DNA of 64,000 nucleotides, taken from contig CACITE010000004.1 of NCBI GenBank assembly GCA_902589505.1, forward strand, positions 1 through 64,000, written 5' to 3'. Positions 1 to 64,000 of the stretch are shown in pieces (within the stretch, counting starts at the first letter, position 1; every line of letters starts with the position of its first letter). Made by a program: the position numbers and the translations under genes. Under the pieces are notes generated by a model that saw only the letters and a list, made by a program, of their open reading frames with translations, did not search any database and was not told where the DNA came from. This DNA is from an uncultured Pelagibacteraceae bacterium (lineage in GTDB: Bacteria > Pseudomonadota > Alphaproteobacteria > Pelagibacterales > Pelagibacteraceae).

Positions 1-260
1 CATCTAACTTACTCGATAGTATAAAAACTAAAAAAATTATTTTTAAAGTAAAAAAATTAGAGACAATTAAACCAGAAAATTTAAACGGAATAAAATTTTC
101 TTACAATTCAAAAAATGAAATAATAGCTTTATATGAGAGAAAAAAACACAGGATTGATCAAATAATCAATAAAATTCAAAATGCCGGTATGGAAATTTAT
201 GATATTTCAACTGATGAAGGCAATTTAGAAGATGTATTTATTGATCTCACAAAAAGCTAG
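1..260 (+). CDS. ABC transporter ATP-binding protein, C-terminal fragment
   Basis: The frame is open from the window edge and ends with TAG at 258-260, so only about the last 85 residues are present. The tail contains GMEIYDISTDEGNLEDVFIDL followed by a short end. The pattern of an acidic LEDVFIDL stretch at the extreme C terminus is typical of ATPase subunits of ABC-2 type exporters, where this accessory region follows the nucleotide-binding domain. The Walker and signature motifs lie outside the window, so the substrate cannot be told. BioY follows 31 bases later, but BioY energy-coupling ATPases are of a different kind, so a shared function is not implied. Confidence 0.6.
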   Translation, partial: SNLLDSIKTKKIIFKVKKLETIKPENLNGIKFSYNSKNEIIALYERKKHRIDQIINKIQNAGMEIYDISTDEGNLEDVFIDLTKS

Positions 261-291
261 ATTTAATTAAAGAAAGTAGTATTGTGTCAAA

Positions 292-846
292 ATGGAAGCA
301 ATTAAAAAAATAGAAATAAATAAAATTGCAAAAATTATTTTAATATCAATATTAGGCACTTTGCTTTTGACTATTTCTGCCAAAGTTAAAATTCCATTTT
401 ATCCAGTTCCGATGACAATGCAGACTTTCGTAGTTTTGTTTCTTGGAATAACATTGGGATCAAAAGTTGGTTTACTAACTATATCTCTTTATTTGTTTGA
501 GGGAATTTTTGGTTTACCAGTATTTGCAGGTACCCCAGAGAAAGGAATCGGTTTTGTATATTTTACAGGCCCAACAATGGGTTATTTAATTGGTTTTTTG
601 TTTGCTTCTTATTTTGCTGGTTGGTTTAGTTATGATAAAGGACTTATAAATACTTTTTTCAAATTAATATTTTCGGTAAGCATTATTTATATTTTTGGTT
701 TAATTTGGCTAGGTACTTTAATTGGATGGGATAAACCTATATTTCAATTTGGCGCTCAACCATTTTTACTAGCAGAATTGTTTAAAATATTACTATTAAT
801 GTTTTTAGTACCGATTTTATTAAAAGCAAAAAAATTACTTTGGTGA
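292..846 (+). CDS. bioY: BioY family biotin transporter (S component)
   Basis: A 184-residue integral membrane protein with about six hydrophobic segments. It carries the BioY-type sequence KIPFYPVPMTMQTFVVLF near residues 33-50, GIFGLPVFAG near 70-80 and FTGPTMGYLIGFLFASYFAG near 91-110, all characteristic of the family. BioY is the biotin-binding membrane component of ECF-type uptake systems and can work alone in some proteobacteria. No bioM or bioN partners are visible here. The gene begins 31 bases after the ABC ATPase fragment. Its TGA overlaps the 3' end of regA on the other strand by 12 bases. Biotin uptake would suit an organism that cannot make the vitamin, but that is inference. Confidence 0.9.
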   Translation: MEAIKKIEINKIAKIILISILGTLLLTISAKVKIPFYPVPMTMQTFVVLFLGITLGSKVGLLTISLYLFEGIFGLPVFAGTPEKGIGFVYFTGPTMGYLIGFLFASYFAGWFSYDKGLINTFFKLIFSVSIIYIFGLIWLGTLIGWDKPIFQFGAQPFLLAELFKILLLMFLVPILLKAKKLLW

Positions 847-1407
847 TCTTTTAGAAAGTATTCTTTGTAAAGTTCTACGGTGCATTTTTAATCTTCTGGC
901 AGTTTCAGAGACATTACCATTACATAGTTCAAAAACTCTATGAATATGTTCCCACTTAACTCTGTCGGCAGACATGGGATTTTCTGGAGGACTAGCTTTT
1001 AATTCGGGTGATGCTAAAAGAGCATTCTCAACATCATCAGCATCCGCTGGTTTCGGGAGATAATCAATAGCGCCCGCCTTAACTGCTGCAACCGCTGTTG
1101 GAATGTTTCCATATCCTGTAAGCATCACTACCTTACTGTCTTTCTTCAGCTTCTGAATCTCCTTAATTACCTCCAATCCATTACCATCACCTAATCTTAA
1201 ATCAACCACAGCAAACGCTGGGATTGTATTTTTCGCCTTATTTATTCCGTCTTTTACACTGTCTGCTTGAGTCACCTTAAAGCCTTTTTTTTCCATAGCG
1301 CGAGCTAATCTGTCCCTTAAAGGATTATCGTCATCAACAATAAGTAGCGATTTATCAGCAAAATCGGCGATTTTTTGGATCTTTGTTTTTTCTTGTTCCG
1401 TTCTCAT
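835..1407 (-). CDS. regA: Redox response regulator RegA/PrrA/ActR family
   Basis: Two-domain response regulator of 190 residues. The receiver shows the acidic pocket DDD at 25-27, the phospho-acceptor Asp69 in VVDLRLGDGNG, and Lys119 in YLPKP. A proline-containing linker (SPPENP) leads to a Fis-type helix-turn-helix ending in MHRRTLQRILSKR, the nearly invariant signature of RegA/PrrA/ActR. These regulators control respiration, carbon and nitrogen metabolism in response to redox state in alphaproteobacteria. The matching kinase RegB lies about 3.3 kb away (4695-5981), same strand, with a polyamine operon between them on the other strand. The 178-base spacer upstream is shared with that operon. 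Confidence 0.93.
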   Translation of the reverse strand: MRTEQEKTKIQKIADFADKSLLIVDDDNPLRDRLARAMEKKGFKVTQADSVKDGINKAKNTIPAFAVVDLRLGDGNGLEVIKEIQKLKKDSKVVMLTGYGNIPTAVAAVKAGAIDYLPKPADADDVENALLASPELKASPPENPMSADRVKWEHIHRVFELCNGNVSETARRLKMHRRTLQRILSKRSPK

Positions 1408-1473
1408 TTTTTATATTTTTAATTTAATCTACTAGTTACTTAAGGTCAAAAAAAAAAATTTCAAGATAGGAAA

Positions 1474-1529
1474 TTGACACTCTGAATCGCTTAAGATTAT
1501 TTGTTGACATAACCTCTCATTTCTATAAA
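1474..1529 (+). promoter_or_regulatory. Tandem TTGACA elements upstream of polyamine operon
   Basis: Two perfect TTGACA hexamers occur at 1474-1479 and 1504-1509, exactly 30 bases apart. The second is followed by TATAAA at 1524-1529, a spacing of 14, shorter than the usual 17. The first has only weak -10 candidates. They could be tandem promoters or a repeated operator for the operon starting at 1586. The neighbouring divergent gene is regA, so a RegA or other regulator site is possible but unproven. Confidence 0.4.
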
Positions 1530-1586
1530 AAGCAAATTAAGAAGTTTTTTTATTTTTTTGTTAAATAAAAAAGGGGACAAATGAGA
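1515..1586 (+). promoter_or_regulatory. Candidate structured 5' leader of the decarboxylase mRNA
   Basis: Bases 1545-1554 (TTTTTTATTT) and 1563-1572 (AAATAAAAAA) are exact reverse complements, giving an A/U hairpin with an 8-base loop right before the ribosome binding site AAGGGG (1571-1576). In addition, TCTCATTT at 1515-1522 is the exact reverse complement of AAATGAGA at 1579-1586, which runs from just after the ribosome binding site into the start codon. Such pairing could hide the start. A regulatory leader is known for speF-type decarboxylase genes in alphaproteobacteria (Rfam speF leader). Whether this is related is unknown. Confidence 0.35.
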
Positions 1587-2764
1587 TGCAAAAATTTAAC
1601 TCGGTTGATGAACTGGTTAATATTGTTCGTCCAGTAGACCCGATTTATTGCATAAGACCTAATTCGATTAAATCAGCTTGTAATTGGTTTAAAAGTAACT
1701 TTCCAGGAAAAATACTTTACGCTGTAAAAACTAATCCTATTGAAAAAATAATAAAATGCATTGGAGAAAATGGTATTGACAGTTTTGATGTTGCGTCAAT
1801 TAATGAAATTAAATTAATTAAAAAAATTTTTCCTAAAGCAAGAGCTTATTATATGAATACTGTTAAAAGCCGCGCGCATATAACAGAAGCTTATTCAAAC
1901 TACAAAGTTAGAGATTTTGCTTTTGATACAAAAGATGAACTTCAAAAAATTATGGAAGCTACAAATAATGCAAAAGATCTAATCCTTTATATCAGAGTTT
2001 CTATATCAAACGAACATGCGGAAATTGATTTGTCTCAAAAATTTGGTGCTCTCCCTAGTGAAGCATTAGGTTTATTAAGATTAGCTAAAGCACATGCTAA
2101 AAAGGTTGGTTTAAGTTTTCATGTAGGTTCTCAATGTATGCATCCAATATCTTACGCCAAAGGAGTTAGAGAGCTAGGCAATATAATTAAGAAAACAAAA
2201 ATAATTCCTGATATCATAAATGTCGGAGGAGGATTCCCTTCAATTTATCCTGACCTAAACCCTCAACCTCTTGAAAGTTATATAAATGAAATTAAAAAAG
2301 CTTTTGATCATCTAAAATTAGATAGTAAACCTGAACTGTTGTGTGAGCCTGGTAGAGCTCTTGTTGCTGAAAGTGGATCTTCGATAGTTAAAGTTATTCT
2401 TAGAAAGAAACAAAAAATTTATATCAATGATGGAACTTATGGAAGTTTATTTGATGCAGGAGTTTTAAATTTTGTTCTGCCAACAAGAATGATTCCTAAT
2501 GGAAGAATAACTTCTAAAAAATTAACTGCCTTCAGCTTATATGGTCCCACTTGTGATAGTGCGGATTTTATGAAAGGACCTTTTGTGTTACCTAATAACT
2601 TAAAAGAAGGTGATTATATAGAAATTGGCCAGCTTGGTGCTTATTCATTAACTTTTAGAACTAAATTTAATGGCTTTTATTCTGATAAAATTTTTGAAGT
2701 ACAAGATAAACCTATAATGTCAATGTACGAAAAGGATAGCTCTTCTCGTTATCTCGTTGCTTAA
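1586..2764 (+). CDS. Ornithine/lysine-type decarboxylase, alanine racemase fold (fold III)
   Basis: PLP-dependent decarboxylase of 392 residues, the usual size for eukaryote-like ODC and related bacterial enzymes. Visible motifs are YAVKTNP with the PLP lysine near residue 49, HVGSQ near 185, the glycine-rich GGGFPSIYP near 214, CEPGRALV near 252, and the active-site cysteine region YGPTCDSADF near 323-332. It should convert ornithine (or lysine) to a diamine. The start is the ATG at 1586, nine bases after GGGG; an ATG at 1581 is out of frame. It ends in TAA directly abutting the ATG of the next gene, so the operon is tightly coupled. Substrate choice between ornithine, lysine and arginine cannot be decided by eye. 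Confidence 0.85.
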   Translation: MQKFNSVDELVNIVRPVDPIYCIRPNSIKSACNWFKSNFPGKILYAVKTNPIEKIIKCIGENGIDSFDVASINEIKLIKKIFPKARAYYMNTVKSRAHITEAYSNYKVRDFAFDTKDELQKIMEATNNAKDLILYIRVSISNEHAEIDLSQKFGALPSEALGLLRLAKAHAKKVGLSFHVGSQCMHPISYAKGVRELGNIIKKTKIIPDIINVGGGFPSIYPDLNPQPLESYINEIKKAFDHLKLDSKPELLCEPGRALVAESGSSIVKVILRKKQKIYINDGTYGSLFDAGVLNFVLPTRMIPNGRITSKKLTAFSLYGPTCDSADFMKGPFVLPNNLKEGDYIEIGQLGAYSLTFRTKFNGFYSDKIFEVQDKPIMSMYEKDSSSRYLVA

Positions 2765-3811
2765 ATGAACAACCCAAAAAATCCTAAACTAGGTCATAAC
2801 AAAAAGACCTTTCTAGAAAAACCTGTTGAGCATATTGATATCACTTCATTTGATTCAAGAAAAATTATTGATTCCATGGATAAAATGTCTTTTACTTCGA
2901 GGGACACTTCTAGAGCGTCAGGTATTTTTAATGAAATGTTATCAGATAAAAATTGCACAACTTTTTTAACTTTGGCTGGATCAACTTCAGCGGCAGGTTG
3001 TATGAAAATATATTCAGATATGATTAAATATAATATGATTGATGTGATAGTTGCTACTGGTGCATCAATAATTGATATGGATTTTTTTGAAGCATTAGGA
3101 TTTAGACACTATCAAGGTTCCCAGTTTCAAGACGACACCCAATTGAGAGAAAATTATATTGATCGAATATACGATACATATATCGATGAAGAAGAACTTC
3201 AAGCGTGTGATAAGACTATATGTGATATAGCTGATGGTCTTGAACCAAGACCATATACTTCAAGAGAATTCATAAAAGAAATAGGCAGATATTTAAAGAA
3301 AAATTCAAAAAAAAAAGGATCATTAATTGAAACCGCATATGATAATAAGGTGCCAATATTTTGCCCCGCTTTTACAGATTCTAGTGCTGGATTTGGATTA
3401 GTTATGCATCAAGAAAAAAATCCAAAAAAATGCCTAACCATAGATTCGATAAGAGAATTTAGGGAATTAACGGAAATAAAAATTAAATCTAAGAATACAG
3501 GACTTTTTATGATTGGCGGTGGTGTTCCCAAAAACTTTGTTCAAGATACAGTGGTTTGTGCTGAGCTTTTAGGTAAAAATGTTGATATGCATAAATATGC
3601 TGTTCAAATCACAGTTGCAGACACAAGGGATGGCGCTTGTAGCAGTTCAACTCTTAAAGAAGCAAGTTCTTGGGGTAAAGTCGATATTTCAAAAGAACAG
3701 ATGGTTTTTGCCGAAGCAACCAGCGTCCTTCCTCTTATAGTTAGTGATGCGTATCATCGAAATCATTGGAAAGAAAGAAAACCCAAAAATTTTTCAAATA
3801 TATTTGGTTAA
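2765..3811 (+). CDS. Deoxyhypusine synthase family protein (likely bacterial aminobutyl transferase)
   Basis: A 348-residue member of the deoxyhypusine synthase family. Diagnostic stretches are FLTLAGSTSAAG (residues about 67-78), VPIFCPAFTDSSAGFG in the middle, and EASSWGKVDIS where Lys305 matches the catalytic lysine of the eukaryotic enzyme (SWGK). Eukaryotic and archaeal enzymes modify eIF5A, which bacteria lack. Bacterial homologues are thought to make homospermidine or related polyamines from putrescine or spermidine by NAD-dependent transfer of an aminobutyl group. Its position between a diamine-forming decarboxylase and a ureohydrolase supports polyamine synthesis. Start ATG touches the upstream stop. 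The exact product is inference. Confidence 0.82.
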   Translation: MNNPKNPKLGHNKKTFLEKPVEHIDITSFDSRKIIDSMDKMSFTSRDTSRASGIFNEMLSDKNCTTFLTLAGSTSAAGCMKIYSDMIKYNMIDVIVATGASIIDMDFFEALGFRHYQGSQFQDDTQLRENYIDRIYDTYIDEEELQACDKTICDIADGLEPRPYTSREFIKEIGRYLKKNSKKKGSLIETAYDNKVPIFCPAFTDSSAGFGLVMHQEKNPKKCLTIDSIREFRELTEIKIKSKNTGLFMIGGGVPKNFVQDTVVCAELLGKNVDMHKYAVQITVADTRDGACSSSTLKEASSWGKVDISKEQMVFAEATSVLPLIVSDAYHRNHWKERKPKNFSNIFG

Positions 3812-3814
3812 AAA

Positions 3815-4702
3815 TTGAAATATCTTTCAAATAAAAAAGGATTCTTAGGAACTGACAATAAAAGCAAAAAAGAAGAAAATGTCATTATTGTTCCGTTTGG
3901 ATTGGAAAAAACTGTTAGTTACGGCGGAGGAACAAGTAAAGGACCAAAAGAAATAATTAAGGCCTCTCATCAGGTTGAGCTTTTTGATGAAGATTTAAAT
4001 AAAGAGCCATATAAGCATATTGGTATAAAAACTTTAAAACCATTTCCTATAAAAAAAAATATTTCTGATGCGCTAAAACAAATTGAAAATATTAATAAAA
4101 TTATACTTGCTAATAATAAATTTCCTTTAGTTTTAGGTGGAGAGCATTCTTTAACATCAGGAGCAATTAGGCCCTTTGTAAAAAAATTTGGCAGGATTTG
4201 CTTATTACATTTTGATGCACATGCAGATTTAAGAAATAGTTACAATAATAATAAATTTTCTCATGCTTCTGCCATAAGAAGATGTCTGGATAATCCAAAT
4301 GTTAGTGTAATATCTTTTGGTATAAGAAATATTTCATCAAGCGAAATTCCTTTTTTAAAAAAAAATAAAAATAGAATAAAAATTTTCTGGGCAAAAGATA
4401 AAGCTCAATGGAACTTGTCACAATTTAAAAAAATGATAAAAAATAATAAATTATATTTAACATTTGATGTAGATGGATTAGATTCTAGTTTAATGCCTGC
4501 AACAGGTACTCCTGAACCTGGGGGTTTATTTTGGGATGAAACAATTCAAATAATTAAAATTGCAGCCAAATTTTCTAAAATAGTGGGTGCAGATATAAAT
4601 GAACTTTCACCTATAAAAGGTTTTGATTGCTATAATTTTTTGGCTGCCAAATTAGCTTATAAAATAATTTCTTACGTCTTCGAATATAAAAAATTTAAAT
4701 AG
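3815..4702 (+). CDS. Agmatinase/arginase family ureohydrolase
   Basis: A manganese-dependent ureohydrolase of 295 residues. The metal ligands are visible: His111 in GGEHS, Asp134, His136 and Asp138 in DAHAD, and the aspartates in FDVDGLDSS. The family signature TGTPEPGG follows. The start is TTG at 3815, three bases after the previous stop; I see no ATG that would keep the N terminus. Agmatinase (SpeB) makes putrescine plus urea from agmatine, but no arginine decarboxylase is seen nearby, so a guanidino-polyamine such as an aminopropyl- or aminobutyl-agmatine is also possible. Its TAG overlaps the regB stop by 8 bases. Confidence 0.82.
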   Translation: MKYLSNKKGFLGTDNKSKKEENVIIVPFGLEKTVSYGGGTSKGPKEIIKASHQVELFDEDLNKEPYKHIGIKTLKPFPIKKNISDALKQIENINKIILANNKFPLVLGGEHSLTSGAIRPFVKKFGRICLLHFDAHADLRNSYNNNKFSHASAIRRCLDNPNVSVISFGIRNISSSEIPFLKKNKNRIKIFWAKDKAQWNLSQFKKMIKNNKLYLTFDVDGLDSSLMPATGTPEPGGLFWDETIQIIKIAAKFSKIVGADINELSPIKGFDCYNFLAAKLAYKIISYVFEYKKFK

Positions 4703-5981
4703 AAAAAAGATTTTTTGTTTCCCATTCAATATTTACCATTGCTCCTTTTAAATTAGGACATTTACCAAAATTTACGCGCGCCTTCATTCTTTCTAAAAGT
4801 GTTTTTCCTATAAAAGTCCCTAAGCCTAACCCAGATTTTGAACTAATAATTTTACTTTTGGAACGTATATATGGTTCGCCTAATACATTTAAAATATCTT
4901 CTGAAAAACCTGGTCCATCATCACATACGCTTACTTTAGTAATTTTGTCGTTACTTTCTAAGTTTATATCTACTTTTGAACTACTATATTTAACCGCATT
5001 ACCTATGAAATTTCTTAATCCATAAGTGATCTCTAGCGTTCTCCCTATTTGAGGATTAAGTTGATTTTTTTCAACAAATAATGATAATTTTTTTTCTGAA
5101 ATTTCTGTAAATGATCTTATAATTTCAGAAACCAGTTCTTCTATTTTTATATCAGTCAAAAAATTATCTTCTTTGAATTGATCTTTAGATAAATTTTTTA
5201 AAATGTCCGAACATCGTTTTGTTTGTGATAAAAGTAAATCAATATCTTTCGTGTATTTTGGATTATTTCCAATTTCCTTTTCTAACTCTCTAGCTACAAC
5301 AGTAATAGTAGATAGAGGTGTTCCCAATGAATGGGCGGCTGCAGCGGCCTGCAATCCAATAGATTCTAATTCGTGTTCCTTGGCTAAAATTAATTCTAGT
5401 TTATTTAAAGCTTCAGTTCGTTTTCTAGATTCTATTCCAAATCTTATTCCAAAATAAGTTAAAAAAACTAGCGTTATTATTATAGCAATAGGTAGAGTAT
5501 ATAAGTATGTATCTGGTACATGAAAATGTAATTCACCATAATGAGGCAAAGGAAAATTATAAATTGTTAAAGCAATTAAAATTGTTATCGTAGTTATGGA
5601 TAAATTTATTGTACTTCTTAGAGTTAAAAAAGTTGAAGATACAATAGCTGGGACAATTAATAAAATTGAAAAGGGATTTGTTATGCCTCCTGTTAGAAAT
5701 AATAGTGAAGCAAGTTGAATTAAATCATAGAGTAAAAAAATTGTAGAAGTAAAATTATTTAATTGATTTTTTTTGAATTTAAATTGTAAATAAAAATTGG
5801 TTAAAACACCAATTAGGATGATTAATGAACATTGAAGAAATGGAAGTTCAAACTTAAAGAAAAAATAAACTATATTTATTGTTAAATATTGCCCAACTAA
5901 TGCTATCCATCTTAGAATAACTAAGGTTCTTTTATCTAGCTGAATATTATCTTTTGATTTAAAAAAATCCGAAAATTTCAT
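4695..5981 (-). CDS. regB: Redox sensor histidine kinase RegB/PrrB/ActS family
   Basis: A 428-residue kinase with about six membrane segments in residues 20-180. GGITNPF at 98-104 matches the GGXXNPF quinone-binding heptapeptide of RegB. The H-box AAAAAHSLGTPLSTI has the phospho-histidine at 217, and RCSDIL places Cys257 where RegB has its redox-active cysteine. N and G boxes follow (GLRNFIGNAVKYSS, DDGPGF, GLGLGTFIGKTLLER). It should autophosphorylate in response to ubiquinone/redox state and pass the phosphate to RegA (835-1407). It starts 7 bases after... the gyrB stop lies just downstream of its start in map order, and gyrB is transcribed the same way. The usual senC neighbour is absent. 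Confidence 0.93.
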   Translation of the reverse strand: MKFSDFFKSKDNIQLDKRTLVILRWIALVGQYLTINIVYFFFKFELPFLQCSLIILIGVLTNFYLQFKFKKNQLNNFTSTIFLLYDLIQLASLLFLTGGITNPFSILLIVPAIVSSTFLTLRSTINLSITTITILIALTIYNFPLPHYGELHFHVPDTYLYTLPIAIIITLVFLTYFGIRFGIESRKRTEALNKLELILAKEHELESIGLQAAAAAHSLGTPLSTITVVARELEKEIGNNPKYTKDIDLLLSQTKRCSDILKNLSKDQFKEDNFLTDIKIEELVSEIIRSFTEISEKKLSLFVEKNQLNPQIGRTLEITYGLRNFIGNAVKYSSSKVDINLESNDKITKVSVCDDGPGFSEDILNVLGEPYIRSKSKIISSKSGLGLGTFIGKTLLERMKARVNFGKCPNLKGAMVNIEWETKNLFSI

Positions 5982-5988
5982 TCGGAAA

Positions 5989-8091
<2,103 letters not shown>

Positions 8092-8214
8092 TTAACATTT
8101 TTTTTTAAGTAATTAAATGTGTCACAAAACTATCACTTAAATTGACGTTGGTATTGAATGATTAGCAATCGAAAAATATAAAAATAATCTATTATTATCT
8201 TTAAACGAAAAAAA

Positions 8215-9330
8215 TCAAATTTTCATCGGCATTACAACATGAAAGCTATTTTTATCTGAAAAATCACTAATTAGGGCAGGCGAACCAGCATCTTTTAAAT
8301 AAATAACGATTGATTCATTTTCAATTTGGGATGAAATATCTGTTAAATACCTACTATTAAAACTAATACTTAAATCATCTGAATTAAATTTAGCATTAAT
8401 ATTTTCAATACCCTCGCCACTAATAGGATTATTAACTGAGAGATGGACAGCATTTTTTGAGATGGCCATTTTTAAACCCTCTTTTCGGTCTGAAGAAACC
8501 GAAGTTACTCTTTCAATAGAATTTTTTAGCTCGTTTAGCTTTATTTGTAAAATTTTATTATTTTCTTTTGGAATAACCTTACTGTAATCAGGAAATCTAC
8601 CATCAATAACTTTTGAGATTAAGACACTTTTATCCATTTCAAATTTTATTTTTGATTTATTATTTGATATTTTTATTGGACTAACAGTTTGTTCCAATAA
8701 TGAAATCAACTGAAAAATAGTTTTTTTAGGTAATATAATTGGCTCAATATCAATACCAGAATCAATCTCCAAACTGCTAGATGAAAGTCTGTGGCTATCA
8801 GTAGCCACGCCACAAAGAAATGATTTATTTTCTAATGTTGTTTTATGTAAATAAACTCCATTAAGATAATGTCTTGTTTCATCATTTGAAATTGAAATCT
8901 TAGTCTTATTGAGAAGTTTAAGTAATTTATTTGGTAAAACTTCAAATTTTTTTTGGCTTATATTTTCTTCTGATAGCGGAAAATTATCAGGAGGTAGGCA
9001 TAACAAATTAAATTTAGAATTTTCTGAAATTAACTTAAGTTTATTTGAACTTTGTAGAGATAGCTCTACCTTTGAATTTTGGTGTAATTTTCTTAGTATA
9101 TCATAAAGTATACTAGATGAAGTTGTCGTAGATCCTTCTTTTTGAAGTTCCTGCAAGTCCATTTCTTCAAAGTAAATTATGTCTAGATCTGTAGCACTGA
9201 TTTTTAATTTGGAATCCTTAGCTTCTAATAAAATATTTGATAAAATTGGAAATGTAGTTTTTTTTTCAATTATGCCATTAGCATTACCTAGTGCCTTTAA
9301 AAAAACGTCTCTATTAATAGAAAATTGCAT
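8215..9330 (-). CDS. dnaN: DNA polymerase III sliding clamp, beta subunit
   Basis: 371 residues, the standard length of the beta clamp. The N terminus MQFSINRDVFLKALGNANGI, GVATDSHRLSSSS in the middle and the C-terminal FHVVMPMKI (matching the usual VMPMRL end) identify it. The ring dimer tethers DNA polymerase III to DNA. It is the second gene of the dnaA-dnaN-gyrB series: 8 bases after dnaA and 147 bases before gyrB. The short distance to dnaA suggests cotranscription. I see no terminator in the dnaN-gyrB spacer. Confidence 0.95.
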   Translation of the reverse strand: MQFSINRDVFLKALGNANGIIEKKTTFPILSNILLEAKDSKLKISATDLDIIYFEEMDLQELQKEGSTTTSSSILYDILRKLHQNSKVELSLQSSNKLKLISENSKFNLLCLPPDNFPLSEENISQKKFEVLPNKLLKLLNKTKISISNDETRHYLNGVYLHKTTLENKSFLCGVATDSHRLSSSSLEIDSGIDIEPIILPKKTIFQLISLLEQTVSPIKISNNKSKIKFEMDKSVLISKVIDGRFPDYSKVIPKENNKILQIKLNELKNSIERVTSVSSDRKEGLKMAISKNAVHLSVNNPISGEGIENINAKFNSDDLSISFNSRYLTDISSQIENESIVIYLKDAGSPALISDFSDKNSFHVVMPMKI

Positions 9331-9338
9331 ACTAATTT

Positions 9339-10727
9339 TTAAAGAAATTTCTTTTTTATTTCTATTATACTTTGTCTAATTTCGTTATCCTTTTTTATTA
9401 ACTCATCAATCTTTTTTACTGCATGAATTACAGTAGTATGATCACGATTAGAAAATTTTCTACCAATATCTGGTAAAGAATTTGTAGTATATTGTTTTGA
9501 CAGGTACATTGCTATTTGCCTTGGTCTTGCTAACGATCGTGATCTTCTTGCTGATAACATTTCTTGTATATTCAAGTTAAAATGTAAAGCTACTATATTT
9601 TGTATAGATTCAACATTTATAGATTTGCTATTATAATTTATAAAATCTTTCAAAATTTTCTTACATTCGTGAATAGTTGGCGGTTTAGTATTAATCTTAC
9701 TAAAGGCTAATACTCTATTTAGAGCACCAACTAATTCTCTAATACTCGAAGTAATTTCAGAAGCAAGGAATTCGAAAACTTCATCACTTAAATCACACTC
9801 CTCTTTAAAATTTAACTTAATTTCTTTAAATTTATTTTTTAGTATTTTTACTTTTAATTCAAAATCAGGTGGCTGAATATCTATTACCAAACCACCAGAC
9901 ATTCGAGATTTAATTCGTTCTTGAATTTTATCCAAATCTGCAGGAGGTTTGCTTGATGATATAACAATTTGCGAACCTCTCTCAATTAAAGCATTAAATG
10001 TATGAAAAAATTCTTCTTGGATTGCTTCTTTCCCACTCACAAATTGAATGTCATCAATTATAAAAATGTTTGCCATTCTGAAAAGATCTTTAAATTTAAC
10101 CATTTCATTACCTCTAATGGACTTAATAAAATGGTACATGAATCTTTCAGCAGAAATAAACATTACTTTTTTTGTATTTCCAACTTCTAGCCCAATAGCA
10201 TTTAATAGATGCGTCTTTCCCATTCCAACAGGACTGTAAATAAATAGTGGATTATAGTGTGCTGTTTGAATACATATTTTACGCGCAGCGGTATAAGCAA
10301 GCTCATTACTTTCTCCAACAATAAAATTATCAAATCTACTATTTGAACTAAATCTATTGTAATTGGAAAAAGAATTTTGGATCGATGTTACCTGTTGTTT
10401 ATTTGTAAAATCAAGTTTTGTTGATTTATCTTGAATTTCCTCAATTGAAAACTCGATTCTTTCAATACTTTTTTTAATAGTTTTAATTATATCAAGCATT
10501 TTATCTGCATATCTGGAAACTATCCAGTCTCTTACAAATCTTGTTGGTGCAGATAGAACAACATAGTGATTATATTCTTTTTTCAAATTTATATTTTTTA
10601 TCCAACTTTCATAAATATCATTGCCATATGTTTGTTTAAATTTTTCAAGAACTTCATTCCAATTAATTAAATTTTCTTCTTCTGCTAAAGGAATATTAGT
10701 ATTTTGTTTTGTTAAAATTTTTGTCAT
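9339..10727 (-). CDS. dnaA: Chromosomal replication initiator protein DnaA
   Basis: 462 residues with all four DnaA domains. An N-terminal interaction domain (WNEVLEKFKQTYG) is followed by a variable linker, then the AAA+ core (YSPVGMGKTHLL with Walker A Lys171, IDDIQFVSGKE Walker B). The C-terminal DNA-binding domain has ARPRQIAMYLSK and the signature FSNRDHTTVIHAVKKI. It binds DnaA boxes, unwinds the origin and acts as a transcription factor. The 266-base region upstream carries direct and inverted repeats (see separate entries) that may be its operator or the origin itself. dnaN follows after 8 bases. Confidence 0.97.
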   Translation of the reverse strand: MTKILTKQNTNIPLAEEENLINWNEVLEKFKQTYGNDIYESWIKNINLKKEYNHYVVLSAPTRFVRDWIVSRYADKMLDIIKTIKKSIERIEFSIEEIQDKSTKLDFTNKQQVTSIQNSFSNYNRFSSNSRFDNFIVGESNELAYTAARKICIQTAHYNPLFIYSPVGMGKTHLLNAIGLEVGNTKKVMFISAERFMYHFIKSIRGNEMVKFKDLFRMANIFIIDDIQFVSGKEAIQEEFFHTFNALIERGSQIVISSSKPPADLDKIQERIKSRMSGGLVIDIQPPDFELKVKILKNKFKEIKLNFKEECDLSDEVFEFLASEITSSIRELVGALNRVLAFSKINTKPPTIHECKKILKDFINYNSKSINVESIQNIVALHFNLNIQEMLSARRSRSLARPRQIAMYLSKQYTTNSLPDIGRKFSNRDHTTVIHAVKKIDELIKKDNEIRQSIIEIKKKFL

Positions 10728-10785
10728 AAAAAATTTATTTGAGCTTAGTTTCTATTTTTTTTTTAACTAGCTTTCAATATTTACA

Positions 10786-10830
10786 GGTTGTATTAGAAAA
10801 AAAAAATTTTTATTTGGTTGTATTAGAAAA
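10786..10830. repeat. Direct repeat GGTTGTATTAGAAAA, two copies 30 bp apart
   Basis: Exact 15-base copies at 10786-10800 and 10816-10830, with more shared A residues beyond. The 30-base period is close to three helical turns, as for iterons or a tandem operator. They lie 59-103 bases upstream of the dnaA start on the opposite strand. Confidence 0.75.
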
Positions 10831-10840
10831 AACTTCTATA

Positions 10841-10883
10841 AAGTTGTATAAAAAAAATTTAAAAAATTTTTTATATGCAACTT
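10841..10883. repeat. Large inverted repeat between rpsT and dnaA
   Basis: The arms at 10841-10860 and 10864-10883 match as reverse complements at 18 of 20 positions around a 3-base AAA centre. Each outer end carries AAGTTG(T/C)AT. The stem is almost pure A/T. It might be a weak hairpin after rpsT, a cruciform-forming site, or paired protein-binding sites. Confidence 0.65.
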
Positions 10884-10993
10884 TTAATACATTAACTAGA
10901 TATAGTTTTTTATAATAAAATAATTCTTGATATAGTTAGACAATTTCGTTAGTAAATTGCATCTACAAACTTATCAACTAACAATTGACTAAT

Positions 10994-11263
10994 TTATTTT
11001 TTTCTTAATTTGTTTATTTTTTTTGTAATTCTAGAAATTTTTCTTGACGCAGTTTTTTTATCAATTACACCAGTTTTAGCAACTTTCATCAATTGAGAGT
11101 AGAATTTAGGGAGAAATTTTTTAGCTTCATCAATTTTTCCTGATTCAAGATATATTGCCATTTTTTTTACTGCTGTTTTATATTTACTTTTTCTTATTTT
11201 ATTTACTGAGGTCTGTATTTGAGTTTTTTTTGACCGTCTTATTGCAGATATTGTGTTTGGCAT
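10994..11263 (-). CDS. rpsT: 30S ribosomal protein S20
   Basis: 89 residues, basic, with the family start MPNTISAIRRSKKTQIQ (normally MANHKSALKRIRQ-like), the internal SKYKTAVKKM segment and the conserved GVIDKKTASRKISRITKKIN near the C terminus. It binds 16S rRNA in the small subunit. It lies between mutM and dnaA, as in many alphaproteobacteria. Confidence 0.95.
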   Translation of the reverse strand: MPNTISAIRRSKKTQIQTSVNKIRKSKYKTAVKKMAIYLESGKIDEAKKFLPKFYSQLMKVAKTGVIDKKTASRKISRITKKINKLRKK

Positions 11264-11310
11264 AAAGCGGTGAGTTTATATCCTTTTGATTCATATTGGT
11301 CAATATCAAT

Positions 11311-12174
11311 TTAAATTTGACAACTTGGACAATAAAAGGTTGATCTATTTGATATAATTATTTTTTTAATCCTTCCTTTACACGAAATACGAGAACATTT
11401 TTTATTTTTTTTATCATAAACTCGAAAAAACTGCTGAAATTTTCCACTTTCCCCTAAAGTATCTTTAAAATCTTTAACAGAAGAACCGCCTTTTGAAATC
11501 GCAAATTTTAGTATTTTTTTTATATTTAAAATTAAGTTTTTTTTTTCATTTTTACTTAAATTATTGCAACTTCTAATAGGTGCAATTTTTGATAAAAACA
11601 AGGCTTCATTCACATAAATGTTTCCTAGCCCGCTAACAAAAGTTTGGTCCATTAATAAATTTTTAATATTTTTTTTTCTATTTTGGACTAGTTTTTCAAA
11701 ATAATGCACGTTAAATATTTTACTTAATGGCTCTATTCCAAGCTTTTTTAAAAAAGTTATGTGTTTAAATTGAACAGTTTTATATAACTTGAAAAAACCG
11801 AATCTCCTAACATCGTTATAAACGATTACTAGACCATTATTTAATTTAATATAAATGTGGTTATGCTTAGATTTTATATTTGTATCATAATAAAAACTTG
11901 TTTTAAATATCGCATTATCCCGATTTCTTAATAAAAGTAATTTTCCACTCATACCTAAATGAATTAAAAGAATTTTTTTTTTTAAATGAAAAATTAGATA
12001 TTTTGATCTCCTAGAAATCTTTAATATTTTTTCGTTAATTAAACTTTTGCAAAATGTTTTGGGTATTTTGTATCGTAAATTTCTATTATTGATTTTAATA
12101 GCAATAATTTTTGCTTTATTAATCATTTGAAACAATGATCTTCTAACAACTTCTACTTCTGGAAGTTCCGGCAT
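11311..12174 (-). CDS. mutM: Formamidopyrimidine-DNA glycosylase
   Basis: 287 residues. The N terminus MPELPEVEVVRRSL carries the catalytic Pro1-Glu2 of the Fpg/Nei family, and LIHLGMSGKLLL holds the Fpg-type loop lysine. The segment QTFVSGLGNIYVNEALF is the helix-two-turn-helix. The C terminus has a zinc finger with cysteines in CSRISC and CPSC. The enzyme removes oxidised purines such as 8-oxoguanine and nicks the abasic site. It is 47 bases upstream of rpsT and divergent from ubiE across 52 bases. Lysine and A-tract richness reflects the low-GC genome. Confidence 0.94.
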   Translation of the reverse strand: MPELPEVEVVRRSLFQMINKAKIIAIKINNRNLRYKIPKTFCKSLINEKILKISRRSKYLIFHLKKKILLIHLGMSGKLLLLRNRDNAIFKTSFYYDTNIKSKHNHIYIKLNNGLVIVYNDVRRFGFFKLYKTVQFKHITFLKKLGIEPLSKIFNVHYFEKLVQNRKKNIKNLLMDQTFVSGLGNIYVNEALFLSKIAPIRSCNNLSKNEKKNLILNIKKILKFAISKGGSSVKDFKDTLGESGKFQQFFRVYDKKNKKCSRISCKGRIKKIIISNRSTFYCPSCQI

Positions 12175-12226
12175 AATACAAATATATATATTGTGAAAAA
12201 ACTCAACATGTGATCTATTAATTTAA

Positions 12227-12931
12227 ATGAAAACTCATCAAAAAAATAGTATTAGGCTAGTAACTAAAGTTTTCCAAGACGTTGTTGATAAATATGATCT
12301 TATGAACGATATAATGTCTTGTGGAGGCCATAGATTTTGGAAAAAAGAATTCATCAATTTGCTAAATCCTCAAAAAAATACACAACTAATTGATGTTGCT
12401 TCTGGAACGGGCGATATTGCAAAACTATATTTAAATAAAACTAATTATGAAGGGCATGTGTTTTGTGTAGATGAAAATAAAAAAATGCTTGAATTAAACA
12501 AAAAAAAACTAAGAGCAAATAAAAATGTTAAATGGTTCTGTAACAATGCCGAGAAATTGCCATTCAAAAGCAACTCTTTTGATTACTATACAATTAGTTT
12601 TGGTATTAGAAATGTTAATGATGTAAACACCGCTTTAAAAGAAGCTTATCGCGTTCTAAAACCGGGTGGAAGATTTTTGTGTCTTGAATTTTCGAAAGTA
12701 AAAAATGAAATTTTATACAGATTTTATAAAACCTACTCAAAATCAATACCATTTATTGGAAAATTTATAGTTGGAAAATCAGAACCATATGAATATTTAA
12801 TAAATAGCATTGAAAAATTCTCATCTCAGGATGAATTTTTTAAACAGATTAAAAAACAAAATTTTTCAAATGTATCTTACAGAAATTTAAGTGGTGGAAT
12901 TGTAGCTATTCACTCAGCTTGGAAAGTATAA
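12227..12931 (+). CDS. ubiE: Ubiquinone/menaquinone C-methyltransferase UbiE
   Basis: 234-residue SAM-dependent methyltransferase. UbiE signatures are VFQDVVDKYDLMNDIMSCG, the SAM-binding DVASGTGDIA, and YTISFGIRNV with the following YRVLKPGGRF LCLEFS. It methylates the benzoquinol ring in ubiquinone synthesis. It heads the plus-strand series ubiE-ubiB-coaBC-dut, and ubiB starts 3 bases after its stop, consistent with an operon. In alphaproteobacteria mutM-ubiE-ubiB is a common order. It starts 52 bases from the divergent mutM start. Confidence 0.95.
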   Translation: MKTHQKNSIRLVTKVFQDVVDKYDLMNDIMSCGGHRFWKKEFINLLNPQKNTQLIDVASGTGDIAKLYLNKTNYEGHVFCVDENKKMLELNKKKLRANKNVKWFCNNAEKLPFKSNSFDYYTISFGIRNVNDVNTALKEAYRVLKPGGRFLCLEFSKVKNEILYRFYKTYSKSIPFIGKFIVGKSEPYEYLINSIEKFSSQDEFFKQIKKQNFSNVSYRNLSGGIVAIHSAWKV

Positions 12932-12934
12932 AAA

Positions 12935-14503
12935 ATGTTTAAAAAAATATTTATGTTGTTTAAAATTGGTAGAAAACTATCAATTTCTGGAGCAATTTCA
13001 TCAGTCTATGAAATTTATAACCCACCAATTACAATTAAAGTACTTTTTTTCATAATTGGCTTCAATTTTGGAAATAAAAAAAATAATAACAACTTATCTA
13101 CAGGAGCAAAATTATGTAACGCTCTTCAAGAAATGGGCACGACTTTTATTAAATTAGGTCAATTTTTAGCAACCAGACCTGACATAATTGGTGAAAATAT
13201 TTCAAAAGAATTGGAAAAGCTTCAAGATAGACTAACACCTTTTGATCTAATAACAGCAAAAAATATACTTAAGGATGAACTTGGAAAAGAAAATTTTGAG
13301 CAAATTACAAATATTTCAGAACCAATTGCTGCAGCTTCTATAGCTCAGGTACATTTTGCAGATATAAATGTTTCGGAAGGTAAAAAAAATGTAGCAATAA
13401 AAATATTAAGACCGAATGTTGAAAAAGTTTTTAATGAAGAATTAGATGCTTTAATGTTTTTGGCTTACATAATTGAAGGTCTTATAAAAAAAACAAAAAG
13501 ACTGAAATTAGTAGAAGTTGTTCAATTGCTTAGAGAAATTACAAATGTTGAAATGGATTTAAGATTTGAAGCAGCAGCAGCAAGTGAACTTTATGAAAAT
13601 ACCAAAAATGATTTAGGTTTTAACGTGCCTAAAATTTATTGGAACCAAACTAGTAAAAAAATACTTTGCTTAGATAGAATAAATGGAATTTCGATAAGGG
13701 AAGTAGAAAATTTGAAATCAAAAAATATCGACACAAAAAAACTTGCAAAAAATATTATTCAACATTTTTTGCGACATGCTGTCAGGGATGGATTCTTTCA
13801 TGCGGATATGCATCAAGGGAATTTGTTTGTGACTCAAGATGGAACCATAGTGCCTGTCGACTTTGGTATAATGGGAAGATTAGATAAAAATAATAGAAAA
13901 TATCTTGCTGAAATACTTTATGGTTTTATCAAAAGAGATTATGCAAAAGTTGCGGAAGTGCATTTTGTTGCTGGATTAGTTTCAAAAAAATTTTCAAAAG
14001 AGGAGTTCGCTCAATCTTTAAGATCAATTGGTGAACCAATTTTTGGTCAATCGGCTAAAAATATATCTGGTAGTAAATTATTAAATCAACTGTTTGAAAA
14101 TACTGAAAAATTTAATATGCAAACGCAAATTCAATTATTGCTTCTACAGAAAACTATGGTTGTTGTGGAAGGTGTAGCAAGAAAACTTGATCCGGATACA
14201 AATATATGGAATATATCAAAACCTGTACTTGAGGATTGGTTAAGAGAAGTAAAAGATCCAATCAATAAAACTAGCGAGGTAATAGAGGAAGCTTCAGAAG
14301 TGTTAAAAAAATTACCTGATTTACCTAAAATAATGGATAGAGCAAATGACGTTATGACCTTGATAGCAGAAGGTAAATTTAATCCAAATACTTTGGCTTA
14401 CTACAGTTTGAAAGAGGAAGAGTTAAAATTAGAATTAATGCGCAACAAGATATTAGGCGGGGTATTAGTGCTTGTAATTTTTATTCTCATAGTATTCAAA
14501 TAA
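12935..14503 (+). CDS. ubiB: UbiB/ABC1 family ubiquinone biosynthesis ATPase-kinase
   Basis: 522 residues of the atypical protein-kinase-like UbiB/COQ8 family. Family motifs are KLGQFLATRPDIIG (the KxGQ element), AAASIAQVHFA, VAIKILRPNV with the nucleotide lysine, FHADMHQGNLFV (catalytic loop) and VPVDFGIMGRL (DFG-like). The C terminus has a strongly hydrophobic segment of about 18 residues, as in other UbiB proteins that sit on the inner membrane. UbiB uses ATP to help extract or organise lipid intermediates in ubiquinone synthesis. It follows ubiE by 3 bases and precedes coaBC by 7. Confidence 0.93.
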   Translation: MFKKIFMLFKIGRKLSISGAISSVYEIYNPPITIKVLFFIIGFNFGNKKNNNNLSTGAKLCNALQEMGTTFIKLGQFLATRPDIIGENISKELEKLQDRLTPFDLITAKNILKDELGKENFEQITNISEPIAAASIAQVHFADINVSEGKKNVAIKILRPNVEKVFNEELDALMFLAYIIEGLIKKTKRLKLVEVVQLLREITNVEMDLRFEAAAASELYENTKNDLGFNVPKIYWNQTSKKILCLDRINGISIREVENLKSKNIDTKKLAKNIIQHFLRHAVRDGFFHADMHQGNLFVTQDGTIVPVDFGIMGRLDKNNRKYLAEILYGFIKRDYAKVAEVHFVAGLVSKKFSKEEFAQSLRSIGEPIFGQSAKNISGSKLLNQLFENTEKFNMQTQIQLLLLQKTMVVVEGVARKLDPDTNIWNISKPVLEDWLREVKDPINKTSEVIEEASEVLKKLPDLPKIMDRANDVMTLIAEGKFNPNTLAYYSLKEEELKLELMRNKILGGVLVLVIFILIVFK

Positions 14504-14510
14504 GAGACTT

Positions 14511-15719
14511 ATGAACGAATTTTTAAAAAACAAAAAAATTCTTTTGATTATTGGCGGTGGAATTGCTGCATATAAATCTCTTGATCTAATTCGCTTGTTA
14601 AAAAAAAATGAATGTGAGGTTAAAGTCGTTTTAACTGCTTCTGGTGAAAAATTTGTCACTCCCCTCTCAATAGCCTCTTTGTCTCAAAACAAAGTGTATC
14701 AAGATATTTTTGACAGTGAAAAAGAAGCAGAAATGGATCACATATCACTATCAAGATGGTGTGATATAATTTTATTTTCACCAATTACAGCTAACTCTAT
14801 GGCAAAACTAGCTTCTGGAAGAGCCGACGACTTGGCATCAACACTTATTTTAGCTTCAAACAAACCAATAATTCTAGCCCCAGCTATGAACGTTAGAATG
14901 TGGCTTCATAAATCTACGCAAGTTAACTTTCATAAATTACTAGATTTTGGTTATCTAACAATAGGACCTTCTATAGGAGAAATGGCATGTGGAGAATACG
15001 GCGAGGGAAAAATGTCATCTCCAAAAGAAATATTTGAATTTATAAAAGATTACTTTTCTGAAAGGAATATTATAAAAAGTAAAAATTTAAAAGCGCTTGT
15101 TACCGCTGGACCAACAAAAGAATATTTAGATCCGGTTAGATTTATTACAAACAATTCAAGCGGTAAACAAGGTTATGAAATAGCAAGATCATTATCAAAA
15201 TTTGGTGTAGATACTACCCTAATATCCGGACCATCTAAGTTAAAAAAACCTGAAAATGTAAATATTATTAGAGTTGAAACTACTGAACAAATGTTTGAAG
15301 AGACAAAAAGAGTTTTGCCCGTAGATATAGCCGTATGCGCAGCAGCAGTTTCGGATTTTAAGCCAGAAAAATATGAAAAAAATAAAATTAAAAAAGATAC
15401 TATAAATTTAAATTTAAAAAGAAATATAGATATATTAGAATTTTTAGCCAAAAATAACCAACAAAGACCCAAATTAGTAGTAGGATTTGCAGCTGAAACA
15501 GAGAATATATCTGAATTTGCTAAAAAGAAAATAAATAGAAAATACTGTGATTGGATTGTAGCAAACGATGTTTCTAATCCAGAAATTGGTTTTGGTTCTG
15601 ATTACAATGAAGTTGCTATTATTTCTAAATCGGGTGAAGTGATAAAATTGGAAAAAAATGCAAAATCTTTTATAGCAAATTATATTGTAAAAAAAATAAT
15701 TAATCATTTTGTCCAATAA
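14511..15719 (+). CDS. coaBC: Bifunctional phosphopantothenoylcysteine decarboxylase/phosphopantothenate-cysteine ligase
   Basis: 402 residues with both domains. Residues 1-185 are the flavin-dependent CoaC decarboxylase (IIGGGIAAYKSLDLIR, the HISLSRW histidine motif, APAMNVRMW and the active-site cysteine in GEMACGEYGEG). Residues 190-402 are the CoaB ligase (TAGPTKEYLDPVRFITNNSS, AAAVSDFKPEKY, KLVVGFAAET, IVANDVS). The enzyme turns phosphopantothenate and cysteine into phosphopantetheine in coenzyme A synthesis. It lies 5 bases before dut, the usual coaBC-dut pair. Confidence 0.96.
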   Translation: MNEFLKNKKILLIIGGGIAAYKSLDLIRLLKKNECEVKVVLTASGEKFVTPLSIASLSQNKVYQDIFDSEKEAEMDHISLSRWCDIILFSPITANSMAKLASGRADDLASTLILASNKPIILAPAMNVRMWLHKSTQVNFHKLLDFGYLTIGPSIGEMACGEYGEGKMSSPKEIFEFIKDYFSERNIIKSKNLKALVTAGPTKEYLDPVRFITNNSSGKQGYEIARSLSKFGVDTTLISGPSKLKKPENVNIIRVETTEQMFEETKRVLPVDIAVCAAAVSDFKPEKYEKNKIKKDTINLNLKRNIDILEFLAKNNQQRPKLVVGFAAETENISEFAKKKINRKYCDWIVANDVSNPEIGFGSDYNEVAIISKSGEVIKLEKNAKSFIANYIVKKIINHFVQ

Positions 15720-15724
15720 ATTAT

Positions 15725-16162
15725 ATGGTTAAAATATTAGTTAAGAAGTTTGATAAAAATATCAAACTACCAGCCTACAAAACTTCTGGTTCCTCCGGCA
15801 TGGACCTTGTGGCATATATCAAAAAAAAAATAACTATTTATCCGGGTAAAACAGCAATGATTTCGACTGGTATTGCGGTGGCTATTCCAAAAAAATACGA
15901 AATTCAAATAAGACCAAGATCAGGCCTTGCAGCTAAAAATGGTATTACGGTTTTAAATACACCAGGTACAATCGACTCGGATTATAGAGGTGAAATAAAA
16001 ATTATCTTAATAAATTTGAGTCAAAAATCATTTGTTGTCAAATCGGGCGATAGGATTGCGCAAATGATTTTATGCCCTGTAGTAAAAGGTAAACTTAAAG
16101 AGGTTAAAAATCTTCCAAAGACAGTAAGAGGTGGTGGAGGTTTTGGATCAACAGGAAAATAA
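15725..16162 (+). CDS. dut: Deoxyuridine 5'-triphosphate nucleotidohydrolase (dUTPase)
   Basis: 145 residues, a standard trimeric dUTPase. The five motifs appear in order: SSGMDLVAY, RPRSGLAAKNGI, NTPGTIDSDYRGEI with the catalytic aspartate, GDRIAQMIL, and the glycine-rich C-terminal RGGGGFGSTG. It hydrolyses dUTP to dUMP, keeping uracil out of DNA and feeding thymidylate synthesis. It is 5 bases after coaBC and 9 before the ThiF-like gene. Confidence 0.97.
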   Translation: MVKILVKKFDKNIKLPAYKTSGSSGMDLVAYIKKKITIYPGKTAMISTGIAVAIPKKYEIQIRPRSGLAAKNGITVLNTPGTIDSDYRGEIKIILINLSQKSFVVKSGDRIAQMILCPVVKGKLKEVKNLPKTVRGGGGFGSTGK

Positions 16163-16171
16163 AATAAATAA

Positions 16172-16933
16172 ATGAAATTTAACAAAAAACAAATAGAAAG
16201 ATATTCAAGACAAATAATACTAAAAAAAATTGGTGTAATTGGACAAAAAAAACTTTTAAATTCTAGTGTTTTAATCGTTGGTGCGGGAGGCTTGGGTTCG
16301 CCTATTGCAATCTACTTAGCTGCAACAGGTGTTGGTAAAATTGGAATTGTCGATAAAGATAAAGTTGAAATTTCCAATCTAAGTCGACAAATTATTTTTA
16401 CAATGCATGATATTAGGAAAAAAAAATCACCTACTGCTATAAATAAACTAAAAAGAATTAACCCAGATTTATTTTTAAAGTCATTTAATAAGAATTTAAC
16501 TAAAATAAACATAAACAAAATTGCTAAAAACTATAATATAATAGTAGACGGAAGTGATAATTTTAATACAAGATTTTTGATCAATGATTACTGCTTAAAA
16601 ACCAAAAAAATTCTTGTTTCTGGTGCTATTAGTAAATTTGAAGGCCAGGTTTATACTTTTGATTTTTCAAAAAAAAAATCTCCTTGTCTTAGATGTTTTA
16701 TCCCTATAATGCCATCTAACCCAGATGTTGATAATTGCGAATATGAGGGCATATTAGGCACTCTAGGAGGGTTAGTGGGTAGTATTCAAGCTACCGAAGT
16801 GATTAAAGAAATTTTGAAAATCGGCAATTCTCTTTGCGGTTATATATTAATTATTGATGCATTAAATCTTACCTTTAGAAGAGTAAAACTTAACAAACGT
16901 TCAGATTGTTACTGTAATGAAAAAAGAAAATAA
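16172..16933 (+). CDS. ThiF/MoeB/HesA family adenylyltransferase
   Basis: 253 residues of the E1-like superfamily. The start ERYSRQIILKKIGVIGQKKL and ATP-binding loop VGAGGLGSPIAIYLAATGVG are typical, followed by DKVEISNLSRQIIF. The zinc-binding cysteine pairs are CLRC (near residue 173) and CYC at the end. Members activate the C-terminal glycine of small sulphur carriers such as MoaD or ThiS as acyl-adenylates. Neither carrier gene is next to it, so MoeB and ThiF cannot be told apart here. The same gene follows coaBC-dut in many alphaproteobacteria. Its end overlaps the next gene by 17 bases. Confidence 0.88.
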   Translation: MKFNKKQIERYSRQIILKKIGVIGQKKLLNSSVLIVGAGGLGSPIAIYLAATGVGKIGIVDKDKVEISNLSRQIIFTMHDIRKKKSPTAINKLKRINPDLFLKSFNKNLTKININKIAKNYNIIVDGSDNFNTRFLINDYCLKTKKILVSGAISKFEGQVYTFDFSKKKSPCLRCFIPIMPSNPDVDNCEYEGILGTLGGLVGSIQATEVIKEILKIGNSLCGYILIIDALNLTFRRVKLNKRSDCYCNEKRK

Positions 16934-17387
16934 AAATTATTTTACTTTAATACTATTATTTATAATTCTATTTTTTCACACTAATACATTTAGTGGTGAA
17001 AATTTATTTTTTTTAACACTTAAAAATGAAGAAGTAAACTTACGACAAGGTCCCTCATTTGAATATCCCATAAAATTTATATATAAAAAAAAAAATTTAC
17101 CAATTGTTGTAATAGATAAGTCAGATAATTGGAGAAAAGTTAAAGATTTTGAAAACAATTCTGGCTGGATACACATTTCGCAACTCTCAAAAAAAAAATC
17201 AGGAATAAATACTAAAAATCATTCTATCGTTTATAAAAAGCCTACAATATATTCGAAACCTATAGTAAAACTTGAAATAGGTAGATTAGTTTTGATAAAA
17301 AAATGCAAAAAAAAATGGTGCAAAATTAAAACTGATAATTATAGTGGTTGGATTTTTAAAAATGCTCTATGGGGCAGAATTAAATAA
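16917..17387 (+). CDS. SH3-domain (SH3b-like) exported protein
   Basis: 156 residues. A hydrophobic N-terminal segment (about residues 9-25, ending FSG) looks like a signal peptide. Two bacterial SH3-like repeats follow: VNLRQGPSFEYPIKFIY with NWRKVKDFENNSGWIH near 40-90, and a second one ending WCKIKTDNYSGWIFKNALWG. Such proteins act in the periplasm and may bind peptidoglycan. The start overlaps the ThiF-like gene by 17 bases, suggesting translational coupling. Its TAA overlaps the stop of the convergent DUF3501 gene (TTAAATAA, 8 bases). No enzymatic domain is visible. Confidence 0.8.
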   Translation: MKKENKNYFTLILLFIILFFHTNTFSGENLFFLTLKNEEVNLRQGPSFEYPIKFIYKKKNLPIVVIDKSDNWRKVKDFENNSGWIHISQLSKKKSGINTKNHSIVYKKPTIYSKPIVKLEIGRLVLIKKCKKKWCKIKTDNYSGWIFKNALWGRIK

Positions 17388-17973
17388 AATCTTCCATTAA
17401 AGATTTTCTACTTACTTCTGTTATAGTGGTGCTGTGACTATACAGGTTATGATCTATACCAATATTGATTTTTGTATTCGAATTATTAAATAATTTTATT
17501 TGTTCATTCGAAAAATGAAAATGAATAAATTGGACTGATGAAGCTTTTCCCTCTTCTGAAGTTCTATCAACATCTGTTTCTGGTATCCCTTTAATTTTTT
17601 CGTTACCTATTTTCATGTAAACTGTTTCCTCTATTCCACCAATTTTTCCCAAAAAATCAGCTCTAATAATTGGATTGTCTATTTCAAACATTAAAGTTGC
17701 AACAAGTTCTTTGCCTTTAGGTATTAAAGGATTATAAGCAGCCAACTCATCTTTTAACTGCTCGTCACCACCTTTTTCAATATAAAGCATTTCTTGAATT
17801 TGAGCTTTCATTGTTTCGTAAGATTCAAAATAAAAATTAGCATATGGTCCAATTGGAATTCTTCTGTTTTTTTTATAATGAACAATTTCTTTTCTTAAAG
17901 CTTTCCTTTTTTTAGAATATTCTTCTAGTGGTATTAAATCATCCTTTGTAATTTCTCTGATTTGTTTGTTCAT
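17380..17973 (-). CDS. DUF3501 family protein
   Basis: 197 residues, soluble, no signal peptide. It matches my memory of the DUF3501 family, in which an N-terminal ITKDDLIPLEEYSKKRKALR is followed by YENYETM-like and IQEMLYIEKGG segments; here FESYETMKAQIQEMLYIEKG. The C-terminal half has SVQFIHFHFSNEQIKLF and IGIDHNLYSHST. Function is unknown. It starts 2 bases after the Fe-S protein gene and close to rubrerythrin; this three-gene set recurs in proteobacteria and suggests a role in peroxide or iron handling, which is inference. Confidence 0.82.
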   Translation of the reverse strand: MNKQIREITKDDLIPLEEYSKKRKALRKEIVHYKKNRRIPIGPYANFYFESYETMKAQIQEMLYIEKGGDEQLKDELAAYNPLIPKGKELVATLMFEIDNPIIRADFLGKIGGIEETVYMKIGNEKIKGIPETDVDRTSEEGKASSVQFIHFHFSNEQIKLFNNSNTKINIGIDHNLYSHSTTITEVSRKSLMEDFI

Positions 17974-17975
17974 AA

Positions 17976-19304
17976 TTATAATTTATAAGACTTTGCTAAT
18001 ATTTCTATAGGATGTAAAGCCTCATCATGTAATATTTCGGTATCCTTGGATAATTGACTTAAATGCTTTCCTGCAAGAGGGCAATCGGAAGCCATGTATT
18101 TATTTTTTTTATTATCAATTTGTCTTGCTGTTGGCCTTCCTACTTTAACAGCTAAATCGTATGTACCTTTCATTACACCAAAAGTTCCTCCGTGTCCTGC
18201 GCACCTTTCTACAACATCTAATTTAATATTTGGAATTAGCTTAAGCATATCTCTAGCTTTTATTCCCATATTCTGAGCTCTGGCATGACATGCGTTATGG
18301 ACTGTTACGCCTCCATCAATTTCTTGTAATCCATCTGCTAGACCTTCTTTTTGTGATATATCAACAATGTATTCATCAATATCAAAAACGTTTTGTGCTA
18401 ATTTTTTTATATTATCATTTCTAGGTAAAAGTAACGGCCATTCAAATTTTAACATCAAACCACAACTTGCAGTCAAAGTTATCACTTTATAACCCTTGTC
18501 GATCCAGTCTAATAAATCTTTGGAAATTTTTTTTGCTTGCTCTACAACTTTTGGAAGATCTGCCTGTTCTAAAAATGGCATTCCACAGCAACCTGGATAC
18601 GCATGTTGTACTTTTACTCCATTTTTTTTTAATACTTTTAAGGCGGCAATGCCTGTATTTTTTTTATTATAATTTACAAAACAAGTAGAGTAAATAACGA
18701 CTTTTCTATCACTTGTTTTTCCATTAATAATATTTGAAATATTTTTTCTAAAGAAATTAGCAAATGTTTCTGAATTATACTTTGGTAGTTTAACTCTTTT
18801 ATCTATTTTGGTCACAAATTCTAAAATTTTTCTGAATAACTGATTTGTATGATCTGTTGCCCAATTTATAATTTTTGCAAATAACACTCCAATTTTACTA
18901 TTTCTATCAATATGTGCTAACTGATAAGGAGTTTTTGGAAGCTGATTTTTTTTTCTCTGTGCGGCTCTATATCTTAACATTAAATGAGGAAAATCTAAAT
19001 TAAACTCATGTGGTGGTACATAAGGACATTTGGTCATAAAACACATGTCACATAATGTGCAAGCATCCACTACCGGAGAAAATTCTTTACTTTCAAGGCT
19101 TTCGACATCTTCGTTTTTTGAATTATCTATTGCATCAAATAACTTAGGAAATGAATCACAAAGATTAAAACATCTTCTGCATCCATGACAAATATCAAAG
19201 ACTCTTCTCATTTCATCATCAATTTTTTTTGGGTCTAAAAAATCAGGATGATTAAAATCTATAGGATGCCTTATAGGTGCTTCTGTGCTTCCTTCTTTAG
19301 ACAT
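17976..19304 (-). CDS. Fe-S oxidoreductase of the heterodisulfide reductase D/GlpC type
   Basis: A protein of 442 residues with an N-terminal ferredoxin-like pair of cysteine clusters (CHGCRRCFNLC and CTLCDMCFMTKCPY) and two CCG domains downstream (YPGCCGMPF and CAGHGG with CHA before it). Such subunits move electrons between a quinone or flavoprotein and Fe-S centres. The open frame extends to a TTG at 19343, but those extra codons would run through the rubrerythrin terminator hairpin, so I choose the ATG at 19304 (MSKEGSTEAPIRHPIDF). It sits between rubrerythrin and DUF3501, a recurring module. The electron partner is unknown. Confidence 0.85.
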   Translation of the reverse strand: MSKEGSTEAPIRHPIDFNHPDFLDPKKIDDEMRRVFDICHGCRRCFNLCDSFPKLFDAIDNSKNEDVESLESKEFSPVVDACTLCDMCFMTKCPYVPPHEFNLDFPHLMLRYRAAQRKKNQLPKTPYQLAHIDRNSKIGVLFAKIINWATDHTNQLFRKILEFVTKIDKRVKLPKYNSETFANFFRKNISNIINGKTSDRKVVIYSTCFVNYNKKNTGIAALKVLKKNGVKVQHAYPGCCGMPFLEQADLPKVVEQAKKISKDLLDWIDKGYKVITLTASCGLMLKFEWPLLLPRNDNIKKLAQNVFDIDEYIVDISQKEGLADGLQEIDGGVTVHNACHARAQNMGIKARDMLKLIPNIKLDVVERCAGHGGTFGVMKGTYDLAVKVGRPTARQIDNKKNKYMASDCPLAGKHLSQLSKDTEILHDEALHPIEILAKSYKL

Positions 19305-19318
19305 TATTTTATAAATTT

Positions 19319-19344
19319 TTTGATGGAGCCGGAGCTCCATCAAA
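19319..19344 (-). terminator. Intrinsic terminator after rubrerythrin
   Basis: GATGGAGC at 19322-19329 pairs with GCTCCATC at 19334-19341, an 8-bp G+C-containing stem with a 4-base loop, flanked by A/T runs. On the minus strand it follows the rubrerythrin stop by about 12 bases. The next gene in the series starts 15 bases after it, so the hairpin may act as an attenuator that sets rubrerythrin above the Fe-S genes. Confidence 0.75.
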
Positions 19345-19353
19345 TATTGATAG

Positions 19354-19770
19354 TTACTTTATTGAATCTAGGGTTTTTTGAAACTTGCCAGCATGTGACT
19401 TTTCAGCTTTAGCTAAAGTTTCAAACCAATCAGCTATTTCTTCAAAACCTTCATCTCTAGCAGTTTTTGCCATACCAGGATACATGTCAGTATATTCGTG
19501 AGTTTCTCCAGCAACTGCAGCAGCTAAATTATTTTTAGTTTCTCCTATTGGTTTTCCTGTAGCAGGATCTCCAACTTCTTCTAAAAATTCTAGATGACCG
19601 TGTGCATGTCCAGTTTCGCCTTCAGCTGTCGATCTAAAAACTGTTGCAACATCGTTGTACCCTTCAACGTCTGCTTTTTGTGCAAAATAAAGATACCTTC
19701 GGTTTGCTTGGCTTTCCCCAGCAAACGCAGCCTTTAAATTTTCTTCTGTTTTACTTCCTTTAAGTGCCAT
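19354..19770 (-). CDS. Rubrerythrin (diiron peroxide-handling protein, no rubredoxin domain)
   Basis: 138 residues containing only the ferritin-like four-helix domain. The diiron ligands are in [52 protein letters not shown] and [13 protein letters not shown]. The C-terminal rubredoxin domain of classical rubrerythrins is absent. These proteins reduce hydrogen peroxide. A clear ribosome binding site (AAAGGAG) precedes the ATG. An Irr-box-like palindrome lies at 19791-19810, about 20 bases upstream of the start, so iron control by the neighbouring Irr is likely. A strong hairpin follows the stop. Confidence 0.93.
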
Positions 19771-19790
19771 AATTTTCTCCTTTAAGTTAC

Positions 19791-19810
19791 TTTATAATGA
19801 TTCTAAACTA
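19791..19810. promoter_or_regulatory. Irr-box (ICE)-like operator upstream of rubrerythrin
   Basis: TTTATAATGATTCTAAACTA. The core TTTATAA-N3-TTCTAAA is an almost perfect inverted repeat and resembles the iron control element bound by Irr in rhizobia. An 18-of-20 copy lies at 20330-20349 on the other side of the irr gene. It sits 21-40 bases upstream of the rubrerythrin start. Confidence 0.65.
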
Positions 19811-19864
19811 TAAGTCAACTAACCATATAGGTATATTTAAAAACAATACAACAGCTTAAAAAAT

Positions 19865-20293
19865 TTAATTTTGTTTTTGATTATTATTCGCAACTTTAAT
19901 GGTAATTTCTATTTCTTTAATTTTTTTCCCATTGGGGATTTTTGGTAAATTACTTATAGAAATATTTTCATTTTTAATATCTGCTAATTGTGATGTTTCT
20001 TCATCATAAAAATGGTGATGATTTTTTGTGTTGGTATCAAAAAAAGTTTTGTTACCTTTTAAAGAAATTTCTTTAAGATATCCTTTTTTTTCAAACGCAT
20101 GCACTGTGTTATATAATGTAGCTAGAGAAATTTTTTTTTTAATATTTTTTTCTGCAATTTTTTTTAATTGATCAATTGTAAAATGAAATGTTTCTTTTCT
20201 ATTAAATAAAATCTTACATATTGCAAGCCTTTGTCTTGTTGGTCTTAGACCAGATGCTCTAAGTTTCTCTATATTAAATTTCAAATGTTCCAT
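19865..20293 (-). CDS. irr: Fur-family iron response regulator Irr
   Basis: 142 residues from the ATG at 20293; the frame extends three codons to a TTG at 20302, which is less likely. It has the winged-helix start LRASGLRPTRQRLAICKILF and SLATLYNTVHAFEKKGYLKEI, then HHHFYDEETSQL. The triple histidine is typical of Irr, which binds haem, and the CXXC zinc motifs of Fur are missing. Irr represses iron-using genes under iron limitation. The gene is divergent from fabA, an order (irr-fabA-fabB-fabI) common in alphaproteobacteria. A palindrome at 20330-20349 upstream suggests autoregulation. Confidence 0.88.
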   Translation of the reverse strand: MEHLKFNIEKLRASGLRPTRQRLAICKILFNRKETFHFTIDQLKKIAEKNIKKKISLATLYNTVHAFEKKGYLKEISLKGNKTFFDTNTKNHHHFYDEETSQLADIKNENISISNLPKIPNGKKIKEIEITIKVANNNQKQN

Positions 20294-20329
20294 TTTTCTC
20301 AATAAATAGTGATTTTATTACCTTTTTAA

Positions 20330-20349
20330 TTTATAATCGTTCTAAACTA
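20330..20349. promoter_or_regulatory. Irr-box (ICE)-like operator between irr and fabA
   Basis: TTTATAATCGTTCTAAACTA, differing from the copy at 19791-19810 at only 2 of 20 positions. The core is TTTATAA-N3-TTCTAAA. It lies 37-56 bases upstream of irr and 43-62 upstream of fabA, so it may control irr itself, fabA, or both. Confidence 0.65.
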
Positions 20350-20391
20350 AATATATGTAATAAAGTATTTTAATCAAGTATTAATTTATCT

Positions 20392-20898
20392 ATGGCAAAA
20401 AAAAATAGTTATAAATATGAGGAATTAATTGAATGTGCAGATGGAAAATTATTTGGTCCAGGAAATGCCAAATTACCATCGCCGCCAATGTTAATGTTTG
20501 ATAGAATTACAAATATTGATGAAAAAAATGGTTTATACAAAAAAGGAATGATTGAGGCTGAACTTGATATAAAGAAAAAAATGTGGTTTTTTGATTGCCA
20601 CTTTAAAGATGATCCTGTTATGCCTGGATGTCTTGGATTAGATGCTATGTGGCAATTAGTCGGTTTTTTTTTAGGATGGAAAGGTGAGCCGGGAAGAGGG
20701 CGTGCTCTTGGAGTAAGTAGTGTTAAATTTACCGGTGAAGTTCTAACAAATGCCAAAATTGCAAAATATCAAGTTAATATGAAAAGAATTTTGAAAAAAG
20801 AAGGTGCTGTTGTAGGATTAGCTGATGGAGTGCTTCTTGTTGATAATAAACAAATTTATGAAGCGGAAAATTTAAAAGTAGGATTGTTTAAACAATGA
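20392..20898 (+). CDS. fabA: 3-hydroxydecanoyl-ACP dehydratase/isomerase
   Basis: 168 residues, normal for FabA. The active-site histidine lies in [20 protein letters not shown], followed by [24 protein letters not shown] near residue 25-36 is also typical. FabA dehydrates 3-hydroxyacyl-ACP and isomerises the trans-2 to the cis-3 decenoyl intermediate, the branch to unsaturated fatty acids. Its stop overlaps the fabB start (ATGA). The fabA-fabB-fabI order is an operon. Confidence 0.96.
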
Positions 20899-22106
20899 AA
20901 AGAGTAGTTATAACTGGAATTGGCGTTGTTTCTTGCCTGGGAAATAATCAAGAAGAAGTTTACCAATCTTTGTTAAATTCTAAATCAGGAATCACCTTTT
21001 CCGAAGAGTATAAAGAATTTAATTTAAAAAGCCATGTTCATGGTATGCCAAATATTAAACTTGAAGATTATGTTGATAGAAAAACAATCAGATTTATGGG
21101 ACCAGGATCTGCATATAATTATATTGCCATGAAAGAGGCTGTTAAAGATTCTGGTTTAGAAGAAAAAGATGTAAGTAATATTTTAACTGGTATGATTATG
21201 GGCTCTGGAGGTCCTTCAATTAAAAATGTAATTCTTGCAGCTGACAAAACACGTGAAAAGAATCCAAAAAAAATGGGTCCTTTTGTAGTTCCCAGAACCA
21301 TGTCAAGTACCGCATCAGCAACTTTAGCTGTTCCATTTAAAATTAAAGGAGTAAATTATACTATCAGCTCGGCTTGTGCCACTAGCGGACACTGTATTGG
21401 AAACGCAATGGAAATAATACAACTAGGAAAACAAAAAATAGTATTTGCTGGGGGAAGTGATGAAGTTCATTTTGCAATGACAGCTATGTTTGATGCAATG
21501 ACCGCGTTATCATCCAAATATAATGACACACCAGAAAAAGCTTCTCGGCCATATGACAAAACTAGAGATGGATTTGTAATATCTGGAGGTGGAGGTGTTT
21601 TAGTTTTAGAAGAATATGAACACGCAAAAGCGAGAGGGGCAAAAATTTATGCTGAAGTTACTGGATATGGTGCTACATCTGATGGTTATGACATGGTTGC
21701 TCCTTCTGGAGAAGGTGCAGTAAGATGTATGAAAATGGCTTTAAACACAAGTAAAAATAAAATTGATTATATAAATACTCACGGTACTTCGACTCCTGTA
21801 GGAGACATAACAGAACTTAAAGCAGTTGGTGAAGTATTTAAAAATTCAATTCCAAAAATAAGTTCTACCAAATCACTTTCTGGCCATTCATTGGGAGCGA
21901 CTTCGGTACATGAAGCTGTTTATAGTCTAATTATGATGAAAAATAATTTTATATCTGCCTCGATTAATATAAATGAAATAGATGAAGAAGCCAAAAAATA
22001 TCCAATAGTAACAAAAGTTGAAAAAAATGTAGATTTAAGAGCAATAATGTCTAATAGTTTTGGATTTGGCGGAACTAACGCAACATTAATTTTTGAAAAA
22101 ATTTAA
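20895..22106 (+). CDS. fabB: 3-oxoacyl-ACP synthase I
   Basis: 403-residue condensing enzyme. The catalytic Cys161 lies in [12 protein letters not shown]; the two histidines are in [11 protein letters not shown] and [12 protein letters not shown], and the C terminus has [12 protein letters not shown]. FabB elongates the unsaturated intermediates made by FabA, which agrees with its place directly after fabA. It overlaps fabA by four bases and fabI begins 3 bases after its stop. Confidence 0.96.
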
Positions 22107-22109
22107 TTT

Positions 22110-22895
22110 ATGAGCTTATTAAAAGATAAAAAAGGTTTAATAATGGGTGTTGCAAATGATCGCTCAATTGCATGGGGTATAGCAAAAAAATTATCTGAGC
22201 ATGGAGCTGAACTTGCTTTTACATATCTAGGTGATGCTTTAAAAAAAAGAGTTGTACCTTTAGCTGAATCATTAAAATCTAATTTTACTCTAAGCTGCGA
22301 TGTTGAAAAAAAAGAAGATGTAACAAGAACATTTGATGATATTAAAAAAAAATGGGGAAATTTAGATTTTGTTGTTCATGCAATTGCTTTCTCAGATAAA
22401 TCAGAACTCACGGGAGAATATTTAAATACGTCACGAGAAAATTTTTTGAAAAGTATGTTGATTTCATGCTTTTCATTTACAGAGGTTGCAAAAGAAGCAT
22501 CAAAAATTATGAACAAGGGTTCAAGTATGCTAACTTTAACTTATGAATCTTCCAAAGTAATTCCTAATTATAATGTTATGGGTGTTTGTAAAGCAGCTTT
22601 GGAAACTAGTGTAAAATATCTAGCAAGAGATTTGGGATCAAAAGGAATAAGAGTAAATGCTATTAGCGCAGGTCCTATTAAAACATTAGCAGCTTCTGCA
22701 ATAGGAGATGCAAAATTTTTATATAAATGGAACGAAGATCATTCTCTATTAAAGAGAAACGTTGATATTAATGATGTAGGAGGTTCAGCCTTATATTTGT
22801 TAAGTGATTTATCTGCCGCTGTAACTGGCGAAATACATTATGTCGATGCTGGATATAATAAAGTTGGAATGCCAAATCCAAAAAATATTACTTAA
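22110..22895 (+). CDS. fabI: Enoyl-ACP reductase
   Basis: 261 residues of the short-chain dehydrogenase superfamily, FabI type. The nucleotide loop is [16 protein letters not shown], followed by [34 protein letters not shown] with the catalytic tyrosine-lysine pair, and [19 protein letters not shown]. It reduces enoyl-ACP with NADH in fatty acid elongation. It closes the fabA-fabB-fabI operon. Its TAA and the pnp TAA share the 4-base palindrome TTAA (22892-22895). Confidence 0.96.
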
Positions 22896-24961
22896 CTAGC
22901 TTCTTTAATTGAAAGTTTTACTTTACCTCTATCAAAACCTATAACTTTTACAGAAACTTCATCTCCTTCTTTTACAACATCAGAAACTTTGTTAACCCTT
23001 TTGCCTGCCAGTTGAGAAATATGAACTAAACCATCTTGTTTTCCTAAAAAATTAACAAAAGCACCAAACTCCATTATCTTAACAACTTTGCCTTTATAAA
23101 TTTTTCCCATTTCAGGTTTTGCAACAATATTTTTAACCATTTCCATTGCTTTGCTTCTTGATTTTTCATCTGGTGCAGCAATGGTAACTTCACCTGTATC
23201 TTTAACATCCACTTTGGCTCCGGATAGTTCTACAATCTCTCTAATTGTAGCTCCTCCTTTTCCTATTACAGCTGCTATATCCTTTTTATCAACCATAACA
23301 GTTTCTATTTTAGGTGTATGTTTTGATACTTCTTTTCTTGATGATTTAATTGTTTTATTCATTTCATCAAGAATATGTGCTCTTCCTTCTTTGGCTTGAT
23401 CAAGAGCTTGCTTCATAATCTCAAATGTAATTCCAGTAATTTTTATATCCATTTGTAATGATGTAATGCCATCTTTTGTGCCTGCCACTTTAAAATCCAT
23501 ATCACCTAAATGATCTTCGTCACCCAAGATGTCAGATAAAACAGTAAATTCTTTTTTTTCTTTAATTAATCCCATTGCAATTCCAGCTACAGGTTCAGCT
23601 ATTGGAACAGCAGCATCCATAAGTGCTAAAGATGCGCCGCAAACAGTAGCCATTGAAGAAGAACCATTAGATTCTGTTATTTCAGAAACTACTCTTAGAG
23701 TATAAGGAAATTTTTCTTTATCAGGTAAAGATGAATTTAAAGCTCTCCACGCTAGTTTTCCATGTCCTACTTCTCTTCTGCCTGTGCCTATTCTTCCTGT
23801 TTCTCCAACTGAAAAAGGAGGGAAGTTGTAATGTAACATAAATCTTACTCTTTTTTGTCCTTCTAGACTTTCTATTCTTTGTTCATCTTCTGTAGTACCT
23901 AAGGTAGTTGTGACCAGTGCTTGTGTTTCTCCTCTAGTAAACAATGCGGATCCATGTGTTCTTGGTAAAATACCCACTTCACATTTAATAGGTCTTACAT
24001 CAGACAAACCTCTGCCGTCTATTCTTTTTTTAGTTTTGAGTATTTTTGTTCTTACAATATCTTTTTCTAGATTTTTTAATTGCAATAATATTTCAAGCTC
24101 AGAATATGTTTCATCTCCTTCGAACAAAGATTTACATTTTTCAGTCGCTAAATTAACCAATTCTGATCTTTTTTTCTTGTCTTTTTCCGAAAATGCTTTT
24201 TCTAAATCTTTTGTTAATTCTTTAGAAATTTTTTTGTTTAGCTTGCTGTAATCCTTCTCTTCTATTTTCCAATCTTCTTTTGCACATTTTTTTTTAAGAT
24301 TTTCTATTGCTTTGATTACTGGAGAAAAATTTTCATGCCCAAATTTGACTGCATCTAACATTTGTTTTTCGCTTAAACCTGAAGCTTCAGATTCAACCAT
24401 TAGTACAGCATCTTTTGTTCCTGCAACAACTAGATCTAATTTTGATTCTTTTAATTGTTCTTTTGACGGGTTTAAAATAAATTTATCATTTATATAACCA
24501 ACTCTGGACGCAGCTATAGGGCCTTGAAATGGCAAACCTGAAATTGCTAAAGCCGCAGATGATGCAATGATTGACAATATGTCAGCTTCATTTTCGTTAT
24601 CATAAGAAAGCACTGTTGGTAGAACTTGAACCTCGTTTCTAAAACCTTCTGGAAATAATGGACGAATAGGTCTATCTATTAATCTTGAAATTAATGTTTC
24701 AGATTCAGTAGGTCTTGCCTCTCTTTTAAAATAACCTCCTGGTATTTTGCCCGCCGCATAATATTTTTCCTGGTAGTTTACTGATAAAGGAAAATAATCT
24801 ATTTCTTCATTAACTTTTTTTGCTCCTACTACTGTTGCAATAACAACCGTATCTCCACAAGTTGCAATTATAGCTCCATCAGCCTGTCTAGCAATTTTTC
24901 CTGTTTCTAAAGTTAATTTCTTGCCGTCTAATTTTATTTCTTCTTTGTGAATTTTAAACAT
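22892..24961 (-). CDS. pnp: Polyribonucleotide nucleotidyltransferase (PNPase)
   Basis: 689 residues with the expected layout: two RNase PH domains (first with [27 protein letters not shown], here read in parts; second with [18 protein letters not shown] and [20 protein letters not shown]), then a KH domain ([14 protein letters not shown]) and S1 domain ([26 protein letters not shown]). It degrades RNA 3' to 5' with phosphate and is part of the degradosome. rpsO is directly upstream with no gap, the classical rpsO-pnp pair in which pnp autoregulates its message. The gene is shortened at the C terminus compared with E. coli (711). Confidence 0.97.
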
Positions 24962-25222
24962 CTATTTTCTTAGTTTCAATTTTGTTAATATATTTTGATA
25001 TGATTCAACGTTGTTTTTTTTAAGATATTCTAATAAACGTTTCCTTTGATTTACTGCTCTTACTAATCCTCTTGTTGAGTGTTTATCATTTTTATTTTTC
25101 TTAAAATGTTCAGTTAAGTTGTTTATTTTTTCACTCAAAAAACCAATTTGAACTTCTGAAGAACCTACATCTTTTGAATGAATTTTAAGAGAATCAATTG
25201 TTTCTTTGCCTTTTTTTGACAT
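24962..25222 (-). CDS. rpsO: 30S ribosomal protein S15
   Basis: 86 residues. It has KDVGSSEVQIGFLSEKINNLTEHF and KHSTRGLVRAVNQRKRLLEYL, the S15 signature. It binds the central domain of 16S rRNA. Its stop is followed immediately by the pnp start, and rbfA lies 2 bases upstream. truB, which usually stands between rbfA and rpsO, is absent here. Confidence 0.97.
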   Translation of the reverse strand: MSKKGKETIDSLKIHSKDVGSSEVQIGFLSEKINNLTEHFKKNKNDKHSTRGLVRAVNQRKRLLEYLKKNNVESYQNILTKLKLRK

Positions 25223-25224
25223 AA

Positions 25225-25593
25225 TTATTTATTTTCCTTTATTAACTTTTCTATTTTTTCTGCATAATCAAATGATTTATCTCCAACAAAATAAACCTTT
25301 GGTAAAAATTTCATATCAATTTTTTTTGACAAAGCTTTCCTAATTAGATGTGAAAATTTAGTTAAAATGTTCACTGTATTCTCTGTATCCTTTCCGCCCA
25401 AAGGTATAACATAAGCTCTAGCATTTTTAAGATCTGCACTCATTCTTACTTCAGTTACAGTAATGTTTTTTGTTACTAAACTAGGAACCTTTGCTTCATC
25501 TCTTAAGAAAATTTGTCCCAAAGACTGCTTTACTAACTCTCCTACCCTCAATTGTCTTTGTGAGTACGGTGTATTGCTGTTTTGCCTAATCAT
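25225..25593 (-). CDS. rbfA: Ribosome-binding factor A
   Basis: 122 residues with SQRQLRVGELVKQSLGQIFLR at the N terminus, ITVTEVRMSADLKNARAYV in the middle and KFLPKVYFVGDKSFDYAEKIE near the end, all RbfA features. It assists late 16S rRNA maturation in the 30S subunit. The start codon shares one base with the infB stop, indicating coupled translation. Confidence 0.94.
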   Translation of the reverse strand: MIRQNSNTPYSQRQLRVGELVKQSLGQIFLRDEAKVPSLVTKNITVTEVRMSADLKNARAYVIPLGGKDTENTVNILTKFSHLIRKALSKKIDMKFLPKVYFVGDKSFDYAEKIEKLIKENK

Positions 25594-27827
25594 TAAATTC
25601 TTCTTTCTGTCTCTATTATCTTATAAACCTCTATTACGTCTTTTTCTTTAAAATCGGCAAAATCCTTAAGGGTTATACCACACTCTAGGCCTGCGGCGAC
25701 TTGTTTTGCAGCATTTTTTTCTCTGAAAATACTGCCAATCGAGCCTGTATATAATACATTTCCATCTCTAATCAACCTTGCATTTAAATTATTTATTATT
25801 TCCCCATCTATAACTTTCGATCCAGCCACCTTACCAATCTTGGAAACTTTGAAAATTGCCTGAACTTCAGCAGATCCAACAAATTGCTCTTTTACATCTG
25901 GTTTTAATAAACCTGATAATGCATCATTCACAAAATCCAAAACTTCATAAATTATATTAAAAAATTTGATGCTTATTTTATGTGTTTCGGCTAACTTTTT
26001 TGCTTCTTTGTTTGGTCTCACATTAAATCCTACAAGAACAGCGTTTGATGCTCTTGCAAGAGTTACGTCTGTTTCGGTAATTACACCAATATTTGATAAA
26101 ATTATTTTTGGAACAACCTCTTCATGTTTAATTTTTTCAATTGCATTCTTTAGCGCCTCGCAAGAACCATGGACGTCTGCCTTTATTATTATTGATAACT
26201 CTTTTGGTATAGAAGAATCGTTGAATGCAGATTCTTTGGTTGTTGAAATTAATGGTGCTTGTTTTGATTTTAAATCTTTAATTCTATATTCATTTATCTC
26301 TTTAGCCTTTTCTTCAGAATCTACTACAATAAAATCATCTCCTGCAAATGCTGAGTTATTCATACCAAGAATCTCTACTGGTGTTGATGGCAACGCTGAC
26401 TCATTGTTGTTACCCTGATCATCTATCATAGCTCTTACTTTGCCCCAAGTATTTCCACTTACAAAAAAATCTCCTTTTTTCAAATTTCCACTTAAAACTA
26501 ACACAGTTGACACTGGACCTTTTCCTTTATCAATCCTAGATTCTAATATTACGCCCGTCGCTGAACCTTCAAAAGATGTTTTTAAGTCAAGTAAATCTGA
26601 TTGAAGTATAATATTTTCTTTAAGTTTATCTAAATTTTTTTTTGTAGTTGCTGAAACTTCTGCAAATAAAGTATCCCCACTTAATTCTTCTGCAATTAAT
26701 TCATATTGCAAAAGCTCATTTTTTATTTTTTGTGGATCAGCGGCAGGTAAATCGCATTTATTTATTGCTACAATGATAGGAACTTTAGCTGATTTAGCAT
26801 GCTTTATTGCTTCTATTGTTTGTGGTTTAACTCCATCATCTGCCGCAACAACAAGAACAACAATATCTGTTACTTTTGATCCTCTTGCACGCATTTCAGT
26901 AAATGCTGCATGGCCAGGAGTATCAATAAAAGTAATATTTTTACCTTGAGATGTATTAACTTTATAAGCTCCAATATGCTGAGTTATGCCTCCATGTTCG
27001 CCTGCAACAACATTTGTTTTTCTAAAAGCATCCAGTAATGAAGTTTTGCCATGATCTACATGTCCCATAACTGTTACAATTGGGGATCTAGTTTTTAAAT
27101 TTTTTTTCTCCTTGTTGCTTGTTTTTAGGATGTTTAAATCTGGTTTTTTTTCTCTTATAGGTATATTTCCAAACTCTTTAACAAGATATTCTGCAGTATC
27201 AGCATCAATATTGTGATTTATTGTTGCTACTACACCCATTCCTAAAAGATGTTTAATTATAGTGCTGGCTTGCATAGCCATTCTTTTTGAAAGTTCTTGT
27301 ATTGTTATTTTATCAGGAATATTTACTTCGTGGACAACTTTTTTATTTTCAACCTTATCTTTTTGAGCATCTTGATTTTTCTTTTCTTTAAGTCTCGCAC
27401 GTCTTACGGATGCTAAACTACGTTCTCTTCCTTCTAATGCATCATCATTAAGAGCTTTAGACAATGTAAGTTTGTTTTCTCTTTTTGAAGAAAAACTTTT
27501 TTCTTTACCGAAATTGCTTTTTTTTTGTTGTAAATTATTCTGCTCAACATCTTTAAATCTTTTTGTTGCTCTTTCTTCAGCTTTTTTTCGAATATCAAAA
27601 TTTCTATTTAATTGTGTTTTCTTAGCAAAAAAATTACCTGAGGTTTTGGTTTTATTAAAATTATTATTTTGTGTTTGGTGTTTTTTTTCACTCCATCTTC
27701 TTTGAGGTTTTTTTTCTATAACAACAGACGTTTTATGTCTGTTTTGTGCATATTGTGGCGCATTATAAGTTTTTTTTGATGAAACACTTATAGTAAGTTT
27801 TTTTTTCTTTATTTTGTCTTTTTCCAT
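25593..27827 (-). CDS. infB: Translation initiation factor IF-2
   Basis: 744 residues. A very basic, low-complexity N-terminal region (1-165) precedes the IF-2N domain ([21 protein letters not shown]). The GTPase motifs are GHVDHGKT at 255-262, DTPGHAAF and NKCDL. Domains II-IV follow with [17 protein letters not shown] and the fMet-tRNA-binding C-terminal domain with [20 protein letters not shown]. It brings initiator tRNA to the ribosome. It is shorter than the 890-residue E. coli protein because the N-terminal region is reduced. It follows nusA by 15 bases; ylxR is not between them. Confidence 0.97.
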
Positions 27828-27842
27828 AAAAAAACATGTCCT

Positions 27843-29390
27843 CTATTTAAAAACGATATTTCTAGCATTTACAATTAAATCTTCAGCTTCACTATTAGTA
27901 AGTGCAAACTCTTCGAGATATCCATCGATTTTGAATCTAACACCCTTCTTTTCATCATAACCTCCTATTAGTTCATCAATAGAAAGTTCCGCAAAATCTT
28001 TTAGAGTTTTAATTTTTTTTTCACCTAGCGTAAGCAACATTCCTGGTGTAAGCCCTTTAAAGTTAATTAAATCGTCGTTAACACCCAGATCTTTCAATTT
28101 TTTACCAATATCTTCTTTTTCTTTAATCAAATATTCTTTTGTTCTTTCCTTTAATTCTTTAGCTGTATTTTCATCAATTCCTTCTATTTTAGAAATTTCC
28201 TCTAAATTTGCTTGATCTAGCTCTTCTATGGAAGAAAAACCTTCTGCAACTAAAAGCTGACCCAAAGTTTCATCTAGTTCTAAATTTCTTACAAAGACTT
28301 CAGTTTTATCTTTAAATTCTAGCTGTTTTTTTTCTGACTCCTCTTTTTCTGTTAGTATATCTATTTCAAAATCAATTAATTTTGAAGCCAATCTAACATT
28401 TTGCCCTCTTCTTCCTATTGCTTTACTTAAATTTTCTTCGGTCAAAATAACTTCTATTCTTTTGTTTTGATCATCAATTACAACTTTTTGAATTTCTGCT
28501 GGCGCTAGCGCACTCACTACAAGAGAGGCCACATCTTCGGACCAGTGTACTATATCTATTTTTTCCCCACAAAGTTCGTTTACTACAGATTGAACTCTAC
28601 TTCCTCTCATGCCAACACAAGCTCCTACAGGATCTATTGAAGAATCTTTTGAATTGACACAAATTTTAGCTCTACTTCCTGGATCCCTTGCTGATGATTT
28701 AATTTCAATAACTCCATCATAAATTTCTGGAACTTCTTGAAAAAATAACCTTTCCATAAACTTTGGATGAGCTCTCGATAGAAAAATTTGCTGTCCTTTA
28801 TTCTCTCTAATTACATCATAACAGTATGCTTTGACTCTATCGCCAGTTTTTAAAACTTCTCTTGGTATTTGTTCTTCTTTTCTAATAATTGCTTCAGATC
28901 GATTTAAATCTATAATGACGTTTCCATACTCCAATCTTTTTACAATACCACTTAAAATCTCACCTTTTTTATCAATAAAATCATTGTATTGCCTTTCTCT
29001 TTCTGCGGCTCTGACGCTTTGTGTTATTACTTGCCTCGCAGTTTGTGCAGCAATTCTTCCAAAATCCACAGGTGGCAACTGTTCAAATATTTCATCACCA
29101 ACTTTAATATCTTTTTTATCTTCTATTTTTTTTGCATTTTCTAATGAAATTTCGTTATTAAAATTTTCAGGTTTTTCAACTATGGTTAACACTTTATGGA
29201 GGCTTATATCTCCGCTATTTCTATCAATCTTTGCTCTTATATCATTTTCAGTACCAAATTTAGTTTTTGCTGCTTTTTGTATAGCCGATTCCATCGAACT
29301 TAATATAATTTCTTTATCAATGGATTTCTCAATAGCAACGGCATTTGCTATCCTTAAAAGCTCCATTTTATCTGATCTTTGATTTAACAT
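27843..29390 (-). CDS. nusA: Transcription elongation/termination factor NusA
   Basis: 515 residues. N-terminal RNA-polymerase domain (MELLRIANAVAIEKSIDKEI), S1 domain (GEILSGIVKRLEYGNVIIDL), two KH domains (PVGACVGMRGSRVQSVVNEL and SKAIGRRGQNVRLASKL), and two acidic C-terminal helix-hairpin-helix repeats. Two ATG codons (29390 and 29366) are possible. I keep the first because alphaproteobacterial NusA proteins have several residues before the ELL-IA-AVA motif. It follows metK across a strong terminator, so it likely has its own promoter. The usual upstream rimP is absent. Confidence 0.95.
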   Translation of the reverse strand: MLNQRSDKMELLRIANAVAIEKSIDKEIILSSMESAIQKAAKTKFGTENDIRAKIDRNSGDISLHKVLTIVEKPENFNNEISLENAKKIEDKKDIKVGDEIFEQLPPVDFGRIAAQTARQVITQSVRAAERERQYNDFIDKKGEILSGIVKRLEYGNVIIDLNRSEAIIRKEEQIPREVLKTGDRVKAYCYDVIRENKGQQIFLSRAHPKFMERLFFQEVPEIYDGVIEIKSSARDPGSRAKICVNSKDSSIDPVGACVGMRGSRVQSVVNELCGEKIDIVHWSEDVASLVVSALAPAEIQKVVIDDQNKRIEVILTEENLSKAIGRRGQNVRLASKLIDFEIDILTEKEESEKKQLEFKDKTEVFVRNLELDETLGQLLVAEGFSSIEELDQANLEEISKIEGIDENTAKELKERTKEYLIKEKEDIGKKLKDLGVNDDLINFKGLTPGMLLTLGEKKIKTLKDFAELSIDELIGGYDEKKGVRFKIDGYLEEFALTNSEAEDLIVNARNIVFK

Positions 29391-29416
29391 AATATTTATA
29401 AACGTTTCCTCTAAAA

Positions 29417-29439
29417 AAAAATGGGCAAAAGCCCATTTT
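29417..29439 (-). terminator. Intrinsic terminator between metK and nusA
   Basis: AAAATGGGC and GCCCATTTT form a 9-bp perfect stem with an AAAA loop; on the minus strand the stem is followed by a run of eight T. It lies about 57 bases after the metK stop and 27 bases before the nusA start. It should end the long murJ-to-metK transcript. Confidence 0.85.
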
Positions 29440-29495
29440 GTAATATCCAGGTAACTTAATGATTATTTAAATTATATTTTAGCTTTTTTCAAGTT

Positions 29496-30659
29496 CTACT
29501 TTTTAAAAACTGAAGTTTTGTCTGTTTTTTCCCACGAAAATGAACCATCTGATCTTGGTTTTCTTCCAAAATGACCATACGCTGATGTGCATTCATATAT
29601 AGGTTTATTCAATAATAGCATCTCTCTAATTCCTCTAGGGCTCAAATCAAAATTGTCTTTTATTATCTTTTCTACATGCTTTGATTTTTCTTCATCTCCA
29701 TCAAAAAGATCCACATAGATAGATAGAGGTTTAGAAACTCCAATAGCATAAGCAAGTTGTATTAAACATTTGTCTGCAATTTTTGAAGCAACAACATTTT
29801 TTGCTACATATCTTGCTGCATAAGCAGCAGATCGATCCACTTTACTAGGATCTTTACCAGAAAAAGCTCCACCGCCATGTGGAGCCGCACCTCCATAAGT
29901 ATCTACGATTATTTTTCGTCCTGTTAAACCAGAGTCTCCATCAGGCCCACCAATAATAAACTGACCTGTTGGATTAACATAAAATTCTTCATCTTTTAAA
30001 TTTGATAAAAGTTTTTTAGGAATAGATTTTTCCAAATAAGGTCTTACAATTTCTTTAACTTGCGATTGGTTTACTGTGGGAGAGTGTTGTGTCGAAATAA
30101 CCACCGAAGTAACTTTTACCGGTTTTCCATTTTCATACATCATCGTCACTTGGCTTTTTGAATCCGGTTCTAATTTATTGGCTTTTCCACTTTTTCTGTC
30201 TTCGGCCATCAATTCTAAAATTTTATGTGAGTAATATATCGGTGCTGGCATTAACACTTCTGTTTCATTACATGCATAACCAAACATAATACCTTGATCG
30301 CCAGCTCCCTCGTCTTTATTTCCTTTTGAATCAACACCCATAGCAATGTCTGAAGATTGAGAATGTAAGTGAACATCTATGTTACAATTTTTCCAATGAA
30401 ATCCTTTTTGCTCATAACCTATATCTTTTATACAACCACGAACTTTTTCGATTAAATCATCTTTTTTTATTTCCGGCCCTCTTGTTTCACCAGCTAACAC
30501 TACTTTGTTAGTCGTCGTTAATGTTTCACATGCCACCCTTGATAGAGGCTCTTTTGATAAATATGTATCAACAACCATATCCGATATGCGATCACAAACT
30601 TTGTCAGGATGTCCCTCTGATACAGACTCGCTAGTAAATAAATAAGATTTTTTGCTCAT
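29496..30659 (-). CDS. metK: S-adenosylmethionine synthetase
   Basis: 387 residues. Motifs include [20 protein letters not shown] at the N terminus, [41 protein letters not shown] (quoted in parts: [14 protein letters not shown]) and [17 protein letters not shown] at the end. It makes SAM from methionine and ATP. Its ATG shares one base with the lnt stop (TAATG), so it is coupled to lnt. No SAM riboswitch is visible because there is no room upstream. The metK-lnt order is typical for alphaproteobacteria. Confidence 0.97.
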
Positions 30660-32233
30660 TAAATTTTAAATTTTTTAAAAATTAAAAGTAGAAATATATA
30701 TAAAAAAATCATTAAAAAAAATATTTTATTTCCAAGATTTGAGAATAGAGTTGAGCTGTAATAATTGGGAAAATTTAGCTCTATATTTCCTGACTCTCCC
30801 GTATTAAGTGATTTAATAATTTTTCCATTAGGATCAACAAATGCTGAGATACCCCTATTTGCAGATCTTCCTATAAAAACACCTTCCTCTATTGATCTAT
30901 AAATTGTTTTTGTAAAATGTTGATATGGCCCGATTGATTTACCAAACCAAGCATCTTCTGAAATATTAACTACTAGGTCAGGTGATTGTTTTTTTTCTTT
31001 TATTTTTCCTGAATAAATTATTTCATAACAAATTAACGGTAGTATTAATTTTTCATTAAACTCGCTACCTAAGTTTATTGTGTTTCTAATATCTCCGGGC
31101 GAAAATGAATTATAACCTGAAGTGATTTTTTTTAAACCAAATCTTGATAAAAATTTTTCAAAAGGTAAAAATTCACCAAATGGAACAAGATTTATTTTAT
31201 TATATAAAGATAAAACTTCCAATTTATGATTCAATAATACCAAACTATTAAAATATTTTTTATCACTAACATTTTCAAGATTTGTATAGTTATTTATTCC
31301 TAAAATTATTAAATGATTTTCAGAAAATTTATCTTCGAATAATTTTTTATATTTTTTAATTTCTTTTATATAAGATTGATAAAATATTCCTTCTGGCCAA
31401 ATAAATAAAGTTTTTTTATCTTTTTGTGGATCGCTAATTTTAATTAACCTTTCTAATTGAGACTTTTCACTTTTGGTATTGTAGTCCTTTAAAGAGAAAT
31501 TAGGAGAAACTATCTTTACACTTATATAATTATCAAATTCGTATTTACTATTATTAATCTTCAATATTCCATATATGTAATTTGAGACAAAAAGTATTAA
31601 AAAAAATATAAGAGGAAAAAAATTTTTTAAAACAACTTTTTTTTGGAAAAACAAAAAAGGAATGCAAAATATTGTGACTGAAATTAAGCTTAATGAATAC
31701 GAGCCAATTAATGATAAAATTTGTATAGTTTCAAGTGACGATGACCAAGTATATGCAATTAAATTCCAAGGAAAACCAGTTAAAATATTTCCTCTTAAAA
31801 ATTCAAATAATGAAAATACTAAAGAAAAAAATAATATGAATGAAAAATTTCTTTCAGCAAAAAAGCCTACAAGTAAAATTGATAGCCCAAAAAACAGTGA
31901 TAAAAATAAAGGAATTAATACAAGCGCTAATGGAATGAAACCTTTAAACATATCGTCATGAGTTAAAGAAATAGTAATCCAATAGTTACCTAACAAAAAA
32001 AAGCCAAAGCCAAAAGCACAACCTAAATAAAAAAAATATTTATTTGATTTTTTTTTTCTATATTTAGTTTTAGTTTTTTTTTTAACCACTAAAATTAAAA
32101 ATAATAATAATGAAAATGTAAAAAAGTTTATAAATGTAAAATTATAAGGCGCAAAACCAAGTGTTGTTAATGCACCGAGTATAAATGGAGCAAAAAATAT
32201 AACAAAAAATTTATTATTTATTAAATTAGTCAA
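30659..32233 (-). CDS. lnt: Apolipoprotein N-acyltransferase
   Basis: 524-residue inner-membrane enzyme with about six hydrophobic segments in residues 10-220 and one at the C terminus, around a periplasmic nitrilase-like domain. The catalytic triad is visible: glutamate in IWPEGIFY, lysine in [16 protein letters not shown], and cysteine in [10 protein letters not shown]. It acylates the N terminus of lipoproteins, such as the several lipoproteins in this window. It overlaps ybeY by 4 bases and metK by 1 base. The corC-type gene and the small HTH gene often found near lnt are absent. Confidence 0.94.
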
Positions 32234-32691
32234 ATTGATTTTAAAATCCTTTTTTCAATTTTATTCATTTTAAAATAATCTTTATCACTAACATGATTGT
32301 ATCCAATTAAATGTAAAAGTCCGTGAATCCACACTTTATCAAATTCTTTTGAAAAATTACTTTTTATTGACCTTAAATTAATAATTTCATAAGAAACGGC
32401 TATATCTCCAATGTATATATTTTTATCTTTTATTACTTTCAAATTTTTTAATGGATAATAAGGAAATGACAAAACATCTGTTGTCTTATTACATTTTCTA
32501 AATTTTCTGTTAAGTTTTTTCATTTTTAATGAATTTGTTAATAAGATGGTAAAAGTTATTTTTTTTCCTTTAAAAAATTTTACTATTTTAGAAATTCTTT
32601 TTAGTTTTTTATAAAAATATTTTTTTAAGTTTTTAATTTTTTTTTGCCAAGACTTATTATCAATCTCAACATTAATCTTTATCATTGGCAT
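32230..32691 (-). CDS. ybeY: Endoribonuclease YbeY (rRNA maturation)
   Basis: 153 residues. The zinc motif is HGLLHLIGYNHVSD, matching H-G-x-L-H-L-x-G-Y-D-H except that the aspartate is asparagine. TDVLSFPYYPL is also a family motif. It matures the 3' end of 16S rRNA and takes part in ribosome quality control. Its start overlaps phoH by 20 bases, or 14 if the third-codon ATG is used. It overlaps lnt by 4. Confidence 0.93.
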   Translation of the reverse strand: MPMIKINVEIDNKSWQKKIKNLKKYFYKKLKRISKIVKFFKGKKITFTILLTNSLKMKKLNRKFRKCNKTTDVLSFPYYPLKNLKVIKDKNIYIGDIAVSYEIINLRSIKSNFSKEFDKVWIHGLLHLIGYNHVSDKDYFKMNKIEKRILKSI

Positions 32692-33691
32692 TATGTTGAT
32701 AAGCTTCTACAATTTTTGTTACCAATGGATCTCTCATTACATCCTTGTGTGTAAAATTTACTACTGCTATTTCTGTAATATTTTTTAATATTTTTTGAGA
32801 TTTTATTAATCCTGATTGACTCTTATTGGGCAAATCAACTTGTGAAGGATCACCGTTTACTACAAGTTTTGAATTTTCTCCTATTCTAGTTAAAAACATT
32901 TTAATTTGAGTTTCTGTTGCATTTTGTGCCTCGTCTAAAATAGCAAATGAATTTTTTAGAGTACGTCCTCTCATAAAAGCAAGTGGCGCTATTTCAATTG
33001 CGCCAGATTCTATTTTTCTTTGAATTTTATCATAATCTAATAAATCGTAGAGTGAATCGTACAATGGTCTTAGATAAGGGTCTATTTTATCTTTCATATC
33101 TCCTGGTAAAAAACCTAATCTTTCTCCTGCTTCAACGGCAGGTCTTGATAATATTATTCGTTCTACCTTTTTTTCTAGCAACATAGATAATGCTGCTGCA
33201 ACAGCTAAGTAAGTTTTTCCTGTTCCCGCAGGTCCCATAGATATTACTATTTTGTTTGTTTTAAGTGATTTAACATACTCTTTTTGTTTTTGTGATCTTG
33301 CTATTACAGATCTCTTTGGGGTTTTAATTACACCTTCTAGAGATTGAATATTTGATCCATTTATTTTGTCTTTTATCATTTCACCATTTAAAGCAGCGAT
33401 TAAATCATTTTTATCTATTTTTTTGTCAGATCTAAAGCGATCGATTAAATACTCTATAGCATTTTTAACTTTATGATTTGCATTTTTTTCACCTTTAATA
33501 AGGATTGAATTGCCTCTAAAAAAGATTTTAGAACCACTTTTTTTTTCCAATTCTTTAAAATTTTGGTCAAATGAACCAGCTATTTCCATTAAAATTTTAT
33601 TATTAAATATATTTATATTTATTGAATCATCATCTCCATATGTAATAGAGATTTCCTTATTATTTCTGTTTTGTTTATTTACTTTAATCAA
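32672..33691 (-). CDS. phoH: PhoH family ATPase
   Basis: 339 residues. A Walker A motif MGPAGTGKTYLA spans about 152-163, Walker B is FAILDEAQNATE, and RPAVEAGERLGFLPGDM and GDPSQVDLP are family stretches. PhoH proteins are RNA-linked ATPases of uncertain activity, usually paired with YbeY as here. miaB is two bases upstream. Confidence 0.94.
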   Translation of the reverse strand: MIKVNKQNRNNKEISITYGDDDSININIFNNKILMEIAGSFDQNFKELEKKSGSKIFFRGNSILIKGEKNANHKVKNAIEYLIDRFRSDKKIDKNDLIAALNGEMIKDKINGSNIQSLEGVIKTPKRSVIARSQKQKEYVKSLKTNKIVISMGPAGTGKTYLAVAAALSMLLEKKVERIILSRPAVEAGERLGFLPGDMKDKIDPYLRPLYDSLYDLLDYDKIQRKIESGAIEIAPLAFMRGRTLKNSFAILDEAQNATETQIKMFLTRIGENSKLVVNGDPSQVDLPNKSQSGLIKSQKILKNITEIAVVNFTHKDVMRDPLVTKIVEAYQHNANDKD

Positions 33692-33693
33692 AA

Positions 33694-35022
33694 TTAAGCC
33701 GCTTTCACTTTATTAATTTTATGACTACTAAATAAATTCTTTTTGTTACAACTCGTTATTTTTACTTTTACAAGTTCTCCAATTTTAGAATCATCTGCAT
33801 CCAATATAACGGGAATCATAGTTTTTGTTCTACCAAAATATTTTTCTTCTTTCTCTAATTTGTTTTCAATCAACACTTCGCAATTTTTTGATAAATATTT
33901 TTTATTATTTTTATATTGAAAATTTTCAAGAATATTTTGTAATATTTTAAGCCTTTTTATATTTTCTTCAATATTATTTAGCTCTTTTTTAGCAGAGGGT
34001 GTGCCGGGTCTTGGACTAAAAATAAAAGAATATGAATTTAAAAAACCTACTTTTTCAACTAAATCAACTGTATCTTGAAAATCTTTCTCAGTTTCACCAG
34101 GATACCCCACAATAAAATCGCTTGAAATTTTTATATTTTCATTAGCTTTTTTTAACTTTTCAATAATTGAAAAATAATATTCCCGATCATGTTTTCTATT
34201 CATTAACTTAAGAACTTTATTAGATCCGCTTTGAATAGGTAAATGAAGAAGTGGCATCAATTTTTCGCAATTAGTGAAACACTCGATCAAATCATCGGTC
34301 ATATCTTTTGGATGTGAAGTTGTAAACCTAATTCTTTTTAATTCAGTAATATTATTTAAGGCTATTATTAGCGAAGAAAGTTTGTATTTATTATTAAAAT
34401 TATAAGCATTAACATTTTGGCCAAGTAAAATAATTTCCTTTACACCATTGCTAACTAGATTTTTTGCTTCGTTAATGACCTGACTAAACGATCTCGAATA
34501 TTCGGGTCCTCTGGTATAGGGCACTACACAAAAATTACAAAATTTATCGCATCCTTCTTGGATTGTTATATATGAAGAAGTTTTATTTTGTGAATTAGAA
34601 ATTTTTTCTAGTAAATCAAATTTATTAATAACATCAAATTCAGTTTCATTGATTTTTTTCTTTTTTCTTTCATAATCTAAAATTAAATCTCCAATTTTAT
34701 GGTAAGATTGAGGTCCTATTACCATATCAATATACGGCTCTCGCTTAATCATTTCATTTGATTCAGCTTGTGCAACACAACCAGAAACAACTACTAGTGG
34801 CTTTTTTAAATTTTTGAAATCCTTTCTAATCCTTCCAATTTCATCATATACTTTTTCAGTTGCTTTTTCACGAATATGGCATGTGTTAAGAACAAAACAG
34901 TCTGCTTCTTTTTTTACTAAAGTTTTAGTATATCCAATTAATGAAACAATGTCATAAATACGATTTGAATCATATTCATTCATTTGACACCCGAAAGTTT
35001 TGATAAATATTTTTTTAGACAA
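33694..35022 (-). CDS. miaB: tRNA-2-methylthio-N6-dimethylallyladenosine synthase
   Basis: 442 residues. The N-terminal cluster cysteines are Cys12 (FGCQMNEYDS), Cys48 (NTCHIREKA) and Cys82 (SGCVAQAE). The radical SAM motif CDKFCNFC has Cys158, Cys162 and Cys165. A TRAM domain ends the protein. It adds a methylthio group to i6A37 of tRNA. fur is 5 bases upstream and phoH 2 bases downstream. Confidence 0.96.
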   Translation of the reverse strand: MSKKIFIKTFGCQMNEYDSNRIYDIVSLIGYTKTLVKKEADCFVLNTCHIREKATEKVYDEIGRIRKDFKNLKKPLVVVSGCVAQAESNEMIKREPYIDMVIGPQSYHKIGDLILDYERKKKKINETEFDVINKFDLLEKISNSQNKTSSYITIQEGCDKFCNFCVVPYTRGPEYSRSFSQVINEAKNLVSNGVKEIILLGQNVNAYNFNNKYKLSSLIIALNNITELKRIRFTTSHPKDMTDDLIECFTNCEKLMPLLHLPIQSGSNKVLKLMNRKHDREYYFSIIEKLKKANENIKISSDFIVGYPGETEKDFQDTVDLVEKVGFLNSYSFIFSPRPGTPSAKKELNNIEENIKRLKILQNILENFQYKNNKKYLSKNCEVLIENKLEKEEKYFGRTKTMIPVILDADDSKIGELVKVKITSCNKKNLFSSHKINKVKAA

Positions 35023-35027
35023 TGTTT

Positions 35028-35438
35028 TTATTTTTTAATTTTAGAACCATACAATTCTAATCTGTGATCAACAAGTTTGTAACCAAGTTTTTCTGCAACT
35101 TTTTTTTGTAGTTTTTCGATATCCTCATTAACAAATTCGGTTATCTCTCCTGTGTTAACATCTATTAAATGATCATGATGTTGTTCTGGAATTTCTTCAT
35201 ATCTCGCCTTGCTGCCTTTAAAATCATGTTTTGCCACTACTCCAGCTTCTTCAAATAATTTTACTGTTCTATATACAGTCGCGATACTAATTTTGTTATC
35301 ATGCTTATTAACTCTTTTATGCAGTTCGTCCACATCTGGATGATCATTTGAATCGGACATGACTTTGGCTATAACTTTTCTTTGATCAGTTAGCCGTACA
35401 CCTCTCTTAACACATAAATCTTCTATAACACTTTTCAT
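35028..35438 (-). CDS. fur: Fur-family transcriptional regulator (Fur/Mur)
   Basis: 136 residues. It has the winged-helix region RLTDQRKVIAKVMSD and ISIATVYRTVKLFEEAGVV, then the metal-site histidines EQHHDHLIDVNTGEI. The CXXC zinc pairs of E. coli Fur are missing, as in many alphaproteobacterial Fur/Mur proteins, which may sense iron or manganese. It is the second Fur-family gene here, the other being irr. Its place before miaB-phoH-ybeY is conserved. The ligand is not decidable by eye. Confidence 0.92.
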   Translation of the reverse strand: MKSVIEDLCVKRGVRLTDQRKVIAKVMSDSNDHPDVDELHKRVNKHDNKISIATVYRTVKLFEEAGVVAKHDFKGSKARYEEIPEQHHDHLIDVNTGEITEFVNEDIEKLQKKVAEKLGYKLVDHRLELYGSKIKK

Positions 35439-35486
35439 ATATTGCTATTTTATATTATAACTAAAAAACATTTTTTCAAAAAGAGT

Positions 35487-36092
35487 TTAACTCAAATATA
35501 ATGGTTTAATCAATTCCTCATCTAATAAGCCTTTTAATTGAAGAAATTCAAGCTCATTATAATCTAAGTCGACAATATTTAAATTACTTAGTTGAAGCAA
35601 TTTTTTATCAAAATGTTTGGTTACATACCTTGGAGTTACAATAAAATTATTTTTGTATTTATTTACTATTTCATCAATACTTACTTCTTCAACTTTTGAA
35701 ATATCTTTAAGCTTTTCATCAAATTTTTTAATAAAATATTTTTCTCTGAATTTGATTAAACAAAAAATATAATCTTTTTTGTTAAAAAATTTAGCACAAG
35801 ACCATATAAAAGTATTATATCCGAACAAATTCAAATTTTTTGCCAAACTAATTCCTTTAGCTGTCGCTAAAGATCCTCTAATTCCAGAAAAATTTCCCGG
35901 TCCTTGATTCACAAAAATTTGAGATAAATCTTCAAATTTTATATTATTTTCTTTAAAAAAAATTAAAATTTCGCTCATAAACAAATCATTTCTCGATTTA
36001 TCACTTTGCAAAATTTTTATAAATGTTTTATTTTTAGACTTTACAAATAACGAACCTATGTCGGTACTAAAATTTATTGATAAAAAATTCAT
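35487..36092 (-). CDS. tsaB: tRNA threonylcarbamoyladenosine biosynthesis protein TsaB
   Basis: 201 residues with MNFLSINFST aligned to the family start M-x-I-L-A-I-D-T-S, and the conserved IFVNQGPGNFSGIRGSLATAKG. The frame extends three codons to an ATG at 36101, but the inner ATG at 36092 fits the family better. It partners TsaD and TsaE to make t6A37 in tRNA. Its 5' end overlaps the start of the divergent deacetylase gene (36058). rimI, usually next to tsaB, is absent. Confidence 0.87.
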   Translation of the reverse strand: MNFLSINFSTDIGSLFVKSKNKTFIKILQSDKSRNDLFMSEILIFFKENNIKFEDLSQIFVNQGPGNFSGIRGSLATAKGISLAKNLNLFGYNTFIWSCAKFFNKKDYIFCLIKFREKYFIKKFDEKLKDISKVEEVSIDEIVNKYKNNFIVTPRYVTKHFDKKLLQLSNLNIVDLDYNELEFLQLKGLLDEELIKPLYLS

Positions 36093-37119
36093 AATATTCA
36101 TATTGATACTACTATTATTATCAATAAGTAAATCCTTTGCTATAAATTTAAATTCATTTAATACTGATAAGGGTGTAATAGCTTTGATGTATCATCGATT
36201 CAATGAAAATAAATATCCTTCCACAAACATAAGAAACGAAATTTTTTTAGAACATTTAAAAGAAATAAATAATTCTGATTTAGAATTTATTTCTTTTAAT
36301 AAGTTTAGTGAAATTATTAAAGTTAAAATGGAGAGAAATTATTTACTTTTAACAATTGATGATGCTTTTGAATCTTTTTATTTAAATGCTTGGCCTGTAC
36401 TTAAAAAAAGAAAAATTCCTTTCGTCCTTTTTGTAAGCACTAGAGAAATTGGTAAATATGGGTACATGACTTGGGCGCAAATAAAAGAGATCGAGTCCAG
36501 TGATTTAGCCACCATAGGAAACCATAGTCATTCTCATGAGTATTTAATAGATTGGAAAGAAAATAAAATAAAAGAAGATTTAGAAAATTCTATAAATATT
36601 TTTGAAAAAGAATTGGGCTATTCTCCTAAATTATTTTCTTATCCTTTTGGAGAGTATAGTACTAACCTTAAAAATATTGTAAAAGATTTAAATTTTGAAT
36701 TTGCCTTTGGACAACACTCAGGTGTGATAGACTCGAGTAAAGATTTTCTTGAATTGCCAAGATTTCCAATAAACGAAAAATATGGAGAGTTAAAAAGATT
36801 TAAGTCTATTTTACAAACTTTACCTTTCCCATATGAAAGTATTACTCCAGAAAATAGATATCTTATCAAAAACGAAAACCCTCCAGAAATTAAAATAAAA
36901 TTTTTTGAAAATTTATTAAATATAAAAAACGTTAATTGCTATTCCAATGAAGGAAACAAATGGAGAAAATCTCATATTGAGCATATTAGTAATCATGAAA
37001 TAAAAATATTAATAAAAGAAAAGTTTATTACAGAAAGAGGGAGAATTAACTGCTCACTACAAGAAAATTCTGGAAAATGGAGATGGTTAGGCGTTCAATA
37101 TGTTATTGCTGAATATTAA
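36058..37119 (+). CDS. Polysaccharide deacetylase (NodB homology) family, exported
   Basis: 353 residues with a signal peptide or anchor (residues 10-28, FIIFILILLLLSISKSFA). The deacetylase domain has GVIALMYHRFNEN near the start, LLTIDDAFESFY with the metal-site DD, IGNHSHSHEYL with the HxxxH zinc histidines, and LFSYPFGEYSTNLK. Members remove N- or O-acetyl groups from chitin, peptidoglycan or other polysaccharides. The substrate here is unknown. The ATG lies inside the 5' end of tsaB on the other strand, an unusual divergent overlap. An in-frame TTG at 36103 would leave a signal peptide with no basic residues, so I keep 36058. Confidence 0.8.
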   Translation: MSVLKFIDKKFIIFILILLLLSISKSFAINLNSFNTDKGVIALMYHRFNENKYPSTNIRNEIFLEHLKEINNSDLEFISFNKFSEIIKVKMERNYLLLTIDDAFESFYLNAWPVLKKRKIPFVLFVSTREIGKYGYMTWAQIKEIESSDLATIGNHSHSHEYLIDWKENKIKEDLENSINIFEKELGYSPKLFSYPFGEYSTNLKNIVKDLNFEFAFGQHSGVIDSSKDFLELPRFPINEKYGELKRFKSILQTLPFPYESITPENRYLIKNENPPEIKIKFFENLLNIKNVNCYSNEGNKWRKSHIEHISNHEIKILIKEKFITERGRINCSLQENSGKWRWLGVQYVIAEY

Positions 37120-37129
37120 TGCTGAACTT

Positions 37130-38323
37130 TTATAGTGCTAGACCTTTTTTCAAATTCGTAGGCAATAAATTAGCTTTATCAAAATCTGTTAAAGAATTAT
37201 TTTCTATAACTGTTCTAATAATTTTTACATACTCTTCTCCAATTCCAGCATAGTTTTTTATATGCTCAACTAAGTCCAAACCTGTAATATCTTTGTTTTT
37301 TTCTCTTAACTGCGCTCTTGTTTCTCTAAATTCTTTATATGCATTATGAGTATTTAAATTATTTTTATATGCTCTAACTGAAGCTTTAAGAATTTGAAAC
37401 TGCAGAACTCTATGTGTTTTTTTAGGATCTTTGTTTTTTGGCTTAATGCCTTTTTTACTCCACGTCCATTGTCCAAATAAAGCATTTCCCTCTAAAGCAA
37501 ACCTAGATGTTCCCCAACCGCTTTCGTTGGCTGCTTGCGCTAAAGCTAGGGACACCGGTATTGTATCCATTCTCATTTTAAGTTTAGATAAATCTTGGTC
37601 ATCAATTTTATATTCTTTAAACCTTCTTTTAAGCCAAACTCGTTCACCTACAGTATTAAAGTTTTTGCCTAATATTTTAAAAAGTTTTTCTCTATCTTCA
37701 GTAATTTTTTTGTTCTCATCAAGTATTAAAGGTAAAACAATTTTAATAAATAATTCTCTTTTTTTTCTTGTATCTCCAAGAGATTTAAGATCCCTTGGAA
37801 GTTTTGTAAGATATATAGGCTTTACTTTTTGTCCAGCTCTAACACCTTTTAAATCGTAACCTAAATCATCAAACAGATTACTAGTAGTTTCAGAATTTAA
37901 ACTTACTGTGTTATCGTAATTCTGATTGGCTTTAGGTAGTTCAATTTTTTTTTCTTCTTTAGATTTTTTAGATATAGGTTTTTTATACTCTTGAGCTACA
38001 TAAGTAAATTTGACTTCGTTAACAACACTTTTAATATATGGTCGAATACTAATCAAACAACCCAAAAAAAAGATGAATGCGAATGTTAAATAAACATTCC
38101 TTATAGAATTTTCTTTTATTTCTTGTTTTGCTAAAGCTTTATCACTAGATCGGTTTACTGGTAATTTAATTCTATGTTTAATTAGCAATAATTCTAATTG
38201 AGAAATAGTTAGTCTTTTTGCACTTCTTGCATAACTTTTTATCTCAACCACACCATATAGTTTGGCAAGATGCAGCAATTGGTCACGGTAAGACTTAAAC
38301 AGTTTTTCTATTTTTTTTCCCAT
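37130..38323 (-). CDS. Bax-like glucosaminidase (peptidoglycan hydrolase) family protein
   Basis: 397 residues. A single membrane segment near residues 76-93 (VYLTFAFIFFLGCLIS) places the C-terminal half in the periplasm. The glucosaminidase/Bax domain is recognised by PVSLALAQAANESGWGTSRFA, with the presumed catalytic glutamate, then NALFGQWTW and AYKNNLNTHNAYKEFR. Such enzymes cleave peptidoglycan glycans. The N-terminal 75 residues are basic, without a clear domain. It lies in the conserved murJ-trpS-nfu-tsaB series as an added gene. Confidence 0.82.
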   Translation of the reverse strand: MGKKIEKLFKSYRDQLLHLAKLYGVVEIKSYARSAKRLTISQLELLLIKHRIKLPVNRSSDKALAKQEIKENSIRNVYLTFAFIFFLGCLISIRPYIKSVVNEVKFTYVAQEYKKPISKKSKEEKKIELPKANQNYDNTVSLNSETTSNLFDDLGYDLKGVRAGQKVKPIYLTKLPRDLKSLGDTRKKRELFIKIVLPLILDENKKITEDREKLFKILGKNFNTVGERVWLKRRFKEYKIDDQDLSKLKMRMDTIPVSLALAQAANESGWGTSRFALEGNALFGQWTWSKKGIKPKNKDPKKTHRVLQFQILKASVRAYKNNLNTHNAYKEFRETRAQLREKNKDITGLDLVEHIKNYAGIGEEYVKIIRTVIENNSLTDFDKANLLPTNLKKGLAL

Positions 38324-38326
38324 TTT

Positions 38327-38887
38327 TTATAATGCCTCAACACTTTTTACTTCAGGTATATAATGACATAAAAGATTTTGTACTCCTTGCTTTAATGTCA
38401 TTATAGAGCTTGGGCATCCTGAGCAACTTCCTTTAAGTTCAACGGTAACCACGCCATCTTTAAAGGATTTAAATGTAATATCTCCTCCATCCCTTGCGAC
38501 TGCCGGTCTTATTTTTGAATCTAAAATTTCGTTAATTTTATTAATTATATTGTTTGATTCATGTTTTGAATCTTTATTATTTTTTTTAAATTTTAAATCC
38601 TTACTCACTACAGCTTTTACACCTTTTGAATAATGATCATTAATTTCGGAAATAATTCCATGTTTCAAATCATCCCAATTTAAATTTTTTTCTTTTTTTA
38701 CTGTAATAAAATTTTCTCCAAGAAATACCATTAATGTACCTTCAATAGATAATATTCTGTTAACTAAAGGCACTTTAATACTTTCATCATTTTTTAAAAA
38801 TTCAACTGGACCTATTTCAGAAACTGTTTTACCTGGTAAAAATTTCAAAGTATCTGGATTCGGTGTATGTTCTGTTTCAATCAACAT
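38327..38887 (-). CDS. NfuA/NFU1-type Fe-S scaffold protein
   Basis: 186 residues with two domains. The N-terminal NFU domain starts MLIETEHTPNPDTLKFLPG and has PLVNRILSIEGTLMVFLGENFITV. The C-terminal NifU-like domain has RPAVARDGGDITF and GSCSGCPSSIMTLKQGVQNLL, with cluster cysteines Cys155 and Cys158. It carries Fe-S clusters to target proteins, many of which (MiaB, Nth, the Fe-S oxidoreductase) are in this window. trpS follows in the opposite map direction after 37 bases. Confidence 0.94.
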   Translation of the reverse strand: MLIETEHTPNPDTLKFLPGKTVSEIGPVEFLKNDESIKVPLVNRILSIEGTLMVFLGENFITVKKEKNLNWDDLKHGIISEINDHYSKGVKAVVSKDLKFKKNNKDSKHESNNIINKINEILDSKIRPAVARDGGDITFKSFKDGVVTVELKGSCSGCPSSIMTLKQGVQNLLCHYIPEVKSVEAL

Positions 38888-38924
38888 AATGCTTACCTAT
38901 ATATACTATATAAAAAATTTAACA

Positions 38925-39935
38925 TTAAGTGAACTTAGTTAAACCAATAATTTCATAAATTTCTTTAAGATTGTTTTTTGCCATCAAATCTGCCTTTTTT
39001 GCGCCTTTAGCCAAAATTTTATCAAGATAACTTTTGTCTTTTAGTAGTTTTTTTATTTCATTTCCAATAGGACAAATTTTTTCTATTATTGATTCGCTAA
39101 GTTTGCTCTTAAAGGTTGAAAAATTTTTTCCTCCAAATTCTTTCAAAACTTTACTTAATTCAATTCCATTTATACTTGCGTAAATGGATATGAGGTTTAA
39201 AGCTTCGTGTCTATTTTTAAGCCCATTTATTTCTGAAGGAATAGGATCATTATCAGTTTTAGCTTTTTTTATTTTCTGATCAATTAAATCTTTATCGTCT
39301 TTTAAATTTATTCGACTTTGATCAGAAGTTTCTGATTTGCTCATTTTCTTGGTGCCATCTCTTAAACTCATTACTCTAGGAATTTCTTTTGGTATCAGTG
39401 GTTCTACTATTGGAAAATAATCCTCACATTTAAAGTCGTGGTTAAATTTTTTTGCTATATCTCTAGTTAGTTCTAAATGTTGTTTTTGGTCTTCCCCAAC
39501 CGGAACATGAGTTGCCCTATATATAAGTATGTCAGCTGCCATTAAATTTGGATAAACCAATAAACCAACACTTGCATTTTCTTTGTTTGATCCAGCTTTT
39601 TCTTTAAATTGAGTCATTCGATTCATCCATCCAATTCGCGCAACACAATTAAATATCCAAGCAAGCTCGCTGTGTGCGGCCACACTTGCTTGATTAAATA
39701 TAACATTTTTTTCGGGATCTAATCCTGAAGCAACAAAACTGGCAACTGTTTCTAATATATTTGATTTTAATTCTTTTGGATCTTGATAGTTAGTTATTGC
39801 ATGCAAATCTACTATACAATAAACACATTCAAATTTACTTTGTAAATTAACAAAATTTTTTATAGCTCCCAAATAATTTCCCAAATGTAAATTTCCTGTC
39901 GGTTGAACTCCTGAAAATACCCTTTTTTTGTGCAT
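38925..39935 (-). CDS. trpS: Tryptophanyl-tRNA synthetase
   Basis: 336 residues, normal for bacterial TrpRS. The class I motifs are GNLHLGNYLGAI (HIGH-like) and KKMSKSETSDQ (KMSKS). VPVGEDQKQHLELTRDIA and NPDPIPSE-like KTDNDPIPSEING are also conserved. It charges tRNA-Trp. It lies 12 bases after murJ, as in many alphaproteobacteria. Confidence 0.97.
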   Translation of the reverse strand: MHKKRVFSGVQPTGNLHLGNYLGAIKNFVNLQSKFECVYCIVDLHAITNYQDPKELKSNILETVASFVASGLDPEKNVIFNQASVAAHSELAWIFNCVARIGWMNRMTQFKEKAGSNKENASVGLLVYPNLMAADILIYRATHVPVGEDQKQHLELTRDIAKKFNHDFKCEDYFPIVEPLIPKEIPRVMSLRDGTKKMSKSETSDQSRINLKDDKDLIDQKIKKAKTDNDPIPSEINGLKNRHEALNLISIYASINGIELSKVLKEFGGKNFSTFKSKLSESIIEKICPIGNEIKKLLKDKSYLDKILAKGAKKADLMAKNNLKEIYEIIGLTKFT

Positions 39936-39947
39936 AAATAAAATTTA

Positions 39948-41474
39948 CTATTTTAATTTAATATCTTTAAACTTAAAAGCTCCCGAAAAATTTGAAATTA
40001 AAAAATAACACACTAAGCTAATCGCTACTATAATGAATAAGTAAATAAATTTCCAACTTTCATTATAGTTAAATTTATCTGAAAAAATGCCCAACAGTAA
40101 ATATAATACTAAACCCATTACAACCACTGATAATATCATTCTAGGAAATTTACGAATAAACTTTCTATCAAAGATATATAAATTTCTTTTCTTAATAAAA
40201 TAGTAATGCATAAATACATTAACCCAAGAAGAAATTGAAGTGGCTATAGGTATTATAATAAAACCGATTTTGCTAAATAAAGATAAACTTATAATTATAT
40301 TTAAAAATACAGACACAATTGATAAGTAGAAAGGTGTTTTTGTATCATTTCTAGCAAAAAAGAAATTTGAAAAAATTTTTAATGTCGCAAATGCAGGAAC
40401 TCCGAATGCAAAAAAAGTAAGTGCGGTTGCAGTATTAACAACACTTAAATTATCAAAAGACCCATAGCCAAAAAGTGAAGTAATAATCTCTTTTGATGCT
40501 AAAACTAAAGCTACAGATGCAGGCACTGACAAAAACAAACATAGTTCTAATGCTCTATTTTGCAAATTTTTAATTTGTTCAAAATTTTTATTTTTAACAT
40601 GTTTAGATAACTCAGGTAGCATTACAGTACCAACAGCTATACCTGAAACAGCTAGATTTATTTGATAGACTCTATCAGCATAGTAAAGATAAGAAACCGC
40701 ACCTGCTTGAAAAGAAGCTATTATAGTACCAACTAAAATATTAATTTGGGTTACGCCTGATGAAAAAATGCTTGGAAGTAATTTATTAAAAAATAATTTT
40801 ACTTTTTTATCTATTTTTATTTTAATACTTAAAATAGGAAGAAAGTTTTTCCTAACAAAAAATAATAGTAATATTAATTGTAAAAAACCAGCAATTGAAA
40901 CTGCATATGATAATGTCAAAACATGAGATATATCGATCCATCTTGATAAAAATAATGATCCAATTAATATTATGTTTAATATTATTGGTGCTGCTGCAGC
41001 AGCTGCAAATTTATTATATGAATTTAGTATTGCGCCAAAAAAAGATGCCAAACATATGAAAAAAAGGAAAGGAAAAGTAATTCTACTTAAATATGTTGCA
41101 AGCTCTAATTTTTCAGGATCTTTATAAAATCCTGGAGCAATTAAAAAAATTAGTTGTGGCATAAAAATTTCCGCCACTAGTACGAGAAAAAATAAAATAA
41201 TAAAAAGGATATTAAATACATTTTTTGCAAAATTATCTGCCTTAACTTTATTTTTAGTAAGTTCTCCTGCGTAGCTAGGAATAAAAGCAGCATTAAAGGT
41301 ACCTTCAGCAAATAATCTTCTAAAAGTATTTGGTAGCCTAAAAGCTACAAAAAAGGCATCTGCAAAAAGGCTGGTTCCTAAAAAAATAGCAATTAAAATA
41401 TCTCGAACGTAACCAAGTATTCGACTTATTAATGTAAAAAAACCAAATGTAGAAGTAGAAGATATTAAGTTCAT
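39948..41474 (-). CDS. murJ: Lipid II flippase MurJ
   Basis: 508 residues with about 14 hydrophobic segments. The N-terminal signature ISRILGYVRDILIAIFLGTS and FRLPNTFRRLFAEGTFNAAFIPSY (seen in two parts) and the internal FFARNDTKTPFYLSIVSVFLN mark MurJ/MviN. It flips lipid II to the periplasm for peptidoglycan synthesis. It starts 52 bases from the divergent malic enzyme gene. Confidence 0.95.
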   Translation of the reverse strand: MNLISSTSTFGFFTLISRILGYVRDILIAIFLGTSLFADAFFVAFRLPNTFRRLFAEGTFNAAFIPSYAGELTKNKVKADNFAKNVFNILFIILFFLVLVAEIFMPQLIFLIAPGFYKDPEKLELATYLSRITFPFLFFICLASFFGAILNSYNKFAAAAAAPIILNIILIGSLFLSRWIDISHVLTLSYAVSIAGFLQLILLLFFVRKNFLPILSIKIKIDKKVKLFFNKLLPSIFSSGVTQINILVGTIIASFQAGAVSYLYYADRVYQINLAVSGIAVGTVMLPELSKHVKNKNFEQIKNLQNRALELCLFLSVPASVALVLASKEIITSLFGYGSFDNLSVVNTATALTFFAFGVPAFATLKIFSNFFFARNDTKTPFYLSIVSVFLNIIISLSLFSKIGFIIIPIATSISSWVNVFMHYYFIKKRNLYIFDRKFIRKFPRMILSVVVMGLVLYLLLGIFSDKFNYNESWKFIYLFIIVAISLVCYFLISNFSGAFKFKDIKLK

Positions 41475-41526
41475 CTTGACATGTAAGCCTTATTTTTGTG
41501 ACAATTGTAAGATACTTGCTTTTTAA

Positions 41527-43824
41527 ATGAAGAAAAAGTCCAAAATAGAAAGATACACAGACCAAGAAGCTTTGGATTATCACAATAGTGGAAAGTCTGG
41601 AAAAATAGAAATTCTGTCTTCGAAACCCATGACAAGCAAAAGAGATTTGGCTCTTGCTTATTCGCCTGGAGTAGCTGCCCCAGTAAAGGTAATAGCAGAA
41701 AATCCTGATGCTGCTTATGACTACACTACAAAAGGAAATTTGGTAGCTGTTATAAGTAATGGATCAGCAATACTTGGTTTAGGAAATCTAGGTGCGCTTG
41801 CCTCAAAACCAGTAATGGAAGGTAAAGCAGTATTATTTAAACGTTTTGCAGATATTGATTCTATAGATTTAGAAATAGATTCCTCAAATGTAGAAGAAAT
41901 TGTAAATTGTATATCTGCGCTTGGAAAAAGCTTTGGAGGAATCAATTTAGAGGATATAGCAGCACCTGATTGTTTTATAATTGAGGAAAAACTTAAAAAA
42001 AAATTAGATATTCCAATTTTTCATGATGATCAACATGGTACTGCAATAATAACTTTGGCAGCTTTAATAAATGCTTTAGATATATCAAAAAAATCAATCA
42101 AAGACATTAAAGTTGTTGTGAATGGTGCTGGTGCTTCTGCAATGGCATGTTCAAATTTATTTAAAAGTAACGGTGTTTTAAATAAAAATATTATAATGGT
42201 AGATAGAAAAGGTGTTTTATACAGAGGTAGGGATAACCTCAACCAATGGAAATCTGCTCATGCAATTGAAACAAAACATAGAACACTTGAAGATGCAATT
42301 AAGGGAGCTGATGTTTTTTTAGGTTTGTCGACTAAGGGTGTCTTAACAAAAACTATGGTAAAAAGTATGGCAAAAAATCCAATCATTTTTGCCTGTGCAA
42401 ATCCCGATCCTGAAATTAACCCTGAGGATGTTCAAGAAATAAGAAATGACGCAATAGTTGCTACAGGTAGATCTGACTATCCAAATCAAGTTAATAATCT
42501 AATTGGTTTTCCTTATATTTTTAGAGGTGCGTTAGATGTAAGAGCTAAAACAATTAATGAAGAGATGAAAGTAGCTGCTGCACACGCTATAGCAAAACTT
42601 GCAAGAGAATATGTTCCTGATGAAGTTGTGGCCGCAATGGGTGGCGAGAGACCAATATATGGAAAAGAGTATATAATCCCATCTACATTTGATCCAAGAT
42701 TAATTAGTGTGATACCAGTTGCGGTAGCAAAAGCAGCAGTGAAAAGTGGAGTAGCTAGAAAAAAAATAGAAAATTTTGAAACTTACAAAGAACAATTAAA
42801 ACAAAGACTTGATCCATCAACAACTATTATGCAGGGTGTAAATACTCAAATAAAAAAATCTCAAAAAAAGGTAGTTTTTGCTGACGGTGAAGATGAAAAT
42901 ACATTAAAAGCCGCAATAGCTTTTAAAAGCAATGGTCTTGGAATTCCAATATTAATAGCAAAAAAAGATATAGTAAAAGAAAAACTTAAGGAAATTGGTT
43001 TAGATGAAAATTATAAAATAGAAATAATAAACTCCACTGATAAGGAAAAAAGACAAAAATACGCGAAGCTTCTTTATAAAAAATTACAACGTAAAGAAGG
43101 ACTGTTGGAAAGAGACTGCGATAGATTAGTTAGAAACGATAGAGTTATTTGGGGCACTTGTATGGTGTCGAGTGGAGATGCCGATGCAATGGTTACTGGA
43201 AATACCAGACGCTATACATCAACATTAGATAAGGTTGAACGCGTAGTTGAAGCAAGATCAGGAGAAATAGTTTTTGGTCTAAATATAATGGTTAATAGAG
43301 GTAGAACAGTATTTGTATCCGATGTAGCCGTACATGAAATACCCACTGCAGAACAACTAGCTCAAATAGCAATATCCTCTGCAAGAGTAGCAAGGCTATT
43401 TGGTTTTGATCCAAAAATCGCATTCTTATCTCATTCTACTTTTGGTACTCCAAAAACTAGAGCAACAAAAAATCCAAGAGATGCTGTTGAAATATTAAAA
43501 AAGGAAAAAGTTGATTTTAAATTTGATGGTGAAATGCAGCCAGATGTAGCTTTAGATGAAAAATATAAAGATCTTTATCCATTTTCAGAAATAGTTGGTA
43601 ATGCTAATGTTTTAATAATGCCCGGAAGACACAGCGCCGCAATTTCATTTAAAATGTTAAAAAGTTTAAGTGCTGTTAAAGTAGTTGGACCTTTGTTAGT
43701 AGGATTAGGCGAACCTATTGAAATAGCCCCTTTAAGATCGTCTACTAGCGATATATTAAATTTAGCTTCTGTAGCAGCTTATTCTTCAGACATAATTGAC
43801 TACCAAAAAAATAAAAAAAATTAA
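41527..43824 (+). CDS. maeB: NADP-dependent malic enzyme, hybrid with phosphotransacetylase-like domain
   Basis: 765 residues, the usual length of the MaeB-type hybrid. Residues 1-430 are the malic enzyme: ALAYSPGVAAPV, LGLGNLGALASKPVMEGKA, IFHDDQHGTAII and VVNGAGASAMAC (dinucleotide loop). Residues 430-765 resemble phosphotransacetylase (VFADGEDENTLKAA, MVNRGRTVFVSDVAVHE, SHSTFGTPKT), usually regulatory rather than catalytic in these fusions. It decarboxylates malate to pyruvate and makes NADPH. It is monocistronic, convergent with the lipoprotein gene that ends 1 base away. Confidence 0.95.
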   Translation: MKKKSKIERYTDQEALDYHNSGKSGKIEILSSKPMTSKRDLALAYSPGVAAPVKVIAENPDAAYDYTTKGNLVAVISNGSAILGLGNLGALASKPVMEGKAVLFKRFADIDSIDLEIDSSNVEEIVNCISALGKSFGGINLEDIAAPDCFIIEEKLKKKLDIPIFHDDQHGTAIITLAALINALDISKKSIKDIKVVVNGAGASAMACSNLFKSNGVLNKNIIMVDRKGVLYRGRDNLNQWKSAHAIETKHRTLEDAIKGADVFLGLSTKGVLTKTMVKSMAKNPIIFACANPDPEINPEDVQEIRNDAIVATGRSDYPNQVNNLIGFPYIFRGALDVRAKTINEEMKVAAAHAIAKLAREYVPDEVVAAMGGERPIYGKEYIIPSTFDPRLISVIPVAVAKAAVKSGVARKKIENFETYKEQLKQRLDPSTTIMQGVNTQIKKSQKKVVFADGEDENTLKAAIAFKSNGLGIPILIAKKDIVKEKLKEIGLDENYKIEIINSTDKEKRQKYAKLLYKKLQRKEGLLERDCDRLVRNDRVIWGTCMVSSGDADAMVTGNTRRYTSTLDKVERVVEARSGEIVFGLNIMVNRGRTVFVSDVAVHEIPTAEQLAQIAISSARVARLFGFDPKIAFLSHSTFGTPKTRATKNPRDAVEILKKEKVDFKFDGEMQPDVALDEKYKDLYPFSEIVGNANVLIMPGRHSAAISFKMLKSLSAVKVVGPLLVGLGEPIEIAPLRSSTSDILNLASVAAYSSDIIDYQKNKKN

Positions 43825-43825
43825 T

Positions 43826-44416
43826 CTACTCTTTTTGCCTACTTAAATCAGAAACCATAAGTATACTAGTTACAAGTTTTTTCAAATCTACTATTTGCTT
43901 TGCTTCGCTAATGATTTCTTTTTTTTCATCTTCATTATGTGCAATTCCAAAAACGTAAGTTTTTTTATTAACAGTATCAATATTAAAATTAGCTGCCTTT
44001 ACTTTTTTATTTAGAATTAAAGCTGTTCTTAATTGAGAGGTTATCAGAACATCTACGGCAGTATTTTTAAATGAAAATTTCTGTTTTATTGCAATATTAT
44101 TTTTTACTGATCTTGCTCCTTTAGTTTCCCAAGCCAACTTAGTGATTTTTAGTTTTTCCTCAGGCTCATTAACTTTTCCCCCTAGAAATATTCTTCCATC
44201 TAATACTTTTACAGAAATTTTTAAAATGTATTTTTTATCAGTTAAAGCGAGTCTTGCTTGCAAATTTTTTTGCATAATTGAATCATCTATTTGAGTCCCC
44301 AATGTTCTTGGATCCAATGCTACACTTACACCAGATCCAAAAACTCCACTTGTGGAAGATCCAACGCAAGCACTTAATAATAAAAGCGAAAAAACTATTA
44401 TAAATATTTTTTTCAT
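43826..44416 (-). CDS. BON-domain lipoprotein (DolP/YraP-like)
   Basis: 196 residues. A lipoprotein signal with lipobox LLSAC is present (Cys17). Two BON domains follow: ISVKVLDGRIFLGGKVNEPEEKLKITKLAWETKGARSV (in parts; GGKVNEPEEK is diagnostic) and a second with NIDTVNKKTYVFGIAHNEDEKKEII. Such proteins bind outer-membrane phospholipid and keep the envelope intact. The overlap with rsmI (4 bases) and the LpoA-like gene nearby parallel the E. coli rsmI-lpoA-yraN-diaA-dolP region. yraN and diaA are missing. Confidence 0.84.
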   Translation of the reverse strand: MKKIFIIVFSLLLLSACVGSSTSGVFGSGVSVALDPRTLGTQIDDSIMQKNLQARLALTDKKYILKISVKVLDGRIFLGGKVNEPEEKLKITKLAWETKGARSVKNNIAIKQKFSFKNTAVDVLITSQLRTALILNKKVKAANFNIDTVNKKTYVFGIAHNEDEKKEIISEAKQIVDLKKLVTSILMVSDLSRQKE

Positions 44417-45267
44417 TTATTTTTTTTCAATTCTAGACAAAAATTATAAATTATTTTTTTTGATAATTTTTCTCTTTTTGTAAAAAAATCTACTACATCT
44501 TTGTGGCTGTATTTTTTTAACATTTTTTTTATTTCTATTTTAACTGATTCGTTAATTTCTTTCTTAATATTTATTGCTTCTTTTTTTTTTGATAAAACAA
44601 TTGTTAGCTCACCTTTTAAATTTTCTGGAATATTTTTAATTGATTCAACTTTACCTCTAATAAATTCCTCGTGAATTTTTGTCATTTCCTTTGCTACAAG
44701 TATATCTCTACCAGAAAAATATTTTTTAAAATGGGAAATGTAGAAGTTAAATTTTGAAGCAGAAATAAAAAAAATTATTGAATAGTTTAAATCATATAAA
44801 TTTCTTAAAACTTTTTCTAACTCATTTAATTTCTTTGGTAAAAAACCATAAAATAAATATTGATCAGTAAATCCAGAAACACTTATAGCAGCTGTCACAG
44901 CAGAGGGACCAGGAATTGGATATACACTTAAATTTTCTTTTATACATTTATTAATGAGGACAATTCCAGGATCAGAAATAGCAGGGGTACCTGCATCAGA
45001 AATCAACGTTACAATTTTATTTTTTTTTATTAAATCAATTATATTATTACTAACTTTTTCCTCATTAAATTTATGATAAGAAAAGAGTTTACCTTTTAGT
45101 TTAAAATGAGAAAGTAATTTTACTGATCTTCTTGTATCTTCACATAAAATTATATTAGATTTTTTTATTACATTTAAAGCTCTGAGAGTTATATCTTCCA
45201 TATTACCTATGGGAGTAGATACTACATACAACCCTGGATTAATCGTTTGTTCTTTATTCTTGTCCAT
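44413..45267 (-). CDS. rsmI: 16S rRNA 2'-O-ribose C1402 methyltransferase RsmI
   Basis: 284 residues. The tetrapyrrole-methylase fold begins PGLYVVSTPIGNMEDITLRAL and continues with CEDTRRS, LISDAGTPAISDPGI and PIPGPSAVTAAIS. It methylates C1402 of 16S rRNA with SAM. It overlaps the BON lipoprotein by 4 bases and diverges from the LpoA-like gene across 46 bases. Confidence 0.95.
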   Translation of the reverse strand: MDKNKEQTINPGLYVVSTPIGNMEDITLRALNVIKKSNIILCEDTRRSVKLLSHFKLKGKLFSYHKFNEEKVSNNIIDLIKKNKIVTLISDAGTPAISDPGIVLINKCIKENLSVYPIPGPSAVTAAISVSGFTDQYLFYGFLPKKLNELEKVLRNLYDLNYSIIFFISASKFNFYISHFKKYFSGRDILVAKEMTKIHEEFIRGKVESIKNIPENLKGELTIVLSKKKEAINIKKEINESVKIEIKKMLKKYSHKDVVDFFTKREKLSKKIIYNFCLELKKNK

Positions 45268-45313
45268 TTGATGCCTAAATTACATTTTATGTTACCTAAG
45301 CTTATTTGAATTT

Positions 45314-46492
45314 ATGAAAAAACTTACCTGTCTTTCAATACTAACCTATTTGTTATTTATAATAAATAGCGCTGAAGCTAATCAAACTTTAAATGAAGAC
45401 AATTTAGAAAATGAAAGAATTCTAAAAATAGGTGTTCTTTTACCTTTGTCTGGTGAGTTTAAAGATACCGGAGAGTCATTTTTGAAAGCAATACAATTGG
45501 CCTTATATGATATTTCAAATAAAGATATAAAAATTTACCCAAAAGATAGTAAAGGAAATGCTTTAAGCAGTTATAAATCGGCTAAAGAATTTCAGGAACT
45601 TGGAATTAAAATTGTAATAGGTCCAATATTTCATAAAAGTTTGGAAAGACTTGGAGAACTAAATAAAATCACTTTTATTTCATTAACTAACAAAACTGAA
45701 AATATTCCAAAAAATACTATTGCATTCGGCATCAATATCGACTCACAGATGGAAACTTTGAAAAACTATTTTAAAAAAATGAAAATTTCTAAAACTTTAC
45801 TTTTGTCGCCAAAATCAGAATTTATTTATCAATCAGAATCTGTCGCTAAAAAAGATATATTACAATTTTATAGAGTTTACTCATACGACGCTAATCCAAA
45901 AAAAATTACCGGGGAAATAGAAAAAATTACAAAATATCGAGAAAGAAAAAAAGATTTAGAAAGAAGAATCAAAATATTAGAAAAATCAGATTTATACAAA
46001 CATAAACAAGAATTAAAAAAGTTAGAATCGATGCATACTTTGGGTAGTGTAAATTTTGATTCCGTTGTAGTTATAGATTTTGGAGAAAGATTAAAAAGTG
46101 TTTTGACTTCTTTTATGTTTTCTGATGTTTCGAGTAAAAAAATTAATTTTTTTAGTATTAATCAATGGTTCGATGAGACTTTTTTTAACGAAAATGCCAT
46201 GCAAAATTTACATTTTCCATCTATTGATTTTCATAATTTAGAAAAATTTGAAAAAAGATTCGAAAAAAGATTTAAAGAAAAACCAAATAAAGTTTCGATT
46301 CTCGCTTATGATGCTCTAGGCTTAATATACTATTGTTGGATAAATAATAATTTAAATTTCAAAGAAGACCTTTTGTACAACAAAAAAGGATTTAAAGGTC
46401 TGCATGGAAAATTTATTATTGAAAATAATATAAGCAAACAAAAGTTAAAAATTTATAAAGTTGAAAAAAAAAAATTTATTAAAGTTAATTAG
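45314..46492 (+). CDS. LpoA-like penicillin-binding-protein activator / periplasmic binding fold protein
   Basis: 392 residues. The N-terminal signal peptide (residues about 1-22, ending NSAEA) lacks a lipobox cysteine, unlike E. coli LpoA. The rest is a type 1 periplasmic-binding fold: IGVLLPLSGEFKDTGESFLK, IVIGPIFHKSLERLGEL, and SILAYDALGLIYY near the end. Proteins of this kind near rsmI are annotated as activators of peptidoglycan synthase PBP1A, or as amino acid-binding proteins. No ABC permease is near, so the activator role is favoured, though unproven. Its TAG and the rdgB stop share the bases TTAG (46489-46492). Confidence 0.72.
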   Translation: MKKLTCLSILTYLLFIINSAEANQTLNEDNLENERILKIGVLLPLSGEFKDTGESFLKAIQLALYDISNKDIKIYPKDSKGNALSSYKSAKEFQELGIKIVIGPIFHKSLERLGELNKITFISLTNKTENIPKNTIAFGINIDSQMETLKNYFKKMKISKTLLLSPKSEFIYQSESVAKKDILQFYRVYSYDANPKKITGEIEKITKYRERKKDLERRIKILEKSDLYKHKQELKKLESMHTLGSVNFDSVVVIDFGERLKSVLTSFMFSDVSSKKINFFSINQWFDETFFNENAMQNLHFPSIDFHNLEKFEKRFEKRFKEKPNKVSILAYDALGLIYYCWINNNLNFKEDLLYNKKGFKGLHGKFIIENNISKQKLKIYKVEKKKFIKVN

Positions 46493-47085
46493 ATAAAAAA
46501 TTTCTTAATTTTAAGGTAAGCCTTAAATCTATGGTCAATGGACATTTTTAATTTTGGGTTCATTTCACCAAAAGTTTTATTATATCCATTTGGAATAAAA
46601 ATTGGATCATAGCCAAAACCATTTTTTCCTTTTTTTGACTTTGATATTGTTCCCTCAACAGAACCTGAACTTGAATAACTTTTTCCGTTAGGCCAAAAAA
46701 TAGTCATGCAGCAAATAAATCTTGCCGAATTTATGTTATCCCAATTGTCTTTAAATTTATTCATTTTTTTCAAAACTTTTTTAATTGCTATGTTAAAGTT
46801 ATTTTTTTTTCCACCCCAGCGTGATGAATAAATACCCGGCTCTCCTTCAAGCAAATCTACTTCTAATCCAGAATCGTCTGCTAAACAAATCATATTAGTT
46901 TTTTTTGAGAAATATGATGCCTTAATGTATGAATTTTCCTTAAAACTTTTTCCATTTTCTTCTGGTGAAGAGAGATTAAAGAAGCCAGTTTCAAATTTTT
47001 TAATTTTTTTTGGTAACAAATAGCTTATTTCTCTATATTTTCCTTTGTTATTTGTGCCAATCAAAATTTTTTTAATTTTTGACAT
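46489..47085 (-). CDS. rdgB: Non-canonical purine NTP pyrophosphatase (RdgB/HAM1 family)
   Basis: 198 residues. Motifs are ILIGTNNKGKYREI at the N terminus, CLADDSGLEVDLLEGEPGIYSSRW in parts (ADDSGLEV), and NGFGYDPIFIPNGYNKTFGEM. It removes ITP, dITP and XTP from nucleotide pools. It is divergent from grpE across 43 bases. Confidence 0.95.
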   Translation of the reverse strand: MSKIKKILIGTNNKGKYREISYLLPKKIKKFETGFFNLSSPEENGKSFKENSYIKASYFSKKTNMICLADDSGLEVDLLEGEPGIYSSRWGGKKNNFNIAIKKVLKKMNKFKDNWDNINSARFICCMTIFWPNGKSYSSSGSVEGTISKSKKGKNGFGYDPIFIPNGYNKTFGEMNPKLKMSIDHRFKAYLKIKKFFI

Positions 47086-47128
47086 TTTGTACTAGATTTT
47101 TTTTTTTTAATTACCATATATCAAAGTA

Positions 47129-47740
47129 ATGACAAAATCAGAAAAAAAAGATAAAGAAAAAAATCTCTCTGAAGAAAATAAAGAAACTCTAAAAAATCAT
47201 CAGGAGCAAGAAAAAGGTGATGAGATTAAAGAGGAAACCCCTGAAGAAAAACTAAAAATAACTCAGGAAAAGCTTTTGAGAACCATGGCAGAAATGGAAA
47301 ATCAAAGAAGAAGATTTGAGAAAGAAAAACAAGAAGCATTTGATTTTGGGGGATTCAACCTTGCAAAAGAATCGTTAGCTCTTTTGGATAATATTGACCG
47401 AGCAATTACTTCTTTTAAAAATGATGAAAATCTAAAAAATAGCAAAGATTTAAACAAAATTATTGATGGTATTGAAATTGTAAAAAATGACCTGGTATCA
47501 ACCTTTAAAAAAAATGATGTCATGCATATAGAATGTATGAACAAGAAATTTGACCCAAATTACCATCAAGCAATGCTAGAAATTGAAGATGAAACAAAAG
47601 AATCTGGAACAGTGGTTCAAGAAATACAAAAAGGTTATATGATAAAAGATCGCTTACTCAGACCTTCTTTGGTTGGTGTAACCAAAAAAAGAGATAAAAC
47701 AGGAGAAAAAGCCAAAAAAAATGAGAAAAAAAATGATTAA
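47129..47740 (+). CDS. grpE: Nucleotide exchange factor GrpE
   Basis: 203 residues. A charged low-complexity N terminus (residues 1-45) leads to the long coiled coil (LKITQEKLLRTMAEMENQRRRFEKEK) and the beta domain (PNYHQAMLEIEDE, VVQEIQKGYMIKDRLLRPSLVGV). It speeds ADP release from DnaK. It precedes dnaK by 78 bases; hrcA, often upstream in alphaproteobacteria, is absent. The C-terminal tail is lysine rich. Confidence 0.95.
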   Translation: MTKSEKKDKEKNLSEENKETLKNHQEQEKGDEIKEETPEEKLKITQEKLLRTMAEMENQRRRFEKEKQEAFDFGGFNLAKESLALLDNIDRAITSFKNDENLKNSKDLNKIIDGIEIVKNDLVSTFKKNDVMHIECMNKKFDPNYHQAMLEIEDETKESGTVVQEIQKGYMIKDRLLRPSLVGVTKKRDKTGEKAKKNEKKND

Positions 47741-47766
47741 AAATACTGAAAATCTGACTTTTTTTG

Positions 47767-47794
47767 CTTGTAGTAAACAAAAAAGCCCCCATAT
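47767..47794 (+). promoter_or_regulatory. Sigma32 (RpoH)-type heat-shock promoter of dnaK
   Basis: CTTGTA at 47767-47772 and CCCCATAT at 47787-47794 are 14 bases apart. They match the heat-shock pattern CTTGAA-N(13-15)-CCCCATNT at 13 of 14 positions, allowing the N. A start about 7 bases after the second element would leave a leader of roughly 20 bases before the AAAGG ribosome binding site region and ATG at 47819. Confidence 0.72.
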
Positions 47795-47818
47795 AGAAGT
47801 TAAAGGAAAATACTAATT

Positions 47819-49762
47819 ATGAGTAGAGTTATAGGAATTGATTTAGGAACAACTAATTCTTGTGTAGCTGTTATGGAAGGTACGCAAGCAAAAGTTTTAG
47901 AAAATGCTGAGGGTGCAAGAACAACACCTTCGGTTGTAGCATTTGGTGAGAACGATGAAAAATTGGTTGGTCAGTCAGCAAAAAGACAGGCTGTTACTAA
48001 TCCTGAGAATACACTTTTTGCAGTTAAAAGATTAATTGGTAGAAATTTTGAGGACGAAACAGTAAAAAAAGATGTTTCAAAAGCTCCTTACAAAATTATA
48101 AAAGCTGAAAACAACGATGCCTGGTTGGAGTCTAGAGGAAAAAAATATTCACCTTCACAAATATCTGCTTTTATTCTTCAAAAAATGAAAGAGACAGCAG
48201 AGAAGTATTTAGGTCAAGAAGTTAAACAGGCTGTTATTACAGTACCAGCATACTTTAATGATTCACAAAGACAAGCTACAAAAGATGCTGGAAAAATTGC
48301 TGGTCTAGAAGTGCTTAGAATTATAAATGAACCTACTGCGGCATCACTAGCTTATGGATTAGATAAAAAAGGGGGAAAAAAAATAGCTGTTTATGATTTA
48401 GGTGGTGGTACATTTGATGTTTCAATACTTGAAATTGGTGACGGTGTATTCGAGGTTAAATCAACTAACGGTGATACCTTTTTAGGTGGAGAGGACTTTG
48501 ATGATAAAATTGTTGATTACCTGGCTAATGAATTTAAAAAAGACAATGGTATAGATCTAAGAACCGATAAGTTAGCTCTACAAAGACTTAAAGAAGCTGC
48601 AGAAAAAGCAAAAATTGAACTTTCATCCGCAGCACAAACTGAAATTAATTTACCTTTTATTACTGCGGATAAAACCGGTCCAAAACATATAAATATTAAA
48701 TTAACAAGAGCAAAACTTGAGGCGCTTGTAGAAGATTTAGTCAAAAGAACACTTAAGCCATGTGAGGTGGCATTAAAGGATTCTGGATTCAGTGCAGCCG
48801 AAATAAATGAAGTAGTTTTAGTTGGTGGAATGACAAGAATGCCGAAAATCGTTGAAACTGTTAAAACCTTTTTTGGGAAAGATCCAAACAAGAGTGTAAA
48901 CCCTGATGAAGTTGTTGCAATGGGAGCAGCTATTCAAGGTGGAGTCCTTCAAGGAGATGTTAAAGATGTTCTTCTTTTAGATGTAACTCCTTTATCTTTA
49001 GGAATTGAAACATTGGGAGGAATTTCTACAAAATTAATAGAAAAAAATACAACAATCCCTACTAAAAAAAGTCAAGTATTTTCAACTGCCGAAGATAATC
49101 AGCCAGCAGTTTCTATCAGAGTTCTACAAGGCGAAAGAGAAATGGCGGCTGATAATAAATTGCTAGGTAATTTTGAATTAGTTGGAATACCGAATGCTCC
49201 TAGGGGAGTTCCTCAAATTGAGGTAACTTTTGATATTGATGCAAATGGAATAGTTAGTGTTTCCGCAAAAGACAAAGGGACAGGAAAAGAACAAAAAATT
49301 CAAATCCAAGCTTCTGGAGGATTAAGCGATGAAGAAATTAAAAATATGGTTAAAGATGCAGAAGCAAACAAAGAAGCAGATAAAAAGAAAAGAGAGACAG
49401 TAGATTCAAGAAATCAGGCAGATACAATTATACATACGACAGAAAAAAATTTAAAAGAACATGGAAGCAAAATTTCTGATGCGGAAAAGAAAGCTATAGA
49501 AACTGGAATTTCTGATTTAAGAAATGCACTTAAAGGAACCAATACTGAAGAGGTAAAGAAAAAAACTCAGGATTTAGTTCAAACTTCAATGAAACTTGGA
49601 GAGGCTATATATAAAAGCCAACAAAAAAATACTGAACAAAAAGGTACTAAACAAAAAACAGATTCAAATACTAAAGGTCAAAATAAAGAAAATGTTGTAG
49701 ATGCAGATTTTGAGGAAGTAAAAGAAGATAAAAGCGATAAAGATAAAGAAAAAAGAGTCTAA
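47819..49762 (+). CDS. dnaK: Chaperone DnaK (Hsp70)
   Basis: 647 residues, standard. The ATPase starts with [19 protein letters not shown], includes [30 protein letters not shown] and [13 protein letters not shown], and the substrate-binding domain has [19 protein letters not shown]. The C-terminal lid is followed by a hydrophilic, charged tail. The protein folds and refolds substrates with DnaJ and GrpE. A heat-shock-type promoter lies just upstream, and dnaJ follows after 31 bases. Confidence 0.98.
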
Positions 49763-49793
49763 GGCTTAAAGACACAAAGACGTCGTTTAAAAT

Positions 49794-50930
49794 ATGTCAA
49801 AAAGAGATTATTATGAAGTCTTGGGCATCGTTAAATCAGCATCTGCTGAAGAAATAAAGAAAGCTTATAGAAAATTAGCTTTAAAATACCATCCAGACAG
49901 AAATAAAGGTGATAAAGCTGCAGAAGCTAAATTTAAAGAGGCCAGTGAGGCTTACCATGTTCTTTCTGACAAGGGACGAAGAAATAACTACGATCAATTT
50001 GGTCATGCAGCTTTTGAAGGAGCTGGAGGACGAGGTGGCTTTTCAAATTTTGATTTTTCGAATATTTTTTCAGATATTTTTGGTTCAGATCCTTTCGATG
50101 ATTTTTTTGAGGGATTTGGTGGATCAAGAAGCAGGCGAAGATCGTCCGATTTTAGAGGTTCAGACCTAAGATATGATTTAACCATTTCTTTAGAAGATGC
50201 CTATAACGGAAAGAGAGAAGAAATCAATTTTTCATCTTCTGACAAATGTGGTACTTGTAATGGATCTGGAGCTGAACCAGGATCAAAACCAATTTCTTGT
50301 TCAACATGTGGTGGCCAAGGTCAAGTAAGATCAAGCCAAGGATTCTTCACAATACAACAAACCTGCCCAAATTGTTCCGGTTCAGGAGAACAAATTTCAA
50401 ATCCATGTAATGAATGCAGAGGAATGGGTAAAAAACAAACTAAAAAAAAAATATTCACTAATATTCCTAAGGGTGTCGATGATGGCACACGAATTAGATT
50501 ATCTGGTAAAGGAGAAGCAGGCATAAGAGGTGGTGGAAATGGAGATTTATATATTTTTGTGTCTATCAGAAATCATAACATCTTCAAAAGATCTGAAGAA
50601 AATCTTTTTTTTGAGTTTCCAATTTCATTAACTGATGCTGCGCTTGGGGCCACTGTAGAAGTTCCAACTATTGATGGTGGTAAAGCTAAAGTAAAAATTC
50701 CCGCTGGAACGCAAAATGGAAAACAATTTAGGTTGAAAGGCAAAGGAATGCCAATGATGAGAAACAAAAGTTATGGAGATTTATATATTAGAGCAATAAC
50801 TGAAGTTCCTATTTCCTTAAGCAAAGAACAAAAAAATCTTTTAGAACAATTTAAAAAGCTAGAGGATTCAAAATCAAACCCAATAATTAAAAATTTTTTT
50901 GAAAAAGCAAAAAGATTTTGGAAAAATTAA
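49794..50930 (+). CDS. dnaJ: Chaperone DnaJ (Hsp40)
   Basis: 378 residues. The J domain ([21 protein letters not shown] and the HPD loop in [11 protein letters not shown]) is followed by a Gly/Phe-rich region, four CxxCxGxG-type zinc repeats ([32 protein letters not shown]), and the C-terminal substrate domains. It stimulates DnaK ATPase. Its TAA and the stop of the convergent TSUP gene share TTAA (50927-50930). Confidence 0.97.
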
Positions 50931-51661
50931 ACATCAACAAAGTTTAAAAATATAATTATAATTCCATAAATCAAGGCAATAATACTTATAATTTTGCTAA
51001 ACAAAAAATCATTCACTTTTTTAAAAATTATTTGTGAAGGAAAATAAACGATCAAAACTAAAAAAATATAATAAATTTTCGAAAAACTTAAATTTTTGTA
51101 TTCTAATAATACTAAAATAAAATATTGTAATAAACCCATAATTAAATAACCGTAAGATATAAAATACCTTGTAAGATTTTTATCACTATTATTAATTAAA
51201 GAAGAAAAAATGGTTAAAAAACCTCCGCCCATATTAGTAAGGCCATGCACAGAGCCTATAAAAATTAAAATTAACTTTTTATATTTTAATATATTTTTTC
51301 TAAGTGACGAAAAAGTATTTTTATTTAATACAAGCAATGAAGAAATAATTAAAATAATTGCAGCGTAGAATTTAAAATTTAAAATTTCTTTAAAATTTAA
51401 TGCAAACAGTAAAAATATGGCCAAAAATGGTAAACAAAAAATATTGTATTCAAAAATTATTTTTTTAGATGATGTTTTTAAACTTTTAAATTGGAGATAA
51501 CTTATAACTATTGAAGAAGGTAATAAAAAATTCAACGTGCTGGAAAAATCATATCCTAATAACAAAAATGTGGGTGTTCCGAGTAATAATAAACCAATTC
51601 CAAAAATTGACTGGATTATAATTAAAACTAGCAAAATTAAATTTTCTAAAAAAAAATCCAT
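50927..51661 (-). CDS. TSUP (TauE/SafE) family membrane permease
   Basis: 244 residues with about eight hydrophobic segments. The features [19 protein letters not shown] near the N terminus and [19 protein letters not shown] in the second half match the twin-repeat TauE/SafE family, which exports sulfite or sulfoacetate or imports small organic acids. The substrate is unknown. It is divergent from dapB across 87 bases and ends by sharing its stop with dnaJ. Confidence 0.8.
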
Positions 51662-51748
51662 ATACTATATCAAACCATTCTATATAAATTGAAAGCGAAT
51701 AATTTTAAAAGGTGTTTAAATATGTTATTGTTTTTATACAAGTAAAAA

Positions 51749-52525
51749 ATGAAAAAAATAAAATTTTCAATAACTGGTTGTTTGGGAAGAATGGGGCGAC
51801 AACTTATCAAGTCATCCGTAAATGAAAAAAAATTCAAATTAGTTTCAATTACTGAATATAGGGTAGTTAATAAAAAAATTGTTGGCTTAAATCCTCAATT
51901 AAATTCTTTTTCTGCGTTTAAAAATACTAATGTGATTATAGATTTTACCATTCCAAAATGTACGTTGGAAGTCTTAAAAATCGCTTCCAAACTTAAAAAA
52001 AGAGTGGTTATTGGTACAACTGGCTTTTCTAAAAAAGAAGAAAATTTAATAAAAAAATATTCTAAAAAAATACCCATACTAAAGGCCGGTAATATGAGTT
52101 TGGGTATAAACTTATTGATGTATTTAACTGAAATAGCCTCTAAATCTCTTGGAGATAATTTTTTAAGTAAGGTTTTTGAAATGCATCACAAGCATAAAAA
52201 AGATCATCCATCAGGAACAGCCTTAATGTTAGGAAAAGGTATTGCAACAGGAAAAAAAAAGGATTTTTATAGATTAATAGGTAAAAAATATTTAAATAAA
52301 AAATTATTTCCATTTAGTAAAAAAATTAATTTCAATTCAATCAGGAAAGGTAAAATTGTAGGAAATCATAAAGTTTTATTTTCAAGCGGAAAAGAAACTA
52401 TTACTTTGGACCATGAAGCATTTGATAGAGCTCTTTATTCGGAAGGTGCTTTTATTGCTGCCAAATGGTTAATGAATAAAAAACCTGGACTTTACTCAAT
52501 GAGAGACGTTCTGAATTTCAAATGA
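51749..52525 (+). CDS. dapB: 4-hydroxy-tetrahydrodipicolinate reductase
   Basis: 258 residues. The dinucleotide loop is ITGCLGRMGRQLIK, then VIIDFTIPKCTLE, GTTGFSKKE, and the catalytic motif MHHKHKKDHPSGTAL. It acts in diaminopimelate and lysine synthesis. It overlaps nth by the 4 bases ATGA. dapB-nth downstream of dnaK-dnaJ is a common alphaproteobacterial order. Confidence 0.96.
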   Translation: MKKIKFSITGCLGRMGRQLIKSSVNEKKFKLVSITEYRVVNKKIVGLNPQLNSFSAFKNTNVIIDFTIPKCTLEVLKIASKLKKRVVIGTTGFSKKEENLIKKYSKKIPILKAGNMSLGINLLMYLTEIASKSLGDNFLSKVFEMHHKHKKDHPSGTALMLGKGIATGKKKDFYRLIGKKYLNKKLFPFSKKINFNSIRKGKIVGNHKVLFSSGKETITLDHEAFDRALYSEGAFIAAKWLMNKKPGLYSMRDVLNFK

Positions 52526-53175
52526 ATGAAGTTCAAAGATCCAAAAAAATATTAGAAATTCTTAATAAGATTTATCCAAAAACACCAATTCCTTTAAAAC
52601 ACAAAAATAAATTTACTCTATTGGTTTCGGTGTTGTTATCTGCTCAAACGACTGATGTTAATGTAAATAATGTAACTGAAAATATTTATCCAAAATACAA
52701 TAAACCTGAACATTTTGTGAAATTGGGAAGAAAAAAAATTGAAAAATTAATTAAAAGTATAGGTATTTTTAGAATGAAGGCTAAAAGTATTTATTTACTC
52801 TCAAAACTGCTAATAAAAATACATAACGGAAAAGTTCCACAAACTTTTGGAGAGCTCGAAAAACTTCCCGGAGTTGGTCATAAAACTGCTAGTGTGGTTA
52901 TGTCACAGGGATTTGGTCACCCAGCTTTTCCTGTGGATACACATATTCATCGATTAGCTCAAAGGTGGGGGTTGACCAATGGAAAAAATGTTGTTCAAAC
53001 TGAAAAGGATTTAAAAAGATTGTTCCCCAAAAAATATTGGAATAAACTTCATCTTCAAATAATTTATTATGGAAGAAATCATTGTAAGGCTAGAGAATGC
53101 TATGGTTTAACTTGTAAAATTTGTACCGCTTGTTATCCTAATAGAAAATCGCCTATTAAAACAAAGAAAGCTTAA
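52522..53175 (+). CDS. nth: Endonuclease III
   Basis: 217 residues. The helix-hairpin-helix LPGVGHKTASVV has catalytic Lys121, and FPVDTHIHRL has Asp139. The C-terminal cluster region holds five cysteines (188, 193, 198, 201, 204) instead of the standard four with spacing C-X6-C-X2-C-X5-C; position 195, where the second should be, is glycine. So the Fe-S ligand set may be different (see findings). It removes oxidised pyrimidines from DNA. It overlaps dapB by 4 bases and is followed after 2 bases by the sugar kinase. Confidence 0.93.
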   Translation: MNEVQRSKKILEILNKIYPKTPIPLKHKNKFTLLVSVLLSAQTTDVNVNNVTENIYPKYNKPEHFVKLGRKKIEKLIKSIGIFRMKAKSIYLLSKLLIKIHNGKVPQTFGELEKLPGVGHKTASVVMSQGFGHPAFPVDTHIHRLAQRWGLTNGKNVVQTEKDLKRLFPKKYWNKLHLQIIYYGRNHCKARECYGLTCKICTACYPNRKSPIKTKKA

Positions 53176-53177
53176 TT

Positions 53178-54107
53178 ATGAAAATTCTAGGAATTGGAAA
53201 TGCCATAGTGGATGTTATTTGTAAAGTGAAAGATAATTTTATAACAGATAATGGATTAATTAAAAGCACCATGAAGCTTGTAGATGAAGCCGAATTTAAA
53301 AAATTACTATCTAATTTAAAGATTGAAGAAACAGTCTCTGGGGGCTCTGTAGCAAATTCTATTGTTGGCCTGTCACAACTTGAAAATAAGGTTGGATTTA
53401 TTGGAAAAGTGAACGATGATGATCTTGGTCAAAAGTACGAAGATGGATTAAAAAAAGAAAAAGTAGAATATTTCTATTCTAAAAAAAGGGAAAAACTGTC
53501 TACGGGAACTTGCCTAATATTAATTACACCTGACTCGGAAAGGACCATGTGTACTTTTCTTGGAACAGCGGGAAAAATAAATGAAAATGATATCGATATT
53601 AATGCAATCAAAAATAGTGAAATGATTTTTTTAGAAGGATATTTATGGGATGAAGGAGATCCTAAAAAGGCTTTTGATAAAGCAATCAAAAATTCAAATA
53701 AAGCCGCAATGTCTTTGTCAGATTTATTTTGTGTAGAAAGACATAAACCTCATTTTTTAAATTTAGTAAAAAATAATTTAACTATTACTTTTGCTAATGA
53801 GCAAGAAATTTTATCTTTAATTAATGTTAAAAGCTTTGAGGAAGTTATTGCATTTGGTAAACAATTAGAAAAATTAATAGTTATCACTCGTGGAGAAAAG
53901 GGAAGTGTTGCTATTTTAAAAAATGAAGTAATTGAGTGTGATAGCAAAAAAAATTTAAAAATTGTTGATTTAACAGGCGCCGGTGATCTTTTTGCTGCAG
54001 GATTCTTACATGGTTACGTTAATAAATTATCTATAAAAGAAAGCTTAGAAAAAGGAACTGAAATGTCTTCAAAAATAATTCAAAAAATTGGAGCTAGGTT
54101 AAACTAA
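53178..54107 (+). CDS. PfkB-family sugar/nucleoside kinase (adenosine kinase-like)
   Basis: 309 residues. N-terminal MKILGIGNAIVDVIC, the SGGSVANSIVGLSQL substrate loop, FIGKVNDDDLGQKYEDGL and the C-terminal active site DLTGAGDLFAAGFLHGY (catalytic Asp270) are typical PfkB features. The best-known homologues at this place (after nth) are annotated as adenosine kinase, but the substrate is inferred. Its 3' end overlaps the ArfA-like gene on the other strand by 14 bases. Confidence 0.87.
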   Translation: MKILGIGNAIVDVICKVKDNFITDNGLIKSTMKLVDEAEFKKLLSNLKIEETVSGGSVANSIVGLSQLENKVGFIGKVNDDDLGQKYEDGLKKEKVEYFYSKKREKLSTGTCLILITPDSERTMCTFLGTAGKINENDIDINAIKNSEMIFLEGYLWDEGDPKKAFDKAIKNSNKAAMSLSDLFCVERHKPHFLNLVKNNLTITFANEQEILSLINVKSFEEVIAFGKQLEKLIVITRGEKGSVAILKNEVIECDSKKNLKIVDLTGAGDLFAAGFLHGYVNKLSIKESLEKGTEMSSKIIQKIGARLN

Positions 54108-54219
54108 ACTTTTTTCTTCTTTTATAACTTCCTTTACCTTTCTTAGGCTTAACAATACGTGTTTTATATTTTGCAGAAAATAAATCTTTAGCAATATAAT
54201 TTCGTGATTTTTTTTTCAA
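54094..54219 (-). CDS. arfA: ArfA-like alternative ribosome-rescue factor (short ORF)
   Basis: A 41-codon frame starting with TTG at 54219 and ending with TAG at 54094-54096. The product is basic, LKKKSRNYIAKDLFSAKYKTRIVKPKKGKGSYKRRKKFSLT read in parts; the core VKPKKGKGSYKRR matches the ArfA signature KGKGSY followed by basic residues. ArfA recruits RF2 to free ribosomes stalled on mRNAs without a stop codon. AGGA lies 8 bases upstream of the TTG. Its TTG overlaps the TGA of the response regulator (TTGA), so translation is likely coupled to it. The 3' end overlaps the PfkB kinase by 14 bases. Confidence in the family is good but not certain because of the length. Confidence 0.72.
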   Translation of the reverse strand: MKKKSRNYIAKDLFSAKYKTRIVKPKKGKGSYKRRKKFSLT

Positions 54220-54854
54220 ATATAATATCCTTTGTTATTATTTTTAATAAAATTTTTATCCCCAAATTTCTCTAAAATTTTTTTTCTTAATCGATGAATA
54301 TGTGTTTCAACTGTATGCGTTTCTGTTTCTGTAGAATAATTCCAAACTTTTTCCAAAACTGAATTTTTACTTATAGGTTTACTATTTTCGCTAAATAAAA
54401 TAAGAAAATTAATTTCTTTTTCAGATAATTGAAGCTCTAACTGATCTTTTTTGATTTTACGTTCATTTTTATCTATTGTGTAATCGCTCAACTGAATTAG
54501 AGAATTCTTTTTAAACTCATACTTTGTTATTAAGATAGTAATGGTTTTTTTTAATTCTAGCATTCTAACTGGTATATCTAATTTTGCCATTAAGTCATCT
54601 AACTTTAAGTTTTTTAAATCTGAAGATTTAGCAATTAAAATCACAGGTATATTTTTTGATCTAAATTCTTTGAAAAAATTTTTGTTTGCTTGAGTTACAA
54701 AAAACAGAACTAAACGGCCGTGTCTTACTGCCTCTTTTATACATAAATCTAAATCATCATAATGAATAGTTTGGTAATTAGAAAATAACTTTGATTCATT
54801 TATAATTTCTAAAAAGATTTTATTACCAAAAATTGATATAGTTGAATTACCCAT
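54216..54854 (-). CDS. OmpR-type winged-helix regulator with degenerate receiver
   Basis: 212 residues. The C-terminal winged-helix domain (residues about 120-212) is clear: LQLSEKEINFLILFSEN, THTVETHIHRLRKKI, and NKGYYI at the end. The N-terminal domain has the length of a receiver but not the phosphorylation site: the usual DD pair and the central Asp at the end of strand 3 (here RLVLFFVTQA) are missing, and KP is IP in DIPVRML. So it is a pseudo-receiver, likely controlled by something other than a kinase. It is followed by the ArfA-like gene with coupled start, and diverges from the L,D-transpeptidase gene across only 13 bases. Confidence 0.82.
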   Translation of the reverse strand: MGNSTISIFGNKIFLEIINESKLFSNYQTIHYDDLDLCIKEAVRHGRLVLFFVTQANKNFFKEFRSKNIPVILIAKSSDLKNLKLDDLMAKLDIPVRMLELKKTITILITKYEFKKNSLIQLSDYTIDKNERKIKKDQLELQLSEKEINFLILFSENSKPISKNSVLEKVWNYSTETETHTVETHIHRLRKKILEKFGDKNFIKNNNKGYYI

Positions 54855-54867
54855 TAAATATAATTTT

Positions 54868-55359
54868 ATGAATATTATAATAAAAAATCATTTACTCTTA
54901 TATAGAGGTTATAAATTAAAATGTTGTGTTGGTAAATCCGGTATAAAAAATTTTAAAAAAGAGGGGGATTTAGGTACTCCTAAGGGAGTTTTTAACTTGG
55001 GTTTGCTTTACTATAGGAAAGATAGAAATCAATATTTTAAAACTAATTTAAATAAAAAAATAATAAAAAAAAATATGGGCTGGTGTAATGATATTAGAAG
55101 TAAAAAATATAATAAAGAAATAAGTTTCCCTTTTAAATATTGCGCAGAAAAGCTTTTTAGAAAGGATAAAATTTACGATATTTTTGTGAATATAAAGTAT
55201 AATCAATCTCCAGTGGTGAAGGGTAAAGGAAGTGCAATCTTCTTACATCTAGCAAACAAAAATTACAAACCAACAAAAGGTTGCATAGCTATTAAGAAAA
55301 AAGATTTTTTAAAAATATTACCATTAATTACCAAAAATACAAAAATATCGATTAGGTAA
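54868..55359 (+). CDS. L,D-transpeptidase family protein (YkuD fold)
   Basis: 163 residues. The catalytic motif is HLANKNYKPTKGCIAI with the active-site cysteine in TKGC and the histidine upstream, matching the H-X14-17-[ST]-X-G-C pattern of YkuD domains. Such enzymes cross-link peptidoglycan peptides or attach lipoproteins. No signal peptide or membrane segment is seen, which is unusual for a wall enzyme; a cytoplasmic or novel role is possible. It starts 13 bases from the divergent regulator and its TAA overlaps the yggS stop by 8 bases (TTAGGTAA). Confidence 0.8.
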   Translation: MNIIIKNHLLLYRGYKLKCCVGKSGIKNFKKEGDLGTPKGVFNLGLLYYRKDRNQYFKTNLNKKIIKKNMGWCNDIRSKKYNKEISFPFKYCAEKLFRKDKIYDIFVNIKYNQSPVVKGKGSAIFLHLANKNYKPTKGCIAIKKKDFLKILPLITKNTKISIR

Positions 55360-56023
55360 TTTTACTCCTATCACCTAAAATTATGGAGCCTAGTCTTAAA
55401 TAAGTTGATCCACTTATTATTGCTTTTTCATAGTCAGAGCTCATACCCATACTTAGCTCCTTAAGATTAAGCTGTTCAGCTGTATTTTTTAATATTTTAA
55501 AATATTCTTCAGAATCTAAATCTTCGGGGGGAAGACACATTAGACCAATAACATTAAGTTTTAATTCTTTAACACAATATATATAAAAACTATTTAAATC
55601 TTTTAACAAAACACCTGACTTCTGTTTTTCTTCAGCTAAATTAACTTGAATAAATAATTTAATTTTTTTATTTAATTCTTTCTCATACTTACATATTTTT
55701 AAAGCTAATTTATAATTATCAAGAGAGTGGATGTAATCAAAAATTTTTACAGCTTTTTTTGCTTTATTTGATTGTAGTTTACCAACTAGATGAAGTTGCA
55801 AATAATTGTATTTTTTTTTAGTTTCTGCCCATTTATTTTCAGCTTCTTGAACTTTATTTTCACCAAAATGAAAATGGCTCGACTCAATTAGAGGTGCAAT
55901 TTTTTCCAATGGAAATGTTTTTGTTATTATAATAATTTTTGGATAAGTTTTAAGTTGTTTTTCCTTAATAATTTCATTAACCTTATTTTTAACAAAACTC
56001 AAATTTTGTAAAACAGTATGCAT
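55352..56023 (-). CDS. yggS: YggS family PLP homeostasis protein
   Basis: 223 residues. The family signatures are IIIITKTFPLEKIAPLIE (PLP lysine), HFGENKVQEAENKWAET, LHLVGKLQSNKAKKAV, SLDNYKLALKI, QVNLAEEKQKSGV and the C-terminal LSMGMSSDYEKAIISGSTYLRLGS in parts (LSMGMSSDYE). It binds pyridoxal phosphate and affects its balance; no catalysis is known. The start codon is back to back with the divergent ThiE-like gene: both ATG codons lie in the palindrome ATGCAT at 56018-56023. Confidence 0.95.
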   Translation of the reverse strand: MHTVLQNLSFVKNKVNEIIKEKQLKTYPKIIIITKTFPLEKIAPLIESSHFHFGENKVQEAENKWAETKKKYNYLQLHLVGKLQSNKAKKAVKIFDYIHSLDNYKLALKICKYEKELNKKIKLFIQVNLAEEKQKSGVLLKDLNSFYIYCVKELKLNVIGLMCLPPEDLDSEEYFKILKNTAEQLNLKELSMGMSSDYEKAIISGSTYLRLGSIILGDRSKIT

Positions 56024-56563
56024 AAAATTTTACCCAAAATTTTTATTTTTTTAGACAAGTTTAATAGCCAAATATTCAAAAATAATAACATAAATATAGG
56101 TATTATTTATAGAAATTATAACGCTAATAAAAGAGAAGAAGAACTAACTAAAATCGCTAAGGCGTGTAAAGCTAGTAGAAAACAACTTTTTGTTTCAAAT
56201 GATGTAAAATTAGCAATCAAAGTAAAAGCTGAAGGTATTTATATTCCAGCGTTTAATAAAACTAAATCATTTGCAAATTTAGAAAAAAAAAATATTAAGA
56301 TACTAGGATCTGCACATAACCAAAAAGAAATTTATAATAAAATTGCACAAAATTGCTCAGCTATATTTTTGTCTCCAATTTTTTATGTGGAGAAATCCAA
56401 AGGATTTTTAGGTTTGCACAAATTCAACTATTTATCTCAAAGAAATAAAGTGAATTTTTTTGCATTGGGAGGAATTTCTGAAAAAAACATAAACAAATTA
56501 AAACTAATGCGTATTTGTGGTTTTGGTGGAATTAGTATGTTCAAAAAAAAACCGGCCTCCTAA
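56018..56563 (+). CDS. ThiE/TenI-like thiamine phosphate synthase family protein
   Basis: 181 residues of a TIM-barrel type. It shows LFVSND (the ND of ThiE), ILGSAHNQKEI, IFLSPIFYVEKSKGFLGLHKF and FFALGGISEKNINKL, which follow ThiE/TenI strands 4-8. Some substrate-binding residues of ThiE are not evident: the Q-x-K element is only RKQLF, and DGVHLGQ appears as EGIYIPA. It could be a degenerate ThiE, TenI-like isomerase or another function. The stop codon TAA (56561-56563) sits in the loop of the terminator at 56549-56574. Start bases are shared with yggS on the other strand. Confidence 0.72.
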   Translation: MHKILPKIFIFLDKFNSQIFKNNNINIGIIYRNYNANKREEELTKIAKACKASRKQLFVSNDVKLAIKVKAEGIYIPAFNKTKSFANLEKKNIKILGSAHNQKEIYNKIAQNCSAIFLSPIFYVEKSKGFLGLHKFNYLSQRNKVNFFALGGISEKNINKLKLMRICGFGGISMFKKKPAS

Positions 56564-56574
56564 GAGGCCGGTTT
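56549..56574. terminator. Bidirectional intrinsic terminator between ThiE-like gene and porin
   Basis: AAACCGGCCTC (56549-56559) and GAGGCCGGTTT (56564-56574) form a perfect 11-bp G+C-rich stem with the loop CTAA, flanked by A tract and T tract. It serves both the ThiE-like gene (plus) and the porin at 56602-57651 (minus). The ThiE-like stop TAA lies inside the loop. Confidence 0.93.
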
Positions 56575-56601
56575 TTGTAAAGAATAATTTCTTTTAATTT
56601 T

Positions 56602-57651
56602 TTAGAATGCTAAAGAAACAGACAATACAGTCGCCTCTTTATCATATAATCCTGCTGTTTCCACTTGGTACGCAGCATTATCAACTTCTGTATCAGCTAA
56701 ACGGATAGATACTCCACCCATTGAGTACGCAGCTTGGAACGATTCAACTTCAAGGTTTACAGATTCTGTGTCGTTTGGATTAACAAATCCTTGTCTAGAT
56801 TCATGTTTTCCATAACTTACAGAAAGATCGTCATTTATATTAAATGCGATTCCGAAAGCCTTGTTTTTATACCAATCGACATCACTTGCAGTAGTATTTT
56901 TACCTGTTGATACGCCTGACGCTTGATAACCAAGCGAAATAGGTCCTATATCAAAAGTAATACCACCAGTTCCTTCGTAAGTATCGTTTCCAGGTGTGCT
57001 ATCAACGTAGTTTTTAGTGTAGTGAGCACCAACAAATATATTAAGACCAGAAAGTATTTCTGTTCCTAAAGAAGGATTGACGTTTATAGTTGCGTCATAT
57101 CCTGCACCTGTTGAGTCAGTAGTCTGACCTGATGTTGCTTTGTCACTTACATCTGCAGAACCCATATCAGGAGCCGCAGCTACTGTTATAGTAGTTCCCA
57201 TAAATGTAGGTGTTGTGTATTGCGCGTTATTTTGTGGTCCAATTCCTGAAACTAATTTAATTCCAGTGCCAAGACCCATACCCCATGGTTCTTCCCATGC
57301 TGTAGGCATTTTGTCATCAAGCGCATCAATACCGTTACCGCTATCACCTTGATTGAAATTTAGTTTACCTAAACTTTGCATATCAATGTTTATAGCTGTA
57401 TTTGAATACGCGTCGTTATTTAACATCGCAACAGTGACTCCAAAGGTCCAACCGTTATCAAGTTCACCATCACCTTTAAAGGTTAGGTTAGAACCCATAC
57501 CAATTGGGTTACCAGTAGTACTTTTACTACCTAAGGACATCCAAGACATATCTACACCACCAGTTACTGTCATATCGCCTGCATTAGCATTCGATACAGC
57601 AGCTAAAGAGCCGCATAATGCTGATAAACCAACTTTTGTTAATTTATTCAT
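56602..57651 (-). CDS. Outer-membrane porin (downstream of a tandem pair)
   Basis: 349 residues. Signal peptide MNKLTKVGLSALCGSLAAVSNANAG ends at about residue 24 (quoted in parts; ANAG cleavage). The body is Gly/Asn/Asp rich with alternating pattern, and the C terminus SVSLAF ends in phenylalanine, the classic beta-barrel targeting signal. LDNGWTFGVTVAMLNND and WGMGLGTGI are shared with the neighbouring porin. It should form a general diffusion pore for small hydrophilic solutes. A ribosome binding site AGAAAGG precedes the start. It lies 23 bases after the other porin. Confidence 0.88.
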   Translation of the reverse strand: MNKLTKVGLSALCGSLAAVSNANAGDMTVTGGVDMSWMSLGSKSTTGNPIGMGSNLTFKGDGELDNGWTFGVTVAMLNNDAYSNTAINIDMQSLGKLNFNQGDSGNGIDALDDKMPTAWEEPWGMGLGTGIKLVSGIGPQNNAQYTTPTFMGTTITVAAAPDMGSADVSDKATSGQTTDSTGAGYDATINVNPSLGTEILSGLNIFVGAHYTKNYVDSTPGNDTYEGTGGITFDIGPISLGYQASGVSTGKNTTASDVDWYKNKAFGIAFNINDDLSVSYGKHESRQGFVNPNDTESVNLEVESFQAAYSMGGVSIRLADTEVDNAAYQVETAGLYDKEATVLSVSLAF

Positions 57652-57674
57652 TGTATTATACCTTTCTCTTCAAT

Positions 57675-58685
57675 TTAAAACGCTAGTGATACTGAAATTG
57701 TTGTACCGCTTTTATCGTACGAAGCTCCTGTTTGATAATCAGCGTTGTCAACGTCCCCTTCTGCAAGTCTAATTGACGCCCCACCCATTGAGTAGGCAAT
57801 CTGAAATGAAGAAGCTTCAGCAGTTACATCAGTTGTGTTGTCCTGCTTAGACTCATAATGGTTATAACCAATTGACAAGTCATCATTGACTTGAAAAGTT
57901 ATACCATAACCTTCGTTATCATATTGTAGTGCGCCTGTAGACGTACCTAAGTCTTCTTCTGACCATTGATAACCAACTGTAAAGCCACCAGCTGCATATT
58001 TTACAGCCCATGTTCTTTCTTCTTGGTCACCATCAAAGCCAGATGTACTGTCCTGGGTAATGTTTGACATACCTGCATAAACAGTTAGTCCATCAACAGA
58101 ATGCAATGCATCTGTTGCTGTTAACATTATATCATAACCAGAACCTTCAGGTCCGTGTGTTACCGCTGTGCCTTTGTCGGCAGCGTTTGATCCAGATGCG
58201 TCTGGCGAGTATGCTATTCTAGCAGTCAAGCCGTCCGGCATCATGTTAGGTGTATATTCTATCGTTGACCCCTTAGAAGAACCAGCTGGTGTATCTATAC
58301 CAGTACCAAGGCCCATGCCCCATGCTTCTTCCCAAACAGTTGGCGTAACATCATCGATACGGTCTATACCTGTACCAGATGTACCTTGGTCAACTCTAAA
58401 GTCTCCCAATGAAGGTACTGTTACAACAACGTTTGTGTTCGAGTATACGTCTGCGTTTGTCATTGCAACTGATAGTGCTACATTCCAACCATTATCTAGT
58501 TCGCCTGAACCAGAAAATGTTAAGTTAGAACCCATACCTATTGGGTTACCTGTAGTCACATCGTCTAATGACATCCATGACATGTCAACGCCACCTGTTA
58601 CTGTCAGTTCGCCTGCATTAGCAGCAGATACTGCAGCTAGAGATCCGCAAAGAGCAGAAACTCCAAGTTTCGTTACTTTGTTCAT
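57675..58685 (-). CDS. Outer-membrane porin (upstream of a tandem pair)
   Basis: 336 residues from the ATG at 58685, which has the ribosome binding site AAAGGAG just upstream and aligns with the start of the second porin (MNKVTKLGVSALCGSLAAV). The open frame runs 17 codons farther to 58736, but those codons lie in a palindrome-rich leader and do not fit the signal peptide. The C terminus is ISVSLAF. WGMGLGTGI and LDNGWNVALSVAM match the downstream paralogue. It is likely a major outer-membrane protein; its codons and G+C are higher than the surroundings, suggesting strong expression. Confidence 0.88.
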   Translation of the reverse strand: MNKVTKLGVSALCGSLAAVSAANAGELTVTGGVDMSWMSLDDVTTGNPIGMGSNLTFSGSGELDNGWNVALSVAMTNADVYSNTNVVVTVPSLGDFRVDQGTSGTGIDRIDDVTPTVWEEAWGMGLGTGIDTPAGSSKGSTIEYTPNMMPDGLTARIAYSPDASGSNAADKGTAVTHGPEGSGYDIMLTATDALHSVDGLTVYAGMSNITQDSTSGFDGDQEERTWAVKYAAGGFTVGYQWSEEDLGTSTGALQYDNEGYGITFQVNDDLSIGYNHYESKQDNTTDVTAEASSFQIAYSMGGASIRLAEGDVDNADYQTGASYDKSGTTISVSLAF

Positions 58686-58715
58686 AAGATTACTCCTTTT
58701 TGTTGTGTTATTATC

Positions 58716-58816
58716 ATTCATATGAATTGGTGCCAAAATAGCACTGTCACAGTTTCAAAAAAACATAAATACATTGGTATTAAACATTTTTTGAATGGTA
58801 GTTGCATAAATGCAAC
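58716..58816. promoter_or_regulatory. Cluster of palindromes upstream of the porin pair
   Basis: Within 100 bases lie ATTCATATGAAT (58716-58727, perfect palindrome), TTGG-TG-CCAA (58727-58736), ACTGT-C-ACAGT (58743-58753) and GTTGCA-TAAA-TGCAAC (58801-58816). They fall between the divergent porin and DUF3576 genes. They may be operators for the porin promoter or 5' leader hairpins; which regulator binds is unknown. Confidence 0.5.
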
Positions 58817-58910
58817 ATGCTAATTTATTATAAAAAAATGGCATTTTTATTAGGTTTTTTGTTCTCTTGAAAGTAATTTCCAAAGGAATATTGTATTAAA
58901 TTATAGCAAG

Positions 58911-59480
58911 ATGAGCATTTTAAACATTAAATTCATAAAACTACGAACTATTTTAATTGGCATTACCATTTTCTGTTTTCTAAGTTCTTGTGGAATTTAT
59001 AAACCCGTTGATGCAAGAAAAGTTTCTCCAAACTCCAAGGAACGTGTAAAAAAAAACTTAGAGGAAGGAAAAGGATTTTCTGTAAAAAAATTGGCTGGTG
59101 GATCTTCCGGAACTTCTTACCAGTTTGCAAGCTCCAACCCAATGTGGAGAGCTACCCTTGAAATATTAGATTTTTTACCACTCGCTAATGTTGATTACTC
59201 TGGAGGAATAATTACCACAGACTGGTATAACGAAGGAACATCCTCTGATGAATCTATTAAAATAACAGTAAGATTTTTAACTAACGAAATAAGATCAGAT
59301 GGAATCAAAATAATTGTACATAAAAAACGTTGTAATATACAACAAAAATGTACAGTGAAAAAAATATCCTCAACACTAGAACAAGAATTACAAGTTGCTA
59401 TTCTTAAAAAAGCTGTTCTTTTTCAAAAGTCAGATAAGAAAAATAAAAAAAAATTTAAAAGAGGGGAATTAAAAGATTAA
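58911..59480 (+). CDS. DUF3576 domain lipoprotein
   Basis: 189 residues. A lipoprotein signal with lipobox FLSSC (cysteine near residue 27). The domain begins [31 protein letters not shown], quoted in parts; [17 protein letters not shown] is a clear family stretch. DUF3576 proteins are alphaproteobacterial lipoproteins usually placed before leuS and lptE, as here. Function is unknown; an outer-membrane assembly role is only a guess from the neighbours. The tail is basic ([14 protein letters not shown]). Confidence 0.86.
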
Positions 59481-59518
59481 AAAAAATTATACTTTATAAA
59501 ATCTTATTACTTCTCTTT

Positions 59519-62053
59519 ATGGAACGTTATAATATAAAAATTGTTGAAAAAAAATGGCAAAATATTTGGTCAAAAAAAAAGGCTGACGCTGCTATTTTAA
59601 ATAAAAATAAAAAAAAATTTTACTGTTTGGAGATGTTTCCATACCCTTCAGGTAAAATTCATATGGGACATGTCAGAAATTATACCATAGGAGATGTGCT
59701 AGCTCGCTACAAAAAAATGTTAGGATTTAATGTCCTGCATCCAATGGGTTGGGACTCTTTTGGTTTACCAGCTGAAAATGCTGCTCGTGAAAATAATTTA
59801 CATCCTAAAGAGTGGACTAAAAAAAACATTGAATCTATGAAAAAACAACTAAAACTTTTAGGACTCTCATTAGATTGGGATCGTGAAATTTCTACATGTG
59901 ATCCAGAATATTATAAACATCAACAGGAATTTTTTTTAGAATTATTTGAAAAAAATTTGGTTTATAAAAAAGATACGTATGTTAATTGGGATCCGGCTGA
60001 GCAAACAGTTTTAGCAAATGAACAAGTAATTGATGGAAAAGGTTGGCGTTCCGGCGTTGTTGTTGAAAGAAAAAAACTTTCTCAATGGTTTTTTAATATT
60101 AAAAAATTTTCTCAAGACTTATTAAATGAGCTAGAAAAATTAGCAAATTGGCCAGATAAAGTTAAATTAATGCAAAAAAATTGGATAGGAAAATCTTTTG
60201 GTTGCGAAATAAATTTTAATATTGAGAAAAAAAAGGAAAAAATAAAAGTTTTTACAACTAGGCCAGATACCATATTTGGCGCTTCATTTATTGCTCTTTC
60301 TATTGATCATCCGATTTCAAAAAGCTTTGAAAGCAATAAAGATTTTAAAAAGTTTAAACTAGAATGTTCGAAAACTGGAACTACAGAAGAGGCTTTAGCG
60401 GTCGCCGAAAAAATTGGCTTTAATACTAAATTATTTGCACTACATCCATTTAAAAAGAAAATTAAACTTCCAATTTATATTGCTAATTTTGTTTTAATGG
60501 ATTACGGGACAGGAGCTATATTCGGATGCCCGGCACACGATCAAAGAGACTTGGATTTTGCAAATAAATATAAACTTAATGTTTTACCGGTTGTGAGACC
60601 TGAAGATATCGATCCTAAAAAGTTTAAAATTACAAAAGAAGCCTATACAAAAGATGGAATACTATTTAATTCTGATTTTTTGAATAATTTGACAGTAGGA
60701 AAGGCTATTGAAAAAGCAATAAAAGTTATAACAGATAAAAATTTTGGAGAAAAAAAAATAACTTTCCGTCTCAAAGATTGGGGTGTTTCAAGACAAAGAT
60801 ACTGGGGTTGTCCTATTCCAATAGTGTATAATCAAAAGGGAGAAGCATTACCAGTTGATAAAAAAGATTTGCCTATTTTACTACCAGAAAATGTTGACTT
60901 AACTTTAAAAGGAAATCCATTAGAAAAACACCCAACTTGGAAATTTACTAAACTTTCTTCTGGCGAAAAAGTAATTAGAGAAACCGATACGCTTGATACT
61001 TTCGTGGATTCTTCTTGGTATTTTTTAAGATTTTGTTCTCCTAAGCATAAAGAATATGGATATGAGATGAATGACATTAATTACTGGATGCCTGTCGATC
61101 AATATATAGGTGGAGTTGAACATGCAATTTTGCATTTGCTCTACTCAAGATTTTTTATGCGTGCTCTAGCATTTAAAAATAAAAATTTTAATTTTACTGA
61201 ACCGTTTGAAAGCCTATTCACACAAGGTATGGTTTGTCATGAAACCTATAAAAGCGAAAATAATAAGTGGCTATATCCTGATGAAATAGAAAAAAATTCT
61301 CAAGGACTTTTCGTAACTAAAAATAATAAAAAGAAAGTGACAGTTGGACCTTCTGAATCAATGTCAAAATCCAAAAAAAATATCGTTGATCCAGAGGAAA
61401 TGATCAATATGTATGGAGCCGACTCAGTTAGATGGTTCATGTTATCGGATAGCCCGCCCGAAAGAGATGTACAATGGTCACAAGAAGGAGTTTCAGCTGC
61501 ATTTAAATTTATTCAAAAACTTTGGAAATTAAACAATGAAATACAAAATAAAAAAGATTCGAATTCAAATTCTGGAGATATAACTCTTCAAAAGGCCGTG
61601 AATAAAACGGTTTATAACGTAACTAAAAACCTAGATAATTTTCAATATAATGTGGTAATAGCCAATATACACGAGATATACAATTTGTTTTGTGCACACA
61701 TTAATAATAATAACACTTCTAACAAGACCATGAGAAATGAATGGGAAAAAATTACTATGCTATTAATACCTTTAACTCCTCATCTGGCACACGAGTGTTG
61801 TGAAAAAATTAATAAAAAATTTTATTGGCCAACATATAATCCCAAATTATTAAAAGAGGAAAATTGTAAAATTGTAATACAAGTGGATGGAAGAAAAAGA
61901 GGCATACTGGAAATGCCAATAAATTCAAAAGAACCAACTGTAATAAAGAAATCTAAAGAGATGGAAAATGTTTTAAAACATATAGCAAACACAACTATTA
62001 TTAAAAATATTTATATTAAAAATAAATTAATAAACTTTATAACAAAAAAATGA
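59519..62053 (+). CDS. leuS: Leucyl-tRNA synthetase
   Basis: 844 residues. The class I motifs are [12 protein letters not shown] (HIGH-like, His48 and His51) and [15 protein letters not shown] (KMSKS). The editing CP1 domain has [16 protein letters not shown] and [17 protein letters not shown]. The catalytic domain has [12 protein letters not shown] and [10 protein letters not shown]. It charges tRNA-Leu. It overlaps lptE by 4 bases, forming the leuS-lptE-holA operon typical of proteobacteria. Confidence 0.97.
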
Positions 62054-62535
62054 ATAAAATATTTTATAATATAGCTGCAGTTATCTTTTTAGTAATTTTA
62101 ACTTCATGTGCTGGATATGAGCCAATTTTTAGCACTTCAAAAATAGGTTTTAAAATCGCTGATTATTCAATTTCAGGAGATAATAAAATAGGAAATCAAC
62201 TTTACGTAAAATTAAACGATATTTCTAAATCATCTCAAAATAATTCATCTGCAAGAAAAATTTATATTTTAATAAAAGCTTCAAAAAATAAAAAACCAAC
62301 AGCAAAAAATAATGCTGGTAAAATTTTAGGATACAATATTAGTATAACTTCCAAAATTATTATAAAAGATTTAGCGACAGGTAAAGAAATCATAAATAAA
62401 AATTTATCATTTTCTTCAACATATGCTGTTCAAGATCAATTTTCAGAAACTCTAAAATTAGAAAATAGAGTACAAGAAAATTTAATAGATAAAATATATC
62501 AAGATCTCTTGATTGAGATTGCGGAAAACATTTAG
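62050..62535 (+). CDS. lptE: LPS-assembly lipoprotein LptE
   Basis: 161 residues with a lipobox LTSC (Cys20) followed by AGYEPIF, the short conserved start of LptE after the cysteine. The rest is poorly conserved in general, and I rely mainly on position between leuS and holA. LptE plugs the LptD barrel in the outer membrane to insert lipopolysaccharide. It overlaps leuS by 4 bases and lies 6 bases from holA. Confidence 0.86.
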
Positions 62536-62541
62536 TAATTA

Positions 62542-63561
62542 ATGATAATAAAAAGTTACGAAGTAAATAATAATTCATCAAATTTTTATAAATATAATTT
62601 TTATTTATTATATGGTGAAAATATTGGATTGAAGAAAGAAATTAAAAACACCATTAAAAAAACGGCAACACAAAAAAACGAGAGGATAGAAATTTTATCT
62701 TTTTATGAAAATGAAATTTTAGATAATGAAGAAAATTTTTATAATTTTGTTTATTCAGGATCACTATTTGGTGATAAAAAAATAGCCATCATTCTAGAGG
62801 CCACAGATAAAATATTAAAAATTATAAATGAAATTTATAACAAAGATTCTAACGATATATTTTTTATAATCAATTCGAGCATTCTAGAAAAAAAATCTAA
62901 ATTGAGAAATTTCTTTGAAACAAATAAAAATACGATATGCATTCCATGTTATCTTGACAGCGAAAAAGATTTAATTGCAATTGCATTATCTGAATTTAAA
63001 AAAAATAATATAATATTATCTAGAGAAGCAATAAATTTATTAATTGAAAAATCTAATGCTGATCGTGATAATTTAAGAAATGAAATTGAAAAAATTAAAT
63101 CTTATTCAGCAAATAAAAAAAAATTAGAAATTGATGATATAAAGAACTTGATTAATTTTTCTGGTGATTACAAATCTGATTATTTAATAAATGAATGTCT
63201 TTGCGGCAATATTTATCAATATAAAAAAGTTTTATCTGAATTATATGTAAACACAATAAATCAGATATTATTTCTCAGAATTTTAAATAGCAAAGTACAA
63301 CGTTTACTTAAAATTAAAATTCAAGAGAAAAATTCGAAAAACTTAGATGAGCTAATTAATTTCTCAAAACCTACTATTTTCTGGAAGGAAAAGCCTTTGG
63401 TAAAAAAACAATTATCAATATGGAGTATAAATGAACTCGAAAACATAATTAATAAAATTAATAGCACCGAGCTTTTATGCAAAAAGAACCCGCAAATATC
63501 TAAAGTTATTTTTTTTGATTTTTTTCTAAAAATTTGTATTAAAGCTAGTAATTTTTCTTAA
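62542..63561 (+). CDS. holA: DNA polymerase III delta subunit
   Basis: 339 residues. The clamp-loader delta fold shows YLLYGENIGLKKEI at the start, SLFGDKKIAIILEA and LIEKSNADRDNLRNEIEKI, and the C-terminal domain TQVNRIL-like NTINQILFLRILNSKVQRLLKIK. It opens the DnaN clamp, which is encoded in this window. Its 3' end overlaps parB on the other strand by 17 bases. Confidence 0.92.
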   Translation: MIIKSYEVNNNSSNFYKYNFYLLYGENIGLKKEIKNTIKKTATQKNERIEILSFYENEILDNEENFYNFVYSGSLFGDKKIAIILEATDKILKIINEIYNKDSNDIFFIINSSILEKKSKLRNFFETNKNTICIPCYLDSEKDLIAIALSEFKKNNIILSREAINLLIEKSNADRDNLRNEIEKIKSYSANKKKLEIDDIKNLINFSGDYKSDYLINECLCGNIYQYKKVLSELYVNTINQILFLRILNSKVQRLLKIKIQEKNSKNLDELINFSKPTIFWKEKPLVKKQLSIWSINELENIINKINSTELLCKKNPQISKVIFFDFFLKICIKASNFS

Positions 63562-64000
63562 TTATATTAATTAAATTATCAAGTTGATCAAGATTTTGGT
63601 ATTCAAAAGAAATTGCCCCTGTATTGTTCTTTTTATTATTTATAGAGACACTTAGCCCAGTTTTTTCTTCCAACTCTTTTTGCAAGTCAAGAATGTTTGA
63701 GTCTTTTTTGGAAATTAGTTTAAATTTTTTATTTCGAAATTGCCTGACTAAAGTTTCAGATTGTCTAACAGAAAGTTTTTTTTGTACTATTTTTTTTGCT
63801 ATTTCAGATGAATTATTCAATCCTATTAGTGACCTAGCATGCCCGGCTGATAAGTTTCCTTGTTCAACAAGTATAAGAACATCCTCTGGAAGTGATAATA
63901 ATCTTAATGAATTAGCTATATAACTTCTGCTTTTACCAATAAATTTAGATAATTTTTCCTGATTATAATGAAAATCATCAACAAGTCTCTGATAACCTCG
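63545..64000 (-). CDS. parB: Chromosome partitioning protein ParB, 3' part (partial at window edge)
   Basis: The frame is open to the window edge (base 64000) and the coding part continues beyond; about 151 residues are present. They include the DNA-binding helix-turn-helix NQEKLSKFIGKSRSYIANSLRLLSLP and the conserved LVEQGNLSAGHARSL, quoted in parts, then KKLSVRQSETLVR and the C-terminal dimerisation domain LEEKTGLSVSIN. ParB binds parS centromere sites near the origin and works with ParA. holA-parB adjacency is common in alphaproteobacteria. Its stop TAA is 17 bases inside holA. Confidence 0.93.
   Translation of the reverse strand, partial: RGYQRLVDDFHYNQEKLSKFIGKSRSYIANSLRLLSLPEDVLILVEQGNLSAGHARSLIGLNNSSEIAKKIVQKKLSVRQSETLVRQFRNKKFKLISKKDSNILDLQKELEEKTGLSVSINNKKNNTGAISFEYQNLDQLDNLINIIKKNY

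Follow-up and report, generated by a model that had tools for sequence, protein, structure and literature searches.

The arfA frame and its neighbours

We analysed a 64,000-nucleotide stretch of DNA from an uncultured Pelagibacteraceae bacterium (contig CACITE010000004.1 of assembly GCA_902589505.1, positions 1 to 64,000), referred to here as the window. A 41-codon frame on its minus strand, arfA, lies between a winged-helix response-regulator-like gene and a convergent PfkB-family kinase gene (Table 1). It starts with TTG at 54219-54217, ends with TAG at 54096-54094 and encodes the peptide (M/L)KKKSRNYIAKDLFSAKYKTRIVKPKKGKGSYKRRKKFSLT, while the plus strand of 54094-54219 is interrupted by stops. 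An earlier note on this DNA had proposed such a TTG frame, omitting its strand, as a hidden ArfA-like rescue peptide with the motif KGKGSY, and the features it listed were all confirmed in the sequence: the motif itself, the TTGA overlap with the stop of the regulator, the AGGA 8 nt upstream of the start (in the context AAAGGA-TATTATAT-TTG) and the 14-nt overlap with the end of the kinase gene. No Rfam family was found in the window at the gathering threshold.

Table 1 Features of the arfA locus in the window.
Feature	Position	Strand	Basis
arfA, 41-aa minimal ArfA homologue	54094..54219	-	TTG start, TAG stop; PF03889, conservation, selection
TTGA, arfA start overlapping the TGA stop of the regulator	54216..54219	-	Read from sequence; translational coupling inferred
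AGGA, Shine-Dalgarno-like, 8 nt before TTG, within the regulator gene	54228..54231	-	Read from sequence
Upstream gene, winged-helix (Trans_reg_C) response-regulator-like	54216..54854	-	PF00486, 49.3 bits; synteny
PfkB-family kinase, convergent, tail-to-tail 14-nt overlap with arfA	53178..54107	+	Pfam; overlap read from sequence
YkuD-type L,D-transpeptidase gene, divergent, conserved neighbour	54868..55359	+	Pfam; synteny

The architecture was sampled at 105 loci, which gave 95 with distinct frames. Counting as the upstream frame any ORF of at least 90 codons ending at the arfA start, we found a 4-nt NTGA overlap between this start and the upstream stop at 57 of the 95 distinct loci (28 TTG, 20 ATG and 9 GTG), a 1-nt overlap at 15, other spacing at 14 and no such upstream frame at 9. 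The TTG start and the overlap are therefore not peculiar to the window, and the coupling to a regulator that had been proposed from this one locus recurs widely. At most loci the upstream frame is homologous to the regulator of the window and lies on the same strand. Similarly, at 80 of the 84 loci with both neighbours, the stop of the kinase (any opposite-strand ORF of at least 150 codons ending at the arfA end, with homology taken from synteny) and the end of arfA were no more than 20 nt apart (median +1). The order regulator-arfA-kinase with the divergent YkuD gene is widespread, not universal. Mean identity within the genus was 79% for ArfA, 81% for the kinase and 61% for the fast-diverging regulator, in which the winged helix was the only Pfam match over the cut-off and no receiver domain was recognised by Pfam in the N-terminal half.

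Family membership, conservation and spread

The window peptide matched the Pfam ArfA family PF03889 with 30.6 bits (E 2.2e-7) against a curated cut-off of 25.5, so that a family profile bears out the ArfA identity first suggested by the motif. PF03889 was the sole family matched; searches of this 41-aa peptide against the NCBIfam models, PF00472 (RF-1 domain, ArfB) and DUF7230 (PF23876) gave no match. PF03889 was likewise the only family matched by the 24 aligned SAR11 copies, each at E<=0.01. Searching with phmmer against the E. coli ArfA chains of ArfA-RF2-ribosome structures gave a gap-free alignment with an identical KKGKGSY at a weak E of 0.02-0.05, so membership depends on the profile.

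In the phmmer register, residues 9-37 of the SAR11 peptide correspond to residues 16-44 of E. coli ArfA, and the peptide therefore covers E. coli residues 8-48; the shortest relatives reach from about 10 to 44. SAR11 ArfA lengths are about 33-41 aa, and the window copy is, as the earlier note held, smaller than E. coli ArfA (41 versus 72 codons), with the SAR11 stop codon falling at the equivalent of E. coli residues 44-48, soon after the motif. Cryo-EM models contain 46-48 residues of E. coli ArfA, the last 17-18 residues of which are dispensable (PMC8012679, excerpts). SAR11 would thus appear to encode about the ordered core of ArfA and then stop. The C-terminal lysine-histidine motif described in the same excerpts cannot be present, because the SAR11 peptide has no histidine.

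Residues K26, K27, G28, K29, G30 and S31 are invariant in 24 of 24 aligned copies, as are N7, A10, D12, L13 and K17, and conservation across this alignment is highest in the basic tail. In E. coli, an N-terminal hydrophobic patch of Leu19, Leu24 and Phe25 contacts RF2 and Ala18 is sensitive (PMC5378476, excerpts). In the gap-free phmmer register, itself a weak match, Leu19, Leu24 and Ala18 align with Asp12, Lys17 and Lys11, and only the aromatic member of the patch is retained (Phe25 as Tyr18); a register shift of one residue would put Ala10 opposite Ala18.

Selection was analysed on the 29-codon core of 16 of the 17 genus sequences, one being left out for N. Mean pN was 0.099 and mean pS 0.567, giving a pN/pS of 0.17, which is approximate because synonymous sites are near saturation. 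Differences at codon positions 1, 2 and 3 numbered 526, 297 and 1197, and the nonsynonymous share of differences was 0.47, compared with 0.80 in a random-placement null (minimum 0.69, 2000 draws). arfA is a conserved protein gene under strong purifying selection. The earlier note had staked its proposal on the frame being conserved and on synonymous and nonsynonymous sites not changing equally, and both were observed.

With the single sequence as query, 25 of 60 genomes were found to carry arfA. They comprise 17 of the 23 genomes of the genus (including the window's own) and 8 of the 13 from other genera of the family; none of the 24 sister-family genomes gave a match. The SAR11 ArfA profile, built from 24 of these 25 matches, detected the gene in 204 of the order's 297 genomes and in 116 of the 150 that are of high quality (>=90% complete, <=5% contaminated), in line with the expected conservation in related genomes. 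A scan of named genomes yielded at least 426 confirmed relatives, the best 80 of which all belong to Pelagibacteraceae, Pelagibacterales or Candidatus Pelagibacter. The cultured Pelagibacter HIMB058 (L098) is one of the carriers. In wider samples of the class, PF03889 was matched in 10 of 385 genomes and the SAR11 profile, in another sample, in 7 of 240; ArfA is therefore rare in Alphaproteobacteria outside SAR11. The rare ArfA-like genes of other Alphaproteobacteria (L131-L134) have longer C termini in some cases. From sequence comparison we conclude with high confidence that the window ORF is a real, overlooked, minimal ArfA of SAR11 (Pelagibacteraceae).

The gene is also missing in places. 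Nine genomes of family f1 with no profile match, outside the genus and g5, were checked for loss (G024, G060, G062, G063, G068, G074, G114, G125 and G137). The close kinase was present in eight of them, and arfA was not found in the kinase flanks of these eight genomes, even with the HMMER filters off. The regulator side was read in five of the eight, and there the regulator lies directly next to the kinase in every case. arfA has been lost cleanly in places. Its clean absence from several near-complete relatives means that it is dispensable in some lineages and, since eight arfA-negative genomes keep the kinase locus, with the regulator there in the five read, coupling is not obligatory for the regulator. 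The arfA-negative loci L215-L222 come from complete or near-complete SAR11 genomes that retain the kinase locus.

A pattern-based scan of viral contigs gave at least 228 confirmed relatives. Among 80 of these (L135-L214, IMG/VR), all 80 loci carry an ORF with the KGKGS motif, which in 72 ends 3-24 residues past it; eight (L171, L173, L174, L175, L179, L184, L185 and L193) are longer fusions of about 124-150 aa in total, with an ArfA-like N terminus and a shared C-terminal domain (...GNYTKPTMRKRLFERIKAGGKGG..GQWSARKAQMLA...). PF03889 exceeded its cut-off in both of the two fusions scanned, and the rest of the protein has no Pfam name. A tblastn search of the 41-aa peptide against the phage collection gave no match, which is uninformative because the low-complexity filter may mask the lysine-rich query. 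No ArfA frame was found in the stretches examined of HTVC010P, Mosig EXVC030M, HTVC008M and HTVC034P, the four cultured pelagiphages most similar to two ArfA-bearing viral contigs. Divergent relatives of 35-44 aa in g5 and the sister family f2 (L232-L234, L236-L239) keep NP[IV]A..LRT.K[FY] and lack GKGSY. By hhalign these relatives matched the SAR11 ArfA profile with a probability of 96.6, and one g5 copy reached the DUF7230 (PF23876) cut-off (27.0 bits versus 27); judging by these profiles, DUF7230 may be related to ArfA and carry a modified mRNA-channel tail.

Rescue context, regulation and competing explanations

Alpha-type tmRNA was identified in 50 of 60 Pelagibacteraceae genomes (49 over the cut-off) and in 24 of the 26 high-quality ones. 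The window genome, an assembly that is 75% complete, encodes SmpB (180.9 bits); no tmRNA was recovered from it, including when it was searched alone. The earlier note's idea of a backup to trans-translation is thus upheld at the family level and by SmpB here; the tmRNA it presupposes was not recovered from the genome itself. An RF-1 domain search gave no ArfB-like match in any of the 60 SAR11 genomes, returning RF1- and RF2-sized frames; extra partial RF-1 domain matches in G293, G334 and G001 are unlike ArfB. Across the class, 20 of 58 genomes gave an ArfB-like match (58-88 bits) in the same search and the control was therefore positive; one of these matches (G376) lies in a short frame, perhaps a fragment of a release factor. 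The other 38 genomes also gave no ArfB-like match, so the lack of ArfB is not peculiar to SAR11; many small-genome relatives in this control likewise lack it. Four arfA-negative genomes (G024, G060, G062 and G063) have tmRNA and no ArfB. The minimal ArfA seems to stand in for the ArfB used by many other Alphaproteobacteria.

The putative partner is also in place. Aligned to its E. coli counterpart over 340 residues, RF2 of the window genome keeps SPF, GGQ, the DIGWG switch-loop Trp319 and the equivalents of Val198 and Phe217, and Trp319, Val198 and Phe217 have roles in the ArfA partnership (PMC5378476, excerpts).

In E. coli, a stem-loop makes the arfA mRNA non-stop, so that trans-translation represses arfA (PMC3989581, PMC8012679, both in part). 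We examined 115-nt windows around the stop at 26 chosen loci of the 95, and no hairpin at the arfA 3' end exceeded those of shuffled sequences (mean z +0.27, range about -1.8 to +1.8); no E. coli-type stem-loop giving a non-stop mRNA was found at these 26 loci. With moderate to good confidence, E. coli-type regulation is absent from SAR11 arfA. SAR11 ArfA would be translated from an ordinary stop-terminated mRNA, and its output would be set by the coupled regulator cistron. Since a normal stop codon ends the message, SAR11 ArfA, unlike E. coli ArfA, would not be destroyed by trans-translation.

We consider it likely that the ORF is the minimal ArfA ribosome-rescue gene of SAR11, with RF2 recruitment and escape from tmRNA feedback as inferred properties; the rescue activity itself is proposed with moderate confidence, from homology. 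The trigger would be a ribosome that has reached the end of a non-stop mRNA. Its empty mRNA channel would take up the basic KKGKGS[FY]KRKK tail of ArfA, the N-terminal part of ArfA would recruit and open RF2, and RF2 would then free the peptide. SAR11 ArfA would act alongside tmRNA and in place of ArfB, at a level following the regulator operon and translational coupling.

Three other explanations were weighed against this reading. A chance frame in AT-rich sequence might be suspected from the mere 41 codons, the TTG start and the overlaps with two genes; it is hardly conceivable given the conservation, the profile match, the codon-position signal and the conserved start and stop architecture, and was rejected because the nonsynonymous share lies below the null minimum. 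The arfA mRNA might instead be trimmed to a non-stop form by an antisense or RNase III event with the kinase transcript, after which trans-translation would repress it. The tail-to-tail interlock seen at 80 of 84 loci means that convergent transcripts could pair across the arfA stop into a duplex that RNase III might cut, and E. coli arfA itself overlaps the convergent mscL, with antisense control reported (PMC10070815, in part). However, the 26 loci have no intramolecular 3'-end hairpin and, because SAR11 genomes are very compact, the overlap may be mere packing; we regard such trimming as unlikely.

A further candidate is an ArfA-derived basic protein that binds the 30S mRNA channel without RF2 and might, for instance, occupy empty ribosomes in stress or hibernation. 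The better conservation of the basic tail and the lack of conservation of Leu19, Leu24 and Ala18 in the gap-free register (residues named in the excerpts of PMC5378476) would fit this, as would the g5 and f2 relatives, where the N-terminal half is kept while GKGSY is lost, so that the halves can evolve separately. Yet the invariant N7, A10, D12, L13 and K17 in 24 copies mean that the RF2-side half is also constrained, RF2 retains the ArfA-contact residues and, ArfB being missing, the rescue role is vacant. A factor independent of RF2 is accordingly quite improbable.

A broader reading of the minimal rescue gene is that SAR11 swapped ArfB for a tmRNA-escaped minimal ArfA as a standing second line of rescue, which phages share or exchange; this may well be so, though we stop just short of calling it probable. 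The same reading, put forward just as tentatively, has a hard-coded length near what E. coli attains only by cutting its mRNA, and production driven by coupling. If the swap is true, lineages that lost arfA rely wholly on tmRNA, and a minimal form, in some cases fused, circulates in marine phages, so that host and virus share or exchange a rescue factor. It predicts that arfA-positive SAR11 can do without tmRNA and that for arfA-negative members (such as G024, G060, G062 and G063) tmRNA is essential. SAR11 are among the most abundant ocean bacteria, their very small natural ArfAs (about 33-41 aa) point to the working core of the protein, and they present an ArfA without the hairpin underlying tmRNA feedback in E. 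coli.

Comparison with known rescue systems

Among 2,376 Alphaproteobacteria, a 2024 survey recorded arfA in none and arfB in 2,022 (PMC11633108, Table 1), a 2023 paper states that arfA is not present in this class (PMC10070815, in part), and a review confines it to some of the beta- and gammaproteobacteria (PMC8012679, excerpts). Since SAR11 has arfA, the accepted distribution of rescue systems needs correcting. Our literature search, with most subscription journals outside its coverage, found no description of a chromosomal arfA in SAR11, and a search on rescue factors encoded by marine viruses returned nothing. ArfB (YaeJ, PF00472), the tmRNA backup in most Alphaproteobacteria by the counts of that survey table, is a protein unrelated to ArfA with a GGQ of its own, and is the factor without a match in the 60 SAR11 genomes.

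E. coli ArfA (YhdL) shares with the SAR11 protein a gap-free core, an identical KKGKGSY, a basic C-terminal tail and an RF2 with the switch-loop Trp. It differs in its 72 codons, SAR11 lacking about seven N-terminal residues and everything after residue 48; in its non-stop mRNA repressed by trans-translation (PMC3989581, PMC8012679, both in part), where SAR11 has a real stop and no hairpin; and in its convergent neighbour, mscL rather than a PfkB kinase. BrfA of Bacillus (PMC8012679, PMC11633108) and ArfT of Francisella are likewise described as small rescue factors that recruit a release factor, and BrfA is also produced from a non-stop mRNA (PMC11633108, in part). Another ArfA linked to SAR11 is gp30 of pelagiphage HTVC027P (PF03889), annotated as such and expressed in infection (PMC12753301, in part); it is a phage gene, whereas most SAR11 host copies occupy a fixed locus on the chromosome.
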